Shown here in pieces: positions 1-64,000 of a stretch of DNA of 64,000 nt. A program made the translations under genes and the position numbers. A model generated the notes under the pieces. It did no database searches. It had not been told where the DNA came from and was given only the letters and a program-made list of their open reading frames with translations. Source of the DNA: Maribacter algarum (ex Lu et al. 2025) (nom. illeg.) (lineage in GTDB: Bacteria > Bacteroidota > Bacteroidia > Flavobacteriales > Flavobacteriaceae); contig CANMAW010000002.1 in the NCBI GenBank assembly GCA_947495915.1, positions 310,001 through 374,000 on the forward strand. Direction: 5' to 3'. Within the stretch, counting starts at the first letter, position 1; the number at the start of each line of letters is the position of its first letter.

Positions 1-358
1 CAAAGGAAAGTGTGCTCTTTTCATTTAGCTTTAAGATGTATGCAAAATCAGCGTAAATATTATTCTCTTTTAATACACCATCACCAATATTATCTGAAAC
101 TACGGATAGTCCGATTTCTATTTGTTTGCTTAATGGTGCATGTGTGTAAAAGGTGAAAGTTTCAGGTGCGCCAACCGTGTTCTTCCATTGCGAACGATAC
201 AGTCCTCCAAAATTGATGGTACCCAAATCGTTTGTCGTGTATGCCGGATTGATCACACTCATATTGTACATGTACTGTGTATACTGAGGGTCTTGTTGCG
301 CTAAAAGTACCTCTTGTAGCATCAGCATAGAAATTATTATGGGAATTAACTGCTTCAC
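1..358 (-). CDS. PorP/SprF family type IX secretion membrane protein (partial, 3' end outside window)
   Basis: Only about 119 N-terminal codons are present; the gene runs off the left edge. The likely start is a GTG at 358-356, giving a hydrophobic signal peptide (MKQLIPIIISML...) ending near AQQ. It is followed by DPQYTQYMYN, INPAYTT and FGGLYRSQW, the usual N-terminal signature of PorP/SprF proteins. Members are outer-membrane beta-barrels that work with the type IX secretion system; SprF is needed for export or surface display of the adhesin SprB. The gene lies 26 bp downstream of a large protein with a T9SS sorting domain, the classic adhesin-PorP pair, so the two are probably co-transcribed and this protein probably anchors that adhesin. 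The family call rests on motifs, and the barrel is mostly unseen. Confidence 0.9.
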   Translation of the reverse strand, partial: MKQLIPIIISMLMLQEVLLAQQDPQYTQYMYNMSVINPAYTTNDLGTINFGGLYRSQWKNTVGAPETFTFYTHAPLSKQIEIGLSVVSDNIGDGVLKENNIYADFAYILKLNEKSTLSF

Positions 359-384
359 GTTGTTGGTTTTAGGTTTAGGCACTG

Positions 385-3255
385 TTAGCGATTTAGATAT
401 AAACGACCTTGTATGGGTTTAAATCCATCTTTATGATAATCGATAACATAAAAATATACCCCGTTGGGTGCTGTTTGACCTCCTTCAGAACCATCCCATT
501 TAGGCCTAGATCGATCTCCGATGAATAAACGTGTACCATAACGGTTCAAAATTTCTAAGGTAAAATCAGGAAAAATAACCTCGATATTCGGTATAAAAAA
601 GGTGTCGTTTTTACCATCACCATTGGGAGAGAATCCGTCAGGAATAAAAAATCCATAGTCCTCAGGATTACAATTCGTTAGATCAACAATTAAAGCAATT
701 CGCTCACTATTGGTACAACCAGTAATTTCATTGTAGGTTGATGCAAAATATACCGTTTCATTGGTTAAAGGGGTATCGTAAGCTAATGGTGTATCACTCT
801 CTTCTGAATCAAACCAAATCACTTCAAAGTCGTTTTCACCTTCCGCGGCATTTAAATTTACGATCGTGGGGTTATCTAATCCGCATAAAGCCAAATTACT
901 GTCGATTAAGTTGGCTGGGGAAATTTCGTGGACGGTTGCGATAATTTCAACTCGCGAATCACTTGAACATTGGTTGTTATTTTCATTTGCGGCAAAATAG
1001 CTTTTTGCATGAATTAATATGGTTTCGGAAGCTAATGCAGTGCCTCCTGTAGAGGTTTCAAACCAAACGGTGTTTCCAGTACTAGTTACATAAGTATTGA
1101 GGTCAAAAACCGTGGCATATTCACCGGCGCAAAAGGTAGGGTTGGCATCAACGATTACCGGTGGGTCAGGGTTTTGAAAAGCCACAGTAACCTGGGTGCG
1201 TTCAGAACCTTCGCAATTGTTATTAGTATCAGTGTTTGAAATGAAGTAATCTTCACCATCTTCTAAAAGCGTATCTAACGGAAGAATGTTCATATCGCTT
1301 TCCGTTGCATAGAAAAATAATTGACCCGTTGCGGTTACCAAGATGTCTTCTAAAGTAGGATTTCCTGAAGGATAGGTACTTAAGCAAAACATTTGTAAGG
1401 CCTCAGCCACCGGTAATGGAGGAATACCATTTACGGCAAAGTTTTCACTTTCTTCGAATTCAAATTGAAGTCTACAGGGCGTGTTGTCATTTTGAGTGCT
1501 ACGAACACTTACGATATAATTACCAGCTTCTAATGATGCTACATCTAAATCATAGGTAGCTGTGCCGCCAGTAAAACTAATCGTATTTTCTAATAAGACT
1601 TCGCCATTGCTTTGTTGCACCACATCATAGGTGATATCATACGATCCACCGGAAAGGGTTGGTGCATTCACCAATACATCAATAGCGGTAGCGTTACATG
1701 AATTATCGACAATTAGATCGAGTTGAATTTCACTGGGGGTGGCGGTAACCATAAACGAAGTTTCGAGCGTACAATTTAATGGGAATGAGTTGACTACTTC
1801 TGCACTTATGTTATAATGACCGGCAATATCAAAGTTTGCCGCTGCTAAGTCAAGCAGCCCTAAACCATTTGTAAAACTGGTGTTTGCCGAGTCACTTAGA
1901 GTATCTCCGTCGGGTTTTATAATGGTATAATTGATATCAACTACGCCATTGGCCATGATGCCACCTTGATCAAGAACGCTATTTAGAGTGATTTGACTTG
2001 TGCTTGCAATACAAATGTCTTGCGTGTCAATAGTGGCATCTGACACCAGAAAAGTTGAAGACGGAACTATAAGTACAGGACAAACGGCTTGTGCTGGCGC
2101 AACCCCTTCGGCAGCTGTAATTTCAAGCGTCACAAATTCATTAACTGGCACCATGTCAGGTTCAACTATGAAATTTCCTAAGCCGCCATTTAAGGTCGCA
2201 TTCGTGGCAGCAGCTGCTCCGTTTATGGTGTATGTAATCAAATAATTTCCGTTTGGTAATATACTGTCGTCATAGGTTAAATCGACGCTGTATTCCGTAC
2301 CGAAACAATAATTTTGAGGAGTCATTTCTGCATCAAAAACCGGTAGCAATTCTATGGTTACAGTCACCTCTTGTTCACTACACACCGGATGGCTCGGATA
2401 TACCGTGTATGTAAAGGAATAACTGCCATACCCGAAAGTGGTATTTAAATCTTCAATATCGATAATTGAGTCGTTTAAATCACTCAATTGATTCGTTCCA
2501 TCTTCTGACCAGGTGCCATTGGCGTCTTCTCCTGTAAGTTGACTATTCAAATCGAAATTTCGAAACGCTGACAAATCTTCATTCACGCAAAAAGTGATAC
2601 TTTCAGCCATACCTGGGTTGGGCGATGGGTGTACCTCTAAAATTACAGTAGCAGTTCGTTCAATACATGTATTTACTGCAGCTACGGTGTAATAGAATAT
2701 ATAAATTCCGGGGCCGGCAGCTTCTGCATTAAAAATGTTTTCATCCAATTGATTGGTAAAGGTTGACGGATCTTCCGTCCAAATGCCATTAAAATCTTGA
2801 ACTTTTCCGTCTATCTCGCTTCCTAAAAACCCATGTAAGTTTACATTGCTATCATCACTACAGGCATTGGCACTTCCATCGATATTATTTTCTCCAGGGT
2901 AACCACCTAAATTAATAGTGACTGTTGCCGATTCTCCACAATTTGTATTGGTGTAGGTGAACTGATGTACGCCAAAGTTATTGATACGCCATAAGTCAAC
3001 AATACCCGTTGCCTGGTCTAAAGCAAAGAAATTTGCGGGATTGGTCGTAGACCACGAACCGCCAGAGGTGGGCACTCCGTTTAGTTGTGTAAAAAGTGCA
3101 AAATTTCTATTGTTTGCATCTCCATCTTTATCACAAACGTCTATAGTATTATCACTACCAGCACATTGTGCATAAATATTCAGGGGTAAAACAATGAATA
3201 TTATGAGTAGAAGGTAGTACCTTTTAGAAAGACGATTGAAGTTAAGTATATGCAT
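385..3255 (-). CDS. Large secreted adhesin-like protein with type B T9SS C-terminal sorting domain
   Basis: This 956-residue protein has a signal peptide (hydrophobic stretch about residues 14-29, ending IYAQ). The body is a series of Cys-containing beta-rich modules, each about 80-100 residues. Several share phrases such as GTWSED and TFCAGEY, as in Ig/PKD-like modules of flavobacterial adhesins. The last 85 or so residues hold GFSPNGDGKND, a central LEILNRYGTRLF and WDG...APNGVYFYVI. This is the gliding-motility-associated (CHU_C, type B) C-terminal domain that directs export through T9SS. The PorP/SprF gene follows directly. Known family members are surface adhesins or gliding-related proteins; the ligand here is unknown. 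The upstream 248-bp gap holds no clear minus-strand TAnnTTTG promoter. Confidence 0.88.
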   Translation of the reverse strand: MHILNFNRLSKRYYLLLIIFIVLPLNIYAQCAGSDNTIDVCDKDGDANNRNFALFTQLNGVPTSGGSWSTTNPANFFALDQATGIVDLWRINNFGVHQFTYTNTNCGESATVTINLGGYPGENNIDGSANACSDDSNVNLHGFLGSEIDGKVQDFNGIWTEDPSTFTNQLDENIFNAEAAGPGIYIFYYTVAAVNTCIERTATVILEVHPSPNPGMAESITFCVNEDLSAFRNFDLNSQLTGEDANGTWSEDGTNQLSDLNDSIIDIEDLNTTFGYGSYSFTYTVYPSHPVCSEQEVTVTIELLPVFDAEMTPQNYCFGTEYSVDLTYDDSILPNGNYLITYTINGAAAATNATLNGGLGNFIVEPDMVPVNEFVTLEITAAEGVAPAQAVCPVLIVPSSTFLVSDATIDTQDICIASTSQITLNSVLDQGGIMANGVVDINYTIIKPDGDTLSDSANTSFTNGLGLLDLAAANFDIAGHYNISAEVVNSFPLNCTLETSFMVTATPSEIQLDLIVDNSCNATAIDVLVNAPTLSGGSYDITYDVVQQSNGEVLLENTISFTGGTATYDLDVASLEAGNYIVSVRSTQNDNTPCRLQFEFEESENFAVNGIPPLPVAEALQMFCLSTYPSGNPTLEDILVTATGQLFFYATESDMNILPLDTLLEDGEDYFISNTDTNNNCEGSERTQVTVAFQNPDPPVIVDANPTFCAGEYATVFDLNTYVTSTGNTVWFETSTGGTALASETILIHAKSYFAANENNNQCSSDSRVEIIATVHEISPANLIDSNLALCGLDNPTIVNLNAAEGENDFEVIWFDSEESDTPLAYDTPLTNETVYFASTYNEITGCTNSERIALIVDLTNCNPEDYGFFIPDGFSPNGDGKNDTFFIPNIEVIFPDFTLEILNRYGTRLFIGDRSRPKWDGSEGGQTAPNGVYFYVIDYHKDGFKPIQGRLYLNR

Positions 3256-3477
3256 CTGTGGTTGGTTGTCAGTCGCTTTGTTCTATTTTATAAATGTATT
3301 ACGGCTTATGGTGTTAAAGAAAATAATGTTGTCACTTTCAATATTTGTAGGGTGAATACTACAAAATATGATGACTGCATGAAAAATGAATATGTATTTC
3401 ATCGATTAAGACTTATTTTTAAAGGGTTTAGAGTAGTTTGGTATTTGGTGTGTATTTTAAAATACCTTAAGTATGAG

Positions 3478-3485
3478 TATCTTTG
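3478..3485 (+). promoter_or_regulatory. Possible -7 element for mpl
   Basis: TATCTTTG matches the Bacteroidota -7 consensus TAnnTTTG and lies 18 bp before the mpl ATG. No TTG is found at the expected -33 spacing, so this is a half-supported promoter. A 14-bp perfect palindrome (GTATTTTAAAATAC, 3452-3465) sits just upstream where an operator could act. Confidence 0.35.
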
Positions 3486-3503
3486 ATGACTTAAAAATCA
3501 GGA

Positions 3504-4862
3504 ATGCGCGTACATTTTATAGCAATTGGTGGTAGTGCAATGCACAATTTAGCTTTAGCCCTTGAACATAAAGGATATCAAATAACTGGTAGCGATGATA
3601 TTATCTTTGAGCCTTCAAAATCACGATTAGAAGCTAAAGGGCTTTTGCCACAAGAATTTGGCTGGTTTCCTGAGAAAATTGATACAACGTTAGATGCCGT
3701 AATTTTAGGTATGCATGCGAAAGAAGACAACCCTGAACTATTAAAAGCTCAAGAATTAGGAATCACAATATATTCTTATCCCGAGTTTTTATATGAACAA
3801 TCAAAACACAAAACCCGTGTGGTAATCGGTGGAAGTCATGGGAAAACTACCATAACCTCCATGATTTTACATGTATTAAATTATCATGATCGCCCCGTAG
3901 ATTTTATGGTGGGGGCACAATTAGAAGGTTTTGATAGAATGGTTCATTTGACTGAAGAGAATGATTTTATTGTTTTAGAGGGAGATGAATATTTATCATC
4001 ACCAATTGATAGAAGGCCTAAGTTTCATTTATATCAACCGAATATCGCTCTATTAAGTGGAATTGCTTGGGATCATATTAATGTATTTCCAACCTTTGAA
4101 AACTATGTTGAGCAATTTCAAATATTTGTAGATGGAATTGTAAAAGGAGGGAGCATAACTTATAATAGTGAAGATGCTACGGTTGAAAAAGTAGTGGAAG
4201 CATCAGAAAATGCCATACGAAAGCTTTCATATCATACACCTGAGTATGCTGTAGTTAACGGAGAAACCTTATTAGAAACACCTGAAGGCCCTATGCCTAT
4301 TGAAGTTTTTGGAAAACATAATTTAAGTAATCTTGCAGGTGCCAAATGGATTTGCCAAAATATGGGTATTGATGAAGATGATTTTTATGAGGCCATTGCG
4401 ACTTTTAAAGGAGCATCAAAACGATTAGAGAAAATAGCTGAGGGTAAATCATCGGTTGCTTATAAAGATTTTGCCCATTCACCAAGTAAGGTGGCCGCAA
4501 CTACAAAAGCGGTAAAAGAACAATACCCTAATAGAAAACTGATTGCCTGTTTAGAGTTGCATACTTATAGTAGTTTTAATCCGGAGTTTTTAAAAGAATA
4601 CAAAAGGGCATTAGATGCCGCAGATATCGCAGTGGTGTTTTATTTGCCAGAATCTGTAGCGATAAAAAAACTGGATGCCGTAAGTTCTGAGCAAATTAAA
4701 ACAGCTTTTGAGCGAAATGATTTGGAAATTCAAACCAATGCCAGCGAATTTAGTGACTATGTAAAAAGTCAAAGTTTTGATAATTCTGTATTGCTATTAA
4801 TGAGTTCTGGAAATTATGGCGGTTTAGATTTGGCAGAAGTAAAAGCCCTTATAGAATCGTAA
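3504..4862 (+). CDS. mpl: UDP-N-acetylmuramate:L-alanyl-gamma-D-glutamyl-meso-diaminopimelate ligase
   Basis: A Mur-ligase-family enzyme of the cytoplasm that joins tripeptide recovered from old cell wall to UDP-MurNAc, short-cutting peptidoglycan synthesis (recycling). The 452-residue length is normal for Mpl. The N-terminal Rossmann-like domain begins MRVHFIAIGGSAMHNLA. The ATP P-loop GGSHGKTTITSM lies near residue 110 and the central domain has LEGDEYLSS. The C-terminal domain has YKDFAHSPSKV, the Mpl version of the MurC/MurD DxxHxP region. The SxMHNLA and FAHSP forms favour Mpl over MurC. The start is the first ATG and fits the promoter-like element just upstream. It has no close partner gene, and the downstream small ORF is separated by a gap with an inverted repeat. 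Confidence 0.93.
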   Translation: MRVHFIAIGGSAMHNLALALEHKGYQITGSDDIIFEPSKSRLEAKGLLPQEFGWFPEKIDTTLDAVILGMHAKEDNPELLKAQELGITIYSYPEFLYEQSKHKTRVVIGGSHGKTTITSMILHVLNYHDRPVDFMVGAQLEGFDRMVHLTEENDFIVLEGDEYLSSPIDRRPKFHLYQPNIALLSGIAWDHINVFPTFENYVEQFQIFVDGIVKGGSITYNSEDATVEKVVEASENAIRKLSYHTPEYAVVNGETLLETPEGPMPIEVFGKHNLSNLAGAKWICQNMGIDEDDFYEAIATFKGASKRLEKIAEGKSSVAYKDFAHSPSKVAATTKAVKEQYPNRKLIACLELHTYSSFNPEFLKEYKRALDAADIAVVFYLPESVAIKKLDAVSSEQIKTAFERNDLEIQTNASEFSDYVKSQSFDNSVLLLMSSGNYGGLDLAEVKALIES

Positions 4863-4881
4863 ACGATTCAAAATTAGGTGA

Positions 4882-4925
4882 ATAATTGTCAGTGCTTTGA
4901 TTTTGGAATGTTTATTGACAATTAT
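4882..4925 (+). repeat. 10-bp perfect inverted repeat just upstream of a small ORF
   Basis: ATAATTGTCA (4882-4891) and its exact reverse complement TGACAATTAT (4916-4925) are separated by 24 nt. The right arm ends 5 nt before the ATG at 4931, so in RNA the hairpin would abut the start codon of the small gene. There is no T-run, so it is not an intrinsic terminator of mpl. Confidence 0.5.
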
Positions 4926-4930
4926 CAATC

Positions 4931-5113
4931 ATGACTAAAGAGCAAAAAGAAACATTAATAAAAGCATGCTTTCGATTTCTACGTCGAAAACTTTCCCTGT
5001 TAATGATTGCTACAATGCTTGGTATTTCGAATGTCATTCTTGAGGAAGATCGCATGGTGCATGATACCAGGGCTCAAATTGAACAACAAGAAATTGAAGC
5101 CGAAGACGATTGA
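4931..5113 (+). CDS. Small protein of unknown function (60 aa)
   Basis: I do not recognise a named family. The 60-residue product has a basic N-terminal half (FRFLRRKLS), a hydrophobic run (LLMIATMLGI, about residues 24-34) and a very acidic tail (EQQEIEAEDD). It could be a short amphipathic or membrane-associated protein. It lies 68 bp after mpl and 76 bp before radC on the same strand. An inverted repeat ends 5 bp before the ATG. Codon use resembles neighbouring real genes, and the reading frame is free of stops in an otherwise stop-rich stretch. Existence as a gene is probable; function is open. Confidence 0.6.
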   Translation: MTKEQKETLIKACFRFLRRKLSLLMIATMLGISNVILEEDRMVHDTRAQIEQQEIEAEDD

Positions 5114-5189
5114 TACTTATTCCTCAGGAGTTTTATAACATCAGGTGGTTGATTTTTTAATTATGTAAGATTTATCTTATTTTTAGAAA

Positions 5190-5885
5190 ATGCAACAACC
5201 AGAAACCCTTCCAATAAAAAATTGGTCTGACGACGACAAACCACGAGAGAAACTAGTGCAAAAAGGGAAGAGTGTATTATCAGATGCTGAATTGATAGCC
5301 ATTCTTATTGGTTCAGGCAGTCGAAATGAAAGTGCTGTTCAACTTTCAAAACGAATTCTGGCTGCAGCGAATAATAATCTAAATGATCTTGGCAAACTAT
5401 CACTCTCTCAATTAAAAGCATTTAAAGGTATTGGTGAAGCAAAGGCGGTCACTATTGCTGCTGCTTTAGAAATTGGAAGAAGAAGACGAGGAGAAGAGGG
5501 GAAGATTATTACTAAGATTCAAAGTAGTAAAAGCGTTTTTGAACTATTACAGCCGCTATTGGGTGAATTAGAACATGAAGAGTTTTGGATTGTTTACTTG
5601 AACAATTCTAATAAAGTTTTGCATAAGGCCCAATTAAGTAAAGGAAGTATTACAGGTACACTTGTTGATGTCAGATTGGTTATGAAACAAGCCCTAGAGT
5701 TAGGAGCTGTCGCTTTGATACTGGCGCATAACCATCCATCTGGCGCTTTAAAACCTAGTACTGCAGATAAACAAATCACGCAAAAACTTAAAGCGGTAGG
5801 AGAAACATTAGATATAAAAGTTTTAGATCATTTGATAATTACCCAAAAGGAATATTTTAGTTTTGCTGATGAAGGCGTTTTATAA
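5190..5885 (+). CDS. radC: RadC family JAB/MPN-domain protein
   Basis: A 231-residue protein with the standard RadC layout. The N-terminal helix-hairpin-helix region has KGIGEAKAVTIAAALEIGRR around residues 73-92, and the C-terminal JAB/MPN metalloprotease-like domain carries AHNHPSG followed by PSTADKQIT near residues 178-195. The two His and the later Asp match the JAMM zinc-binding motif HxHx(7)SxxD. RadC proteins are named for DNA repair, but that role has been disputed for E. coli RadC and their biochemical activity is not settled. The start at ATG 5190 is followed by the typical flavobacterial opening with KNWSDDDKPREKL. Full length; no sign of disruption. Confidence 0.92.
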   Translation: MQQPETLPIKNWSDDDKPREKLVQKGKSVLSDAELIAILIGSGSRNESAVQLSKRILAAANNNLNDLGKLSLSQLKAFKGIGEAKAVTIAAALEIGRRRRGEEGKIITKIQSSKSVFELLQPLLGELEHEEFWIVYLNNSNKVLHKAQLSKGSITGTLVDVRLVMKQALELGAVALILAHNHPSGALKPSTADKQITQKLKAVGETLDIKVLDHLIITQKEYFSFADEGVL

Positions 5886-5913
5886 AATCGTACTTTTCTG
5901 ACTTAAGATATTC

Positions 5914-7209
5914 ATGTTACTCATTTACACACATAAGATAACCTCACGCTTCAGTTATACCATGAAGCACATCTTCACGAAAATTTTGGGGATTGAAGTT
6001 ATGTATACTACCAAGGTAGAAGATTTTATTAAACACTCGGGCCCGAAAATCACTTACACAAAGAAACCTCTTCAAAATGAGTTTTTTATTCGAAGTACCG
6101 ATATATTGTTTGATCAAGGTATTTCTGATATTCAAGTGATTGTAAGTAGGTGGGACGGTATTCCGTGTTTTTTTTCGGCCGGTGAATCTAGTACCATACC
6201 TTTTGATATTTTTTCTGCAAGTTTTTATTTATTAAGTAGATATGAAGAATATCTACCTCATGTAAAAGATATACATGGTAGGTTTCCGCCTAAAGAGAGT
6301 TTGGCTTATCAGTATAGTTTTTTGCAACAACCCGTAGTAGATCAATGGGCATTTAAATTTTTAGATAAATTGGAGGAAAAATTTCCTAATCTTGAACGAA
6401 AAAAACGGGATTATGATTATACTTCAATAATTGATGTAACAACATCACATTGCTTTGCACATAGAGGGTTTGTTCGAAGTGCAGCAGGTTTGACTCTTGA
6501 CTTTACTTCGTTGCGTTTTAAACGAGTAGCTCAAAGAATCGGTGTTTGGTTTAATACCAAAAAAGACCCATTTAATAATTTCAATTTTTTAATTGAACTT
6601 CATAAAAAGTATACTATAAAAAGTATGTTTTTCTTTCAATTTGCAGCTTACTCCACCTATGACAAGAATATCTCGCCCAATAATAATAAGTTTAAATTTT
6701 TAATAAAGTCGGTTGCTGATTATAGTCATGTCTCTCTTGCTGCCTCTTATAGCTCTTTTGATAATATGGATTTATTAAAAAAAGAAAAAAAACAATTGGA
6801 GGCCGTTATAAACAGAGATGTAAACTGTTCAAGAATGCGTTACAATCGGGTTGATGTGCCAAATACATATCGTAATTTAGTAGAGGCAGAGTTTACTCAT
6901 GATTATTCTATGGGCTATACTCATGAGATTGGTTTTCGAGCAGGTACTTGTATACCCTTTTATTTTTATGATATTAGTTTAGAAGTGCAACAGCCTATTC
7001 GTATACACCCGTTTGCTGTGCATGATTATGCACTTTTACATTTAGCAACGGAAGCCGAAATTACGGATAAAGTCACCTCTATTTATAATCACATTCAAAG
7101 TGTTAGTGGTCATTTTATTACTATTTTTTCTAACGAACTTTTAGGAAATTCAACAAAGATTGATTGGAAAAAACTCTATAAACATTTTATAAAAGCGTAC
7201 CATGTATAG
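5914..7209 (+). CDS. Polysaccharide-deacetylase-like protein
   Basis: A 431-residue protein of a flavobacterial family usually annotated as polysaccharide deacetylase family. The N-terminus (MLLIYTHKITSRFSYTMKHIF) and later PFDIFSASFYLLSRYEEY and GYTHEIGFRAGTCIPFYFYD are typical of it. No signal peptide is visible. At the place where I expect an Asp-rich metal-binding strand near residues 170-180, this copy reads SIIDVTTSHCFAHRGF, which keeps only one Asp. The usual metal site may therefore be altered. The 3' end overlaps the next gene by 8 bp, so the two are probably translationally coupled. Substrate unknown. The family placement is from memory of conserved phrases. Confidence 0.7.
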   Translation: MLLIYTHKITSRFSYTMKHIFTKILGIEVMYTTKVEDFIKHSGPKITYTKKPLQNEFFIRSTDILFDQGISDIQVIVSRWDGIPCFFSAGESSTIPFDIFSASFYLLSRYEEYLPHVKDIHGRFPPKESLAYQYSFLQQPVVDQWAFKFLDKLEEKFPNLERKKRDYDYTSIIDVTTSHCFAHRGFVRSAAGLTLDFTSLRFKRVAQRIGVWFNTKKDPFNNFNFLIELHKKYTIKSMFFFQFAAYSTYDKNISPNNNKFKFLIKSVADYSHVSLAASYSSFDNMDLLKKEKKQLEAVINRDVNCSRMRYNRVDVPNTYRNLVEAEFTHDYSMGYTHEIGFRAGTCIPFYFYDISLEVQQPIRIHPFAVHDYALLHLATEAEITDKVTSIYNHIQSVSGHFITIFSNELLGNSTKIDWKKLYKHFIKAYHV

Positions 7210-7891
7210 TAAGATAGTTACTGATGTGTTTTTTGATTTAGATCATACACTATGGGATTTTGAGAAAAATTCGGCGCTTACTTTTGAGAAAATTTTAAGT
7301 GATCATCATATAGGTATTGAACTAAATGATTTTTTAAAAGTGTATGTGCCCGCTAATTTTCAGTTTTGGAAATTGTATAGAGAAGAAAAGATTACCAAAG
7401 AAGATTTAAGATATCAACGGCTAAAAACTGTTTTTGATGCCTTAAATTATGTTGTGTCTGATGCTACCATAAATCAACTTTCAGAAGATTATATTCAGTA
7501 TTTGTCTTCATATAACCATCTGATTGATGGTACGGTTGAAATCTTAGAATATTTAAAACCAAGGTACAAGCTTCACATTATAACAAATGGTTTTGAAGAA
7601 GTTCAGAATAAAAAAATGAGTAATGCAGGTATATACAAGTATTTTGAGCATATTATAAATTCTGAAATGGCTGGTGTTAAAAAACCTAATCCAGTTATTT
7701 TTCAGTTAGCACTTGAAAGAGCAAAAGTTTCTTCTAAATGCTCTATTATGATAGGCGATAGTATTGAAGCAGATGTTATTGGAGCACAAGCAATGGGTTT
7801 TCATACCATTCACTTTAATTCTCATAATGACATACCACATGATTATTGCCCCATCATTCACGATTTAGGTGAAATAAAAAGTTATTTGTAG
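7202..7891 (+). CDS. yjjG: YjjG family noncanonical pyrimidine nucleotidase (HAD superfamily)
   Basis: A 229-residue cytoplasmic HAD phosphatase. Motif I is FFDLDHTLWD (nucleophile Asp12, Asp14, Thr16). Motif II Thr is in LHIITNG (about residue 126), the motif III Lys is in AGVKKPNPVIF, and motif IV is MIGDSIEADVIGA. These match the YjjG group, which dephosphorylates (noncanonical) pyrimidine nucleoside monophosphates and so helps keep them out of DNA. An alternative reading is a generic HAD-IA hydrolase. Its start overlaps the upstream deacetylase-like gene by 8 bp. Confidence 0.85.
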   Translation: MYSKIVTDVFFDLDHTLWDFEKNSALTFEKILSDHHIGIELNDFLKVYVPANFQFWKLYREEKITKEDLRYQRLKTVFDALNYVVSDATINQLSEDYIQYLSSYNHLIDGTVEILEYLKPRYKLHIITNGFEEVQNKKMSNAGIYKYFEHIINSEMAGVKKPNPVIFQLALERAKVSSKCSIMIGDSIEADVIGAQAMGFHTIHFNSHNDIPHDYCPIIHDLGEIKSYL

Positions 7892-7950
7892 AGTTATACA
7901 TAGTAAGACCAAACACTTTCTTTAGAAGTAGTGAATAATGGGTTATCGCT

Positions 7951-8502
7951 ATGAGAAATCATTTACAAAATTTTGGTATCGCTATCTTAACTTTAGGCAT
8001 GCTAATGTCATGTTCTGAAGAGTTAGACTTTAAACAGTTTGATGATGTTGAGGCTACACCTACCTATGAAGCGAGTATTCTGTATTTGGAAGCTCCAGAA
8101 AATATTATAAATCTTGTCAATACCGCTGACAATGTAATTAGTCAAAATTTTAATTTTGATGCTTTCAGCTCAAATATTTTCGCAAAAAGAGTTATTGAAG
8201 GCACCATTACCTATGTGGTTGAAAACACAACGAGTAAAGAACTTGAAATAAACATAGAATTCTTAGATGATAATGGCAATGTAACGGATACAGAGTTATT
8301 TGTAATACCATCTGCCCCTACCGCCACTATTGAAAGGGAAATAGCTTATGGTCCTAGTGGTCAGAGCATTGACATTATCACAACACTGTCTACTATTCGC
8401 GTGACTGCTCGAAACTTAGGTGACAATACTAGCCAGTCTAATTTATCAGACCCAATGATTACTGTAAAATCAAGCGGCAAATTTAGAGTTCGTTTAAAAT
8501 GA
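7951..8502 (+). CDS. Lipoprotein of unknown function, paired with DUF5723-type outer-membrane protein
   Basis: A 183-residue lipoprotein. The signal sequence MRNHLQNFGIAILTLGMLMSC has an LMSC lipobox with Cys at about residue 21, followed by an acidic SEELDFKQFDD, as is common for exported Bacteroidota lipoproteins. The rest is predicted beta-rich (TITYVVENTTSKELEINIEF) and has no motif I recognise. Its stop overlaps the start of the next gene in an ATGA, so the two are surely co-translated. It is probably a periplasmic or outer-membrane partner of that beta-barrel-like protein. Confidence 0.75.
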   Translation: MRNHLQNFGIAILTLGMLMSCSEELDFKQFDDVEATPTYEASILYLEAPENIINLVNTADNVISQNFNFDAFSSNIFAKRVIEGTITYVVENTTSKELEINIEFLDDNGNVTDTELFVIPSAPTATIEREIAYGPSGQSIDIITTLSTIRVTARNLGDNTSQSNLSDPMITVKSSGKFRVRLK

Positions 8503-9929
8503 GAATCTCCCTATTATTTTTAATAACTCTCTTTGGGGTAAGCATTTGTGGCTATGCACAAAATAAGCAGTTGTTATATGATTTCACTGAAATTCCTCAA
8601 TCTATCAATATAAATCCGGGTGCAGAGATAGACTATCAATGGTTTGCTGGCGTTCCTGCTTTATCGGGAGTTTCTTTTCAAGCGGGTTCTAGTGGTGTAT
8701 CAGCTTATGATTTATTTGCAAATGATGGATTAGATTTCAATGTAAAAGTAAGAGAGCGCTTATTAAATGGCATGTCTACTAGAGATGAATTGAGCGGTAC
8801 TTATCAATTAGAATTGTTTAACATCGGTTTTAGAGGTAAAGATCAAAACATATTTTATTCAATGGGCATATATCATGAAGGTGATGCCATTGGCTATTGG
8901 TTTCAAGATTATGCATTACTTGCTATAGATGGTAATGCTGATCAATTAAATCGAAGGTTTGATTTAGGTGATTTGAAAACTAGAGGTGAAATGATGAATG
9001 TTTTTCACTTTGGAATAAATAAAAGTATAGATAGAAAACTAACATTAGGGGTTAGAGCAAAGGTATACTCTAGTATATTCGATTTTAATTCTACAAATAA
9101 TAAGGGTTTTTTCGTTACTAGACCCGGTTCAAATAATACTTTTTCAAGTACTTTAAATGCAGATATGAGATGGAGAACATCAGGTATAAATGAGATTAAA
9201 CGCGCTTTAGATGACGGTACTTTGGGCAATACTATTTTTAAAAGAGGCTTTTTCGGAGGAAATCTTGGCGTGGGGATAGATTTAGGTTTCACCTATAAAT
9301 TCAGTAATCAAACGGTGTTAACTGGAAGTTTGTTAGATCTAGGCCTTATTTATCATGCCAATGATGTTGAAAATTATACTTTAGTAGGAGATGTTACTAC
9401 GGAGGGTGTAGAAGTTATATTACCCGATGCTTTGGTTAATTCTAACGAAGACTTTTGGCAAAATTTGGTAGATGATATTGAAGAAATAGTACCTTTTGAA
9501 AATAACTTCAATAGCTATATAACTTTTAGACCAACCAAATTAAATGCTTCTATTCGGCACAATTGGGGTGAACCTACACTTAGGGCTGCTAATTGCGATT
9601 GTGGTCCGTACGCAACCAGTAGTAATCGAGTAGAGAAGTTTGTAAATGGGGTAGGTGCTCAATTATATATGATTAATAGACCAAGAGGACCACAGACTGC
9701 CCTTACTGCATTTTACATGCGAAGGTTTGGAAATTTTATGGCGGTTAAAACGACTTACACCATTGATAAATTTTCGTATTCAAACATTGGGTTAGGGTTA
9801 AATCTACAAGCGGGGCCAGTGAATTTGTATCTATTGGCCGATAATTTGTTAGCGTACCGCAATATTGCTAACACCCGTTACACATCTTTTCAATTAGGAT
9901 TAAATATCATATCTTGGGGCAAGAATTAA
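8499..9929 (+). CDS. DUF5723 family outer-membrane protein
   Basis: This 476-residue exported protein has a signal peptide ending GYAQ. The phrase SININPGAEIDYQWFAGVPALSGVSFQAGSS fits the DUF5723 family of Bacteroidota, which I recall as beta-barrel outer-membrane proteins (the quoted run is split here as SININPGAEID and YQWFAGVPALSG). The body has repeated alternating hydrophobic strands and ends with a barrel-like SFQLGLNIISWGKN. The gene is translationally coupled to the upstream lipoprotein by a 4-bp overlap. No enzymatic motif is visible. Function is unknown for the family; a role as an envelope protein with a lipoprotein partner is inferred. Confidence 0.75.
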   Translation: MRISLLFLITLFGVSICGYAQNKQLLYDFTEIPQSININPGAEIDYQWFAGVPALSGVSFQAGSSGVSAYDLFANDGLDFNVKVRERLLNGMSTRDELSGTYQLELFNIGFRGKDQNIFYSMGIYHEGDAIGYWFQDYALLAIDGNADQLNRRFDLGDLKTRGEMMNVFHFGINKSIDRKLTLGVRAKVYSSIFDFNSTNNKGFFVTRPGSNNTFSSTLNADMRWRTSGINEIKRALDDGTLGNTIFKRGFFGGNLGVGIDLGFTYKFSNQTVLTGSLLDLGLIYHANDVENYTLVGDVTTEGVEVILPDALVNSNEDFWQNLVDDIEEIVPFENNFNSYITFRPTKLNASIRHNWGEPTLRAANCDCGPYATSSNRVEKFVNGVGAQLYMINRPRGPQTALTAFYMRRFGNFMAVKTTYTIDKFSYSNIGLGLNLQAGPVNLYLLADNLLAYRNIANTRYTSFQLGLNIISWGKN

Positions 9930-10054
9930 TATGATTTTTTAGACACCAAGTTTTTATTTTTCTTCTTTGGCACACTTTTTTCATTATTAATTTTAATTGA
10001 ATGAAATTGTAAGGTGTAATACTTAAGGTATTGCTACAATCAAAATATATTGAA

Positions 10055-11014
10055 ATGAAAAATATAGTTACAACCATTGTACTTATGGTAAGTTTTATAG
10101 GTTCGGCACAAATTGATATGAGCAATTATAAATATGTTGTAGTGCCAAAGCGGTTTAATTCATTTAAACAAGAAAATCAATATAGAACTAGTACTTTAAT
10201 AAAACATTTGTTTGCACAAAAAGGGTTCGTATCTGTATATGATGATAACTTACCAGAAGAATTAATTAATAGTAGATGTATGGCGTTGTATGTTGACTTG
10301 ATAGATGATTCTTCAATGTTTACTACCAAAGCGGTTATGATATTAAATAATTGTGAAAATAAAGAAGTATTAGTTTCACAAGAGGGTAAAAGTAAAAAGA
10401 AAGATTATGAAGCTTCATTCAGAGAAGCAATTTCCAATGCTTTTGAGTCCTTTGGGGGGTTAAATTACGCATACAAGGCATCTTCAGTTTCAAAAGAAGA
10501 GCCAGTTACTGTGAGTTTTAAAAACGATGTAAAAAAAGTCAATGATTCGGCACCTATAAAAGTTCGCGATACTGAAGTAACTGAGCAAATTGCTAGTCTT
10601 GAAGAACAGTCGTATCAAGATAAAACTCCGATACCATCAACCTATAAAAAGGCGACTGAAAATGACAAAGAGACTGTAAAACAGATAGCTACAGAAGAAA
10701 CTCAAAGTTTTGTAGATAAAAAACCTATCGAAACTAATTTTGAAAAGGGGAGTGCTGGTACTCAAATGGCTGAATCCTCTTCAAAAATGACTGTGGGTGA
10801 AATTCTTTATGCGCAAGAAATAGTGAATGGATTTCAATTGGTTGATAGTACTCCAAAAATCAAATTAAAAATGCACAAAAGCTCCATGCCTAATGTGTAT
10901 GTAGCTACAGCAGAAGATAAAGATGGTGTTGTCTATACTTCTGATGGTAAATGGTTTTTTGAGTATTTTGAAAATGACATCGTCGTAAAAGAAGAACTTA
11001 ATATTAAGTTTTAG
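10055..11014 (+). CDS. Secreted protein of unknown function with an internal repeat
   Basis: The product has 319 residues. I chose the ATG at 10055 over an upstream TTG because it begins a clean signal peptide (MKNIVTTIVLMVSFIGSAQ). The N-terminal domain (YKYVVVPKRFNSFKQENQYRTS) has alternating strands and helices. Residues about 175-240 hold two copies of a roughly 35-residue unit, EQIASLEEQSYQDKTPI and KQIATEETQSFVDKKPI. The C-terminal domain has PKIKLKMHKSSMPNVYVA and DGVVYTSDGKWFFEYFE. I do not recognise a named family. Its stop interlocks with that of rarA on the other strand, sharing TTAG at 11011-11014. Confidence 0.7.
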   Translation: MKNIVTTIVLMVSFIGSAQIDMSNYKYVVVPKRFNSFKQENQYRTSTLIKHLFAQKGFVSVYDDNLPEELINSRCMALYVDLIDDSSMFTTKAVMILNNCENKEVLVSQEGKSKKKDYEASFREAISNAFESFGGLNYAYKASSVSKEEPVTVSFKNDVKKVNDSAPIKVRDTEVTEQIASLEEQSYQDKTPIPSTYKKATENDKETVKQIATEETQSFVDKKPIETNFEKGSAGTQMAESSSKMTVGEILYAQEIVNGFQLVDSTPKIKLKMHKSSMPNVYVATAEDKDGVVYTSDGKWFFEYFENDIVVKEELNIKF

Positions 11015-12282
11015 TACTTATCTTTCCATCGGTTTTTTAAAAAGTCTTTAATAGCGTTTTCCCGTTGATTGACTCCTGGTTTGTAGAACGTAGTTCCAAT
11101 GAGATCTTCAGGTAAAAACTCTTCTTCCACAAAGTTGTTTTGGTAATCATGTGCATATTTATATTCTTGCCCATAACCTAAATCTTTCATTAATTTGGTA
11201 GGTGCATTTCTCAGGGGTAGTGGAACAGATAGATCACCTGTTTGCCTTACGGTTTGCTGGGCTTTACCAATAGCCATGTAGCTGGCATTGCTTTTTGGTG
11301 ATGTTGCCAAATAAATTGCACATTGGCTTAATACAATGCGTGCTTCAGGGTAACCAATGGTAGTAACGGCCTGAAAAGTTGTATTAGCCATAACTAAAGC
11401 AGTAGGGTTTGCTAAACCAATATCTTCAGAGGCAGAAATCAACATTCTACGTGCAATAAATTTAACATCTTCACCGCCTTCAATCATTCGAGCTAGCCAA
11501 TATACCGCACCATTAGGATCACTACCACGAATAGATTTAATGAAAGCAGATATGATATCATAATGCTGCTCACCGGTTTTGTCGTATAAAACGGTGTTCT
11601 TTTGAATTTTGGCAAGAACTAAGTCATCGGTAATTGATATTGATTCTCCATCTTCCGAATTGACTATCAATTCAAATATGTTCAATAATTTACGACCGTC
11701 GCCTCCTGAAAGTCGTAAAAGGGCCTCTGTCTCTATTAGTTTAATATTCTTTCTCTTTAGAATAATGTCTTCTTTTAGAGCTCTCTTTAACAAGGCTTCT
11801 AAATCTGCTTTGCCAAAGGCATTTAAAATATAAACTTGACATCGCGATAATAAAGCAGGAATTACCTCAAAACTGGGGTTTTCTGTGGTTGCACCAATCA
11901 AAGTTACCCAACCCTTTTCAACGGCACCTAGTAAAGAATCTTGCTGCGACTTACTAAAACGATGAATCTCATCAATAAATAAAATTGGGTTTTTTGAAGT
12001 AAATAGACCACCACTTTGTTTTGCTTTATCAATGACTTCTCTAATATCTTTAACCCCACTATTTATAGCTGATAACGTATAAAAAGGCCTTTCACTAGTG
12101 GTAGCAATAATATTCGCTAAAGTAGTTTTACCAGTACCAGGAGGCCCCCATAGAATTAATGATGGAATAATACCTTTTTTTATTTGATGCGTAAGAGAAC
12201 CCTTCTCGCCAACCAAATGATGCTGACTGATATAATCATCTAAAGTTTTTGGTCGTACGCGTTCTGCCAACGGTTCATTCAT
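11011..12282 (-). CDS. rarA: Replication-associated recombination protein A (AAA+ ATPase)
   Basis: A 423-residue AAA+ ATPase related to the clamp-loader family. It is known as RarA/MgsA in bacteria (WRNIP1/Mgs1 in eukaryotes) and acts at stalled replication forks. Walker A is GPPGTGKTT (residues 46-54) and Walker B is LFIDEIHRF (101-109). Sensor 1 lies in [13 protein letters not shown] and an Arg finger in [10 protein letters not shown]. The C-terminal tetramerisation part contains [21 protein letters not shown] and [15 protein letters not shown]. Length and motifs are all standard. It is convergent with the upstream repeat-bearing secreted gene, the stops overlapping by 4 bp, and divergent from the rhomboid gene. 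Confidence 0.95.
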
Positions 12283-12373
12283 AGCGTAAAAATACTAAAT
12301 TTAATAGATGACAATCTTACCGTTATTCTCATTTTGGCCTGTATGTTGATTTATAAAGATTAATTTCTATAAA

Positions 12374-13126
12374 ATGTCTGATCAAACTATTTTTAAATAT
12401 TCAAATTCGCTATTAGCAATCCCCATTATTACGGTTCTTCTTATTTGGGGAGTATATTGGTTTGAAATTCAATTTCAGGTTAACCTTAATGATTACGGAC
12501 TATATCCGAGAAAATTTACGGGATTGAAGGGTGTTGTTTTCAGTCCTTTTATACATGGTTCATTAGAGCATTTATACAACAATACTATTCCGTTAGCGCT
12601 GTTACTAGCATCGTTATTTTATTTTTATCGTGGCATAGCATATAAAGTTTTAATCGTTGGTGCGATCTTTTCAGGTCTAATTACTTGGACCATTGGGAGA
12701 CCTTCATTTCACATTGGTGCTAGTGGAATTATTTACTTACTTGCTAGTTTTATTTTTTTTAAAGGCGTTTTTACAAAGTATTACCGCTTGGTAGCAGTCT
12801 CTTTGATTGTTGTTTTTATTTATGGAAGTTTATTATGGTATATATTTCCAACAAAAGATGGTATTTCTTGGGAAGGCCATTTAGGGGGATTTATCACAGG
12901 ATTAGTATTGGCTTTTGTAGTGAAAGCAGAAATTCCAACAGTTAAAAAATATGCGTGGGAACGAGATGATTATAATGAAGAAGACGATGAATTTTTACAA
13001 CATTTTGATGAAAACGGAAATTTTTTAGAACAAAAAGAAGTACCAGAAGAAATCGAAGAAATTCCATTGAGAATTACCTATCATTTCAAAGGTACAAAAG
13101 ACGATAGTGAGTCTGATGACACCTAA
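12374..13126 (+). CDS. Rhomboid family intramembrane serine protease
   Basis: A 250-residue inner-membrane protein with about six transmembrane segments between residues 14 and 190 and a hydrophilic, very acidic C-terminal tail. Catalytic Ser117 is in the signature GASG (residues 115-118) and catalytic His169 in GHLGG. The early HxxxN-type motif appears as EHLYNN near residue 66. These are the residues of an active rhomboid protease, which cuts other membrane proteins within the bilayer. The substrate is unknown. The gene is convergent with rlmB, with coding ends overlapping by 4 bp. Confidence 0.9.
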   Translation: MSDQTIFKYSNSLLAIPIITVLLIWGVYWFEIQFQVNLNDYGLYPRKFTGLKGVVFSPFIHGSLEHLYNNTIPLALLLASLFYFYRGIAYKVLIVGAIFSGLITWTIGRPSFHIGASGIIYLLASFIFFKGVFTKYYRLVAVSLIVVFIYGSLLWYIFPTKDGISWEGHLGGFITGLVLAFVVKAEIPTVKKYAWERDDYNEEDDEFLQHFDENGNFLEQKEVPEEIEEIPLRITYHFKGTKDDSESDDT

Positions 13127-13863
13127 TTAGCCATACGCTGGCGAACAGCCTCATATAGAAATACGGCACAGGCAACAGAAACGTTTAAAGATTCTATTTC
13201 ACCAAGTAACGGAAGTTTTGCAACATGATCTGACGCCTTAAGGATAGATGGCGTAATACCTCTGTCTTCTGCGCCCATTACTATAGCTGTTGGTTGTGTT
13301 AATGATACTTCATAAACCGTGTTATTGGTCTTCTCTGAAGCTGATATAACCTGTATGCCAGAAGCTTGAAGATAAAAAACGGCGTCTTTAATATGATCAA
13401 CTTTAGCAATTGGCACTTTAAATGCTGCTCCCGCTGAAGTTTTGATAGTGTCTGCCGTTACGGGTGCCGCACCTTTCTTTTGTATAATAATTCCGTCAAC
13501 ACCAGTGCATTCGGCTGTTCTGATAATAGCTCCAAAATTTCGTACATCAGATAGTTGGTCAAGAAGTAAAAATAAAGGTGTTTTATCTTTATTTAGAACG
13601 GTATCAACTAAGGTTTCTAATTCGTGAAAAACAATAGGAGAAATGTTGGCTACAACACCTTGATGATTGTTTTTTGTAAGTCGGTTTAACTTTTCAATGG
13701 GTACGTAAGACGAATTGATTTGATGCTTACGAACAGTACTTTCTAGTTCTTTAAACAAATCACCCTGTAGACCTCTTTGTATAAATACTTTATCAATTGG
13801 CTCATTTGAACTAATAGCTTCAAGTACTGCACGAATACCATAAATTTGGGAAGTTTTTTCCAT
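13123..13863 (-). CDS. rlmB: 23S rRNA (guanosine-2'-O)-methyltransferase RlmB-like (SpoU/TrmH family)
   Basis: A 246-residue SPOUT methyltransferase. The N-terminal substrate-binding domain begins IYGIRAVLEAI and contains a HQGVVA-like motif. The catalytic knot domain has DQLSDVRNFGAIIRTAEC, IVMGAEDRGITP and SLNVSVACAVFLYE, the three SpoU motifs. The family uses S-adenosylmethionine to methylate a ribose 2'-OH; RlmB acts on G2251 of 23S rRNA. TrmH-family tRNA methylases are an alternative, but the N-terminal domain favours RlmB. Its 3' end overlaps the rhomboid gene by 4 bp. Confidence 0.88.
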   Translation of the reverse strand: MEKTSQIYGIRAVLEAISSNEPIDKVFIQRGLQGDLFKELESTVRKHQINSSYVPIEKLNRLTKNNHQGVVANISPIVFHELETLVDTVLNKDKTPLFLLLDQLSDVRNFGAIIRTAECTGVDGIIIQKKGAAPVTADTIKTSAGAAFKVPIAKVDHIKDAVFYLQASGIQVISASEKTNNTVYEVSLTQPTAIVMGAEDRGITPSILKASDHVAKLPLLGEIESLNVSVACAVFLYEAVRQRMAN

Positions 13864-13881
13864 CTTGCAAAGGTATAAAAA

Positions 13882-13910
13882 AACCGCTCTACTTTAGAAA
13901 TAGAGCGGTT
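13882..13910 (-). terminator. Intrinsic terminator downstream of the 248-aa secreted protein gene
   Basis: AACCGCTCTA (13882-13891) pairs perfectly with TAGAGCGGTT (13901-13910) around a 9-nt loop. On the minus strand the stem is followed by a run of seven T. It closes the minus-strand unit that ends with the gene at 13935-14681 and separates it from rlmB. Confidence 0.85.
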
Positions 13911-13934
13911 CACTTAAGATTAATTAATCTTCTC

Positions 13935-14681
13935 TTATTGATTTAAAAACACAAAAACCTTGATGAGGTCTGCTTCGTTTTTAATACTCATATCGTTTTC
14001 TTTTAAATACGCTTTCACTTTCTCTTTGGTAGTTGCATCTAATAGTTTTAAAAGCTTACCATTTCGTAATGTAACTTCATCCATTCTATTAACCCCTTCT
14101 TTCTGAAAGTAATATTCTGTGAACTGAGAAAATCTTGCAGGTACGGGCTTGGTAAATGAATTTGCAGCTGGTTGAGCCTCAGTGTATTTTACATGAGTTC
14201 GCTTAAAAAGACTATATTTTTTGCCTTCCATTAAAGAGACTAAATACCCATTAAGGGTTCGTTTTTTTGAGGTTACAAAGGTTTTGAAAGACATTTTCTT
14301 GCCATCCACTAGAATACTAATTTCTTTATCTCTTGCAAGACCACGAATACCTTCTTCGTCTAAATTTGTTTTCTTTATTTCAATTTCTTCATTAAGAGCA
14401 TTATATCGATAAAATATAGTACCTAAGTTATCCTCTTTATAAAATAAAGTGGTTGGGGTGAAGCTGTCACTAACATATGGAGACCCCTGAAAACTTTCAT
14501 AAGATTTATTGTTTTTATCTTTTCGATCTACTGAAGGACCTAATAGCGTATTTATTTGGGCAGATACACTTCCGTTGGTGTCACCTCCGCTTGAAAGGTT
14601 AGATGCTACTTGCCCTGAATATTGCGCTAAGGCTAGGTTTGTTGCCAAAGCGAAAACTAATGTGAAAATTGATTTTATCAT
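13935..14681 (-). CDS. Secreted protein of unknown function (248 aa)
   Basis: The product has 248 residues with a signal peptide (MIKSIFTLVFALATNLALAQ) and then a low-complexity Ser/Gly/Asn stretch. The body mixes strands and helices (SPYVSDSFTPTTLFYKED, LGTIFYRYNALNEEIEIK) and has a Lys-rich C-terminus (KEKVKAYLKENDMSIKNEADLIKVFV). I do not recognise a family. It starts 30 bp after the end of the giant FG-GAP protein on the same strand, with no promoter motif between, and is followed by a strong terminator. It is therefore likely the last gene of that unit, although the spacing also allows an independent gene. Confidence 0.7.
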   Translation of the reverse strand: MIKSIFTLVFALATNLALAQYSGQVASNLSSGGDTNGSVSAQINTLLGPSVDRKDKNNKSYESFQGSPYVSDSFTPTTLFYKEDNLGTIFYRYNALNEEIEIKKTNLDEEGIRGLARDKEISILVDGKKMSFKTFVTSKKRTLNGYLVSLMEGKKYSLFKRTHVKYTEAQPAANSFTKPVPARFSQFTEYYFQKEGVNRMDEVTLRNGKLLKLLDATTKEKVKAYLKENDMSIKNEADLIKVFVFLNQ

Positions 14682-14711
14682 GAATGAAATGTTTTGTTAA
14701 AAATACAATTT

Positions 14712-17700
14712 TTAATTCTTAAAATTTGTTAAGGATAAGTTATTAGATCGGGTTTTGTAGGCTTTTAATCGGTTATTATTTGTTGAGGTAATAAGGTAAT
14801 CGTCTTTTTTTATTTTTAGATGTAAAATATCTTTCACATCTCCCTTAAGATATAAACCGGTTACAGGGTAGGGTAGTGCTTCAAAAGTACCGGTACCGTT
14901 GGTCTTTAAAACGAGGCCAGAAATCGCATCAAGTCTAGTTGTTTCCACTTCTGTGTTGTAAATGCTTCCGGCAAGAATACAGTCTTCAAACCCATCATCA
15001 TCTATATCGAAGAAAGTACTTTGAAGTATTGGAAATTGTTGTGCTAGAGCAGGTAGAATGACTTTTTCGAACTTAAAATTACCTTTGTTAATTAAAATGA
15101 TTGATCTTAATTCTGTTATTTCTTTCTTATAGGATTCTTTTAGTTTTGTATCACCATAAATATCTGCTAAGCTGGCATTTGCAAATTCAGTATACGATTT
15201 AAATTTATCTTTTATAAAAGGCATTTGTTGTGATGAGCATTCTCTTCCGCGAACAGGTACTGACATTCCCTTGTAATCTTTACTCAATACAATATCAGTG
15301 CTTCCATTTTGATCAAAGTCTTCTGCAAAAATTCTTAAAGGTTTTTCAACGCTTGCATGTAGTTTATAGTTGAGCCCAATGTTGCCAATTAAGTAATCTT
15401 TTAGCCCGTCATTATTGATGTCGGTTTCAGTTATTGATAACCACCAACCTTTGGTATTTTCTTCTGTAATATTACTTTGCAGTTTAAATTTGCCATTAGT
15501 ATTTTTTAAAAAACCTAAGTCGCTCCATTCTCCAACAACCACAATATCATCCCAACCATCGTTGTCTACATCTGAAACGGTCAAATCATTAACTATTCCA
15601 TAACTCATAAGATCTTGAGCTATAGTTTCTGTTACATTTTTTAAATCTCCACCAATGTTTTCATATAATATAGAAGCACTATGAATGGGATACTTTTTCG
15701 GAATGTTTCGATTTCCAACAATGATGTCATGGTCCCCATCTTTATCAAAATCGATAATGCTTACTGCTTTTCCACTTTTGGGAAAGGATTTAAGCACATT
15801 AATATTAGATTTTGAGAATTTACCTTTACCGTTATTGATGTAAATTCTATCGGCGTAGAATGATGAATTTTCTTCAAATTCAGTACCTCCGCTTACAACA
15901 TACAAATCCAAATCATTATCATTATCAAAATCAAAAAATACAGATTGCATATCTTCATAGCCGCTATCTTCCTCAAAAATTTTGGAATTTGATTTAACAA
16001 ACCCTGTGTTGTTTTGTAAAAATAATTGTCCGGCTTGACCGGAAGCTCCTCCTATGTAAATGTCTATGGCACCATCTCCATTAGCATCACCCTTCGATAT
16101 TAAAGGCCCATTTGTCGATTGTTTGTAAGGAAGCAAAATTTCTGTTTCAAAATCATCGTAGGTGTTTTCAACATGTTTAAAATCAAGACCAATGGCATTG
16201 GCATCTACCTCTTCAAAAAGCATTTTACGATTTTCAGAAGGTGGTTTGATTTTCGAATTTTCAACATCAAAAACTAGGGTAGTATTTGCTTTTATATTGA
16301 ACTTTTGCTCAGTTTTACCATTTAACCAATGAATGGAAACTGTATCAATTGATTCAGTAGTGCCCAAACCAAAGAGCATATCATCAGATTGGGCCGACAT
16401 ATAACCTCTTGTTCTTTTTTGTTCAAGTTGCTGTGTTTTACCGTTATAAGATATTTCAACCCTAGCAAATGGTTCAGAGGTCTTGCCGGATGTTTTTACT
16501 TTCAAATATCCGTTGGGTGTGTTGTCGGAAGTAAGGTTTTTATAGAGAAAAGCATTTTCATCTATATTGTTTATTATTAAATCAAGGTCGCCATCATTGT
16601 CTAAATCTCCTTGCGCAACACCATTGCTAAATGAAAAATCATTTAATCCCCAAGCTTTGGCATTTTCTTCAAATTGTAATGACCCATTATTTTGAAAGAG
16701 TACGTTTTCAAGTTTTTCTGATGGCATTTGATTATACAACTCTTGTTTTAAAGCTAAAGGCACATTGTTTCTGTACTTCTTTTTCGCTTCAAACACTTTC
16801 AGCTGCAAGTCGTTATCAAGGGCATATTTGCGATATCCATTTGAAATAAAAATATCTGCATCTTCATCATTATCAAAATCTGTCATTAAAACTGACCAAC
16901 TCCAATCTGTATTTGCGGTGTTCGTAAGTTGAGCTATATCATTAAATTGGTTGTTTCCAATATTTAATTGAAGTGAATTGAACATGTATTGATAGTGAAA
17001 ATCGGCTTCATTAACTAAATAATTAAAACGTGATGTGTTCATTGAAGCCATTAAGGTTTTGGCTCTAAAATGATCATTTGATGACATGTCAAGAACAAAA
17101 ATATCTTGTAAATTATCATTATTTATGTCTGCAATATCGATGCCCATACCAAAATAGGAGGAATGCTGGGTGTATTTTTTTATTTGGTCTGAAAAAGTAG
17201 CATTCTGGTTATTTATAAAAAGAGCGTCGGGTATGTAATAATCACTGGCAATATATATATCTAGCCAACCATCTTGGTTAATATCACTGACACATAGACC
17301 AAGACCAAATATGGGGCTTTCTAAACCTGCAGCTTTGGTTATATCTTTAAATTTTCCATGGTCATTTCGATAGAGGTGTGAGCTGTTAAAATACTTTGAT
17401 TCACTATTTTGATCGACCATTTTATATAAATTGATCGGATCTACGCCATATAATTCGTTTTCATTCATGACAATACAATCTAAGTCGCCGTCATTGTCGA
17501 AATCAAAAAATGTAGATTGTGTTGTTATGCCTTGGTCAGCTAAACCGTATTCTTGAGCTTTTTCTGAAAATGTTAAATCATGGTTGTTAATATAAAGAAG
17601 GTTTTTTCGTTTATCTCGTGGGTTAGGGCCACCCTGCGAGACATAAATGTCTTTATAGCCATCATTATTGATATCAACAAAAGTTATTCCATTCGACCAG

Positions 17701-18119
17701 TGTTTACCCTTGTTAATTCCAGCACTTTTTGAGATGTCTTCAAATTGTAAGTCGCCTTTATTAAGAAATAGTTTGTTTTCAACTTGATTGCCGCAAAAGA
17801 AAATATCTAACAATCCGTCATTATTTAAATCTTCCACTCCAACTCCTGCACCGTTATAGAAGTAATCGAAATTAAAAAGGTTGTCAAGAGAGCCAACATT
17901 TTCTTTGAGGGTATTTGAAAAATTGATACCGCTTTGCTCATTTGATATTTTCTCAAAAACCTTGGTTATGGTTTTATCTTCTGATGAGGCTAAATCACCT
18001 GCTTTTAACTTTTCGGTTTTGTTAGAGCAAGAATTGCCAAGAAGAATTATTAAAGGTAAAATGAGCCTTAGTTTTTTTTTCAAAAAGCTAAGAAAATAAT
18101 TTATGAAAGATCTATTCAT
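14712..18119 (-). CDS. VCBS/FG-GAP repeat lipoprotein with ASPIC/UnbV domain
   Basis: A 1135-residue surface or periplasmic lipoprotein; the signal sequence ends LLGNSC (Cys about residue 31). It carries some 14 calcium-binding-like FG-GAP/VCBS blades, such as DLNNDGLLDIFF, DINNDGYKDIYV, DFDNDGDLDLYV and DVDNDGWDDIVV, arranged as two beta-propeller-like halves. Between them, near residues 560-620, lies an ASPIC/UnbV-type segment (RTRGYMSAQSDDMLFGLG, then IHWLNGKTEQ). UnbV proteins are named from a crustacean-derived domain and have no agreed enzymatic role. The gene starts 16 bp after the arylsulfotransferase-like gene, indicating co-transcription. Partner function is inferred only from context. 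Confidence 0.88.
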   Translation of the reverse strand: MNRSFINYFLSFLKKKLRLILPLIILLGNSCSNKTEKLKAGDLASSEDKTITKVFEKISNEQSGINFSNTLKENVGSLDNLFNFDYFYNGAGVGVEDLNNDGLLDIFFCGNQVENKLFLNKGDLQFEDISKSAGINKGKHWSNGITFVDINNDGYKDIYVSQGGPNPRDKRKNLLYINNHDLTFSEKAQEYGLADQGITTQSTFFDFDNDGDLDCIVMNENELYGVDPINLYKMVDQNSESKYFNSSHLYRNDHGKFKDITKAAGLESPIFGLGLCVSDINQDGWLDIYIASDYYIPDALFINNQNATFSDQIKKYTQHSSYFGMGIDIADINNDNLQDIFVLDMSSNDHFRAKTLMASMNTSRFNYLVNEADFHYQYMFNSLQLNIGNNQFNDIAQLTNTANTDWSWSVLMTDFDNDEDADIFISNGYRKYALDNDLQLKVFEAKKKYRNNVPLALKQELYNQMPSEKLENVLFQNNGSLQFEENAKAWGLNDFSFSNGVAQGDLDNDGDLDLIINNIDENAFLYKNLTSDNTPNGYLKVKTSGKTSEPFARVEISYNGKTQQLEQKRTRGYMSAQSDDMLFGLGTTESIDTVSIHWLNGKTEQKFNIKANTTLVFDVENSKIKPPSENRKMLFEEVDANAIGLDFKHVENTYDDFETEILLPYKQSTNGPLISKGDANGDGAIDIYIGGASGQAGQLFLQNNTGFVKSNSKIFEEDSGYEDMQSVFFDFDNDNDLDLYVVSGGTEFEENSSFYADRIYINNGKGKFSKSNINVLKSFPKSGKAVSIIDFDKDGDHDIIVGNRNIPKKYPIHSASILYENIGGDLKNVTETIAQDLMSYGIVNDLTVSDVDNDGWDDIVVVGEWSDLGFLKNTNGKFKLQSNITEENTKGWWLSITETDINNDGLKDYLIGNIGLNYKLHASVEKPLRIFAEDFDQNGSTDIVLSKDYKGMSVPVRGRECSSQQMPFIKDKFKSYTEFANASLADIYGDTKLKESYKKEITELRSIILINKGNFKFEKVILPALAQQFPILQSTFFDIDDDGFEDCILAGSIYNTEVETTRLDAISGLVLKTNGTGTFEALPYPVTGLYLKGDVKDILHLKIKKDDYLITSTNNNRLKAYKTRSNNLSLTNFKN

Positions 18120-18135
18120 CTGTTAAGGCAATTGC

Positions 18136-19503
18136 TTAAAAGTCAAGAGCTAATATTTCAGGGGCAGATTTTGAATAATGATAACCTCGCCAGAAAAATC
18201 CAGCAGACTGACATTTCCAAACAATTTCTTTGTCTCTTGTAACTTCCCAAAATCCAAAATCACCTTCGGTAATTAATATATTACCATTGGGTAATGGAAC
18301 GGCTCCTGAAACTTTACCTGAATAAAGGTCGGGATTCGTAAAACTCCAGGTTACTCGTGGTTCATTATTTGTATTAGAATTAAGTTCATATGTTGATGGT
18401 AACTGTAGTTCAAATACTGTTGATTGCATTACATCATTACCATTAGAAAAGATTAACAACTTGCCAGCATCTTCACCAGATAATAAATTGGGAAAGTGAT
18501 TGTTATGAAACAACCGATTACCTTCTGTATTGCGGTATGCTTCAGGATTTCCGAAACGATAAATAAGATCTCCACCTTTACCATAATTGCCACCAATACT
18601 ATCGGAAGCTTCTGATGTAGTAGTACTATGGTCAATAGCCCAAACCTCTGAGAAATGGTTCACACTTAGTAATATAACGTCATTGGTTTCGTCATAAGCA
18701 ATGGCGTTAGCATGCATGATATCACCTTTAGCATCGGCAGTTGCTTCAGCATTTAAAGTATAATTTATATCAATTAGTTCAGGATGTAGGCTCACGTCTC
18801 CGAAATTAGACTTGGTTGCATCGTGATCTTGAATTAGATGATCCATTGAACGCCATTCCCATACTATTTCACTAGTATTCGGATCTATTTCTATTATAGA
18901 CTCCGGAAAAATATCTTCCTCTATTTGAAAACCAGCTTGTACTGCTGTTTCAGCCGCTAGTCTTTCCCAAACAATTGCTATTATATTTCCATTGGGTAGT
19001 AATTCTACATCGTGATGTGTTTCACCTTCTAGTGATGAGAAAATAAAATCCCAATCTAATGTTTCATCTGAATTTACAAGTTGAATTCTTCCGCCTTTAC
19101 CACCTAATAGAATTTTAGGGTCGTCTGATTCTAATGAAGCCAACAATTGTCCTGTTGGAAGTAATATTACGTCATTGCCAATATTATTGGTTAAAGACCA
19201 CTCATGAAGTAAACGAGCTTCTTTATCCATAAGATAAACGCGATTTGCTGAAGCATCATTCACCAAAATGTAGTTGTCATCAACTTTTTCTGCATTAAAA
19301 ACTTCTACGGTACCAATTGGGGTAAAGTCAGGTTCTTCATTTTCATTTTCTTCGGGCTCCTCATTTTCATTTTCTTCTGGTGTTATTGTTTCCGTTTCTA
19401 TTTCTTTAATAATATTGTCATCTTCCGAACATGATTGAAAAAATATAATAAAAACTGCAATTAATATGCTCAAATAAAAAGTGGTAAAACTCTTCGCTTT
19501 CAT
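18136..19503 (-). CDS. Arylsulfotransferase (ASST)-like lipoprotein
   Basis: A 455-residue lipoprotein; the signal sequence ends IIFFQSC. An acidic linker of tandem ENENEEPE units follows, and then a six-bladed propeller-like domain. Phrases shared with arylsulfate sulfotransferases include HHDVELLPNGNIIAIVWER, ILLSVNHFSEVWAIDHST, FHNNHFPNLL and SGAVPLPNGNILITEGDFGFWEV. Conserved His residues in the first three are plausible active-site positions. Known ASST enzymes move sulfate between phenolic compounds without PAPS in the periplasm. The gene heads a minus-strand unit with the FG-GAP/UnbV lipoprotein and lies downstream of, but terminator-separated from, a SusCD set. Activity on phenols is an inference; some members of this fold may have other roles. 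Confidence 0.78.
   Translation of the reverse strand: MKAKSFTTFYLSILIAVFIIFFQSCSEDDNIIKEIETETITPEENENEEPEENENEEPDFTPIGTVEVFNAEKVDDNYILVNDASANRVYLMDKEARLLHEWSLTNNIGNDVILLPTGQLLASLESDDPKILLGGKGGRIQLVNSDETLDWDFIFSSLEGETHHDVELLPNGNIIAIVWERLAAETAVQAGFQIEEDIFPESIIEIDPNTSEIVWEWRSMDHLIQDHDATKSNFGDVSLHPELIDINYTLNAEATADAKGDIMHANAIAYDETNDVILLSVNHFSEVWAIDHSTTTSEASDSIGGNYGKGGDLIYRFGNPEAYRNTEGNRLFHNNHFPNLLSGEDAGKLLIFSNGNDVMQSTVFELQLPSTYELNSNTNNEPRVTWSFTNPDLYSGKVSGAVPLPNGNILITEGDFGFWEVTRDKEIVWKCQSAGFFWRGYHYSKSAPEILALDF
19334..19381. repeat. 24-bp tandem repeat, two copies, inside the ASST-like gene
   Basis: Two adjacent 24-bp units (19334-19357 and 19358-19381) differ at only a few positions. On the coding (minus) strand each encodes an eight-residue acidic unit of the ENENEEPE type, forming the linker between the lipid anchor and the propeller domain. 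Copy number could vary by slippage without shifting the frame. Confidence 0.6.
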
Positions 19504-19629
19504 AGTTCAAATTTTCGTGTAAAATACATTTTATTTAAATTAAATCAGGCTAAAAAATGCGTATTTAACTAATTGAAATTTAATTAACTAAATGATTTTA
19601 TAATCGGGTAAAGCTTTATTTAAAGTGAA

Positions 19630-19657
19630 AAAAGCCCAAACGAATGTTTGGGCTTTT
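19630..19657 (-). terminator. Intrinsic terminator of the SusC-SusD-accessory operon
   Basis: AAAAGCCCAAAC (19630-19641) pairs perfectly with GTTTGGGCTTTT (19646-19657) around a GAAT loop. On the minus strand the stem runs into a T-tract. It lies 27 bp past the stop of the accessory lipoprotein, so it ends the SusCD unit before the ASST-like gene. Confidence 0.9.
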
Positions 19658-19683
19658 AAAATATAAACTAAATTAATATTTAT

Positions 19684-20577
19684 TTAGTAATTTGAAACAC
19701 AGTAATTGATTAACTCAACCCCAGCAGGTGCATTAGCATCTGAATAAGCTTCTTGAGTTAAAATTACGTTGCCATTAGCTGAAGTTACAGTAAAAGCAAT
19801 TTCACCATCCCAAGCTCCAGAAACAAACTGAATTGAAATTACCTCAGAACCAGCAGGTACCGGAAAGTTTTCGGTAGAACCACCTCCTTCAGCTTCATCA
19901 ACAAGAATGTTGGTTTCAACACCATCAAGTGTTACTAAAAGTGAAGCTCCATTCCATCCGTCACCATAAGCATCTGTCATTTCAAATACCCAGTCACCAC
20001 TAGCAGGTGCTGCTGGAGGACAAACTATAGTTGCAGAATACAAAAATGGAGAACTAAAGTAAGACCCTGTTAAAGTACCTGAATTTTGAGCAAAAGAATA
20101 TCTTCTACCATCATTCAATACTAATTCAAATCGAACTCTAAATTGGTCACCACCATCAATATCAGCTTCAGCAACACCTGTGGCTGATAATAATTGAGGA
20201 AGTGTTACTTGGTAATCGAATCTAGGTAAACCAAATTCACCAATTTCAAAACCTGCAGTAGACAAAGTTTCTACTAAAGATTCGTCAGTACTACCTGGGC
20301 CACCATTATCTGGAGTCAGGTCATTAAAACTTGCATAAACTTCAATGTTATCTACTAAAGATCCGTTTTCTGAATCTTGAATTTCTAATTGAACTCCAAA
20401 AAAGCCATCGGCTACACCAATTGGTAATTCATTAGAAGTAACATTTACCGTTCTTAAAATTGCTCCTCTTTCAGTACCGTCAGTAACATCATCTACTACG
20501 GCGTCACCTTCATCACATGATGTGAACATCAGCGAAGTTAGAGCAAGAGCTGTAAAAAATTTATAGTTAAATTTCAT
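19684..20577 (-). CDS. SusCD-associated lipoprotein with DAYGDGWNG motif domain
   Basis: A 297-residue lipoprotein (lipobox LMFTSC, Cys about residue 21, then an acidic tail DEGDAVVDD). The N-terminal half (about residues 35-190) is a beta-rich domain in the place usually held by SusE/SusF-like proteins. The C-terminal half (about 195-297) contains EMTDAYGDGWNGASL and ends in a Cys-containing strand. DxYGDGWNG segments recur in secreted Bacteroidota proteins. It follows SusD by 22 bp and ends at a strong terminator, so it is the third gene of that unit. It probably sits on the outer surface and binds or caps the cargo. The exact family is not recognised. Confidence 0.75.
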   Translation of the reverse strand: MKFNYKFFTALALTSLMFTSCDEGDAVVDDVTDGTERGAILRTVNVTSNELPIGVADGFFGVQLEIQDSENGSLVDNIEVYASFNDLTPDNGGPGSTDESLVETLSTAGFEIGEFGLPRFDYQVTLPQLLSATGVAEADIDGGDQFRVRFELVLNDGRRYSFAQNSGTLTGSYFSSPFLYSATIVCPPAAPASGDWVFEMTDAYGDGWNGASLLVTLDGVETNILVDEAEGGGSTENFPVPAGSEVISIQFVSGAWDGEIAFTVTSANGNVILTQEAYSDANAPAGVELINYCVSNY

Positions 20578-20599
20578 TGTCTTTTCTTTTTTTAGTTAA

Positions 20600-22288
20600 T
20601 TAATTCGCTGGTGGGAAAGCCGGACTTGCAGGATTTGTGTCCCAAAATACTTGCTCAGTAAGCGAAGTTTTTTGTGTCAAATTCGGATTAGTTACCACTT
20701 CATTTTGAGGAAGCAAGAATGATCTTGGAAATGCCCCAGGGTTTAGTTCCCAGTTTGGTGTTAAGGTAGTTGGAAAGCCTGTTTTTCTATAATAGTTAAA
20801 GGCTTCTGCACCACTACCAAACATTGAAATAAAGTATTGTTCAGCAAAAATATTCTCTTTATCGTCACCTGTTGCTGCATTAAAATCAGCAATAACACCA
20901 TCAATATACGTGGTAACGTCAGCTGCACTTGGTTCAAACGACTTGTCGGCATTTGCATCTAAAGAAGCAAATGACTGAACTTTAGCAATTGATTTAACCA
21001 TTGCAGATTCAAAGAAAGTCGCTTTTTCAGCATCAGAAGCTGCCATATCTGCTCTCCAGAAATCTATATCAGATGCAAGTATGATAGGCTCTATACCAGC
21101 ACCACCGCCACCAAGGCCTAAACCAACAGTACCAAAGCTATCGTCATCAAAACGACCGGCTGCAGGATATACCCCAGAAGCAGTTCTTAAAAAGCCATCT
21201 GGAGGAGTTCCTTCGTCATTTCCATGAGAACGACCCCAGTAACCGCTATCAACACTACAGTAAGTAAAACCTCCATCAACATAGTGCTGAGGTGGTACTA
21301 CTAAAGAACATGCTAAATCTTCTTCACTTGCATCAACAGGGTCACCGTTAACATCAAGAGCACCAGGAGTACCATCAACTTGTCGGTAGAAGTAGTAACG
21401 AATTCTAGGATCATCAGATTCTAACATCGTTTCCATTAACCAGTTTGAGTAATAAACATTAGCACCACTTGGTGTGTAATCACTTGCGTAATCATGGTGA
21501 CGTGTATCTGGCTGTAACTCTCTAGCCCCAAATTGAAACTGGAAGTCATCAGCAGAATCACTAATAAAATTATTACCTGCAATTACACTATTGAAACCAG
21601 CGGCATCACCAGTCGTAACATAAGCTTTTAAACGAATCGAGTTAATTGCTTTAATCCAACTAGCAGCATCACCACCGTAAAAGAAATCAGTTGCACCTAA
21701 ATCAGGAGCATCACCACTTAATAAGGCTTCTGCCTCAGATAACATGGCTAATGCACCAGCGTAAACTGTTGCTCCATCATCCATCATTGGAGCAGGGAAT
21801 TCAACAGGATTACCCGCTTGAGATAAAGTTGCACTACCAAGATAATCAACAAGTAAAAGTAATTGATGAGCGTACATAGCCTTACTAACACCAACATGAA
21901 AGTTGTAATTAATGTCTGAGTTTTCATTAATAGTTTCCAAGTTGTTTATGTTGGTTAACATACCAACACTAACACCTGAACCTACTCCCGTAACAGCGCT
22001 ACTATAAACTCGTGACCATACTGCATTAAATGTTGCACCTGGATAGTTTGCGAAGTAATCACGACCCGACATATTGTCAATACGTGTTAGTTCAGCACCT
22101 CGATCATTAAACACTACCATGTTTGCAGCATATGCAAACTGAATAGAGTTTAATAATAAATTCGGATCTGCCTGATCGGCAGCCAAGTCATTAGGACTTG
22201 TTCTAAGATCTAGGTCTGTTGTTTCGCACGAGTTAAAGAAACTACCTGCAACAAGCAAAACTAGAATGTATTTAATTGTTTTTTTCAT
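20600..22288 (-). CDS. SusD/RagB family nutrient-binding outer-membrane lipoprotein
   Basis: A 562-residue lipoprotein (signal ends GSFFNSC, then ETTDLDLRTSPNDL). It has the TPR-like helical organisation of SusD proteins: N-terminal DQADPNLLLNSIQFAYAANMV, a central substrate lid region and a C-terminal AFPRSFLLPQNEVVTNPNL, close to the SusD-like_2 subgroup. SusD proteins sit on top of SusC as a lid and hand the substrate, often a glycan or peptide, to it. It is encoded 29 bp after the SusC gene and before an accessory lipoprotein. No glycoside hydrolase lies nearby, so a polysaccharide substrate cannot be assumed. Confidence 0.92.
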   Translation of the reverse strand: MKKTIKYILVLLVAGSFFNSCETTDLDLRTSPNDLAADQADPNLLLNSIQFAYAANMVVFNDRGAELTRIDNMSGRDYFANYPGATFNAVWSRVYSSAVTGVGSGVSVGMLTNINNLETINENSDINYNFHVGVSKAMYAHQLLLLVDYLGSATLSQAGNPVEFPAPMMDDGATVYAGALAMLSEAEALLSGDAPDLGATDFFYGGDAASWIKAINSIRLKAYVTTGDAAGFNSVIAGNNFISDSADDFQFQFGARELQPDTRHHDYASDYTPSGANVYYSNWLMETMLESDDPRIRYYFYRQVDGTPGALDVNGDPVDASEEDLACSLVVPPQHYVDGGFTYCSVDSGYWGRSHGNDEGTPPDGFLRTASGVYPAAGRFDDDSFGTVGLGLGGGGAGIEPIILASDIDFWRADMAASDAEKATFFESAMVKSIAKVQSFASLDANADKSFEPSAADVTTYIDGVIADFNAATGDDKENIFAEQYFISMFGSGAEAFNYYRKTGFPTTLTPNWELNPGAFPRSFLLPQNEVVTNPNLTQKTSLTEQVFWDTNPASPAFPPAN

Positions 22289-22317
22289 AATATATTCCTT
22301 AAATAGATTAGCAATTT

Positions 22318-25300
22318 TTAAAATGTCATTTTTACGCTCATGCCATATCTTCTGGTACTTGGTCCGTTTAAGAAGTCGAAACCTCTACCGTTACCAACAC
22401 CTACACCAGCTACGTTAGGGTCAAAATTAGCACCATCAGGAGTGTTGTAAGCATCATACCAAAGGTTGAAACCTTGAGCTGTGATAGTTAATGAACCAAA
22501 TGGGGTTTTTTCTAAGACTTTCTGAGGAAAAGAATATCCTAAAGAAACTTCCTGTAAACGTAAAACTGAAGCGTCATAAATCTTTAATTCAGCAGGGCCG
22601 AATAACAAGTTGCTAAAGTAATATGTTGAGTTGTTCAATTGAACATCATTTGCTAAACCTGTATTTTGATTAACACCTGGTAAGATGTAGGTGTTTAAAC
22701 GATTTTCAGTTTCAGTAATTAAACCTCTACCTAAAAGTGTAGCAATAGTACTCGACATTATGTCACCACCTTTAATGTGGTTAATTTGAAATCCTAAATT
22801 CCATCCTTTATACGATAAATTGTTGATAAAGTTCATAGTGTAATCAGGAATTGCGTCACCAATAATTGGAACATCACCATTCAAATCTGATTCTGTACTT
22901 ACGTAGTTACCAGCGTCGTTAGTAATCAAATTACCAGCTTCATCTCTAAGAATTGCAGTACCAACTATAGTACCTAAAGATTCTCCTTTAATGGCTGCAT
23001 TCGCACCAATAAATAAGGCAGTGTTACCAGAATAGAAAATAATATCTTGCTCTTGCTCTTCAACAACTTCTTCGTTAGTAAAGAAGTTAATACTTGATTT
23101 CCAGTTGAAACCATCTTCGCTTCTGAATAAATCAATTCCTAAATCAGCTTCAATACCTTTGTTACTAATTTGACCAATATTACTTTGAGTTAAAGTAAAA
23201 CCTGTAGAAGGAGATAATGGTTCGAATACGATCAAATCATCTGTTCTTCTATCATAGTAAGTTGCATCTAAAGAAATACGATTATCCCAGAATTTACTTT
23301 CAAAACCTACTTCAAACTCTTTAAGTAGTTCTGGTTTTAAATCAGGATTAGCTCTAAAGTTATCAACTTGGTTAGTTGTAATTTCTCCACCTTCACCAAA
23401 TACTTGAGTATTTTGTTCAATAACACTTACAGTTGGGTAACCAGTAGGGAAGTTAGCTGAAGTACCGTAACTAGCTCTGAATTTTAGATAGTTTAAACCA
23501 TTTTGAGATTTTAACTCACTAAAAGCTGCTGTTGGTAAGAATGATAAACTAACACCAGGATATGTTAAACTTCTGTTTTCTTTAGTAAGGTTAGAAACCC
23601 AGTCAGTTCTACTACTGATGTTTAAGAAAAGATAGTTGTCATAATCAAAACTAACATCACCAAAAACACCTACAATATTTCTTTTTCGAGAAAATTGAAT
23701 TGGCGATTGGTTAGCGTAGTTAAAGTGTCTTCTAATGCCAAAAACGATTTGACCAGTACTAGCTACACCTTGAGCATCAAACTCATCAGAACGAGAGTTA
23801 GCACCAACGTTAAAGGTCATACCAATTTTTTCCGATAAATCGTAGTTACCATTTAAAGAGAAAGTATGATCCCAAATCGTATTATTGTTATCAAAAGTAT
23901 TTAAGAATCCGAAAATATCAAAGTTGAATTCAACACCACCTTTATCAGAGAATTGAGTATTGCGCTCGTTGTAAAAATCTAAACCTGTTCTGAAAGTTGC
24001 GTTTAAATTCTCGTTAATACCATATGTAAGTGAGGTATTGAAATAGAAACGATTTGTTAACTGGTTAAATTTAATATGCTCACCTACCCAACGTGGGTTG
24101 ATGATGTCATTACCGTTTCTATAGTAAACACTACCACCAGTAATAGGGTTTTCAAAAGGAAGACCCATTAAATCAACACTACGAGGTGTAAATAAAACAG
24201 CACCATAAATTGAGTTAGAACTAATACCACCATTACCTCTACTCGCCGCTACAGGAGGAGTATCGTAATCAGTTCTTGAATAGTTCATGCTACCTGCAAT
24301 GGTAAATTTATTTGATAATTTAGAACGACCACCTACAGAAAAGTTAACTCTGTTTAACGAGTTGCCAGGGGTAAAACCAACATCATTTAAATGACCTAAG
24401 TTGGCATTATAAGTAGTGTTTCCATCGCTAGAACCTCCTGAAAAGTTAATTGAAGTGTTGGTTACGTGACCTGGTGAGAAGAATTCTTCCACCGAATTGT
24501 AAGGTCTCCATTCGTAACGCGCATTCTGTAATTCAGGAAAAGCATCTCTAGTTGCTTGAATTGCAGTGGTTGAGTACGGGTGTGCTAAAGTACCATTAGC
24601 ATCGATAGCAGCTTGGTTGCCCCATCCTGCTGTACCACCTTCACTGAAACTTGGTCCCCAGTTACTAAAGAACCATCCAAATGATTGGTCAAAACCACCA
24701 CCATAAGATGATTGATAATCAGGTAAAGAAGCGTATTCATTAGTAAAGTAAGATGTACTAACAGATATTTCATTCTTTTTCACTCCTCCATTAGCAGCAC
24801 CAGCCTTTGTAGTAACTAAAATAACTCCGTTTTTACCCAATGTTCCATATAAGGTAGTAGCCGCAAGTCCTTTTAGTATTTCAATATTTGCAATATTGTT
24901 AGGGTCTAAATCTAAAAAACGAGAAGAACCTGTGTTACCACTTAAGAAGTCATTTCCGTTGTTGTTCGTATCATTACTAAAAGGAACACCGTCGACAATA
25001 AAAAGTGCCTGGTTACTTCCGCTAAATGAACTTAAACCACGAATAGTAACACTAGTTGCAGAACCAGACATACCTCCACCTGCTGTGATTTGAACACCTG
25101 ATGCTTTACCAGCTAATACTCTGGCTACATCACCTTCTGCACGTTGTTCAAGTGATTCTTCACCAACTGAACTCGTTGCATAACCAAGAGCTTTTTTCTC
25201 TCTTTTAATACCCTGAGCAGTAACAACAACCTCTTCTAAGGCTTGCGCATCTTCCTGCATTTGAACATTAACAGTGTTACCTGCTCCAATAGTTACTCTT

Positions 25301-25542
25301 TCATCACGTTGACCGATGTAAGAGAAAAATAAAGTTTGACCTTCACTACCAGAGATAGAGTAGTTTCCGTCAAAATCAGTTTGGGTACCATTTGTAGTAC
25401 CTTCTACGACGATGTTAACACCTGGTAGCGGCAGCCCATCTTGGTCTGTAACCGTACCGGTAATCGTCTTGTCCTGTGCAAAAGATAAATGCACAACAAA
25501 CGCCAATAACAGCGTTAAGATTCCATTTAATTTTGTTCTCAT
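22318..25542 (-). CDS. SusC/RagA family TonB-linked outer-membrane transporter
   Basis: A 1074-residue outer-membrane receptor. After a signal peptide ending LSFAQ comes a carboxypeptidase-D regulatory-like domain (ITGTVTDQDGLPLPGVNIVV, about residues 27-110). Next is the SusC signature and plug (EEVVVTAQGIKREKK, then TSVTIRGLSSFSGSNQALFIVDGVPF, written here as two parts: TSVTIRGLSSF and QALFIVDGVPF). A 22-strand-type barrel follows, ending MSVKMTF with the terminal Phe of outer-membrane barrels. It imports substrate captured by SusD using TonB energy. It is the first gene of a three-gene unit. The start is divergent from rpsL across a 404-bp gap. Confidence 0.95.
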   Translation of the reverse strand: MRTKLNGILTLLLAFVVHLSFAQDKTITGTVTDQDGLPLPGVNIVVEGTTNGTQTDFDGNYSISGSEGQTLFFSYIGQRDERVTIGAGNTVNVQMQEDAQALEEVVVTAQGIKREKKALGYATSSVGEESLEQRAEGDVARVLAGKASGVQITAGGGMSGSATSVTIRGLSSFSGSNQALFIVDGVPFSNDTNNNGNDFLSGNTGSSRFLDLDPNNIANIEILKGLAATTLYGTLGKNGVILVTTKAGAANGGVKKNEISVSTSYFTNEYASLPDYQSSYGGGFDQSFGWFFSNWGPSFSEGGTAGWGNQAAIDANGTLAHPYSTTAIQATRDAFPELQNARYEWRPYNSVEEFFSPGHVTNTSINFSGGSSDGNTTYNANLGHLNDVGFTPGNSLNRVNFSVGGRSKLSNKFTIAGSMNYSRTDYDTPPVAASRGNGGISSNSIYGAVLFTPRSVDLMGLPFENPITGGSVYYRNGNDIINPRWVGEHIKFNQLTNRFYFNTSLTYGINENLNATFRTGLDFYNERNTQFSDKGGVEFNFDIFGFLNTFDNNNTIWDHTFSLNGNYDLSEKIGMTFNVGANSRSDEFDAQGVASTGQIVFGIRRHFNYANQSPIQFSRKRNIVGVFGDVSFDYDNYLFLNISSRTDWVSNLTKENRSLTYPGVSLSFLPTAAFSELKSQNGLNYLKFRASYGTSANFPTGYPTVSVIEQNTQVFGEGGEITTNQVDNFRANPDLKPELLKEFEVGFESKFWDNRISLDATYYDRRTDDLIVFEPLSPSTGFTLTQSNIGQISNKGIEADLGIDLFRSEDGFNWKSSINFFTNEEVVEEQEQDIIFYSGNTALFIGANAAIKGESLGTIVGTAILRDEAGNLITNDAGNYVSTESDLNGDVPIIGDAIPDYTMNFINNLSYKGWNLGFQINHIKGGDIMSSTIATLLGRGLITETENRLNTYILPGVNQNTGLANDVQLNNSTYYFSNLLFGPAELKIYDASVLRLQEVSLGYSFPQKVLEKTPFGSLTITAQGFNLWYDAYNTPDGANFDPNVAGVGVGNGRGFDFLNGPSTRRYGMSVKMTF

Positions 25543-25872
25543 TTTTTAATTATTTGAATTAGCTAAAAGCAAAAATCATAAAATGATGTTAATAATCCAA
25601 ACTAATATTAATAAAACTTTAAGAAAGTATTTCTTTTTTGAGGGTTACATATAAAACAATTTGCCAAACTATCATAGTGATATATAACAAGTGCTTCAAT
25701 TGTGAATATGATAATTTTATGGGTTTTATGACTTCTAAAGGGTTTGTAATACTTTTTTGAAATTTTAAAGAATTGTGCAATAAAATGTTAAATCTTTTTG
25801 AAGAAAACTAGTTGTGATTATTACCTAGATTTTGCTTGCTGAAAAAAAAATGGAAATTTAATGCCTTTGAAT

Positions 25873-25902
25873 TTGAATTATTATGAAATAGTATTACATT
25901 TG
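25873..25902 (+). promoter_or_regulatory. Strong Bacteroidota-type promoter of the str/S10/spc/alpha run
   Basis: TTG at 25873-25875 and TACATTTG at 25895-25902 match the Bacteroidota primary-sigma consensus (TTG at -33, TAnnTTTG at -7) with a 19-bp spacer. The transcription start would fall near 25906-25909, about 40 nt before the rpsL ATG. Confidence 0.85.
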
Positions 25903-25905
25903 CCG

Positions 25906-25921
25906 ACCCTTAAACAGGGGT
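25906..25921 (+). promoter_or_regulatory. Hairpin at the predicted 5' end of the rpsL mRNA
   Basis: ACCC (25906-25909) pairs with GGGT (25918-25921), with a T-G wobble inside and a TAAACA loop. An alternative pairing of CTTA (25909-25912) with TAAG (25921-25924) is possible. Because it sits at the predicted start of transcription, it may stabilise the message or serve as an S12/S7 autoregulatory leader. That role is inferred. Confidence 0.45.
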
Positions 25922-25946
25922 AAGTTTTATACATATATAATATAGT

Positions 25947-26321
25947 ATGCCAACAATTTCACAATTAGTACGAAAAGGAAGAGTCACAATTACTAAGAAG
26001 AGTAAATCGGCTGCTTTAGATTCGTGTCCTCAAAGAAGAGGGGTTTGTACGCGTGTTTACACTACAACGCCAAAGAAACCAAATTCTGCAATGCGAAAAG
26101 TTGCAAGGGTTAGGTTGACTAATGGTAAAGAGGTGAATGCTTACATTCCAGGAGAGGGTCACAATTTACAGGAGCACTCGATAGTATTAGTAAGAGGCGG
26201 AAGGGTAAAAGATTTGCCAGGTGTTAGGTATCATATCGTAAGAGGTGCTTTAGATACTGCAGGTGTTGCAGGAAGAACCCAGAGGAGATCTAAATACGGA
26301 GCAAAACGCCCAAAGAAGTAA
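25947..26321 (+). CDS. rpsL: Ribosomal protein S12 (uS12)
   Basis: This 124-residue decoding-centre protein of the 30S subunit carries the hallmark [17 protein letters not shown] (residues 41-57) and [15 protein letters not shown]. Both lysine regions that give streptomycin resistance when mutated in other bacteria are present in their wild-type form. It is the first gene of the str operon, behind the promoter at 25873-25902 and 24 bp before rpsG. No Shine-Dalgarno sequence is visible, as is usual in this phylum. Confidence 0.99.
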
Positions 26322-26345
26322 ACAAAACTTTTTTAACAAGAAGCA

Positions 26346-26822
26346 ATGAGAAAAAAGCAGGCAAAAAAACGGCCATTATTACCAGACCCAAGATTTAACG
26401 ATCAATTGGTTACGCGTTTTGTGAACATGATGATGTGGGATGGAAAAAAATCAGTAGCCTTCGGTGTTTTTTACGATGCAATTGATATTGTAGAAGAAAA
26501 AAAGACCGATGAAGAAAAAAGTGCGCTTGAACTATGGAAAGATGCGCTTTCAAATGTAATGCCACACGTAGAGGTAAGAAGTCGTCGTGTTGGTGGTGCA
26601 ACTTTTCAAATTCCGATGCAAATACGACCAGATCGTAAAATTTCTACTGCAATGAAGTGGTTAATTAGCTACTCGCGTAAAAGAAATGAAAAAGGTATGG
26701 CTCAAAAATTGGCAGGAGAAATTTTAGCAGCTTCTAAGGAAGAAGGTGCTGCTGTTAAGAAAAGAGTTGATACGCATAAAATGGCGGAAGCAAATAAAGC
26801 ATTCTCTCACTTTAGATTTTAA
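26346..26822 (+). CDS. rpsG: Ribosomal protein S7 (uS7)
   Basis: A 158-residue 30S head protein that nucleates assembly of the 3' domain of 16S rRNA and contacts the E-site tRNA. It begins [19 protein letters not shown] and contains [17 protein letters not shown] and a C-terminal [21 protein letters not shown] (quoted part [16 protein letters not shown]). Length is normal. It sits 24 bp after rpsL and 6 bp before fusA. Confidence 0.99.
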
Positions 26823-26828
26823 TCAGAA

Positions 26829-28961
26829 ATGGCAAGAGATTTAAAATATACAAGAAATATAGGTATTGCAGCACATATTGATGCTGGAAAAACCACTACT
26901 ACAGAGCGTATTTTGTTCTATACTGGTGTAAGTCATAAAATTGGTGAAGTGCATGATGGTGCTGCAACAATGGACTGGATGGAGCAAGAGCAGGAGCGTG
27001 GTATTACAATTACTTCAGCAGCAACGACTTGTGAGTGGCATTTTCCAACGGAGAATGGTAAGCCTACTGCTGATGCTAAAGGATATCATTTTAATATTAT
27101 TGATACTCCGGGTCACGTTGATTTTACTGTAGAGGTGAACAGGTCATTGCGTGTACTTGATGGGTTAGTTTTCTTATTTAGTGCAGTTGATGGTGTTGAG
27201 CCGCAGTCTGAAACTAACTGGAGGTTAGCTGATAACTATAAAGTTCCAAGAATTGGTTTCGTAAATAAAATGGATCGTCAGGGTTCTAATTTCTTGATGG
27301 TTTGTAAGCAGGTAAAAGATATGTTGGGTTCCAATGCGGTTCCTATTGTATTGCCTATTGGTGAAGAAGCTGATTTTAAAGGGATTGTAGATTTAGCTAA
27401 AAACCGTGCTATTGTTTGGCATGATGAAGGTTTTGGATCTACATTTGATGTTATTGATATTCCGGAAGAAATGAAGGCGGAAGTAAGGGAGTATAGAGCT
27501 GCCTTAATTGAAGCTGTTGCGGAGTATGACGAGGAGTTGATGGAGAAATTCTTCGAAGATGAAGATTCAATTACTGAAGAAGAAGTGCACGCTGCTTTAA
27601 GAGCTGCGGTGATGGATAGAGCGATCATTCCTATGATTTGTGGTTCTTCATTTAAAAATAAAGGTGTTCAGTTTCTTTTAGATGCTGTTTGTAGATATTT
27701 GCCTTCTCCAATTGACAAAGATGCGATTGTAGGTACTGATCCTGAAACAGGTAAATCTATTAGTAGAAAACCTGATGTAAAAGAACCTTTCTCGGCTCTA
27801 GCATTTAAAATTGCTACAGATCCTTTTGTTGGTCGTTTAGCATTTTTTAGAACATATTCAGGTCGTTTAGATGCTGGTTCTTATATATTGAACAACCGTT
27901 CAGGTAAGAAAGAGCGTATATCTCGTATTTATCAGATGCACTCGAATAAACAAAATGCTATCGATTACATCGAAGCAGGTGATATTGGAGCTGCTGTAGG
28001 TTTTAAAGATATTAAGACTGGTGATACCATGTCAGCTGAAAAGCATCCAATTATTTTGGAAAGTATGGATTTTCCTGATCCTGTAATTGGTATTGCTGTT
28101 GAGCCTAAAACGAAGGCAGATGTTGATAAGTTAGGTATGGCTTTGGCTAAATTAGCTGAAGAAGATCCGACCTTCCAAGTGAAAACTGATGAAGCTTCAG
28201 GTCAGACTATTATTTCTGGTATGGGTGAGCTTCACTTAGATATTATTGTTGACCGTTTAAGACGTGAATTCAAAGTTGAAGTTAACCAAGGTGAACCTCA
28301 AGTAGAGTACAAAGAAGCCTTAACTAAATTAGCTGCGCACAGAGAAACTTATAAAAAGCAATCTGGTGGTAGAGGTAAATTTGGTGATATCGTTTTCGAA
28401 ATGAGTCCTGCGGATGAAGATTTCGAAGGAGAAGGGTTGCAGTTTGTTGATGAAATTAAAGGTGGGCGTATTCCTAAAGAATTTATTCCATCTGTAGAAA
28501 AAGGTTTTGCAGCGGCAATGTTGAATGGTCCTTTAGCTGGTTTCGAAATGGATACTATGAAAGTGGTATTGAAAGATGGTTCTTTCCACCCGGTGGATTC
28601 TGATGCTCTTTCTTTTGAATTAGCTGCTAAAATGGGATATAAAGCTGCTGGTAAAGCTGCTGGTGCTGTTATTATGGAGCCAATCATGAAATTAGAAGTT
28701 ATTACTCCTGAAGAAAATATGGGTGATATTGTTGGTGACTTAAATAGAAGAAGAGGAACGATTAGCGACATGAGTGATCGTGCGGGTGCTAAAGTTGTAA
28801 AAGGTACTGTGCCTCTTTCAGAAATGTTCGGTTATGTAACATCATTACGAACGTTATCTTCTGGTAGAGCAACATCTACAATGGAATTCTCGCATTATGC
28901 AGAGACTCCATCAAATATTTCAGAAGAAGTTATTAAAGCAGCAAAAGGAGTAACCGCTTAA
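26829..28961 (+). CDS. fusA: Translation elongation factor G
   Basis: This 710-residue GTPase drives ribosomal translocation. G1 is [13 protein letters not shown] (residues 15-27), G2 lies in [10 protein letters not shown]3 is DTPGHVDF, G4 is NKMDRQG and G5 lies near SSFKNKG. Domains II to V follow, with [10 protein letters not shown] and the domain V ending near [11 protein letters not shown]. The insert with [16 protein letters not shown] is typical. It is the third gene of the str operon. There is no tuf gene after it, as expected in Bacteroidota. Several antisense ORFs over it are shadows. Confidence 0.99.
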
Positions 28962-28971
28962 TTTTTAGAAG

Positions 28972-29277
28972 ATGAGTCAAAAAATTAGAATTAAACTAAA
29001 ATCTTACGATCATAACTTAGTAGATAAGTCTGCTGAGAAAATCGTAAAAACGGTAAAGACAACCGGAGCGGTAGTAACTGGCCCAATTCCTTTGCCAACA
29101 CATAAAAAAATATTTACGGTTTTGCGTTCACCGCACGTAAATAAAAAATCAAGAGAGCAGTTTCAATTAAGTTCTTATAAGAGGTTACTTGATATTTATA
29201 GCTCTTCATCTAAAACAATTGATGCGCTTATGAAGTTAGAGCTTCCAAGTGGTGTAGAGGTTGAAATAAAGGTGTAA
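28972..29277 (+). CDS. rpsJ: Ribosomal protein S10 (uS10)
   Basis: A 101-residue 30S head protein with [14 protein letters not shown] at the start and [12 protein letters not shown], plus the C-terminal [11 protein letters not shown]. In many bacteria S10 also acts in transcription antitermination as NusE. It follows fusA by 10 bp. Unusually for this operon, a 194-bp gap with a terminator-like hairpin separates it from rplC. Confidence 0.99.
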
Positions 29278-29471
29278 GTATTACCCGTCTGTAAAAGGAT
29301 GGCGACATGTCCTGAGCTGCGTGCGAAGGAAAAACGGAAAAAACAAAATTCAGGGTTGAATTAGTTTTGACCCTGTTTTTTTGTCGAATAGTTAAGAGTA
29401 GTATAATAATTAATATAAACGGATGTAGCTCTTTTTTTAATAAAAGATTGAAGTCCATAATTTTAAATCAA
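29278..29471 (+). promoter_or_regulatory. Structured leader region between rpsJ and rplC
   Basis: The 194-bp gap is by far the longest inside the operon. Its first part can fold several ways: CCGT 29285-29288 with ACGG 29334-29337, AGGA 29296-29299 with TCCT 29310-29313, and CCT 29311-29313 with AGG 29327-29329. The second part holds a stem followed by an uninterrupted T-run (29351-29382). This layout resembles an attenuator upstream of the L3-L4 genes. Whether L4 or another protein acts here is inference. Confidence 0.5.
29351..29382 (+). terminator. Attenuator-like hairpin inside the r-protein operon
   Basis: CAGGGT (29351-29356) pairs with ACCCTG (29370-29375) and is directly followed by a run of seven T (29376-29382). 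It lies 90 bp before the rplC start, in the middle of an operon that must be read through, so it is more likely a regulated or leaky site than a final terminator. The loop contains TAGTTTTG, a chance match to the -7 element with no -33 partner. Confidence 0.6.
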
Positions 29472-30089
29472 ATGTCTGGGTTAATAGGAAAAAAAGTAGG
29501 TATGACCAGTATTTTTGACGAAAATGGAAAGAATATTCCATGTACCGTTATAGAGGCTGGCCCATGCGTAGTTACCCAAGTCAGAACCGAAGAGGTTGAC
29601 GGGTATAGTGCCCTTCAACTTGGTTTCGATGACAAGGCAGAGAAACGTGCTAATAAGGCTCAAGCGGGTCACTTTAAAAAAGCAGGTACCTCTCCAAAGA
29701 AAAAAGTCGTTGAGTTCCAAGATTTTGAAGGAGAATACAAATTGGGAGACACATTAGGTGTTGACGTTTTTGTAGAAGGTGAATTTGTTGATGTAATTGG
29801 TACATCAAAAGGAAAAGGTTTTCAGGGTGTTGTTAAAAGACATGGTTTCGGCGGTGTTGGTCAAGCAACGCACGGTCAGCATAACAGATTGAGAGCTCCT
29901 GGTTCTATTGGTGCAGCTTCATATCCTGCAAGAGTTTTTAAGGGTATGAAAATGGCTGGTAGAATGGGTGGTGAACGAGTAACTGTTCAAAACCTTAAAG
30001 TCTTAAAAGTAGTAGCAGAGAAAAACCTTTTAGTAGTAAAAGGATGTGTACCTGGTCATAAGAATGCTTACGTAACTATTCAGAAGTAA
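29472..30089 (+). CDS. rplC: Ribosomal protein L3 (uL3)
   Basis: A 205-residue 50S protein that helps start 23S rRNA assembly and reaches toward the peptidyl-transferase centre. I chose the ATG at 29472 ([15 protein letters not shown]) because the in-frame upstream extension is unlike L3 and lies in the leader. [15 protein letters not shown] and [16 protein letters not shown] form the conserved central extension with its methylatable Gln region. The stop overlaps the rplD ATG (TAATG). Confidence 0.99.
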
Positions 30090-30718
30090 TGAAAGTAGCA
30101 GTTTTAGATATTAAAGGAAAAGAAACAGGTAGAAAGGCAGACCTTTCTGATGCTGTTTTCGGAATAGAACCAAACAATCATGCGGTTTACTTAGATGTGA
30201 AACAGTATTTGGCTCATCAGAGACAAGGTACTCATAAATCAAAGGAAAGAGCTGAGATTGCAGGAAGTACTAGAAAAATAAAGAAACAAAAAGGAACGGG
30301 TACAGCACGTGCTGGTAGTATTAAATCGCCTATTTTTAGAGGTGGTGGTCGTATTTTTGGCCCAAGACCTAAAGATTACACTCAAAAATTGAATAAGAAC
30401 TTAAAGCGTTTGGCTCGTAAATCAGCCTTAAGTATTAAGTCAAATGAAAAGGCAATTTTAGTAGTAGAAGACTTCAATTTTGAAGCCCCAAAAACAAAAG
30501 ATTTTGTTCAAGTTTTAAAGTCTTTAGGCTTAGAAAACAAAAAGTCGCTTTTTGTGTTGGGTGATTCAAATAATGGTGTATATTTGTCTTCGCGTAATTT
30601 GAAGCGTTCAGAAGTTGTAACTACTTCAGAATTAAGTACTTACCAAATTTTAAATGCAAATAATATTGTGTTGTTGGAAGGTTCGCTAGAAGGAATCGTT
30701 TCAAACTTAAATAAATAG
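30089..30718 (+). CDS. rplD: Ribosomal protein L4 (uL4)
   Basis: A 209-residue 50S protein lining the exit tunnel. The long extended loop has [23 protein letters not shown] (quoted part [18 protein letters not shown]) and [16 protein letters not shown]. In E. coli L4 is also the repressor of its own operon through a leader RNA. Here the only comparable leader is the gap before rplC. The start codon overlaps the rplC stop by one base, so the two are translationally coupled. Confidence 0.99.
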
Positions 30719-30725
30719 GAGAACC

Positions 30726-31016
30726 ATGAGTGTGTTGATAAAACCAATTATAACGGAAAAAATGACTGCAGACAGCGAGTTGAATAACCGTTATGGTTTC
30801 ATTGTTGACCCGGCGGCCAACAAGATTCAGATAAAAGAAGCTGTTGAAACAGCTTATGGAGTTTCAGTTAAGAAAGTTCGTACCATGAATTATGGTCCAA
30901 CTAGAAAATCGCGGTATACCAAAACAGGTATTCAGCATGGTAAAACAAATGCTATCAAAAAAGCGATAGTTGATGTTGCCGAAGGAGATATAATTGATTT
31001 TTACAGTAATCTATAA
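30726..31016 (+). CDS. rplW: Ribosomal protein L23 (uL23)
   Basis: This 96-residue 50S protein at the tunnel exit is a docking site for trigger factor and the signal recognition particle. LIKPIITEKMTADSE opens the protein, and FIVDPAANKIQIKEAVETAYGVSV and VRTMNYGP are conserved (quoted in parts). An AGGAGA sequence lies just before the ATG, one of the few Shine-Dalgarno-like sites in the operon. The gap to rplD is 7 bp. Confidence 0.99.
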   Translation: MSVLIKPIITEKMTADSELNNRYGFIVDPAANKIQIKEAVETAYGVSVKKVRTMNYGPTRKSRYTKTGIQHGKTNAIKKAIVDVAEGDIIDFYSNL

Positions 31017-31025
31017 AGACAAAAA

Positions 31026-31850
31026 ATGTCAGTTAGAAAATTAAAACCAATCACTCCTGGACAGCGTTTTAGAGTCGTAAATGGGTTTGACGCCATTACG
31101 ACTGATAAGCCGGAGAAGAGCTTGCTCGCTCCGTTAAAAAAGTCCGGAGGTAGAAACAGTCAAGGAAAAATGACGATGCGCCAAAAAGGTGGTGGTCATA
31201 AAAGAAGGTATCGTGTTATTGACTTTAAACGTGAAAAGCAAGGAGTTGCTGCAACAGTAAAGTCAATACAGTATGATCCAAACCGTACGGCGTTTATTGC
31301 GTTGTTAGAGTATACAGATGGTGAAAAGCGATATGTGATTGCTCAAAACGGTTTGAAAGTAGATCAAACGGTTACTTCTGGAGCAAATGTAGCTCCTGAG
31401 ATTGGTAACGCGCTTCCGTTAAGTGAAATTCCATTAGGTACAATTATATCTTGTATTGAATTACGTCCTGGTCAAGGAGCGGTTATGGCACGAAGCGCTG
31501 GAACGTTTGCTCAATTGATGGCGAAAGATGGAAAGTTTGTGACGGTTAAGATGCCATCTGGAGAAACTAGATTAATTCTTTCTGGTTGTTTGGCGACTAT
31601 AGGTGCTGTTTCAAATTCTGATCATCAGTTACTTGTGTCTGGTAAAGCAGGTAGAAGTAGATGGTTAGGTAAGAGACCAAGAACAAGACCAGTAGCTATG
31701 AACCCTGTAGATCACCCAATGGGTGGTGGTGAAGGTAGAGCTTCGGGTGGTCATCCAAGATCGAGAAACGGTATTCCTGCAAAAGGATTCAGAACTCGTC
31801 AGAAGACCAAGAGCACCAATAAGTATATAATAGAACGTAGAAAGAAATAA
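31026..31850 (+). CDS. rplB: Ribosomal protein L2 (uL2)
   Basis: A 274-residue core 50S protein needed for peptidyl-transferase activity and subunit joining. [20 protein letters not shown] in the N-terminal third and [19 protein letters not shown] in the C-terminal third, with the functional His in the latter, are diagnostic. Length is normal. It lies 9 bp after rplW and 13 bp before rpsS. Confidence 0.99.
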
Positions 31851-31863
31851 AAAGTAGAAAAAA

Positions 31864-32142
31864 ATGGCACGTTCACTGAAAAAAGGACCTTACGTTCACT
31901 ATAGCTTAGAGAAAAAAATCGAGCAGAGCGCTACTTCTGGAAAGAAGTCGGTTATTAAAACATGGTCAAGAGCTTCTATGATTACACCTGATTTTGTTGG
32001 GTTAACTATTGCGGTTCATAACGGAAGACAATTTGTTCCAGTATTTGTTACTGAGAATATGGTTGGGCACAAATTAGGAGAGTTTTCTCCAACAAGATCT
32101 TTTAGAGGTCATGCAGGTGCGAAAAATAAAGGTAAAAAGTAA
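31864..32142 (+). CDS. rpsS: Ribosomal protein S19 (uS19)
   Basis: A 92-residue 30S head protein that pairs with S13 at the subunit interface. The start [19 protein letters not shown] and the motifs [32 protein letters not shown] are conserved. It is separated from rplV by only 3 bp. Confidence 0.99.
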
Positions 32143-32145
32143 GCT

Positions 32146-32553
32146 ATGGGAGTTCGTAAAAAACAGATGGCCGAAAGAATTAAGGCTGAGAAAAAACAGT
32201 TGGCATTCGCTAAACTAAATAACTGTCCTACTTCGCCAAGAAAAATGCGTATTGTAGCTGACTTGGTTAGAGGTGTAGAGGTGGAAAAGGCATTAGCTAT
32301 TTTGAGATTTAATCCAAAAGAAGCGTCTCGTAAACTTGAGAAATTGCTTTTATCTGCTTTAGCAAACTGGCAGGCTAAGAATGAAGATGCAAATGTTGAA
32401 GATGCAGCTTTAGTTGTAAAAGAGGTGCGAGTTGATAGTGGTGCAATGTTGAAAAGATTGCGTCCAGCTCCACAAGGTAGAGCTCATAGAATAAGAAAGC
32501 GGTCAAACCACGTCACTTTGGTTTTAGGATCTAATAATATAATTGAAAGCTAG
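32146..32553 (+). CDS. rplV: Ribosomal protein L22 (uL22)
   Basis: This 135-residue 50S protein spans from surface to exit tunnel. It has a short charged N-terminal extension before the family core, which begins near [19 protein letters not shown] (residues 26-44). The C-terminal hairpin [21 protein letters not shown] reaches the tunnel constriction; changes there give macrolide resistance in other bacteria. The stop is 1 bp before the rpsC start. Confidence 0.98.
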
Positions 32554-32554
32554 A

Positions 32555-33274
32555 ATGGGACAGAAAACAAATCCAATAGGAAATCGTCTAGGAATAATCA
32601 GAGGTTGGGAATCTAACTGGTATGGAGGTAATGATTATGGCGATAAACTAGCTGAAGATAGTAAGATACGTAAGTATATTCATGTTCGTTTAGCTAAGGC
32701 TAGCGTTTCAAGAGTAATTATTGAGCGTACGCTTAAACTGATTACAGTAACTGTAACAACAGCAAGACCAGGTATCATTATTGGTAAAGGGGGTCAAGAG
32801 GTTGATAAGCTTAAAGAAGAGCTTAAGAAAATTACTGGTAAAGAAGTTCAGATTAATATCTATGAGATAAAAAGACCTGAATTAGATGCGAATTTGGTAG
32901 CTGCAAGTGTTGCTCGTCAAATTGAAAGTAGAATATCTTTTAGAAGAGCTATTAAAATGGCTATTGCTGCGGCAATGAGAATGAATGCTGAAGGTATTAA
33001 AATTCAAATATCTGGTCGTTTGAATGGAGCTGAAATGGCGCGTTCAGAGTCTTATAAAGATGGTCGAATTCCTTTGTCTACTTTTCGTGCTGATATCGAT
33101 TATGCTTTGCATGAGGCACAAACTACCTATGGAAAATTAGGTATTAAAGTTTGGATCATGAAAGGTGAAGTATATGGTAAAAGAGAGCTTTCTCCCTTAG
33201 TTGGAATGAAGAAAGGTCAAGGAGAAAAGGGTGGCAAGAATGAAGGTCAAAGAAAACCTCGCCGTAGAAAGTAA
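32555..33274 (+). CDS. rpsC: Ribosomal protein S3 (uS3)
   Basis: A 239-residue 30S protein at the mRNA entry. I chose ATG 32555 ([13 protein letters not shown]), which matches the family start, over an upstream TTG inside rplV. The KH domain has [16 protein letters not shown] near residues 70-85, and the C-terminal domain has [21 protein letters not shown] Gly/Lys-rich tail ends KPRRRK. It follows rplV by 1 bp. Confidence 0.99.
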
Positions 33275-33293
33275 TTATTTAAAGAATTAGAGA

Positions 33294-33719
33294 ATGTTAC
33301 AACCAAAAAGACAGAAGTTTCGTAAGATGCAAAAGGGCCGCATGAAAGGCATTGCCGGTAGAGGGCATCAGCTTTCAAATGGTATGTTTGGTCTTAAATC
33401 TTTAGATACTAGTTTTATTACTGCACGTCAGATTGAAGCTGCTCGTATTGCTGCTACAAGATTTATGAAAAGAGAGGGGCAATTATGGATTAAAATATTT
33501 CCAGATAAGCCTATTACTAAAAAACCTTTAGAGGTACGTATGGGTAAAGGTAAAGGAGCTCCTGAGTATTTTGTGGCTCGTGTTTTACCTGGTAGAATTA
33601 TGTTTGAGGTAGCTGGGGTTCCTATGGATGTAGCTAAAGAGGCTTTGCGTTTAGCAGCTCAAAAATTACCAGTAAAAACAAAATTTATTGTTGCTCGAGA
33701 TTATTCGGCTCAAGACTAA
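33294..33719 (+). CDS. rplP: Ribosomal protein L16 (uL16)
   Basis: A 141-residue 50S protein near the A site. The start [19 protein letters not shown] is standard, followed by [20 protein letters not shown], and [22 protein letters not shown] is the functional loop (quoted in parts). Length is normal. The gap from rpsC is 19 bp. Confidence 0.99.
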
Positions 33720-33731
33720 TTGAAGGAAATC

Positions 33732-33923
33732 ATGAAAATAAAGGAAATAAAAGAATTATCTGTTGAAGAGCTTAAATTAAAGCATGCTGAATTTAAAAAA
33801 GAGCACGCAAATTTAAAATTGGCACACTTCGTAACTCCTTTGGAAAACCCACTTCAAATTAGAAAGGTTAGAAGAACGGTAGCACGCTTAGCAACGGAAT
33901 TAACTAATAGGGAAAACCAATAA
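33732..33923 (+). CDS. rpmC: Ribosomal protein L29 (uL29)
   Basis: This 63-residue helical-hairpin protein sits near the tunnel exit. I chose ATG 33732 ([15 protein letters not shown]) over a TTG 12 bp upstream, because the 63-residue product matches the family length. [20 protein letters not shown] is the conserved second helix. It is 12 bp after rplP and 13 bp before rpsQ. Confidence 0.98.
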
Positions 33924-33936
33924 CTGGTTCTGCTTT

Positions 33937-34197
33937 ATGGAAGAAAAAAGAAACTTAAGAAAAGAGAGAGTAGGGGTTGTTACTAGCAACAAAATGGAGA
34001 AATCTATTGTGGTTGCAGAGGTAAAAAGAGTTAAACACCCTATGTACGGTAAGTTCGTTTTGAAAACGAAAAAGTACGTTGCACATGATGAAAAGAATGA
34101 TTGCAAAGAGGGAGATACCGTAAAAATTATGGAAACACGTCCTTTGAGCAAGACCAAATGTTGGAGGTTAGTAGAAATCTTAGAAAGAGCTAAATAA
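33937..34197 (+). CDS. rpsQ: Ribosomal protein S17 (uS17)
   Basis: An 86-residue OB-fold protein of the 30S body. [19 protein letters not shown] at the start, [19 protein letters not shown] and [17 protein letters not shown] are the family motifs. Two bases separate its stop from the rplN start. Confidence 0.99.
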
Positions 34198-34199
34198 TT

Positions 34200-34568
34200 A
34201 TGTTACAGCAAGAATCAAGGTTAAAAGTAGCAGACAATACTGGGGCAAAAGAAGTTTTGACTATCCGAGTGCTTGGTGGTACGAAAAGAAGATATGCTTC
34301 AATTGGTGACAAAATTGTTGTTACAGTTAAAGAAGCAACTCCAAATGGAGGAATAAAAAAGGGTGCGGTTTCGACAGCTGTTGTCGTTAGAACTAAAAAA
34401 GAAGTAAGAAGACCTGATGGTTCTTACATCCGTTTTGATGATAATGCATGTGTGTTGTTGAATCCAACAGGTGAAATGAGAGGTACACGTGTATTTGGTC
34501 CTGTAGCTAGAGAGCTTCGTGATAAGCAGTTTATGAAGATTGTTTCATTAGCCCCTGAGGTACTTTAA
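34200..34568 (+). CDS. rplN: Ribosomal protein L14 (uL14)
   Basis: A 122-residue 50S interface protein. It starts [19 protein letters not shown] and holds [20 protein letters not shown] and the C-terminal [22 protein letters not shown] (quoted in part, [10 protein letters not shown]). Length equals the family norm. It follows rpsQ by 2 bp and precedes rplX by 12 bp. Confidence 0.99.
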
Positions 34569-34580
34569 TTTATAAGTAGG

Positions 34581-34895
34581 ATGAAAAAGTTAAAAATTAA
34601 AACAGGAGATACTGTTCGTATTACTGCCGGTGACCATAAAGGTACTGAAGGTAAAGTGATGCGTGTTGATATTGAAAACAATAAAGCAATTGTTGAAGGA
34701 GCCAATATGGTTTCTAAGCATGAAAAGCCAAGTGCAAAAAACCCACAGGGTGGTATTGTTCAAAAAGAGGCTTTTATTCATGTTTCGAATTTGTCACTTA
34801 TAGATGCTAAATCTGGTGAAAAGACTAGAGTTGGTTATGAGATGAGAGATGGAAAAAAAGTACGATTTGCTAAGAAATCCAATGAAGTAATTTAG
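34581..34895 (+). CDS. rplX: Ribosomal protein L24 (uL24)
   Basis: This 104-residue assembly-initiator protein of the 50S subunit has the KOW motif [18 protein letters not shown] near residues 8-25. [18 protein letters not shown] follows. It is 2 bp before rplE, so coupling is likely. Confidence 0.99.
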
Positions 34896-34897
34896 TT

Positions 34898-35449
34898 ATG
34901 GCTTACGTTGCAAGATTAAAGAAAGAATATGGTGAGCGCATTGTTGGTGCGTTAACTGAAGAATTTGGTTACAAAAATGTAATGCAAGTGCCTAAACTAC
35001 AGAAAATTGTAGTTAGTAGAGGTGTTGGTGCTGCTGTAGCTGATAAGAAGTTAATTGACCATGCGGTTGATGAGATGACAATGATAACTGGTCAAAAAGC
35101 AGTTGCTACAATATCTAAAAAAGATGTTGCTACATTCAAACTTCGTAAAGGAATGCCAATTGGTGCGAAAGTTACTTTAAGAGGTGAAAGAATGTATGAA
35201 TTTTTAGATCGTCTAGTAACAAGTGCTTTGCCACGAGTACGTGATTTTCAAGGTATCAAAGCTACGGGTTTTGATGGTCGTGGAAATTATAGCTTAGGCG
35301 TGACTGAGCAGATTATCTTTCCAGAGATTAATATTGACAAGATCAATAGAATTAACGGAATGGATATTACTTTTGTTACGACTGCTCAGACTGATAAAGA
35401 AGCAAAATCATTATTAACAGAATTAGGATTACCTTTTAAAAAGAAATAG
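34898..35449 (+). CDS. rplE: Ribosomal protein L5 (uL5)
   Basis: A 183-residue 50S protein that binds 5S rRNA and contacts P-site t[34 protein letters not shown] and [20 protein letters not shown] are conserved. In E. coli the S8 regulator binds the mRNA around the start of this gene, but here rplX and rplE are only 2 bp apart and I see no comparable site. Confidence 0.99.
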
Positions 35450-35450
35450 T

Positions 35451-35720
35451 ATGGCTAAAGAATCAATGAAAGCCCGTGAAAGAAAAAGGGCAGCGACTGT
35501 AGCTAAATATGCTGAAAAGAGAAAAGCTTTGAAAGAAGCTGGAGACTATGAAGGCTTACAGAAATTGCCAAAGAATGCTTCACCTGTTCGTATGCACAAC
35601 AGATGTAAACTTACTGGAAGACCAAAAGGGTACATGAGAACCTTCGGAATTTCAAGGGTTACTTTCAGAGAAATGGCCAATCAAGGTTTAATACCAGGAG
35701 TCAAAAAGGCAAGCTGGTAA
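35451..35720 (+). CDS. rpsN: Ribosomal protein S14, zinc-free type (uS14)
   Basis: An 89-residue 30S head protein. The C-terminal core [21 protein letters not shown] is present (quoted part [14 protein letters not shown]), but the CxxC pair needed for zinc is absent; only one Cys (in NRCKLTG) remains. It is therefore the longer, zinc-independent (C-) form. One base separates it from rplE. A 62-bp gap with a stem-loop follows before rpsH. Confidence 0.98.
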
Positions 35721-35733
35721 TTTTATATTAACT

Positions 35734-35763
35734 GGTTTCAGGTCTGATTAAATTTCAGAAACC
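35734..35763 (+). promoter_or_regulatory. Inverted repeat upstream of rpsH
   Basis: GGTTTC (35734-35739) and GAAACC (35758-35763) form a 6-bp stem around an 18-nt loop. A competing inner stem TCTGA (35743-35747) with TCAGA (35755-35759) is also possible. It lies in a 62-bp gap, 20 bp before the rpsH start. S8 is a translational regulator in E. coli, so a role as an S8 site is conceivable but unproven. Confidence 0.4.
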
Positions 35764-35782
35764 GTCACCGAAATTAACAAAA

Positions 35783-36181
35783 ATGGTAACAGATACTATT
35801 GCAGATTACTTAACTAGAGTTAGAAACGCGAATAGCGCGGGTCACAGAGTAGTTGAGATTCCTTCATCTAAAGTGAAGAAAGAGATAACTAAAATATTAT
35901 TCGATCAAGGATATATTTTAAGTTACAAATTTGAAGAAGATAAAGTTCAAGGTAGCATTAAGATCGCCTTGAAATATGACAAATTCACGAAAGATCCTGT
36001 AATTAAAAAATTACAAAGAGTTAGTAAGCCAGGTTTACGTAAGTATGTTGGTTCTAATGATTTACCAAGAGTTTTGAACGGATTAGGTGTTGCTATTGTT
36101 TCTACATCACATGGTGTAATGACAAGTAAGCAAGCTAAAAATGAAAATGTAGGTGGCGAAGTTCTTTGCTACGTGTATTAA
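35783..36181 (+). CDS. rpsH: Ribosomal protein S8 (uS8)
   Basis: A 132-residue 30S platform protein that organises the central domain of 16S rRNA. MVTDTIADYLTRVRNANSAGH opens it (quoted part DTIADYLTRVRNA), and the C-terminal VSTSHGVMTSKQAKNENVGGE is diagnostic. The start ATG is followed by the normal N-terminus. The gene lies after a gap holding an inverted repeat. Confidence 0.99.
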   Translation: MVTDTIADYLTRVRNANSAGHRVVEIPSSKVKKEITKILFDQGYILSYKFEEDKVQGSIKIALKYDKFTKDPVIKKLQRVSKPGLRKYVGSNDLPRVLNGLGVAIVSTSHGVMTSKQAKNENVGGEVLCYVY

Positions 36182-36201
36182 TCAGCAAAAAGATTTAGAA
36201 G

Positions 36202-36744
36202 ATGTCTAGAATAGGAAATAATCCGATCGCAATACCTGAAGGTGTTGCCATAGAAGTAAAAGAAAACATCATTTCTGTAAAAGGTAAATTGGGTGAATTA
36301 ACTCAAGAGTTTTCTGGTGTTGCTGTAAAGATAGAAGACGGACAGGTGTGGGTTACAAGACCATCTGATTCTAAAGATCATAAGGCAAAACATGGTTTAT
36401 ACAGATCATTGGTTTTGAATATGGTTGAAGGTGTATCAAAAGGGTGGACTAAGGAATTAGAACTTGTTGGTGTAGGTTATAGAGCAAGTAATCAAGGTCA
36501 AAAATTAGATCTTGCACTTGGTTTTTCTCATAATATCGTAATTGATTTAGCACCTGAAGTAAAGGTGGAAACAATTTCAGAAAAAGGTAAGAATCCTATA
36601 GTTAAATTAACTTCTTTTGATAAACAATTGGTTGGTCAAGTAGCAGCGAAAATTAGAGGTTTTCGTAAGCCAGAACCATACAAAGGAAAAGGAATTAAGT
36701 TCGTTGGTGAACAATTAAGAAGAAAAGCAGGTAAATCCGCATAA
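36202..36744 (+). CDS. rplF: Ribosomal protein L6 (uL6)
   Basis: This 180-residue 50S protein near the factor-binding site is built of two similar domains. [19 protein letters not shown] is the family start, and [23 protein letters not shown] (quoted part [14 protein letters not shown]) is the conserved C-terminus. It follows rpsH by 20 bp. Confidence 0.99.
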
Positions 36745-36757
36745 TATTAGTGTTATC

Positions 36758-37114
36758 ATGAAATTATCAAAGGCACAAAGAAAATTAAGAATTAGAAGGA
36801 GAATACGTAAAGTATCTGCCGGAACTGCAGCAAGACCAAGATTATCGGTTTTCAGAAGTAACAAAGAAATTTATGCTCAACTTATTGATGATGTTGAGGG
36901 TAAAACTTTGGTGGCTGTTTCTTCAAGAGATAAAGATTTAGCAAAAGCTAAAGGAACCAAAAGTGAAGTTGCTGCATTAGTTGGAAAGACGATTGCTGAA
37001 AGGTCATTAAAAGCCGGAGTGGAAAAAGTTGCTTTCGATAGAGGAGGTAATTTGTACCACGGAAGAGTTAAGGCATTAGCCGACGGAGCAAGAGAAGCAG
37101 GATTAAAATTCTAA
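36758..37114 (+). CDS. rplR: Ribosomal protein L18 (uL18)
   Basis: A 118-residue 5S-rRNA-binding protein. The basic N-terminus [26 protein letters not shown] (quoted part [13 protein letters not shown]) and the C-terminal [23 protein letters not shown] are conserved. It lies 13 bp after rplF and 9 bp before rpsE. Confidence 0.99.
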
Positions 37115-37123
37115 AATAAGAGC

Positions 37124-37648
37124 ATGTACCAGAAATACAAAAACGTTGAAACCGTTAAGCCAGGTGGTTTAGATTTAAAAGATAGATTGGTCGGAATCCA
37201 AAGAGTTACCAAAGTAACTAAAGGTGGACGAGCATTCGGATTCTCTGCAATTGTAGTTGTAGGAGATGAGAATGGTGTTGTAGGACACGGTTTAGGTAAA
37301 TCAAAAGAAGTTGCAACAGCAATCGCGAAGGCAATTGAAGATGCTAAAAAGAATTTGATTCGTATTCCTTTGAATAAAGCAACTTTACCTCATGAACAAA
37401 AAGGTAAATTTGGAGGGGCGAGAGTTTATATTCAACCAGCTTCTCATGGTACGGGTGTTATCGCCGGTGGAGCGGTAAGAGCGGTATTAGAGGCAGTTGG
37501 AGTTCATGATGTACTTTCAAAGTCACAAGGTTCTTCCAACCCACATAATGTGGTTAAGGCAACTTTTGATGCCTTGTTACAATTAAGAGGTGCACAGACT
37601 ATTGCGAAGCAAAGAGGTGTTTCTTTAGAGAAAGTATTTAAAGGATAA
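37124..37648 (+). CDS. rpsE: Ribosomal protein S5 (uS5)
   Basis: This 174-residue 30S protein is important for decoding accuracy. The double-stranded-RNA-binding-like N-terminal domain has [25 protein letters not shown] (quoted part [15 protein letters not shown]). The C-terminal domain has [22 protein letters not shown]. Length is normal and it is 11 bp before rpmD. Confidence 0.99.
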
Positions 37649-37659
37649 TCAAAGAAATA

Positions 37660-37839
37660 ATGGCAAAGATCAAAGTTAAACAAGAGAAGAGTGCTATTAA
37701 AAGGCAACTAAACCAAAAGAGAACGTTAGAAGCTCTTGGTTTGAAAAGAATCGGTCAGGTTGTTGAGCACGAAGACACGCCTAGCATTCTAGGAATGATA
37801 AATAAAGTTAAACACTTAGTTTCTACAGAAGAAGCTTAA
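37660..37839 (+). CDS. rpmD: Ribosomal protein L30 (uL30)
   Basis: A small 59-residue 50S protein, MAKIKVKQEKSAIKR at the start, then LEALGLKRIGQVVEHEDTPS and a C-terminal MINKVKHLV. It matches the family in length and in the LGLKRIGQ core. It is between rpsE (11 bp) and rplO (13 bp), its usual position. Confidence 0.98.
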   Translation: MAKIKVKQEKSAIKRQLNQKRTLEALGLKRIGQVVEHEDTPSILGMINKVKHLVSTEEA

Positions 37840-37852
37840 TACATATAGGGTA

Positions 37853-38305
37853 ATGAATTTAAGTAATTTAAAACCTGCTGAAGGTGCTGTCAATAGAGAC
37901 GGAAAAAGATTAGGTAGAGGACAAGGTTCTGGTAAAGGTGGTACTGCTGCAAGAGGTCATAAAGGTGCTAAATCTAGATCGGGTTACTCTAAGAAAATTG
38001 GTTTTGAAGGTGGTCAAATGCCATTGCAAAGACGTGTACCTAAATTCGGTTTTACGAACATTAATCGAAAAGAATACCAAGGTATTAATCTTTCAAAATT
38101 ACAAGAGTTAGTAGATAATGGTGTTGTAAAAGATACGGTTACTTTTGAAACTTTAGTAGAGAATAGATTAGCTCGAAAGAATGATCTAGTAAAGATTTTA
38201 GGCGGTGGTGAGCTAAAAGCTACACTTAAAATATCAGTTCATAAATTTACTGCTACTGCGAAAGCTGCAATCGAAGCTGCAGGTGGTGAAGCAATAAGTT
38301 TATAA
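37853..38305 (+). CDS. rplO: Ribosomal protein L15 (uL15)
   Basis: A 150-residue 50S protein. The Gly-rich N-terminus KRLGRGQGSGKGGTAARGHKG and EGGQMPLQRRVPKFGF are diagnostic, and the C-terminal globular part ends AIEAAGGEAISL. It precedes secY by 12 bp, the universal order. Confidence 0.99.
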   Translation: MNLSNLKPAEGAVNRDGKRLGRGQGSGKGGTAARGHKGAKSRSGYSKKIGFEGGQMPLQRRVPKFGFTNINRKEYQGINLSKLQELVDNGVVKDTVTFETLVENRLARKNDLVKILGGGELKATLKISVHKFTATAKAAIEAAGGEAISL

Positions 38306-38317
38306 GGTATAAAAACT

Positions 38318-39655
38318 ATGAAGAATTTTTTCGAGACACTATCCAATATTTGGAAAATTGATGAACTGAAAAATAGAATTCTAATTACATTAGGTCTTCT
38401 TTTAGTATATCGTTTCGGTTGCCAAATCGTAATTCCTGGTATTGATTCTGGTCAATTAGGAGGATTGGTTGATGGCACTGGTGATGGTATTTTTGGTTTA
38501 TTAAATGCCTTTACTGGAGGTGCTTTCGCGAATGCTTCTATTTTTGCCCTTGGTATAATGCCATATATATCTGCATCTATTGTAGTGCAGTTAATGGGTA
38601 TCGCTATTCCTTATTTACAAAAATTACAGAAAGAAGGTGAAAGTGGTAGAAAAACAATAAATCAAATTACGAGATGGTTAACTATCGCAATTTGTGTTGT
38701 TCAAGCTCCGGCTTACTTACTAGGTTTAGGTGCTTTTGGTGTTCCTGATACGGCTTTCTTGTTAGGTAAGGGAATTGATTTTATGGCCCCTGCAGTGATT
38801 ATTTTGGTAACAGGTTGTGTTTTTGCAATGTGGTTAGGTGAAAAGATTACTGATAAAGGTATTGGTAATGGTATTTCCTTATTGATTATGATAGGAATTA
38901 TTGCTACTATGCCACAGGCGTTTGCACAAGAGGTGGTTACTCGACTTGACGGTAATGGTGGTCCAATGCTTATTTTGGTTGAGGTTATTATTTGGTTCTT
39001 AGTAATCTTGGCTAGTGTTTTATTAGTAATGGCGACGAGACAAATTCCTGTTCAGTATGCAAGAAGAACTGCTTCTGGTGGTTACGAAAAGAATATTATG
39101 GGATCTAGACAATATATTCCATTAAAATTGAATGCATCTGGAGTAATGCCTATTATCTTTGCGCAAGCTATTATGTTTGTACCTGGTTTAGTAGGAGGAT
39201 TAATAGAAGGTGAGACAGGGCAATGGATGCAAACACAGTTTTCTGACCCTTTCGGGTTAGCTTATAACTTATTGTTTGGTTTCTTGATTATTGTATTTAC
39301 TTATTTCTATACAGCAATCACAGTACCAACAAATAAAATGGCTGATGATTTGAAAAGAAGTGGTGGTTTTATTCCGGGAATTCGTCCTGGTAAAGAAACT
39401 GGTGATTTCTTAGATAAGGTGATGTCTTTAATTACGTTACCAGGATCTATTTTCTTAGCATTATTAGCAGTATTACCTGCAATAGTTGTGAAGTTCTTAG
39501 GAGTTCAAGGTAACTGGGCATTGTTTTTTGGTGGTACATCACTTTTAATTATGGTTGGTGTAGCTATTGATACAGTACAACAAGTGAATGCATATTTATT
39601 GAATCGTCACTATGATGGTTTAATGAAAACAGGTAAAAATAGAAAAGTAGCATAA
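38318..39655 (+). CDS. secY: Preprotein translocase subunit SecY
   Basis: The 445-residue, ten-helix channel of the Sec translocon in the inner membrane. The first cytoplasmic stretch ends in [19 protein letters not shown]. The plug region and helix 2 region hold [28 protein letters not shown] (quoted in part, [13 protein letters not shown]). The large cytoplasmic loop has [13 protein letters not shown], and [12 protein letters not shown] lies before the last helices. Length is normal. infA follows after 4 bp. Confidence 0.99.
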
Positions 39656-39659
39656 TATT

Positions 39660-39875
39660 ATGGCTAAACAAGCGGCAATAGAGCAAGATGGATCCATAAT
39701 TGAAGCGTTGTCAAATGCAATGTTTCGGGTCGAATTAGAAAATGGTCATGTTGTGACTGCACATATTTCAGGAAAAATGCGCATGCATTACATTAAATTA
39801 CTTCCTGGTGATAAAGTGAAGTTAGAAATGAGTCCATATGATTTGACTAAGGCAAGAATTACTTATAGATATTAA
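39660..39875 (+). CDS. infA: Translation initiation factor IF-1
   Basis: A 71-residue OB-fold factor that blocks the A site during initiation. The sequence [23 protein letters not shown] and [19 protein letters not shown] (first quoted in part) are the family core. It lies between secY and rpmJ, with no adk or map gene between, as is common in Bacteroidota. Confidence 0.98.
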
Positions 39876-39887
39876 TATATAGTAAAG

Positions 39888-40004
39888 ATGAAAGTTAGAG
39901 CATCAGTTAAGAAGAGAAGTGCCGACTGCAAGATAGTTCGCAGAAAAGGCAGGTTGTATGTAATCAACAAAAAGAATCCTAGATTTAAACAAAGACAAGG
40001 GTAA
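39888..40004 (+). CDS. rpmJ: Ribosomal protein L36, zinc-free type (bL36)
   Basis: A 38-residue 50S protein, [21 protein letters not shown] then [16 protein letters not shown]. The zinc-ligand pattern of the classic form (three Cys and one His) is reduced to a single Cys, so this is a zinc-independent variant. Placement between infA (12 bp) and rpsM (2 bp) is standard. Confidence 0.97.
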
Positions 40005-40006
40005 TT

Positions 40007-40381
40007 ATGGCAAGAATTGCGGGTATTGATATACCAAAACAAAAGAGAGGCGTTATTGCGCTAACGTACATTTTTGGAATTGGTAGCAGTAGAGCTAAAG
40101 AGATTTTAGCAACTGCCAAAGTAGATGAGGATACGAAGGTTTCAGATTGGAATGATGATGAAATTGGTCGAATTCGTGAAACTGTGGCTGGTTATACTAT
40201 TGAAGGTGAATTACGTTCAGAAACTCAATTGAACATTAAACGTTTGATGGATATCGGATGTTATAGAGGAATTCGTCATAGATCTGGTTTACCGTTAAGA
40301 GGTCAACGTACCAAAAACAACTCCAGAACCAGAAAAGGTAAAAGAAAGACAGTTGCAAACAAAAAGAAAGCAACTAAATAA
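40007..40381 (+). CDS. rpsM: Ribosomal protein S13 (uS13)
   Basis: A 124-residue 30S head protein forming bridges to the 50S subunit. [25 protein letters not shown] opens it (quoted part [20 protein letters not shown]). The C-terminal [22 protein letters not shown] is diagnostic. A 106-bp gap with repeat-like sequence follows. Confidence 0.99.
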
Positions 40382-40390
40382 TAATAAGAA

Positions 40391-40482
40391 AGTAGTCATT
40401 AGTATTTAGACGTTAGAAGAATCTGTTTGAAATGTAAAAGTTTAGGATTCCAATAACTACGAACTAACAACTAGAAACTAAA
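40391..40482 (+). repeat. TTAGT-rich inverted repeat between rpsM and rpsK
   Basis: The 106-bp gap holds a left arm (about 40391-40420, with ATTAGTATTTAGACGTTAGA) and a right arm (about 40451-40482, with GAACTAACAACTAGAAACTA). The right arm read on the other strand is TTAGTTTCTAGTTGTTAGTTC, broadly similar to the left arm. Short TTAGT/CTAAC blocks like these recur between genes in many flavobacterial genomes. The arms are imperfect, so this may be a decayed repeat. Confidence 0.45.
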
Positions 40483-40487
40483 AAGAT

Positions 40488-40880
40488 ATGGCAAAGTCAA
40501 GTACTAAAACCACAAAGAAACGTAAAGTAATTATTGAATCTGTAGGTGAAGCTCATGTAACAGCTTCATTTAACAACATTATTATTTCATTAACTAACAA
40601 GAAAGGCGATGTAATTTCATGGTCTTCTGCTGGTAAAATGGGATTTAGAGGTTCAAAGAAAAACACGCCTTATGCTGCTCAAGTTGCTGCAGAAGATTGT
40701 TCTAAAGTTGCTCACGAAGCTGGTCTTAGAAAAGTAAAGGTTTATGTTAAAGGACCAGGAAATGGTAGAGAATCTGCAATTCGTGCGATTCATAACTCAG
40801 GTATTGAAGTAACAGAGATAATTGATGTTACCCCAATGCCACATAATGGTTGTAGACCTCCAAAAAGAAGAAGAGTTTAA
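40488..40880 (+). CDS. rpsK: Ribosomal protein S11 (uS11)
   Basis: A 130-residue 30S platform protein. [33 protein letters not shown] (quoted part [19 protein letters not shown]) and the C-terminal [18 protein letters not shown] are diagnostic. It is flanked by unusually long gaps on both sides (106 and 87 bp), each with secondary-structure potential. Confidence 0.99.
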
Positions 40881-40902
40881 TTAATTTTTTAATATTTCAC
40901 AG

Positions 40903-40953
40903 AAACGTATTAGCGGTTATCGAAGGAGGAAGCCTTAATTCATAACCACGTTT
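40903..40953 (+). promoter_or_regulatory. Structured leader upstream of rpsD (candidate S4-binding RNA)
   Basis: Three nested perfect stems are visible: AAACGT (40903-40908) with ACGTTT (40948-40953); GGTTAT (40915-40920) with ATAACC (40942-40947); and AAGG (40923-40926) with CCTT (40933-40936). The two outer stems are contiguous on the 3' side and separated by a 6-nt bulge (ATTAGC) on the 5' side. The apical region contains GGAGG, a Shine-Dalgarno-like core, but 38 nt before the ATG, too far to start translation. S4 is a known autoregulator in other bacteria, so an S4 leader is the natural reading. Confidence 0.6.
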
Positions 40954-40967
40954 CAAACACAAAGAAA

Positions 40968-41573
40968 ATGGCAAGATATACAGGACCAAAAAGTAAAATC
41001 GCTCGTAAGTTTGGAGAGGCGATTTTCGGAGATGACAAGTCTTTTGAAAAGAAAAATTATCCTCCAGGACAACATGGTAACGCAAGACGCCGTGGTAAAA
41101 AATCTGAATATTCAGTTCAGTTAATGGAAAAGCAAAAAGCTAAATATACCTATGGTATTTTAGAAAAGCAGTTCCGTAATTTATTCCAAACTGCTAAAAG
41201 AAAAGAAGGAGTAGCAGGGGAGATCCTTTTACAACTTTGTGAATCTCGTTTAGACAATGTTGTCTTTAGAATGGGAATTTCACCAACAAGAAGTGGAGCA
41301 AGACAATTGGTTTCACACAGACATATTACGGTGAACGGTGAGTTGGTTAATATTCCTTCTTACTCTTTAAAAGCAGGTGATGTAGTAGGTGTTCGAGAGA
41401 AATCAAAATCTTTACAAGCGATTCAAGATTCGTTAGCAGCTAGTAGTAGTGTATACGAATGGATTACTTGGAACTCTGAAAAACTTGAAGGAACCTATGT
41501 AACAGTTCCAGAGAGAATGCAGATTCCTGAAAATATCAAAGAACAATTAATCGTCGAGTTATACTCAAAATAA
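40968..41573 (+). CDS. rpsD: Ribosomal protein S4 (uS4)
   Basis: A 201-residue 30S assembly-initiating protein. [20 protein letters not shown] and [22 protein letters not shown] (quoted in part, [17 protein letters not shown]) form the N-terminal part. The S4 RNA-binding domain has [21 protein letters not shown] near residues 106-126. No Cys zinc motif is seen. Downstream rpoA is 17 bp away. The preceding 87-bp gap contains a strong multi-stem structure. Confidence 0.99.
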
Positions 41574-41590
41574 ACAACACCAATCCAATT

Positions 41591-42583
41591 ATGGCATTAT
41601 TTAATTTTCAGAAGCCCGATAAAGTAATAATGATCGATTCCTCTGATTTCGAAGGGAAGTTTGAATTCCGCCCTTTGGAACCTGGTTATGGATTAACTGT
41701 TGGGAACGCCTTACGTAGAGTTTTGTTGTCTTCTTTAGAAGGGCACGCAATTACTTCGGTAAGAATAGATAAAGTAGAGCATGAATTCTCTGTGATTCCG
41801 GGTGTTGTTGAAGATGTTACCGAAATTATTTTGAATTTGAAGCAAGTTCGTTTCAAAAAACAAATTGAAGATTCAGAAGCTGAAACAGTATCTATTTCAC
41901 TTAGTGGAAAAGATCAATTAACTGCTGGAGATTTTCAAAAATTCATTTCAGGATATCAAGTTTTAAATCCTGATTTGGTTATTTGTAATATGGAGTCAAA
42001 AGTTAGCATCAATATGGAGCTAGTGATTGATAAGGGTAGAGGTTATGTGCCTGCTGAAGAAAATAAGAAATCTGGTATGCCGATGGGCACCATTGCTATC
42101 GATTCTATTTTTACTCCGATCAAGAACGTGAAGTACAGTATTGAGAACTTCCGTGTTGAGCAAAAAACAGATTACGAGAAATTAGTTTTCGAAATTCAGA
42201 CTGATGGTTCGATTCATCCAAAAGATGCCTTAACTGAAGGTGCAAAGGTTTTAATTCACCACTTCATGTTATTCTCTGATGAGCGAATTACATTAGAAGC
42301 TGATGAAATAGCACAAACTGAAACTTATGATGAAGAATCTCTTCACATGCGTCAGTTATTGAAAACTAAATTAGTAGATATGGATCTTTCTGTTCGTGCA
42401 TTGAATTGCTTGAAAGCAGCAGAGGTTGATACACTAGGTGATTTGGTATCATTTAATAAAAATGATTTAATGAAATTCAGAAACTTCGGTAAAAAATCTT
42501 TAACCGAATTAGAAGAGCTTGTAATCAATAAAGGTTTAAGCTTTGGAATGGACTTATCAAAATACAAATTAGATAAAGATTAA
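41591..42583 (+). CDS. rpoA: RNA polymerase alpha subunit
   Basis: The 330-residue alpha subunit on which RNA polymerase assembles. The N-terminal domain has [23 protein letters not shown] and [13 protein letters not shown] (first quoted in part, [16 protein letters not shown]). The C-terminal domain has [21 protein letters not shown] and [18 protein letters not shown], the parts that touch UP-element DNA and activators. Length is normal for the phylum. Confidence 0.99.
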
Positions 42584-42594
42584 ATAATCATATT

Positions 42595-42624
42595 TTGCTC
42601 CTCGGCTAACGAGTTTGGTAGCAA
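42595..42624 (+). promoter_or_regulatory. Small stem-loop upstream of rplQ
   Basis: TTGCT (42595-42599) pairs with AGCAA (42620-42624), and CTCG (42601-42604) pairs with CGAG (42610-42613) inside it around a GCTAA loop. The structure fills most of the 58-bp rpoA-rplQ gap and ends 17 nt before the rplQ ATG. It may be a regulatory leader or simply spacer. Confidence 0.35.
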
Positions 42625-42641
42625 GATGATAAATTAGAAAA

Positions 42642-43160
42642 ATGAGACACGGAAAAAAAATCAATCATTTAGGTCGTAAGACGGCTCATAGAAAAGCGAT
42701 GTTAGCAAACATGGCATGTTCTTTAATTGAGCACAAAAGAATTAACACCACTGTAGCAAAAGCGAAGGCTTTAAAACAGTTCCTTGAGCCTTTAATTACA
42801 AAATCTAAATCAGAGAATAATCAAACCACAGAAAAAGGTATGCACAATCGTCGTATCGTTTTCAAAAGTTTGAGAGATAAAGAAGCTATAACAGAATTGT
42901 TTAGTACAGTAGCTGAAAAAGTAGCAGATAGACCAGGTGGTTATACTAGAATTATCAAATTAGGTAATCGTTTAGGTGATAACGCTGATATGGCTATGAT
43001 TGAACTAGTTGATTTCAATGAGCTTTACAATGCAGATAAGCCTAAGAAGAAAACTACAAGAAGAAGTAGAAGAGGTGGAGCATCTAAAACTGAAACAGCA
43101 CCTGTAGCAACGGAAACTAAAACAGACTCACAAGTAGCAGCTGATGATTCAGAAGAATAA
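42642..43160 (+). CDS. rplQ: Ribosomal protein L17 (bL17) with C-terminal extension
   Basis: A 172-residue 50S protein. The conserved part starts [21 protein letters not shown] and includes [24 protein letters not shown] (quoted part [17 protein letters not shown]). After about residue 130 a tail of some 40 residues follows: a basic part ([12 protein letters not shown]) and then an acidic, Thr/Glu-rich end. E. coli L17 is shorter, near 127 residues. A strong terminator at 43186-43218 ends the long r-protein run. Confidence 0.98.
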
Positions 43161-43185
43161 AATTGTTAAGATTTTTTAATAATTG

Positions 43186-43218
43186 AAAAAGGATAGACTT
43201 TAAGTCTATCCTTTTTTT
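43186..43218 (+). terminator. Strong intrinsic terminator after rplQ
   Basis: GGATAGACT (43191-43199) pairs with AGTCTATCC (43203-43211) around a TTA loop, extended by A/T pairs, and ends in a T-tract. It closes the r-protein/rpoA run before carA. Confidence 0.93.
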
Positions 43219-43256
43219 TATGTTTATTTGTCAAATTAAAATTTATAAAGTATCAA

Positions 43257-44384
43257 ATGAAGTATCAACCTAGAAAAAGAGCATTTATTTTATTAGCCGA
43301 TGGAACCATTTTTCATGGTAAGGTAGTTGGTGAAAAAGAAGGTACGGCCTTTGGAGAAGTTTGTTTTAATACCGGTATGACTGGATATCAAGAGATATTT
43401 ACAGATCCTTCATATTTCGGACAATTAATGGTTACAACTAACGCGCATATTGGTAATTACGGAACTAATGAAAATGAGGTTGAATCTGATTCCGTAAAAA
43501 TAGCAGGTTTAATATGTAAAAATTTTAGTTATAACTATTCACGTGATGATGCCGACGCAAGTTTGGAGGAATTTTTAGATAAGAATAGTTTATTTGCAAT
43601 TTCTGATGTTGATACTCGAGCTCTAGTAAGTTATATTCGAGATAATGGCGCAATGAACGCTGTAATTTCAACAGATGTAGAGAATATTTCAGAATTAAAA
43701 AAGCAATTGGAAGAATTTCCAAGTATGGTAGGTTTAGAGTTATCTTCTAAGGTGTCAACTAAAGAAGCATACTTCTATGGTGATGAAAATGCTAAGTATA
43801 AAATAGCAGCATTAGATATTGGGGTAAAAAAGAATATCTTAAGAAATTTAGAAAAACGTGGAGCTTACATAAAGGTTTTTCCTTACGATAGTACTTTTGA
43901 AGAGATGAAAGCTTGGAATCCTGATGCGTACTTTATTTCCAATGGCCCTGGTGATCCAGAACCTTTAACTCAAGCCATTGCAACTGCCAAAGATATTATA
44001 GCAAGTGGGGCACCGTTATTTGGTATATGCTTGGGGCATCAAGTAATAGCCTTGGCTAATGGTATATCTACCTATAAAATGCATAACGGGCATCGTGGAA
44101 TAAATCATCCTGTTAAAAACCTTCTTACTGGAAAAGGAGAGATTACATCTCAAAACCATGGCTTTGCGATTAATAGGGAAGAAACAGAAGCTAATTCTGA
44201 GATAGAAATTACACATGTGCACTTAAATGATAATACTGTTGCTGGTATTCGAATGAAGAATAAAAATGTATTTTCTGTTCAGTATCACCCAGAAGCAAGC
44301 CCAGGACCACATGATGCCGAGTATTTATTTGATCAATTCTTTGAAAATATTGCGAAAAAAAGCAATAAAGAAGTCTCAATTTAA
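43257..44384 (+). CDS. carA: Carbamoyl-phosphate synthase small (glutaminase) subunit
   Basis: A 375-residue class-I glutamine amidotransferase subunit that feeds ammonia to CarB for arginine and pyrimidine synthesis. The N-terminal domain has FHGKVVGEKEGTAFGEVCFNTGMTGYQEIF (quoted part FGEVCFNTGMTGYQEIF). The amidotransferase domain has the catalytic Cys in FGICLGHQVIA and the His in SVQYHPEASPGP. No carB lies nearby, so the two subunits are encoded apart. Full length. Confidence 0.98.
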   Translation: MKYQPRKRAFILLADGTIFHGKVVGEKEGTAFGEVCFNTGMTGYQEIFTDPSYFGQLMVTTNAHIGNYGTNENEVESDSVKIAGLICKNFSYNYSRDDADASLEEFLDKNSLFAISDVDTRALVSYIRDNGAMNAVISTDVENISELKKQLEEFPSMVGLELSSKVSTKEAYFYGDENAKYKIAALDIGVKKNILRNLEKRGAYIKVFPYDSTFEEMKAWNPDAYFISNGPGDPEPLTQAIATAKDIIASGAPLFGICLGHQVIALANGISTYKMHNGHRGINHPVKNLLTGKGEITSQNHGFAINREETEANSEIEITHVHLNDNTVAGIRMKNKNVFSVQYHPEASPGPHDAEYLFDQFFENIAKKSNKEVSI

Positions 44385-44444
44385 CAAATCGTTATATTTC
44401 ATCAATCCATGCATTTTCAAAGCGTACAAAGGCACATGCTTTTG

Positions 44445-44452
44445 TATATTTG
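44445..44452 (+). promoter_or_regulatory. Probable -7 element for eno
   Basis: TATATTTG is a perfect TAnnTTTG, 34 bp before the eno ATG. No TTG is seen 19-21 bp upstream, so the -33 element is weak or different. Confidence 0.5.
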
Positions 44453-44453
44453 A

Positions 44454-45779
<1,326 letters not shown>

Positions 45780-45803
45780 CTTCTTTTATGAAAAGAAGAT
45801 CAA

Positions 45804-45835
45804 AAAGCCTTTCATTTATTGAAGGGCTTTTTTTG
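45804..45835 (+). terminator. Intrinsic terminator after eno
   Basis: AAAGCCTTTCA (45804-45814) pairs with TGAAGGGCTTT (45820-45830), with one T-G wobble, around a TTTAT loop and followed by a T-run. A second short dyad (CTTCTTTT with AAAAGAAG) lies just before it, next to the eno stop. Confidence 0.9.
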
Positions 45836-45863
45836 TTACCATCACTAAGATTTGCTATCTTTT
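45833..45863 (+). promoter_or_regulatory. Probable promoter of the glycogen synthase gene
   Basis: TTG (45833-45835) and TATCTTTT (45856-45863, one mismatch to TAnnTTTG) are separated by 20 bp, ending 31 bp before the ATG. It begins inside the T-run of the eno terminator. Confidence 0.5.
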
Positions 45864-45894
45864 ATACTAGTTAAACCAAAATACATCAAACCAT

Positions 45895-47430
45895 ATGAAC
45901 CAATTTCTTTTTGTTGCAGCAGAAAACGATGGTATAGAAAACTGTAAGGCAGGGGGGATGGGAGACGTTGTTCGAGATGTGCCACGAGAGATTTCAAAGC
46001 GGGGAGATTTTGTTCATGTAGTAGTACCGTCATATTCCAGATTACATCAAAACGGAAGGTTTATTGCCAACGTTGATTTTGCCTTAAGAGGTACAATGTA
46101 TAAGGCAGAATTGTACGAAGTAACTCCGAAGAAAGAATTTGAGAATATAAAGCACTATGTCATTCATCATCCTGAAATTGAAGAGGGGGGTATTGCACAT
46201 ATTTATCATGATGACCCTACAGAACCATTTTTCACTGATGCCATAAAGTATTTTATTTTTTGTACTGCAGTGGCTGAGGCAATTAAAATGGGAGCTTTTG
46301 GCGAAATTGATATTGTGCATATTCATGACTGGCATACGAGTACATTGTTGTTTTTAAAGAAGTATCATCCTGCTTATAAAGACCTTAAAAAAATGCGGTA
46401 TGTGTACAGTATTCATAATTTGGCAATACAAGGTATTCGGCCTTTTCATGATAATTATGCTTCGGTAAGTAACTGGTTTCCAGAAGTAGAATTAAACTAT
46501 AAGGCGTTAGCTGATTCTCGTTACACTAATTGTATAAATTTAATGGCGGTAGGTATTCGTTTGGCAGATGCTGTGCACACAGTATCACCTTCTTATAAAA
46601 AAGATGTAATGTTACCTAGCAGAAGACCAGAGTTTGTCGGTGGTGAAAACTTAGAAAAAGATTTACAAAAAGCTGATAACGAAGGCCGATTGTTCGGAAT
46701 TTTAAATGCTTCAAACTACGGTAATATTAGAACTGCAGAAAAGGGGTTTATTTACCGCAATACGGTAAAGGCTCTTTTTAGGTGGTTGCAAGATGAATCT
46801 AAAAAGTATAAAGCCGATTTTTTGGCTCATACTGGCGAAAAAATTATGAGCTATGTAGATAAACGACCTGAATTTATAGTTTCTAGTGTTGCTCGATTAA
46901 CCGAACAGAAATTTTACTTTTTTAAACGATCTCCTGAGGCTTTTGAAACGCTTTTGAAACGGCTTAAAAAGATTAACGGAATTTTTATTCTTTTAGGTAC
47001 GGGTGATCCTGATTATGAAGAACTTTTTCGGTCTATGAGTTATAAGCACAAAAACTTCATTTTTACCAACGGACAATCTGAAGATTTGATTGATTCTATG
47101 TATTTAGAAACCGATTTATATTTTATGCCTAGCTTATTTGAACCCTGTGGAATAAGTCAAATGCTTGCAATGCGAAATGGCAACCCATGTTTGGTACATC
47201 ATACTGGCGGACTAAAAGATACTGTTGATCATCTGAAAACCGGATTTGCATTTAATGGCGATACCTACGATAAGAAAATCGAAAACATGATAAATGTTTT
47301 TGACGAGGCACTAACCATTTGGGAGACAGATCAGCCACAATGGAAACGAATTCAGAAAAACGCCAAAAAAATGAGATTTACATGGGAAAAGTCGTTAGAT
47401 GAGTATTATAAAGTTCTCTATTTGTTATAA
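45895..47430 (+). CDS. glgA: Glycogen/starch synthase family glycosyltransferase (GT5)
   Basis: A 511-residue GT-B enzyme that adds glucose from ADP- or UDP-glucose to an alpha-1,4 glucan. The N-terminal domain has CKAGGMGDVVRDVPREIS, the GlgA KxGGLGDV motif with Met for Leu, and IDIVHIHDWHTSTLLF. The C-terminal domain has SVARLTEQKFYFF, YFMPSLFEPCGISQMLAMRNG and TGGLKDTVDHL. The overall pattern is GT5. No glgB, glgC or phosphorylase gene is adjacent, so the donor and the product are not fixed by context. Confidence 0.88.
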   Translation: MNQFLFVAAENDGIENCKAGGMGDVVRDVPREISKRGDFVHVVVPSYSRLHQNGRFIANVDFALRGTMYKAELYEVTPKKEFENIKHYVIHHPEIEEGGIAHIYHDDPTEPFFTDAIKYFIFCTAVAEAIKMGAFGEIDIVHIHDWHTSTLLFLKKYHPAYKDLKKMRYVYSIHNLAIQGIRPFHDNYASVSNWFPEVELNYKALADSRYTNCINLMAVGIRLADAVHTVSPSYKKDVMLPSRRPEFVGGENLEKDLQKADNEGRLFGILNASNYGNIRTAEKGFIYRNTVKALFRWLQDESKKYKADFLAHTGEKIMSYVDKRPEFIVSSVARLTEQKFYFFKRSPEAFETLLKRLKKINGIFILLGTGDPDYEELFRSMSYKHKNFIFTNGQSEDLIDSMYLETDLYFMPSLFEPCGISQMLAMRNGNPCLVHHTGGLKDTVDHLKTGFAFNGDTYDKKIENMINVFDEALTIWETDQPQWKRIQKNAKKMRFTWEKSLDEYYKVLYLL

Positions 47431-47495
47431 AATTTAAATTCTCTAGTTTGATATGTAATACTGACGTTAATAATTGCTTAAACCAAATTGTAAGA

Positions 47496-47526
47496 TTGTT
47501 AAAATGCCTTCTTTTACGTAATTTAG
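47496..47526 (+). promoter_or_regulatory. Probable promoter of gltA
   Basis: TTG (47496-47498) and TAATTTAG (47519-47526, one mismatch to TAnnTTTG) are 20 bp apart and end 31 bp before the gltA ATG. Confidence 0.5.
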
Positions 47527-47557
47527 CAAACACTCAAAAATTCAATTAAATATTTAT

Positions 47558-48844
47558 ATGTCAGATAAAGCAATTCTAGAATACGATGGTCAGAAATACG
47601 AATTTCCTGTTATAAAAGGGTCGGAAGAAGAGCACGCTATTGATATCAAAACACTTCGTTCAGCAACTGGTGGTTTAACTACAATTGACCCAGGTTACAA
47701 AAATACTGGTTCTTGTGAAAGTGCCATTACCTTCTTAGATGGTGAAAAAGGCATTCTTCGTTATAGAGGTTATTCTATTGAAGAGCTAGCTGAAAAAGCT
47801 GATTTTTTAGAGGTTGCTTATTTATTGATTTTTGGAGAGTTACCAAACAAAGAGCAATTAGATGCTTTTCATATCGACATCAAAAATGAATCTCATGTTG
47901 ATGAAGAAATGAAAAAGATTTTAGATGCTTTTCCAAAGTCCGCTCATCCAATGGGAGTACTTTCTTCTTTAACAAGTGCCTTAATAGCCTTTAATCCAAT
48001 TTCGGTAAATGTCACTTCGAAAGATGAAATGTATGGTGCAATCGTTAGAATATTAGCCAAATTTCCAGTGTTAGTAGCATGGACAATGCGAAAGAAAAAA
48101 GGATTGCCGCTAGACTATGGTGATGATGAGTTAGGTTATGTTGAGAATATTCATAAAATGATGTTCAAAAAACCTACTAAAGAATATGTGAAGAATAAGA
48201 TTGTAATTGACGCATTAGATAAGTTGTTGATTTTACATGCTGATCATGAACAAAACTGTTCCACTTCTACCGTACGAATCGTCGGTTCATCTCATGCCGG
48301 GTTATTTGCTTCTCTTTCTGCTGGTATTTCTGCACTTTGGGGGCCACTTCATGGTGGTGCAAATCAAGCAGTTCTTGAAATGCTTGAAGCTATTGTTGCT
48401 GATGGTGGAGACACCAAAAAATATATGGCAAAAGCAAAAGATAAGAGCGATCCATTTCGTTTAATGGGCTTTGGTCATCGCGTTTATAAAAACTTTGATC
48501 CTCGTGCAAAAATTATTAAAAAGGCAGCTGATGAAATTCTTGGTGATTTAGGAATCGAAGATCCAATTCTCGAAGTAGCTAAGGGGTTAGAGAAAGAAGC
48601 CTTAGAAGATCAGTACTTTGTAGATAGAAAGTTATATCCAAACGTAGATTTCTATTCTGGTGTTATATACCGTGCATTAGGTATTCCAACAGAAATGTTT
48701 ACCGTAATGTTTGCATTAGGTAGACTTCCAGGTTGGATTGCTCAATGGAGAGAAATGCGCTTACGTAATGAACCTATTGGTCGACCTAGACAAGTGTATA
48801 TTGGCGAAAATTCTCGCCCTTTTGTTGAAGTTGACAAAAGGTAG
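47558..48844 (+). CDS. gltA: Citrate synthase
   Basis: A 428-residue TCA-cycle enzyme that condenses oxaloacetate and acetyl-CoA. The N-terminal extra domain (about residues 1-50) is the kind found in the larger, hexameric type II enzymes. Catalytic regions are ADHEQNCSTSTVRIVGSSHA, GPLHGGANQAVLEML (His), MGFGHRVYKNFDPRA (His) and PNVDFYSGVIYRALG (Asp). It has its own promoter and terminator. Confidence 0.98.
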   Translation: MSDKAILEYDGQKYEFPVIKGSEEEHAIDIKTLRSATGGLTTIDPGYKNTGSCESAITFLDGEKGILRYRGYSIEELAEKADFLEVAYLLIFGELPNKEQLDAFHIDIKNESHVDEEMKKILDAFPKSAHPMGVLSSLTSALIAFNPISVNVTSKDEMYGAIVRILAKFPVLVAWTMRKKKGLPLDYGDDELGYVENIHKMMFKKPTKEYVKNKIVIDALDKLLILHADHEQNCSTSTVRIVGSSHAGLFASLSAGISALWGPLHGGANQAVLEMLEAIVADGGDTKKYMAKAKDKSDPFRLMGFGHRVYKNFDPRAKIIKKAADEILGDLGIEDPILEVAKGLEKEALEDQYFVDRKLYPNVDFYSGVIYRALGIPTEMFTVMFALGRLPGWIAQWREMRLRNEPIGRPRQVYIGENSRPFVEVDKR

Positions 48845-48868
48845 ATTGCTACCTTAAAAAAAAACAAA

Positions 48869-48906
48869 TTAAGCTCCTTTATTTTCTTAAGGGAGCTTTT
48901 TTTTAT
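48869..48906 (+). terminator. Intrinsic terminator after gltA
   Basis: AAGCTCC (48871-48877) pairs with GGAGCTT (48892-48898), extended by a T-G wobble and two T-A pairs, followed by a T-run. Confidence 0.88.
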
Positions 48907-48939
48907 TTTAATTTCAAAGTTTTAAGAAGAGAAAATATC

Positions 48940-49851
48940 ATGTTGCATTTGAACATTAATGACGAAATATCAGAATTAAAAGCGGTTGTTTTGGGAACGG
49001 CAGAAAATTGTGGTCCTACTCCGAAACCTGAAGAAGCCTATGATCCTAAATCACTAGAACATATATTGGCTGGCACTTATCCTGACGAAAAAGATATGAT
49101 AGAAGAGATGGAAGCTTTTGCGGCAGTATTTCAAAAGTATAACGTCAAAGTTTTTCGACCAGAAGTACTTGAGAATTGTAATCAGATTTTTTCAAGAGAT
49201 ATTGCCTTTGTAATAGAGAACAAACTTATTTTAGCCAATATTCTGCCAGAACGTGAAAAAGAAATTGAAGCTATTTTACATGTACTTGATAGAATACCTG
49301 AGAATGATGTAGTAAGACCACCCGAAGAAGTACATGTTGAAGGTGGAGATGTTATGCCGTGGAATGAATATATTTTTGTTGGCACCTACACCGCGCCGGA
49401 TTATCCTGAATGGATTACTGCGCGTACCAATAAAGAGGCGGTTGATTTTTTGAAAAAAGAATTTCCTCATAAAACAATTAAATCTTTTGAACTGAGAAAA
49501 TCTAAAAATGCTCGTGAAAATGCACTTCATTTAGATTGTTGTTTTCAACCTTTAGGAAAGGGAAAAGCTATAATTCATAAAAATGGATTTTTAGTGGAAA
49601 AAGAGTATCAATGGTTAGTTGAACATTTCGGTATGGAAAATATGTTTGAAATTACTAATGATGAAATGTATCAAATGTATAGCAATGTGTTTTCAATTTC
49701 ACCTGAGGTAATCGTTTCCGAGAAAAATTTTACACGGCTGAACAATTGGCTGAGAGAACAAGGTTTTATAGTTGAAGAGATTCCTTATGCAGAAATCTCG
49801 AAGCAAGAGGGTTTGCTTCGTTGTAGTACTTTACCATTAATTAGAGCTTAA
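48940..49851 (+). CDS. Amidinotransferase / dimethylargininase-like guanidino-modifying enzyme
   Basis: A 303-residue cytoplasmic protein of the pentein (beta/alpha propeller) superfamily that includes arginine deiminase, dimethylarginine hydrolase and amidinotransferases. Expected catalytic parts are visible: CNQIFSRDIAFV (Asp), HVEGGDVMPW, ALHLDCCFQPLGKG (His-x-Asp), and the nucleophile Cys in GLLRCSTLPL near the C-terminus. The overall form is closest to the amidinotransferase group. The CtlX gene starts 13 bp downstream, so the two are probably one operon and act on related guanidino or ureido compounds. The exact substrate is not readable from sequence. Confidence 0.82.
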   Translation: MLHLNINDEISELKAVVLGTAENCGPTPKPEEAYDPKSLEHILAGTYPDEKDMIEEMEAFAAVFQKYNVKVFRPEVLENCNQIFSRDIAFVIENKLILANILPEREKEIEAILHVLDRIPENDVVRPPEEVHVEGGDVMPWNEYIFVGTYTAPDYPEWITARTNKEAVDFLKKEFPHKTIKSFELRKSKNARENALHLDCCFQPLGKGKAIIHKNGFLVEKEYQWLVEHFGMENMFEITNDEMYQMYSNVFSISPEVIVSEKNFTRLNNWLREQGFIVEEIPYAEISKQEGLLRCSTLPLIRA

Positions 49852-49864
49852 ATAACATACTAAA

Positions 49865-50794
49865 ATGCAGATTACAAATACAATTTTAATGATTCGTCCG
49901 GTGGCTTTTCGAATGAATGAAGAAACTGCTGTGAACAACTATTTTCAAGAAGAACTTGATATAACCAATAGCCAAATTAATATAAAGGCTCAAGAAGAGT
50001 TTGATGCTTTTGTTACCGTTTTGAGGTCTAAAGGTGTACAGGTAATTGTAGTAGATGATATTAAAGAAAATGATACGCCTGACTCAATTTTTCCAAACAA
50101 TTGGGTTTCATTTCATGAAAATGGTACAGTCGCGGTATATCCCATGTTTGCAGAAAACAGAAGACGTGAAAGACGACAAGATATTTTTGAAAAGTTAGAA
50201 GATAATGGCTTTGTGATTAATGACATTATGGACTATACTAGCGCTGAAGAAGAAGGTGTTTTTTTAGAGGGTACGGGCAGTATATTGGTGAATAGGGTAG
50301 ATAAGAAAGCATACTGTGCACTTTCAGAAAGGGCCGATGAAGAATTGTTTATTGAGTTTTGTGAAGACTTCGATTGTTTTCCCGTAATATTTACAGCCAA
50401 CCAATCTGTAGAAGGCATTCGTAAACCCATTTATCATACCAATGTGATGATGGCCATGGCCGAAACTTTTGCCGTAATTTGTTTAGACACAATTGACGAT
50501 AAGAAAGAACGTAAAAATGTTATAGAACACTTAAGGGCAGATGGTAAAGAGATCATCGCAATTTCTGAAGCCCAAATGCATTCCTTTGCAGGTAACATGT
50601 TACAAGTAATTGGTGCTGATGAAAAACGATATATGGTGATGAGCTCTGCTGCCTACGATAGTTTAGATGACAGTCAATTAGATGCTATTTCAAAACATTG
50701 TGAAATTATTCATAGTTCGCTTGAAACCATTGAAACTTGTGGTGGCGGTAGTGCGCGTTGTATGATGGCTGAGGTGTTTCTGCCAAAAAGTTGA
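49865..50794 (+). CDS. ctlX: CtlX-like citrulline utilisation hydrolase / arginine-deiminase-related protein
   Basis: A 309-residue pentein-superfamily hydrolase. The start TILMIRPVAFRMNEETAVNNYFQ (quoted part IRPVAFRMNEETAVNNYFQ) is typical of CtlX. Active-site parts include FPNNWVSFHENGTVAVYPM, LEGTGSILVNR, YHTNVMMAMAETFAVI (His) and TCGGGSARCMMAEVF (nucleophile Cys). CtlX proteins are linked to citrulline breakdown in some bacteria. The gene lies 13 bp after another pentein enzyme, suggesting a two-enzyme pathway. Confidence 0.85.
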   Translation: MQITNTILMIRPVAFRMNEETAVNNYFQEELDITNSQINIKAQEEFDAFVTVLRSKGVQVIVVDDIKENDTPDSIFPNNWVSFHENGTVAVYPMFAENRRRERRQDIFEKLEDNGFVINDIMDYTSAEEEGVFLEGTGSILVNRVDKKAYCALSERADEELFIEFCEDFDCFPVIFTANQSVEGIRKPIYHTNVMMAMAETFAVICLDTIDDKKERKNVIEHLRADGKEIIAISEAQMHSFAGNMLQVIGADEKRYMVMSSAAYDSLDDSQLDAISKHCEIIHSSLETIETCGGGSARCMMAEVFLPKS

Positions 50795-50926
50795 AAATAT
50801 GTCTAAAACATAAGTCGATTGACAGATATTTTTTAAAATTAAGTTCGTCTTAAAAATAATGGTATTTATAGGAATTTCTTCTTTTAGGTTTTCGGTCTCT
50901 CTGATTTTAGTTAATTTAATAGTCAT

Positions 50927-52060
50927 ATGAAATTTGTAATTGCTCCTGATAAATTCAAAGGCTCACTAACAGGTTTTGAATACTGTGATGCCGTCGCTGA
51001 AGGGGTGATGGCGGTTTTTCCTGATGCGAAAATTGTGAAGAAACCTTTGGCTGATGGCGGTGACGGTACCATTGAGATAGTACAATATTATACGGCGGGT
51101 GAAAAGGTTAGGTTAAAAGCAGGTGACCCTTTATTTAGGTTCATTGACACCTTTTATGTGTATTCTAAATCAAAAAAAATTGCATTTATAGAAATGGCTG
51201 AAATTGCGGGTCTCAAGTTGCTGATAGACTCAGAACGCAATTGTATGCATACCACATCGATTGGTGTTGGTGAGTTGATAAATGATGCTATTTCTAAAGG
51301 AGTTAAACAAATTATTTTAGGTATTGGTGGTAGCGCAACAAATGATGGAGGTATAGGTATGGCACATGCCTTAGGTTTTCGGTTTTTAGATGAAGAAGGA
51401 CATGAGCTTTCTCCCATAGGAAGTAGTTTGGCAAAAATTCATCACATTTCTACTTCCAAAGTTAATCCGTTATTGAAAGAAGTGGAATTTAAGGTTGCTT
51501 GCGATGTAACCAATCCGCTGTACGGAAAAAATGGAGCTGCTTATATTTACGGAGCTCAAAAAGGGGCATCTAATGATGAGATCGAAATGCTAGATAGAGG
51601 CCTTGAAAATTTAGCTAAAATTTTTCTAAAAGAATTTAATACTGATGTTCAAAGTATACCAGGTGCCGGGGCAGCTGGTGGAATGGGTGCAGGTACTTTA
51701 GTATTCTTAAATGCTACCTTGGTGTCAGGTATCGATTTGATTAAACAAATTACGCAATTTGACCAGGCTCTTGAAGCTGCCGATTGGGTAATTACTGGCG
51801 AGGGGCAAATAGATCGGCAAACCCTTTCAGGAAAAACCATTTCAGGTGTTTTAACTTCTGCAAAAGAAAAAAATATACCGGTGGCTGCTTTATGTGGTTC
51901 CGTTCAATTGACCGAGCTAGATCAACAAGAATTTGGTTTAACCTATGTTGCTTCAATTACTAAAGGAGTAAGTAGTTTAGAAGAAGCCATGGCAAAGAGT
52001 TATGATAATTTGGTTTTTGCAGCTTATAATTTCGCTAAACTTCTAAAAGCCAGAAAGTAA
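50927..52060 (+). CDS. Glycerate kinase (GarK/GlxK type)
   Basis: A 377-residue kinase that phosphorylates glycerate, in the family whose members usually make 2-phosphoglycerate, just upstream of enolase in glycolysis. MKFVIAPDKFKGSLTGFEYCD opens it (quoted part APDKFKGSLTG). KKPLADGGDGTIEIV, ILGIGGSATNDGGIGMAHALG and WVITGEGQIDRQTLSGKT are the family motifs. The convergent SDR gene ends 15 bp away. No glyoxylate-metabolism gene is next to it. Confidence 0.93.
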   Translation: MKFVIAPDKFKGSLTGFEYCDAVAEGVMAVFPDAKIVKKPLADGGDGTIEIVQYYTAGEKVRLKAGDPLFRFIDTFYVYSKSKKIAFIEMAEIAGLKLLIDSERNCMHTTSIGVGELINDAISKGVKQIILGIGGSATNDGGIGMAHALGFRFLDEEGHELSPIGSSLAKIHHISTSKVNPLLKEVEFKVACDVTNPLYGKNGAAYIYGAQKGASNDEIEMLDRGLENLAKIFLKEFNTDVQSIPGAGAAGGMGAGTLVFLNATLVSGIDLIKQITQFDQALEAADWVITGEGQIDRQTLSGKTISGVLTSAKEKNIPVAALCGSVQLTELDQQEFGLTYVASITKGVSSLEEAMAKSYDNLVFAAYNFAKLLKARK

Positions 52061-52075
52061 CTTTTAAAGAATGTA

Positions 52076-53506
52076 CTATTGCTGAACTTTGGCAATATTA
52101 CGAATCATTCCTCCAAAAATGAAATAGTGAAAAGGTACGATACTGTACCAATATAATCTTCCCCATAGACCTCGTGGTCTAAATGTGGCCGTTTGATGAA
52201 GTACATTTTTCTCATCGATTCGAAACTCTAACCAAGCTTCACCGGGTAATTTCATTTCAGCAAAAAGTAAAAGACGTTTTCCTTTCTTATCAGCCAGAAG
52301 TACGCGCCAAAAGTCTAAAGCATCACCAGGAAATATTTTATCAGGGTGCGTTCTTCCTCTTCGTAGTCCCACCCCGCCAATTAGTTTATCTAAAAAACCT
52401 CGAATTTTCCAAAGCCAATTACCGTAGTACCATCCACGTGAACCGCCAATACTCCATATATTCTCTAAAACAGCTTCTGGGTTAGATATCGTTTTTTTTT
52501 GAACATCTTGAAGCACTCCATATTTAGGGACTTGAATATATTTTTCAATGTTTTTGGTGAATCGCCCACTGACCATACTGTCTTTCCAACTGCTCACCAC
52601 TAGATTTTGTTCTATTTTTAAAAAGGCCATGTCGATGGCTTGTATATAAGAATGTGGTTGTATTCCTAAAATTTTTTCTAATCTATTGTCATTGGCAATT
52701 ACCTCAACCTTCATGCTGTCAACAAGGTTTAAAGCTAATTTGTATGATGTTGAGGTGACAAAATACAACCAATAGCTTGAAAGTTTTGGCGTCATTATGG
52801 GCACCGTAACTATCCAGTTTTTAAATCCTCGGGCGGTAGCATATTGTTGTAGCATTTGTTTGTATGTCAGTACATCTGGTCCGGCAATATCAAATGAATC
52901 ATCGTACGTTTCTTTATTACCCAGTACACCAGTTAAAAAGTAGATTACATCGCGAATGGCAATCGGTTGCGTTTTGGTAAGTACCCAATTCGGAGTAATC
53001 ATAAAGGGCAATTTTTCACATAAATCTCTAATAATCTCAAACGAAGAACTTCCGGAGCCTACGATAATTCCTGCTCGTAAAACTGTCAATTGAAATGCAC
53101 CATCGTATAGTATTTTTTCGACGTTTTTTCGTGACCAAAGATGTTTTGATAAGTTATCATCATTCACGATGCCACTTAGGTAAATTACTTGTTGTACAGC
53201 AGTATTTTCTAAATAGGTATTGAAATTGCGAGCAGTAGTGGCTTCCATTTCATCAAACTCCTTGGTGGAGTTACTCATAGAGTGTATAAGAAAGTATGCA
53301 GCGTCAATATCTTTCGGAATGATTTCTTTTTGAACTTCCTTTAAAAAATCAATTTCTAAAATTTCGATTTTTGATCGCACTTCTTTTTCAATAGAAAGTC
53401 GGTCAGCATCACGAACGGTACAAATGACTTGATGACCACCGTCTAGCAACTGCGGAAGTAGTCGCATTCCGATATAACCGTTGGCACCTGTGAGTAGTAT
53501 TTTCAT
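52076..53506 (-). CDS. SDR family NAD(P)-binding protein with C-terminal DUF2867
   Basis: A 476-residue protein. The N-terminal NAD(P)-binding Rossmann domain has LLTGANGYIGMRLLPQLL (Gly-rich loop, residues 4-14) and AGPDVLTYKQMLQQYA. The C-terminal part (about residues 320-476) with WYYGNWLWKIRGFLDKLIGG, GDALDFWRVL and PRGLWGRLYWYSIVPFHYFIFGGMI (quoted part GLWGRLYWYSIVPFHYF) matches DUF2867. E. coli YbjT is a shorter relative of the N-terminal part. The upstream small gene overlaps by 4 bp, so they are coupled. Catalytic role unknown. Confidence 0.85.
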   Translation of the reverse strand: MKILLTGANGYIGMRLLPQLLDGGHQVICTVRDADRLSIEKEVRSKIEILEIDFLKEVQKEIIPKDIDAAYFLIHSMSNSTKEFDEMEATTARNFNTYLENTAVQQVIYLSGIVNDDNLSKHLWSRKNVEKILYDGAFQLTVLRAGIIVGSGSSSFEIIRDLCEKLPFMITPNWVLTKTQPIAIRDVIYFLTGVLGNKETYDDSFDIAGPDVLTYKQMLQQYATARGFKNWIVTVPIMTPKLSSYWLYFVTSTSYKLALNLVDSMKVEVIANDNRLEKILGIQPHSYIQAIDMAFLKIEQNLVVSSWKDSMVSGRFTKNIEKYIQVPKYGVLQDVQKKTISNPEAVLENIWSIGGSRGWYYGNWLWKIRGFLDKLIGGVGLRRGRTHPDKIFPGDALDFWRVLLADKKGKRLLLFAEMKLPGEAWLEFRIDEKNVLHQTATFRPRGLWGRLYWYSIVPFHYFIFGGMIRNIAKVQQ

Positions 53507-53928
53507 AAATCTTCTATAGATGTTGGTGCATTATCTGCCTTGTAATCTAAAAATTTTCGAAAATACTTTTGAATGGCTTTAGTATCGGCTTTTACTTTTA
53601 TAAAAAAGTGATCTTTATAAATGGAGTAAATTCCTAAATCACCTTTGTAAACCGTTAATTTGTAATACGGAATTACCAGAGCAAAGGTCTCTAACAACGA
53701 CCGAAATCGAACGATAATTCCCTTTGGGCGCATTTCAATATTGCACGAATTCGTATTCGAATCTAAGATTAACAGATTATTTATTTCAACACTTGTGTCT
53801 GTTATATAAAGTTTAGGTGAACCAATACCATGCATTGCCCAACGTTCTTTTAAAGTAAAGGGTTTTCCAACGGCTTCATCAACCTTACGTGTGATGTTTT
53901 TATTGGTATAAGATACATTTAGTAGCAT
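53503..53928 (-). CDS. Protein of unknown function (141 aa), coupled to the SDR/DUF2867 gene
   Basis: I do not recognise a family. The 141-residue product has no signal peptide or membrane segment. It is predicted to be strand-rich (SPKLYITDTSVEINNLLILD, IPYYKLTVYKGDLGIYSIY) with a helical end (IQKYFRKFLDYKAD), and looks like a PH-like or small binding domain. Its stop overlaps the SDR start by 4 bp, so the two are translated together. It is preceded by a 414-bp gap with an 11-bp inverted repeat. Confidence 0.7.
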   Translation of the reverse strand: MLLNVSYTNKNITRKVDEAVGKPFTLKERWAMHGIGSPKLYITDTSVEINNLLILDSNTNSCNIEMRPKGIIVRFRSLLETFALVIPYYKLTVYKGDLGIYSIYKDHFFIKVKADTKAIQKYFRKFLDYKADNAPTSIEDL

Positions 53929-53963
53929 AGTTGCTGATCTTTTCTAAATTTTATCAAGTTCCC

Positions 53964-53998
53964 AAATTATTCTAGAATTGTAAGCTTTAGAATAATTT
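53964..53998. repeat. 11-bp perfect inverted repeat upstream of the 141-aa gene
   Basis: AAATTATTCTA (53964-53974) and TAGAATAATTT (53988-53998) are exact reverse complements with a 13-nt spacer. The left arm also begins a 10-bp palindrome ATTCTAGAAT, and TAGAAT recurs as a direct repeat 15 bp apart. There is no T-run after it in either direction, so an operator or mRNA stem fits better than a terminator. Confidence 0.5.
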
Positions 53999-54233
53999 AG
54001 CATTACTCGGGTACAGTGCAATTGCGGTGAATATTACCTGCTTTTTTTATTTCAAGATATAAGTCATCAATTTATTTTTCATGTATATGACTACCCATTT
54101 TTTTTGGATATTTTCTACTATTACCCTTTGCAAAATGGTATTTAATTTTATTTCTTGATAAGGAGATACTGTTTTGTTGATTTTTACAGGGGTAAGACGG
54201 GGATTAATAATTTGTATCGGATTCATAAAAACA

Positions 54234-54258
54234 GTTTTACCTTAAAGTTAGGTAAAAC
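54234..54258. repeat. 8-bp dyad GTTTTACC/GGTAAAAC upstream of argS
   Basis: GTTTTACC (54234-54241) and GGTAAAAC (54251-54258) are exact reverse complements around TTAAAGTTA. It lies 56 bp before the -7-like element of argS, where a transcription factor could bind. Confidence 0.45.
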
Positions 54259-54313
54259 AAATGAAGTCCATCAAGTAGCTAATAAATATAATGAAAGAAG
54301 CTTAAAAATTGTG

Positions 54314-54321
54314 TAGTTTTG
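54314..54321 (+). promoter_or_regulatory. Possible -7 element of argS
   Basis: TAGTTTTG matches TAnnTTTG and lies 21 bp before the argS ATG. No TTG is found at the expected -33 spacing. Confidence 0.4.
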
Positions 54322-54342
54322 CAGGCTTATAAATGCAGTATA

Positions 54343-56130
54343 ATGAACATTCAGACCGTTTTAGAAACCAAAGTTAAAGAAGCAATTCTTTCAATTTTTG
54401 ATAAAGAATTGCCTGCCGTTGAATTTCAGCCAACACGTAAGGATTTTGCGGGAGATATTACGGTGGTAGTTTTTCCAATGTTACGTGTGGTGAAAGGAAA
54501 CCCAGTTCAAATTGGTGAACAAGTTGGCACCTATTTAAAAGAACAACTTGATGTTGTTAAAGATTTTAATGTGGTGAAGGGTTTTTTAAACTTGGTTATA
54601 AGTGACAGTTTTTATATTGAGTTTTTCAACCAAATAAAGAATGATTCTCAATACGGATTAGTCGAAGAAAGCGCATCTGATGCTATAATGGTAGAGTATT
54701 CATCGCCGAATACGAATAAACCACTGCACTTAGGTCATATTCGAAATAACCTCTTAGGGTATTCAGTTGCTGAAATTTTGAAGGCTTCGGGTAAGAAGGT
54801 TTATAAAACGCAAATCATAAACGATCGTGGTATTCATATTTGTAAGAGTATGTTGGCATGGCAAAAATATGGCGATGGTGAAACACCAGTATCTTCAGGA
54901 TTGAAAGGTGATAAGCTAGTTGGAAATTACTATGTAAAATTCAATGACATTTATACCAATGAAATCAAAGAATTGGTTGCGAATGGTATAGATGAAAAAG
55001 TTGCCGAAAAAGAAGCTCCATCATTGCTTGAAGCACAAGAGATGCTGCGAAAATGGGAAGCTGGTGACGAGGAAGTAGTTGCGCTTTGGAAAAAAATGAA
55101 CAGCTGGGTATATGAAGGCTTTGCAGAAACTTATAAAAATATGGGTGTTGATTTTGATACCCTCTATTACGAAAGTGATACGTATCTGTTAGGGAAAGAC
55201 GTTGTAGCAGATGGACTTAAAAAAGGAGTGTTTTTTAAGAAGGATGATGGTAGTGTCTGGATTGATCTAACAGATGAAGGTTTAGATGAAAAAATCGTAT
55301 TACGTTCTGACGGTACGGCTGTATACATGACCCAAGATATTGGCACCGCTATACAACGTGTGAAAGACTATTCTGATATTAACGGAATGGTATACACCGT
55401 GGGTAATGAGCAAGATTATCACTTCAAAGTGTTGTTTCTAATTTTGAAGAAACTTGGATTTTCATGGGCGGAACAATTATATCATTTGAGCTATGGTATG
55501 GTTGATTTACCAAGCGGAAAAATGAAAAGTCGTGAAGGTACTGTTGTTGACGCAGATGATTTAATGGTCGACATGACCGATACTGCCGCTCAAATTTCTG
55601 AAGAACTAGGTAAACTTGATGCTTATTCAGATGAAGAAAAACAAGAACTATACAAAATGGTTGGTCTTGGGGCGTTGAAATACTATATTTTGAAAGTAGA
55701 TCCGAAGAAAAGAATATTATTCAACCCTGAAGAGTCTGTTGATTTTCAAGGAAATACTGGGCCGTTTATTCAATATACTTTTGCTCGTATTCAGTCGATT
55801 CTACGAAAAGCGAATGATACCGGAGTGGTATGGTCAGAGGCTGTACCTTCTTCTTTTGAATTACATGAAAAGGAAAAAGAACTGATTAAGCAACTTCAAA
55901 TTTTCCCAGAAACTATTCAGTTGGCAGCAGCGAATTTTAGTCCTGCTTTGATTGCCAATTATGTGTATGATTTGGTGAAAGAATTCAATTCTTTTTACCA
56001 GCAAGTTTCGATTTTAGGAGAAACGGATAAAGAGAAAAAAGCGTTGCGGGTACAATTATCTCATACCGTAGGTACAGTTATAGAATCCGGATTCAGACTT
56101 TTAGGTATTTCGGTACCTCAGCGCATGTAA
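54343..56130 (+). CDS. argS: Arginyl-tRNA synthetase
   Basis: A 595-residue class I aminoacyl-tRNA synthetase. I chose ATG 54343 (MNIQTVLETKVKEAIL) over an upstream TTG that falls inside the promoter element. The N-terminal Add1 domain has RKDFAGDITVVVFP. The HIGH motif is HLGH (residues 129-132, in TNKPLHLGHIRNN) and the KMSKS-like motif is GKMKSREG (near 392). The DALR anticodon domain at the end has NYVYDLVKEFNSFYQQV. Full length. Confidence 0.98.
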   Translation: MNIQTVLETKVKEAILSIFDKELPAVEFQPTRKDFAGDITVVVFPMLRVVKGNPVQIGEQVGTYLKEQLDVVKDFNVVKGFLNLVISDSFYIEFFNQIKNDSQYGLVEESASDAIMVEYSSPNTNKPLHLGHIRNNLLGYSVAEILKASGKKVYKTQIINDRGIHICKSMLAWQKYGDGETPVSSGLKGDKLVGNYYVKFNDIYTNEIKELVANGIDEKVAEKEAPSLLEAQEMLRKWEAGDEEVVALWKKMNSWVYEGFAETYKNMGVDFDTLYYESDTYLLGKDVVADGLKKGVFFKKDDGSVWIDLTDEGLDEKIVLRSDGTAVYMTQDIGTAIQRVKDYSDINGMVYTVGNEQDYHFKVLFLILKKLGFSWAEQLYHLSYGMVDLPSGKMKSREGTVVDADDLMVDMTDTAAQISEELGKLDAYSDEEKQELYKMVGLGALKYYILKVDPKKRILFNPEESVDFQGNTGPFIQYTFARIQSILRKANDTGVVWSEAVPSSFELHEKEKELIKQLQIFPETIQLAAANFSPALIANYVYDLVKEFNSFYQQVSILGETDKEKKALRVQLSHTVGTVIESGFRLLGISVPQRM

Positions 56131-56168
56131 ACGAATGTTAAACAATTTTATAGCTTTTCTACTGTTGT

Positions 56169-57005
56169 ATGTCTATGCAATTTTGGGAAGTCATAAAAAT
56201 TGGAGCCATTTTATATCTTTTTGGTCATGCCTTTTATTTGGTGTTTTATGCATTCGATTTATATCAGTTAAATCCCTTTGTAAAGCTTAAGCCTTTAACT
56301 ATTGTAGAACAGCAATTTATTGAGCAAATTTTTCCTGTTTATAAAGAGTTCTCAACGGGCCAAAAGCAAAAGTGTAATGAACGCATAGTTTGGTTTCGCA
56401 GCAAAAAACATTTCGTATGTTATGGTAGCATCGAAAATGAAGAAGAATTAAAGCTCATATTGAGTGCTACCGCCATTATTATGACATTAGGTTTGAGACG
56501 CTATCGCATGCTACGTTCTTTAAATAGAATTATCATTTATCCCACTCAGTACTATTCAAGAATTAACAAGAAACATCACTTAGGAGAATTTAATCCAAAA
56601 CTAAAAGCGGTCATTTTATCAGCGGATACCATTTATAAAGGCTTTGATAATTTAAATGATAATAGAAACCTAGCAATTCATGAGTTTGCGCATGCTTTAA
56701 GTTTCGAGATGGGCAGAAGTAATTCTTCAGAGGCTCGTAATTTTCAATGGTGCCTTAGGCGAATTAGTGCATTATTTTCAGAGGAAGATTTTAAGGTGAA
56801 AGTTGCTGCTTCACAATATTTTAGAGCCTATGGACTAACTAATTTACAAGAATTTTTTTCTGTGGCTGTTGAGAATTACTTTGAAACTCCCGCTATTTTT
56901 AAAAATGATTTTCCGAAATTATTTGACATTATCTATCAAATGCTTCACATGGAATATGAATATGACAAAGGTGGTAGTACCTTTAGAACTTCGCTCGAAA
57001 ACTAA
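56169..57005 (+). CDS. MtfA/M90-like zinc-dependent peptidase
   Basis: A 278-residue protein with one N-terminal membrane segment (about residues 9-29). A domain like MtfA follows: the zinc motif HEFAH (in LAIHEFAHALSFEMG, about 171-175) and, about 50 residues later, LQEFFSVAVENYFETP, which supplies the second Glu ligand. In E. coli MtfA is a soluble peptidase that controls the glucose-transport regulator Mlc; here the membrane anchor is different and the target unknown. Its 3' end overlaps the convergent receptor gene by 23 bp. The start could also be an ATG 6 bp downstream. Confidence 0.82.
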   Translation: MSMQFWEVIKIGAILYLFGHAFYLVFYAFDLYQLNPFVKLKPLTIVEQQFIEQIFPVYKEFSTGQKQKCNERIVWFRSKKHFVCYGSIENEEELKLILSATAIIMTLGLRRYRMLRSLNRIIIYPTQYYSRINKKHHLGEFNPKLKAVILSADTIYKGFDNLNDNRNLAIHEFAHALSFEMGRSNSSEARNFQWCLRRISALFSEEDFKVKVAASQYFRAYGLTNLQEFFSVAVENYFETPAIFKNDFPKLFDIIYQMLHMEYEYDKGGSTFRTSLEN

Positions 57006-59535
57006 AATTTGGGGTGATACCCAAAGAGAAACTTTCTACAGTTTCAATGGTATTGTTTTCATTTACTTGAAAATAACGATTGAGAATATTTTGTCTGTCA
57101 GTAAAATTAATAACTGAAATACCGGTTGAAGCTTTAACTCTATTTCCTAAATTGAAAGAATAAATAGCAGAGGCATCTGCCCGTAGATACTCACTTAAGC
57201 GTTGACTATTTGGCTCTTGGTAGTTTATAAGACCCGGAAAAAATGTAGTATCTATAGGGTTAATTAAATCAGGTTCGGTATAGGGCTTGCCTGTTCTATA
57301 ATTTAATCCAACTCCTATTTTTAAGTTTTCAAAGGTAAGTGTGCCTGCCACTGTGGTGGTATGCCTTATGTCAAAATTATTTGGAAAGGTAGGTGGCGTA
57401 ATCGCCTCAAAAGTATAATCGTTTAGGTTGTACGTATAACTTGCCCAAATGCTATACCAGTCCGTTTTCTTATTGATTAAGAATTCAATTCCTTTAATAT
57501 CATATTTACCAATTTCTCCACCAAACTGATTTTGATTTTGAAAGCCTTGGGTAGCAGTGCTAATTCCATTCACTTGTTTGTAAAAGCCTTCAAGACCAAT
57601 ATAAAGGTCTTGTTGTTCATAATTCAATCCAAAAGAAGCTTGCTTACTTTTAGTTACGGGTAAGCTTTCACCATTTGATAAAATCCACCGGCGTTTTTCA
57701 ATACCTAAAAAGTTCTGTTCTAAATCTAATACTTGATTAACCCCTTGACTTTTAAACTCTCCTAAGGCAATTACACTTAATTTAGGAGTTAGCGCATAAT
57801 TAATATTTAATCTTGGTTCTATTACAACATCTGTAAAAGTATTAGGGTTATCGTAGTAATTAACTCTTGCCCCACCGCGCATTTGTAATTTGCCATTGGT
57901 TGAGGTAAAACTAAGTTCTGAGAAAATGGAATGTACTTTTATCAAGTCTTTCTCACTACTACCGAACAAAGGTTGCGTAACTTGAGTTTCATTACTGATA
58001 CTGGTTTCTGTTAATTGATACCCATTCAGCCAATTTAAATTTTGTTTTAGTTCAAAGTTGGTATTAAGCTTAATCGCCTTTTCAATTACCTTGTTTCCTT
58101 GTGAAAAAATTTGTTCTCCTTGCGCTGAAATATTTGTAGCATCTAAGTTGTAGTTGCTGTAATAAGTATTTAAAAAAGTAGAGAATCTATTCGTCCATTT
58201 ACTTTCAAGACTACCACCCAACGAATAATTCGTTTGATCAAGTTCACTTGAAGTTTCACTATTTACACTAGGTATGCGCTCTGAGTAATCTAAAAAATTA
58301 TTGATATTGATAAAGCTAAATCGCAATTTTTGCTTTTCATTAATATCATAAAGAATTTTTCCTGTAAAATCATAAAAGTAAAAACGATCTTCACGTTCAA
58401 TTTCTCTATTGGTTGCTATTCCATCTTTAATCTGATTATTTAAAAAAGCTTTCGTGAACAGGTTATCAAAAGTAGCCGTATTGAAAAAATCAGTTAATGA
58501 TCGTCTACCAGAAAATTGAAATGCGACCTTATTGCCTAGTGGCACCTGACCATATAAATCACCACTTATTAGGTTAACACCCGCACCTCCATAAACTGAA
58601 TTTGTGAGTTCATCGTTTGTGCGCATATCGATAATACCACTTACGCCATCACCGTATTGGGCACTGGTTCCGTTTTTAATAAGGGTTACTTTATCTGTTA
58701 AGTAGGGATTGAAAGCAGAAATTAGTCCGAAAAAATGACCAGATTGATACATTTTTATTCCATCCCATAACACCAAATTCTGATCATTACTTCCTCCACG
58801 TATATTAATATCAGATACTGTCTCGTCGATACTTTTAATACCTGGTAAAACTTGAATAGTTTGAAGTACATCGGGTTCGATAAGGCCAGGAAGAATTCCA
58901 AATTCATCAGTATTCATTTCAATACTTGAATCGAATTGTTTTACCAATCCTTTAGTAAGAAATTCAAAGACAATGACTTCTTCTAATTGTTGGTAATATT
59001 GAGATAGCAATAGTGTTTGGCAAGGTGCTGTATCTTGTAGTTGCTTGGCGTCAATAAACAGAGTCTTAAAACCTAAATGTTTAATTTCAAGATTCGATGT
59101 TATTGGTACATCGGTTAACCTAAAAAAACCTAAACTGTCTGTAATGATGGAAATATTGCTACCTAAAACTTCTACGGTTGCACCGCCTACGGTATTTTGT
59201 TTAAAGTTGTCTAAAACCGTACCACAGATATTTATGGTATTTAACTTACTAATGGTATAATAACGAGAATCAAGTTTTGTAATTTGAAGTTTGGTTTGTG
59301 CTTTTAAAGCTTCAATAATTTCAGACAGATTTTTAGATTCAGGTATGTCAATTGTCACGTTTTGTAGTTCGGCATCAGCATAAGAAAATTTTATGCCAAA
59401 TGTCTCCTCAAGGTTTTGAATATAGGGAATAAGTGCTGAGGTATTTTCATTATCCTCTTGGGCATAATTCTCTGAAGTGAATAACATTGCAAACACACAA
59501 AGAATTCGAATAAGTGTACTACTAGTTCTCGGCAT
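56983..59535 (-). CDS. TonB-dependent receptor with secretin/TonB short N-terminal domain (FecA-like)
   Basis: This 850-residue outer-membrane protein begins with a signal peptide ending ENYAQ. An STN-type domain for signalling to an anti-sigma factor follows (FGIKFSYADAELQNVTIDIP, about residues 40-110). Then come a carboxypeptidase-D-like domain (INICGTVLDNFKQNTVGG), a plug (DINIRGGSNDQNLVLWDGIKMYQ, quoted part DINIRGGSNDQNLVLWDGIK) and a barrel ending FSFRAKF. Its start overlaps the FecR gene by 14 bp. It should pass a ligand signal to FecR and so to the sigma factor. The ligand is unknown. Confidence 0.9.
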   Translation of the reverse strand: MPRTSSTLIRILCVFAMLFTSENYAQEDNENTSALIPYIQNLEETFGIKFSYADAELQNVTIDIPESKNLSEIIEALKAQTKLQITKLDSRYYTISKLNTINICGTVLDNFKQNTVGGATVEVLGSNISIITDSLGFFRLTDVPITSNLEIKHLGFKTLFIDAKQLQDTAPCQTLLLSQYYQQLEEVIVFEFLTKGLVKQFDSSIEMNTDEFGILPGLIEPDVLQTIQVLPGIKSIDETVSDINIRGGSNDQNLVLWDGIKMYQSGHFFGLISAFNPYLTDKVTLIKNGTSAQYGDGVSGIIDMRTNDELTNSVYGGAGVNLISGDLYGQVPLGNKVAFQFSGRRSLTDFFNTATFDNLFTKAFLNNQIKDGIATNREIEREDRFYFYDFTGKILYDINEKQKLRFSFININNFLDYSERIPSVNSETSSELDQTNYSLGGSLESKWTNRFSTFLNTYYSNYNLDATNISAQGEQIFSQGNKVIEKAIKLNTNFELKQNLNWLNGYQLTETSISNETQVTQPLFGSSEKDLIKVHSIFSELSFTSTNGKLQMRGGARVNYYDNPNTFTDVVIEPRLNINYALTPKLSVIALGEFKSQGVNQVLDLEQNFLGIEKRRWILSNGESLPVTKSKQASFGLNYEQQDLYIGLEGFYKQVNGISTATQGFQNQNQFGGEIGKYDIKGIEFLINKKTDWYSIWASYTYNLNDYTFEAITPPTFPNNFDIRHTTTVAGTLTFENLKIGVGLNYRTGKPYTEPDLINPIDTTFFPGLINYQEPNSQRLSEYLRADASAIYSFNLGNRVKASTGISVINFTDRQNILNRYFQVNENNTIETVESFSLGITPNFSFRAKF

Positions 59536-60427
59536 AGAAGAGCACTTTGGCGCCCTCTAATTTAAACTTTATTTGCGAAGGAGCACTTATACTTTGCAAT
59601 GCTAATTTAGCATCACTATTGCTAAAAGAACCCGTATAAAGTTGATTCATGTCGATATTCTCAGTGCTAACCATAATATTATGTTGTCTTTGAAATTCGT
59701 CAAAAACATATTTTAGTGGTACACTTTTAAATGAGCTTTCAGCATTCAGCCACGAAGGAACCAAAGCGTCAGGTTTCTGAGCCTTGTTAATGGCCCCGTT
59801 TATAACCACGAAAGAAGCTCCTGCGGGTAATTTTACTTCCTTGTTATTGTATAAAACACTTACTAAGCCTTCATAGCAAGTAACTTCAAAAAAATCTTCT
59901 CTATTTTCTACATTAAATTGTGTTCCTAAAACAGCGACGGTACCTAAAGACGTAGCTACGGTAAATTTTTCTCCTTTAGCAACTTTAAAAAAAGCTTCAC
60001 CTTTTAGATTTAAGTTTCTATTAGAGTCCCAATTATTTTTATTGTAAGTAAGCTCAGAATCAGCGTTTAGAATAACTTCAGAATTATCAGGTAAAACTAT
60101 TTCTTTCGTTTCAGCATATTGTGTAGTAATTGTGGCGTCTAAAGAATTGAAGAAGAAATATGAACCAGCGATTAGAACTACAATAACCGCTGCAACCTTC
60201 ATAAAACGTTTAAAAGGATTCAATTGTACAACCTTTGTCTGTTCAAGTAATTGCTTGTTTTTGATAGCAGCCAAAGCTTCAGCTTCATTGAAATCAGGTG
60301 CCCTAAGGTTTTCACTAGCAGTAACAATGCGCACATAAGAAGCATACTCATCAGAATTTTTAAATTCCGCAAGTTCTGCTTCAGAGAGTTCATTGTTTAG
60401 CCATTTTGCTAAATGATTTTCTTGCAT
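59522..60427 (-). CDS. FecR family anti-sigma factor
   Basis: A 301-residue inner-membrane protein. The cytoplasmic N-terminal part (about residues 1-70) would bind the sigma factor. One transmembrane helix (VAAVIVVLIAGSYFFF, about 74-91) follows. The periplasmic FecR domain has EIVLPDNSEVILNADSELTYN and RNLNLKGEAFFKVAKGEKFTV (parts quoted), and the C-terminal domain resembles DUF4974 (VPLKYVFDEFQRQHNIMV). It sits between sigma factor (63 bp upstream) and receptor (14 bp overlap), the normal order for cell-surface signalling. Confidence 0.93.
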   Translation of the reverse strand: MQENHLAKWLNNELSEAELAEFKNSDEYASYVRIVTASENLRAPDFNEAEALAAIKNKQLLEQTKVVQLNPFKRFMKVAAVIVVLIAGSYFFFNSLDATITTQYAETKEIVLPDNSEVILNADSELTYNKNNWDSNRNLNLKGEAFFKVAKGEKFTVATSLGTVAVLGTQFNVENREDFFEVTCYEGLVSVLYNNKEVKLPAGASFVVINGAINKAQKPDALVPSWLNAESSFKSVPLKYVFDEFQRQHNIMVSTENIDMNQLYTGSFSNSDAKLALQSISAPSQIKFKLEGAKVLFYAEN

Positions 60428-60490
60428 GATTACAATCTTAATAACTTAATAACAACTGTTTACGAAAAAACCCTACTTTTATAATCAACT

Positions 60491-61003
60491 TCATATACCA
60501 TCAATTTTTTCACGTAAAGATTTCAATGCCAAATGCATACGTTTTTCGATGGCTTTTACGCTGACCTCTTCCATTTCAGCAATCTCTTTGTATTTTTTCC
60601 CGTCAATTCTATTGAGCAAAAAAGTAGTACGCTGATTTTCGGGTAAATCTTGAAGCGCTTTTTCAAGTTTTTCTTTAAACTCGTTTTCTTCTAAAAGAAA
60701 TTCAGGATTTTCATTGGTGCTTTTCAATGTTTTGTCTGCATATTTCAAACGTACCTTTTCAGCTTTGATTACATTGAGGTATAAATTGTTAGCAACAGTA
60801 TATACAAATGACTTGGCTTTTTCAGGGGATACCTTAATGCAATTCTCCCATAATTTCACAAATGCCTCTTGCACAGCGTCATGCGCTTTTTCTTCATTGC
60901 CGAATTTATAATATATGTAGTTGAAAACCGTTTTAGAATGAGCGGTAAAGATGTCGCTAAAGACCTTTTCGTTACAAATGTTATGCTTGTTTTCGGTTTT
61001 CAA
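60491..61003 (-). CDS. ECF RNA polymerase sigma factor
   Basis: A 170-residue extracytoplasmic-function sigma factor. Region 2 has FNYIYYKFGNEEKAHDAVQEAFVKLWENC (quoted part AHDAVQEAFVKLWENC), and region 4 has LPENQRTTFLLNRIDGKKYKEIAEMEEVSVKAIEKRMHLA (quoted part YKEIAEMEEVSVKAIEKRM). The start is a TTG at 61003-61001; an in-frame stop lies 12 bp upstream and no ATG is available. A -7-like element sits 18 bp upstream, so the TTG start is consistent with a very short leader. It heads the sigma/FecR/receptor unit. Confidence 0.9.
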   Translation of the reverse strand: MKTENKHNICNEKVFSDIFTAHSKTVFNYIYYKFGNEEKAHDAVQEAFVKLWENCIKVSPEKAKSFVYTVANNLYLNVIKAEKVRLKYADKTLKSTNENPEFLLEENEFKEKLEKALQDLPENQRTTFLLNRIDGKKYKEIAEMEEVSVKAIEKRMHLALKSLREKIDGI

Positions 61004-61020
61004 ATAGTAGTGGTTTTAAC

Positions 61021-61028
61021 CAAAGATA
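61021..61028 (-). promoter_or_regulatory. Possible -7 element of the sigma-factor operon
   Basis: On the minus strand 61028-61021 reads TATCTTTG, a perfect TAnnTTTG, 17 bp before the TTG start. No TTG is found at the normal -33 spacing, so the promoter may need an activator or its own sigma factor. Confidence 0.4.
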
Positions 61029-61113
61029 TTTAGAAAAAAACAAATACGAAAAGTAGGGTGTTTTAAAAATGGATTGTTTTAAAACTGTATTAATAAATTA
61101 ATTCCAAATCGTT

Positions 61114-62493
61114 ATGAAAAAGTTTTTTAACTATGCGATGTACACCATCCTACTGGTGACCGCTTTAAATTTTACTTCATGCCAAGTTGAAGAGGCATTT
61201 GAATTGCAAGAAAATGAAGAGCAGACGCTTAACGCAAATTCTGCAACAACTCAATTAATGCTTAACACCGTTTCTAATGATGGGTCTTTTGACAATATCG
61301 TTGATGGCTCTAGTTGTTTTGATATTCGTTTTCCGTACCAAGTTGAGGTGAACGGAATAGCGTTAACCATCAATTCAGAAGCAGATTTAAAAGTAATAGA
61401 AGAGATTCTTGATAATATTGAATACGATGATGATATTTTAGATATAATTTTTCCTATTACCATTACCATGGCCGATTATACCGAGGTTACCGTTGACGGA
61501 ATTGTTGATTTAAAAGAAATAGCTGAACAATGTATTGAAGGTGGTGCTGATGAAGATATTGAATGTATTGATGTGGTTTATCCTGTTACGTTTTTTACGT
61601 ACAATCCTAATTTTCAACAAACAGGTTCTGTTGAGGTAACAAGTGATAAAGAAATGCGACGTTTCTTTGCAGGTTTAAGCCTTACTGATTTGATCAGTAT
61701 AGATTTTCCGGTAACTTTTGAGAAGTACGATGGCACTAAAATTACTGTAAATACTAATCAAGAATTGGCTGAAGCTATAGAACGGGCTAAAGAAGCTTGT
61801 GATGAAGATGATGACAATGATCATAATGATGATGATTTTACTAAAGAACGATTAGATGCTATATTATTAGAGTGTCCTTGGTTGGTGAAGGAGCTTAAAA
61901 GAAACAACCAAAATAACTCAGACCAATACGCAGATTATATATTGAATTTTAAAGAAGATGGCACGGTAATCACTAGAGATAGCGAAGGCAATATGTTAAC
62001 GGGAGAATGGGAAACCATAGTATCTGATTATAGGGTTAAACTAAACCTTTCTTTTGAACTTGCTGAAGACTTCAATTTAGAGTGGCTTGTTTATGAGATT
62101 GATGCAGACAGAATAAAATTGCACGTGTCAAGTAATAGTGATAAAATCATTTTGAAACGCTATTGCGAAGAACCAGAAACAATGTGTGGAGAAGAATTTA
62201 TTAAGACTAAACTTTCTGACTGTGTTTGGGCAGCATCAAATGGAGAAAGTGATAGTTTTTTAGAAAATTTGCGAATCGACTTTTCTAATATGAATATTCA
62301 CGTAAGAAATCCTAATGGTACTGTTGTTGATGAGGGTAACTGGGAAATTTCAGGAACAACACTAACGTTCAATGATCTTAGTCAAGAGATGGAAAACTAT
62401 ATCGGTGACTGGCAGGTTATACAATGTAGTGAAGAACGATTTAAATTGCAGCGTTTAGACGATTATTTAGTAATTGAAAAAGATTGCGAATAA
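61114..62493 (+). CDS. Repeat-containing lipoprotein of unknown function, divergent from the sigma/FecR/receptor unit
   Basis: A 459-residue lipoprotein (signal ends ALNFTSC, Cys about residue 23). Residues about 65-230 hold four copies of a 40-50-residue unit built on a FPxxxxxxG-type strand: FDIRFPYQVEVNG, LDIIFPITITMADY, IDVVYPVTFFTYN and ISIDFPVTFEKYDG, each followed by a helix. A very acidic linker (DEDDDNDHNDDD) follows. Two C-terminal copies of a lipocalin-like strand pattern come next, with LLECPWLVKEL...GEWETI and LSDCVWAASNG...GNWEIS. The promoter is not clear. It is 110 bp from the sigma gene and transcribed away from it. I do not know its function. Confidence 0.72.
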   Translation: MKKFFNYAMYTILLVTALNFTSCQVEEAFELQENEEQTLNANSATTQLMLNTVSNDGSFDNIVDGSSCFDIRFPYQVEVNGIALTINSEADLKVIEEILDNIEYDDDILDIIFPITITMADYTEVTVDGIVDLKEIAEQCIEGGADEDIECIDVVYPVTFFTYNPNFQQTGSVEVTSDKEMRRFFAGLSLTDLISIDFPVTFEKYDGTKITVNTNQELAEAIERAKEACDEDDDNDHNDDDFTKERLDAILLECPWLVKELKRNNQNNSDQYADYILNFKEDGTVITRDSEGNMLTGEWETIVSDYRVKLNLSFELAEDFNLEWLVYEIDADRIKLHVSSNSDKIILKRYCEEPETMCGEEFIKTKLSDCVWAASNGESDSFLENLRIDFSNMNIHVRNPNGTVVDEGNWEISGTTLTFNDLSQEMENYIGDWQVIQCSEERFKLQRLDDYLVIEKDCE

Positions 62494-62552
62494 AAATTTA
62501 GCTACCAAAAGTTATCATATAATTCTTAACCTTTTTTGCCCCACATTTTTTG

Positions 62553-62584
62553 AAAAACATCCATCATTTGATGGATGTTTTTTT
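62553..62584 (+). terminator. Intrinsic terminator after the repeat lipoprotein
   Basis: AACATCCATCA pairs perfectly with TGATGGATGTT around a TT turn (within 62556-62580) and is flanked by A- and T-runs. It ends the lipoprotein transcript before ffh. Confidence 0.9.
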
Positions 62585-62610
62585 GTTTTGAAATTTTAAG
62601 TTCAAGAGTT

Positions 62611-62640
62611 CTGTCTTTCCCATTCTAATTGTTAAATTTG
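62611..62640 (+). promoter_or_regulatory. Probable promoter of ffh
   Basis: TAAATTTG (62633-62640) is a perfect TAnnTTTG. CTG (62611-62613), one mismatch to TTG, lies 19 bp upstream. The ffh ATG is 25 bp downstream. Confidence 0.55.
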
Positions 62641-62665
62641 CTGTTCTTCAAAAGATTGCAAGACG

Positions 62666-64000
62666 ATGTTTGATAATTTAAGTGAAAAATTAGATAAGGC
62701 CTTACATGTTCTTAAAGGACATGGGCAGATTACGGAAATAAATGTTGCTGAAACAACTAAAGAAGTTCGTAGAGCTTTATTAGATGCCGATGTTAACTTT
62801 AAGATTGCCAAAGAGTTTACCAATCGTGTAAAAGAGAAGGCACTGGGGCAAAACGTTTTAACTACGTTACAACCAGGTCAATTGATGGTTAAGATTGTTA
62901 AAGATGAGTTGACCGCTTTAATGGGAGGCGAATCTGAAGGTATAAATCTCTCAGGAAATCCTTCTATAATTCTGATGTCAGGTTTACAGGGGTCTGGTAA
63001 AACCACCTTTTCCGGTAAATTAGCCAATTATCTAAAAACGAAGAAAACGAAAAAACCATTATTGGTTGCCTGTGATGTATATCGTCCGGCGGCGATTGAT
63101 CAATTGCATGTAGTAGGCGAACAAATTGGGGTAGAAGTTTTTTCAGATAGGGGTAATACAGACCCTGTTGCTATTTCTAAAGCTGGTATAGCACACGCCA
63201 AAGCTAACGGACACAATGTTGTTATAATTGATACCGCGGGTCGTTTAGCTGTTGATGAGGCGATGATGAACGAAATATCTGATATTCACAAAGCAATTCA
63301 ACCGCAAGAAACATTGTTTGTTGTTGATTCCATGACAGGGCAAGATGCGGTAAATACAGCGAAAGCCTTTAATGATATTTTGAACTTCGATGGTGTTATC
63401 TTAACGAAGTTAGATGGTGATACAAGAGGTGGTGCCGCGATTTCAATTAAGTCTGTAGTTGATAAACCGATTAAGTTTATTGGTACCGGTGAAAAGATGG
63501 AAGCTATTGATGTTTTCTATCCAGACCGAATGGCTGATCGTATTTTGGGCATGGGTGATGTGATATCTTTAGTAGAAAGAGCACAAGACCAATTTGATGA
63601 AGAAGAAGCCCGAAAAATTCAGAAAAAAATTGCGAAGAATAAGTTTGGCTTCGATGACTTTTTATCTCAAATTCAACAAATCAAAAAGATGGGTAACATC
63701 AAAGATTTGATGGGCATGATACCGGGTGCTGGTAAGGCTTTAAAAGGATTAGATATAGATGATGATGCCTTTAAACATATTGAAGCTATTATTCACTCAA
63801 TGACCCCTGATGAAAGATCAAACCCTGCAAAGCTAAACGCCAGCCGTAAAAAGCGAATTGCTAAAGGAAGTGGTAGGGGAGTTCAAGAGGTGAATCAGTT
63901 ATTGAAACAATTCGACCAAATGAGTAAAATGATGAAGATGATGCAAGGTGGTGGCGGAAAGCGCATGATGCAGATGATGGGCGGAATGAAAGGAATGAAA
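62666..64000 (+). CDS. ffh: Signal recognition particle protein Ffh (partial, 3' end outside window)
   Basis: The 445 codons present run to the window edge with no stop, so the gene is probably nearly complete. The N domain begins MFDNLSEKLDKALHVLKG. The GTPase G domain has GLQGSGKTTFSGKLA (about residues 107-121), VACDVYRPAAIDQL, DTAGRLAVDEAMM, TKLDGDTRGGAAIS and GTGEKMEAIDVFYPDRMADRILG (last quoted in part GTGEKMEAIDVFYPDRM). The C-terminal M domain is Met-rich and binds signal peptides and 4.5S RNA. It targets membrane proteins to FtsY and SecY. Start is the ATG at 62666. Confidence 0.97.
   Translation, partial: MFDNLSEKLDKALHVLKGHGQITEINVAETTKEVRRALLDADVNFKIAKEFTNRVKEKALGQNVLTTLQPGQLMVKIVKDELTALMGGESEGINLSGNPSIILMSGLQGSGKTTFSGKLANYLKTKKTKKPLLVACDVYRPAAIDQLHVVGEQIGVEVFSDRGNTDPVAISKAGIAHAKANGHNVVIIDTAGRLAVDEAMMNEISDIHKAIQPQETLFVVDSMTGQDAVNTAKAFNDILNFDGVILTKLDGDTRGGAAISIKSVVDKPIKFIGTGEKMEAIDVFYPDRMADRILGMGDVISLVERAQDQFDEEEARKIQKKIAKNKFGFDDFLSQIQQIKKMGNIKDLMGMIPGAGKALKGLDIDDDAFKHIEAIIHSMTPDERSNPAKLNASRKKRIAKGSGRGVQEVNQLLKQFDQMSKMMKMMQGGGGKRMMQMMGGMKGMK

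Follow-up and report, generated by a model that had tools for sequence, protein, structure and literature searches.

A predicted S4 leader upstream of rpsD in a Maribacter genome: outer helix, apical core and spacing to the start codon

The gap between rpsK and rpsD in the window (the whole 64,000-nt stretch of Maribacter algarum DNA that was analysed) holds a hairpin that belongs to an already known, published family of predicted feedback switches, the S4-Flavobacteria leaders. It is probable that excess S4 clamps this hairpin and blocks an initiation of rpsD translation that does not depend on Shine–Dalgarno (SD) pairing; we infer both the binding of S4 and the repression. The full RNA comprises an outer helix (P1), a 5′ bulge mostly of 5–7 nt, an inner helix (P2) and a conserved apical core, GAAGGA ... 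CCUUAAUUC. A broader reading is advanced only tentatively and could well be wrong: the element would be larger than catalogued (P1, bulge, P2 and apical core), with P1 as the output clamped by S4 at the apex, a switch built for SD-independent initiation whose diverged form, present in part of the family, is missed by the current model.

Family assignment and genomic context

The comparison with Rfam ribosomal protein leaders that had been proposed in a sequence-only reading of this DNA returned RF03141, the S4-Flavobacteria ribosomal protein leader, at 40915..40947 (+), scoring 46.7 bits where the gathering score is 35.2 (cmscan, Rfam 15). No other family exceeded its gathering score anywhere in the window, and this was the only place in the genome where RF03141 passed the cut-off. 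A 25.1-bit match elsewhere in the genome is antisense to an unrelated reading frame, presumably aldehyde dehydrogenase-like, and was taken as chance, as was a further match of 17 bits. The sequence-only reading had also suggested a match to a candidate S4 leader of Bacteroidia. The element does match a published candidate, but the family is S4-Flavobacteria and not S4-Bacteroidia (RF03139). RF03139 was reported neither between positions 30000 and 50000 of the window at E values of up to 10 nor across the full window at the gathering score; these searches would hide an overlapping match of lower score from the same clan. RF03139 matches were retrieved in two genomes of family f47 (L204 and L209).

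The leader lies directly 5′ of rpsD, followed by rpoA and rplQ (Table 1), the order of the latter two having been checked in the window only. The neighbours of rpsD, which we take to be rpsK upstream and rpoA and rplQ downstream, were named from their sequences and from gene order.

Judging from name, gene and lineage, RF03141 presumably corresponds to the Flavobacteria S4 motif published by Eckert & Weinberg in 2020 (PMC7247131). The excerpted text of that study gives rpsD, rpoA and rplQ as the regulated genes and reports no rRNA likeness for the motif. Among the matches listed in mostly non-subscription literature, titles and the beginnings of abstracts contained no experimental test of an S4-Flavobacteria leader, and neither did the excerpted texts of PMC9976891 and PMC10931766.

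Table 1. Coordinates in the window of the genes around the leader and of its parts
Feature	Position	Strand	Remarks
rpsK (S11), upstream gene	40488..40880	+	ORF; presumed name
rpsD (S4), regulated gene and presumed repressor	40968..41573	+	ORF; TIGR01017 match
rpoA, 3′ of rpsD, same direction	41591..42583	+	ORF; presumed name
rplQ (L17), downstream, alternative ligand	42642..43160	+	ORF; presumed name
Outer helix P1, 5′ strand	40902..40908	+	7 bp with 40948–40954; covariation and permutation test; outside the Rfam model
Outer helix P1, 3′ strand	40948..40954	+	Ends at −14 relative to the ATG
5′ bulge between P1 and P2	40909..40914	+	6 nt; 6 nt in 70/160 leaders, 5–7 nt in 132/160
Helix P2, 5′ strand	40915..40920	+	Partner 40942–40947
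Helix P2, 3′ strand	40942..40947	+	Partner 40915–40920
Unpaired C between P2 and core	40921..40921	+	Single unpaired base assigned in 139/160 leaders
GAAGG of apical core	40922..40926	+	Preferred: GAA with UUC 40939–40941, GG with CC 40933–40934; conserved in alignment A1
Conserved CCUUAAUUC	40933..40941	+	UUAA 40935–40938 is the bulge in the preferred reading
GGAGG flagged in the sequence-only reading	40925..40929	+	In 8/160 leaders
A-rich linker AAACACAAAGAAA ahead of the start codon	40955..40967	+	Predicted unpaired

Distribution among relatives and the choice of ligand

Among 149 genomes of the family of the window, 143 had an rpsD match and 128 matched RF03141 with an E value of at most 0.1, 116 of them above the cut-off. 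The motif was found directly before rpsD in 122 matches (115 over the cut-off and seven weaker). All but one of the 116 strong matches were thus placed, and the genome holding the 116th had no rpsD match; 12 weaker matches either lay away from rpsD or came from a genome in which rpsD was not matched. In 15 of the 21 genomes with rpsD and no adjacent RF03141, our model R2 retrieved a diverged leader (E 2.5e-8 to 0.15; L060, L062, L064–L074, L076 and L080), none of which was matched by RF03141 at the 0.1 limit. Twelve of these (L060, L065–L067, L069–L074, L076 and L080) lay outside A3, the training set of R2. Model R1, built on 19 leaders, missed eight diverged leaders among 92 sources (L060, L065, L066, L070, L071, L073, L074 and L080). 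The diverged sequence is mostly CTAGAGGA or CTAAAGGA ... GACCTTAATTTAG. With 122 adjacent and 15 diverged leaders, 137 of the 143 rpsD-bearing genomes of the family therefore have one. Intermediate-looking leader forms occur in L082–L087.

No R2 match was found before rpsD in L061, L063, L075, L077, L078 and L079, whose rpsK–rpsD gaps measure 14–48 nt and whose genomes measure 1.3–2.2 Mb. This suggests leader loss with genome reduction in these six small Flavobacteriaceae genomes; other small genomes retain the leader.

A draw of 196 genomes from the order yielded 31 strong R2 matches with E values no higher than 1.6e-6, each immediately 5′ of rpsD. The own family accounts for 30 of them, covering all of its 30 genomes in the draw, and f3 for the remaining one. 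The draw also gave six weaker matches, which may lie elsewhere than at rpsD. R2 gave no match in 20 stretches upstream of rpsD that represent 11 further families of the order (one to five each), with gaps of 17–55 nt and one gap unmeasured. Of 345 genomes drawn from the class, 23 had an R2 match at E up to 0.02. Eleven belonged to the own family and 12 to f35 (seven), f48 (four) and f20 (one), and all 12 outside matches preceded rpsD. Among named loci, R2 matched 48 of 80, including the Flavobacteriaceae genera Zobellia, Maribacter and Polaribacter, together with five of six Crocinitomicaceae, Fluviicola included, and none of eight Sphingobacteriaceae.

In a quick S4 tree (142 rows, 60 of 137 inner branches open), the S4 of the window grouped with two Zobellia sequences (Flavobacteriaceae; SH-aLRT 87), and the fewest changes in leader state amounted to eight. 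The S4 of one f35 genome stood beside Fluviicola (Crocinitomicaceae) with a support of 99. Transfer of the leader to another order was therefore rejected for f35, since NCBI places Fluviicola in the order Flavobacteriales and we read the case as a difference of taxonomies. The leader may have been transferred to f48 and f20. The record L243, titled as a Chryseobacterium gleum metagenome-assembled genome, contains the leader; its S4 clusters with Crocinitomicaceae-like sequences, and the label looks wrong.

The position of the leader bears on its ligand. The same RNA could be a ribosomal protein leader that responds to L17, the product of rplQ, or to some other protein, a reading that we consider unlikely. 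It draws on rpoA and rplQ lying downstream in the same direction, and on the excerpted text of Eckert & Weinberg, in which S4 is assigned as the ligand by precedent only, the ligand of multi-gene leaders is called uncertain and other phyla are predicted to have an L17 leader (PMC7247131). Against it stand the placement of the strong matches directly before rpsD, the near-constant distance to the rpsD start codon described below and the excerpted literature on Gammaproteobacteria and Firmicutes, where the role of S4 as ligand is established (PMC7247131, PMC10931766). By analogy, S4 would be chosen over L17.

Structure of the leader

The rpsK stop codon ends at 40880 and the rpsD ATG begins at 40968, leaving a gap of 87 nt in which three nested stems had been claimed. 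The stems are present and beyond chance, which confirms that observation. The outer one (AAACGT at 40903–40908 with ACGTTT at 40948–40953) is one pair longer than claimed, as G40902 and C40954 extend it to 7 bp; the middle stem (GGTTAT with ATAACC) and the 6-nt 5′ bulge were found as described (Table 1). The letters of the apical stem, AAGG at 40923–40926 and CCTT at 40933–40936, are also in place and complementary, but natural variants favour 40922–40924 with 40939–40941. The 53-nt element folds at −15.2 kcal/mol (z −3.49), with none of 200 shuffles as good; the fold signal was weaker in a 116-nt frame (z −2.01; 7 of 200 shuffles as good).

The sequence-only reading had staked the leader on a gap conserved among relatives and on compensatory changes in the stems. 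Neither refuting outcome was seen: relatives do contain a conserved covarying RNA 5′ of rpsD. Among 78 aligned leaders, changes on both sides were detected in all eight pairs of P1 and all seven pairs of P2, but in none of the four pairs of the apical helix as drawn by Rfam. The covariation score was 0.494 versus 0.156 for shuffles, none of 500 reaching it, and slid structures scored no more than 0.104. In a set of 19 leaders chosen for P1 in one register, as alignment A2 was, 8/8 pairs of P1 and 2/7 pairs of P2 changed on both sides. Counts from alignments A3 and A5 lean towards the structure because both were fitted to it, and alignment A1 holds 85 of 86 chosen sequences, L070 being omitted for its long loop.

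A permutation test with 160 leaders also bears on P1. The best helix that the segment after the inner stem forms with the segment before it had a mean of 5.91 Watson–Crick pairs with its own partner, compared with 3.77 when partners were exchanged among species (maximum 3.98 in 200 permutations), the best helix being picked for own and permuted partners alike. P1 is uneven, its outermost pair being unpaired in 39 of 76 rows, the next in 20 of 76 and the innermost in 12 of 58; L088 and L149 matched over the inner part only. On this comparative evidence, we regard P1 as a real helix beyond the Rfam model, which has 33 positions, ends at P2 and includes neither P1 nor the 5′ bulge. P1 may be marked in the figures or additional files of PMC7247131, and the 33-nt model may be sufficient for S4.

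The 160 leaders were picked with an expression demanding GGA, CC and AAT, letters that are partly invariant for this reason. Six rpsD loci left out by the expression gave no match with R2, and both this set and the 212-leader set used below include several genomes of one genus (g127). These limits matter for a further alternative, a structural spacer or mRNA stability element (e.g. a processing barrier between rpsK and rpsD) with no protein ligand. Such an element would fit the stability of the hairpin and the excerpted remark of Eckert & Weinberg that some of these RNAs possibly bind no ribosomal protein (PMC7247131). We judge it quite improbable, considering that the apical core, its GGA, CC and AAT partly forced by the selection, is strongly conserved despite free variation in both helices, a pattern typical of binding sites. 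Sequence likeness of the core to 16S rRNA, suspected for a segment near the S4 site, was rejected: five query strings compared without gaps with the own 16S of the window did no better than letter shuffles (p 0.13–0.80), a point that counts against S4 as the ligand.

Two registers are conceivable at the apex. Rfam and the sequence-only reading pair AAGG with CCUU and bulge AAUU, and the alternative pairs GAA with UUC and bulges UUAA. The GAA/UUC reading keeps both disputed pairs in 78/78 and 34/34 rows of two overlapping sets of covariance-model matches, whereas AAGG/CCUU loses one pair in 8/78 and 2/34; these tables agree with the GAA/UUC preference, and the matches behind them were drawn with the Rfam register. 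Of 212 distinct leaders picked by a restrictive expression, GAA/UUC is intact in 212 and AAGG/CCUU in 189, the losses being mostly CCUG, for example in genus g127. That expression admits only A/G at bases 8, 9 and 10, T/C at 21, T/G at 22, T at 25 and T/C at 26 and 27, and the 212/212 count and the ‘invariant’ letters are valid under these conditions.

The three distinct leaders with C at base 26, from two genera, all have G at base 9; only the GAA/UUC reading accounts for this compensatory change. G at base 9 was found at 15 places in 339 family genomes, six of them leaders before rpsD (three with C26 and three with U26). A9 with C26 was found at eight places in the same genomes, none of which scores as a leader or precedes rpsD. 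In alignment A3, paired cells reach 93.8% for GAA/UUC versus 93.2% for AAGG/CCUU. We thus prefer GAA/UUC with a UUAA bulge, which appears to fit the natural variants better through few changes, and both registers may form. The minimum-energy fold predicted for the window is neither apical reading in full, as it pairs 40922–40924 with 40939–40941 but GAGG (40926–40929) with CCTT (40933–40936).

Spacing to the start codon and proposed mechanism

Across the 160 leaders, the distance from the core to the ATG averages 36.3 nt (s.d. 1.8, range 30–42), while the s.d. is 39 nt from the rpsK stop to the core and 4.3 nt for the loop. The last paired base lies 12–17 nt from the ATG in 144 leaders and is followed by an A-rich stretch, with A at −11 and −12 in 81% each, at −13 in 67% and at −3 in 73%. 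According to the excerpted text of a study of Flavobacterium johnsoniae, efficient starts are marked by A-3, A-6, A-12 and A-13, and rpsD has no SD in its start region (PMC9976891). A is found at −6 in only 29% of the 160 leaders, which counts against the explanation proposed here.

The transcription context of the leader differs among relatives. Of 51 longer upstream segments, 39 contain TAnnTTTG, which we take to be the Bacteroidota promoter element, against 5.9 expected by shuffling. It ends 46–55 nt ahead of the core in 37 of these 39, and 21 of the 39 segments additionally have TTG at the −33 distance. Terminator-like signals occur in 38 of the 51 segments versus 14.8 expected. Only one of 108 gaps under 110 nt has TAnnTTTG. 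In the long-gap relatives, it looks as if rpsD-rpoA-rplQ were a separate transcript. Many Flavobacteriaceae (e.g. L022, L111 and L131) have a gap of at least 110 nt with a terminator-like hairpin and TAnnTTTG just 5′ of the leader, an arrangement that the window lacks.

The spacing of the leader to the start codon is kept both in a short gap and near what looks like the start of its own transcript, which points to control of translation initiation. A transcriptional attenuator, in which the hairpin would set read-through into rpsD, could draw on the promoter-like site just upstream in many relatives and on the excerpted report that the Bacillus subtilis rplJL leader acts by transcription attenuation (PMC4538822). 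We hold it to be still less probable than a spacer, as a T-run (at least five T within 2 nt of the stem end) is found in only 1 of 160 leaders, the start-codon distance is near-fixed and the leader is also present in short gaps without a promoter-like site.

For control at translation initiation, we propose that S4 not taken up by 16S rRNA would bind the apical core, stabilise the hairpin and hold P1 closed. The stabilised hairpin would intrude on the 30S loading site at the A-rich start region, blocking loading because P1 extends at its base to about −14. Translation of rpsD would fall, and perhaps that of rpoA and rplQ too, with no SD pairing involved. In the window, the leader would act between genes in a short gap, whereas in many relatives it would stand at the beginning of an rpsD transcript of its own, given the promoter-like site just upstream.

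The GGAGG in the apical part

The sequence-only reading had singled out an SD-like GGAGG within the regulatory fold. It is where it was placed, 38 nt ahead of the ATG, but is not conserved: an apical GGAGG occurs in 8 of the 160 leaders only, arising from G at base 9 in seven of them and from the loop in the window. Neither GGAGG nor AAGGAG was found within 25 nt of the ATG in any of the 160, and a conserved SD site was rejected on these two counts. From the comparison of leaders, the GGAGG of this genome is most readily put down to chance. A device in which GGAGG pairs with the anti-SD and the fold either brings it close to the start codon or conceals it has in its favour the GGAGG of the window and a window 16S match ending in ACCTCCTTT, and is highly improbable given that the eight cases stem from different base changes, none lies at SD distance and the excerpted text of the F. 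johnsoniae study describes the anti-SD as sequestered in Bacteroidia and an rpsD reporter as similar across all bS21 backgrounds (PMC9976891).

Comparison with known systems

RF03141 and the window element share the sequence, the inner hairpin, the apical core, the place before rpsD-rpoA-rplQ and the lineage. The Rfam model departs from our comparative reading in its 33 nt without P1 and bulge and in an AAGG/CCUU register that fits the variants less well. The S4-Bacteroidia leader (RF03139) is likewise a hairpin before rpsD and belongs to the same Rfam clan (CL00119), but has another conserved sequence and fold.

More distant systems share the feedback and differ in the RNA. In the excerpted text on the Escherichia coli alpha operon, S4 also feeds back on its own operon, through a pseudoknot over the rpsM start that entraps the 30S subunit (PMC10931766), whereas the window has a hairpin before rpsD, after rpsM and rpsK. 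The Bacillus leader is likewise located before rpsD and mediates translational repression by S4, but there rpsD stands apart from the alpha operon (excerpts of PMC10931766); it carries a GUAA that imitates rRNA, and the excerpted text of Eckert & Weinberg reports no meaningful similarity to the Flavobacteria motif (PMC7247131). Within the same group, rpsU of F. johnsoniae is similarly subject to translational feedback by a ribosomal protein. According to the excerpted text, it differs in relying on an extended SD and on ribosomes lacking bS21, with rpsD among its SD-less reporters (PMC9976891).

The comparison turns a published candidate into a testable design: the outer helix is defined, one apical register is preferred and the distance to a start codon used without SD pairing is nearly constant. 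The nearly invariant bases are likely S4 contacts, and the design would permit a direct test of translational repression by a ribosomal protein where ribosomes hide the anti-SD.

Other observations in the window

The gap between rpsM and rpsK (40382–40487) is 106 nt long and ends in a ACTAACAACTAGAAACTA stretch. It was rejected as a repeat family in this genome, with three places against nine for the reversed control. At 45763–45836, a terminator-like hairpin with a weak Phe_leader match, below the cut-off, lies at the end of an enolase-like reading frame and is probably an ordinary terminator.
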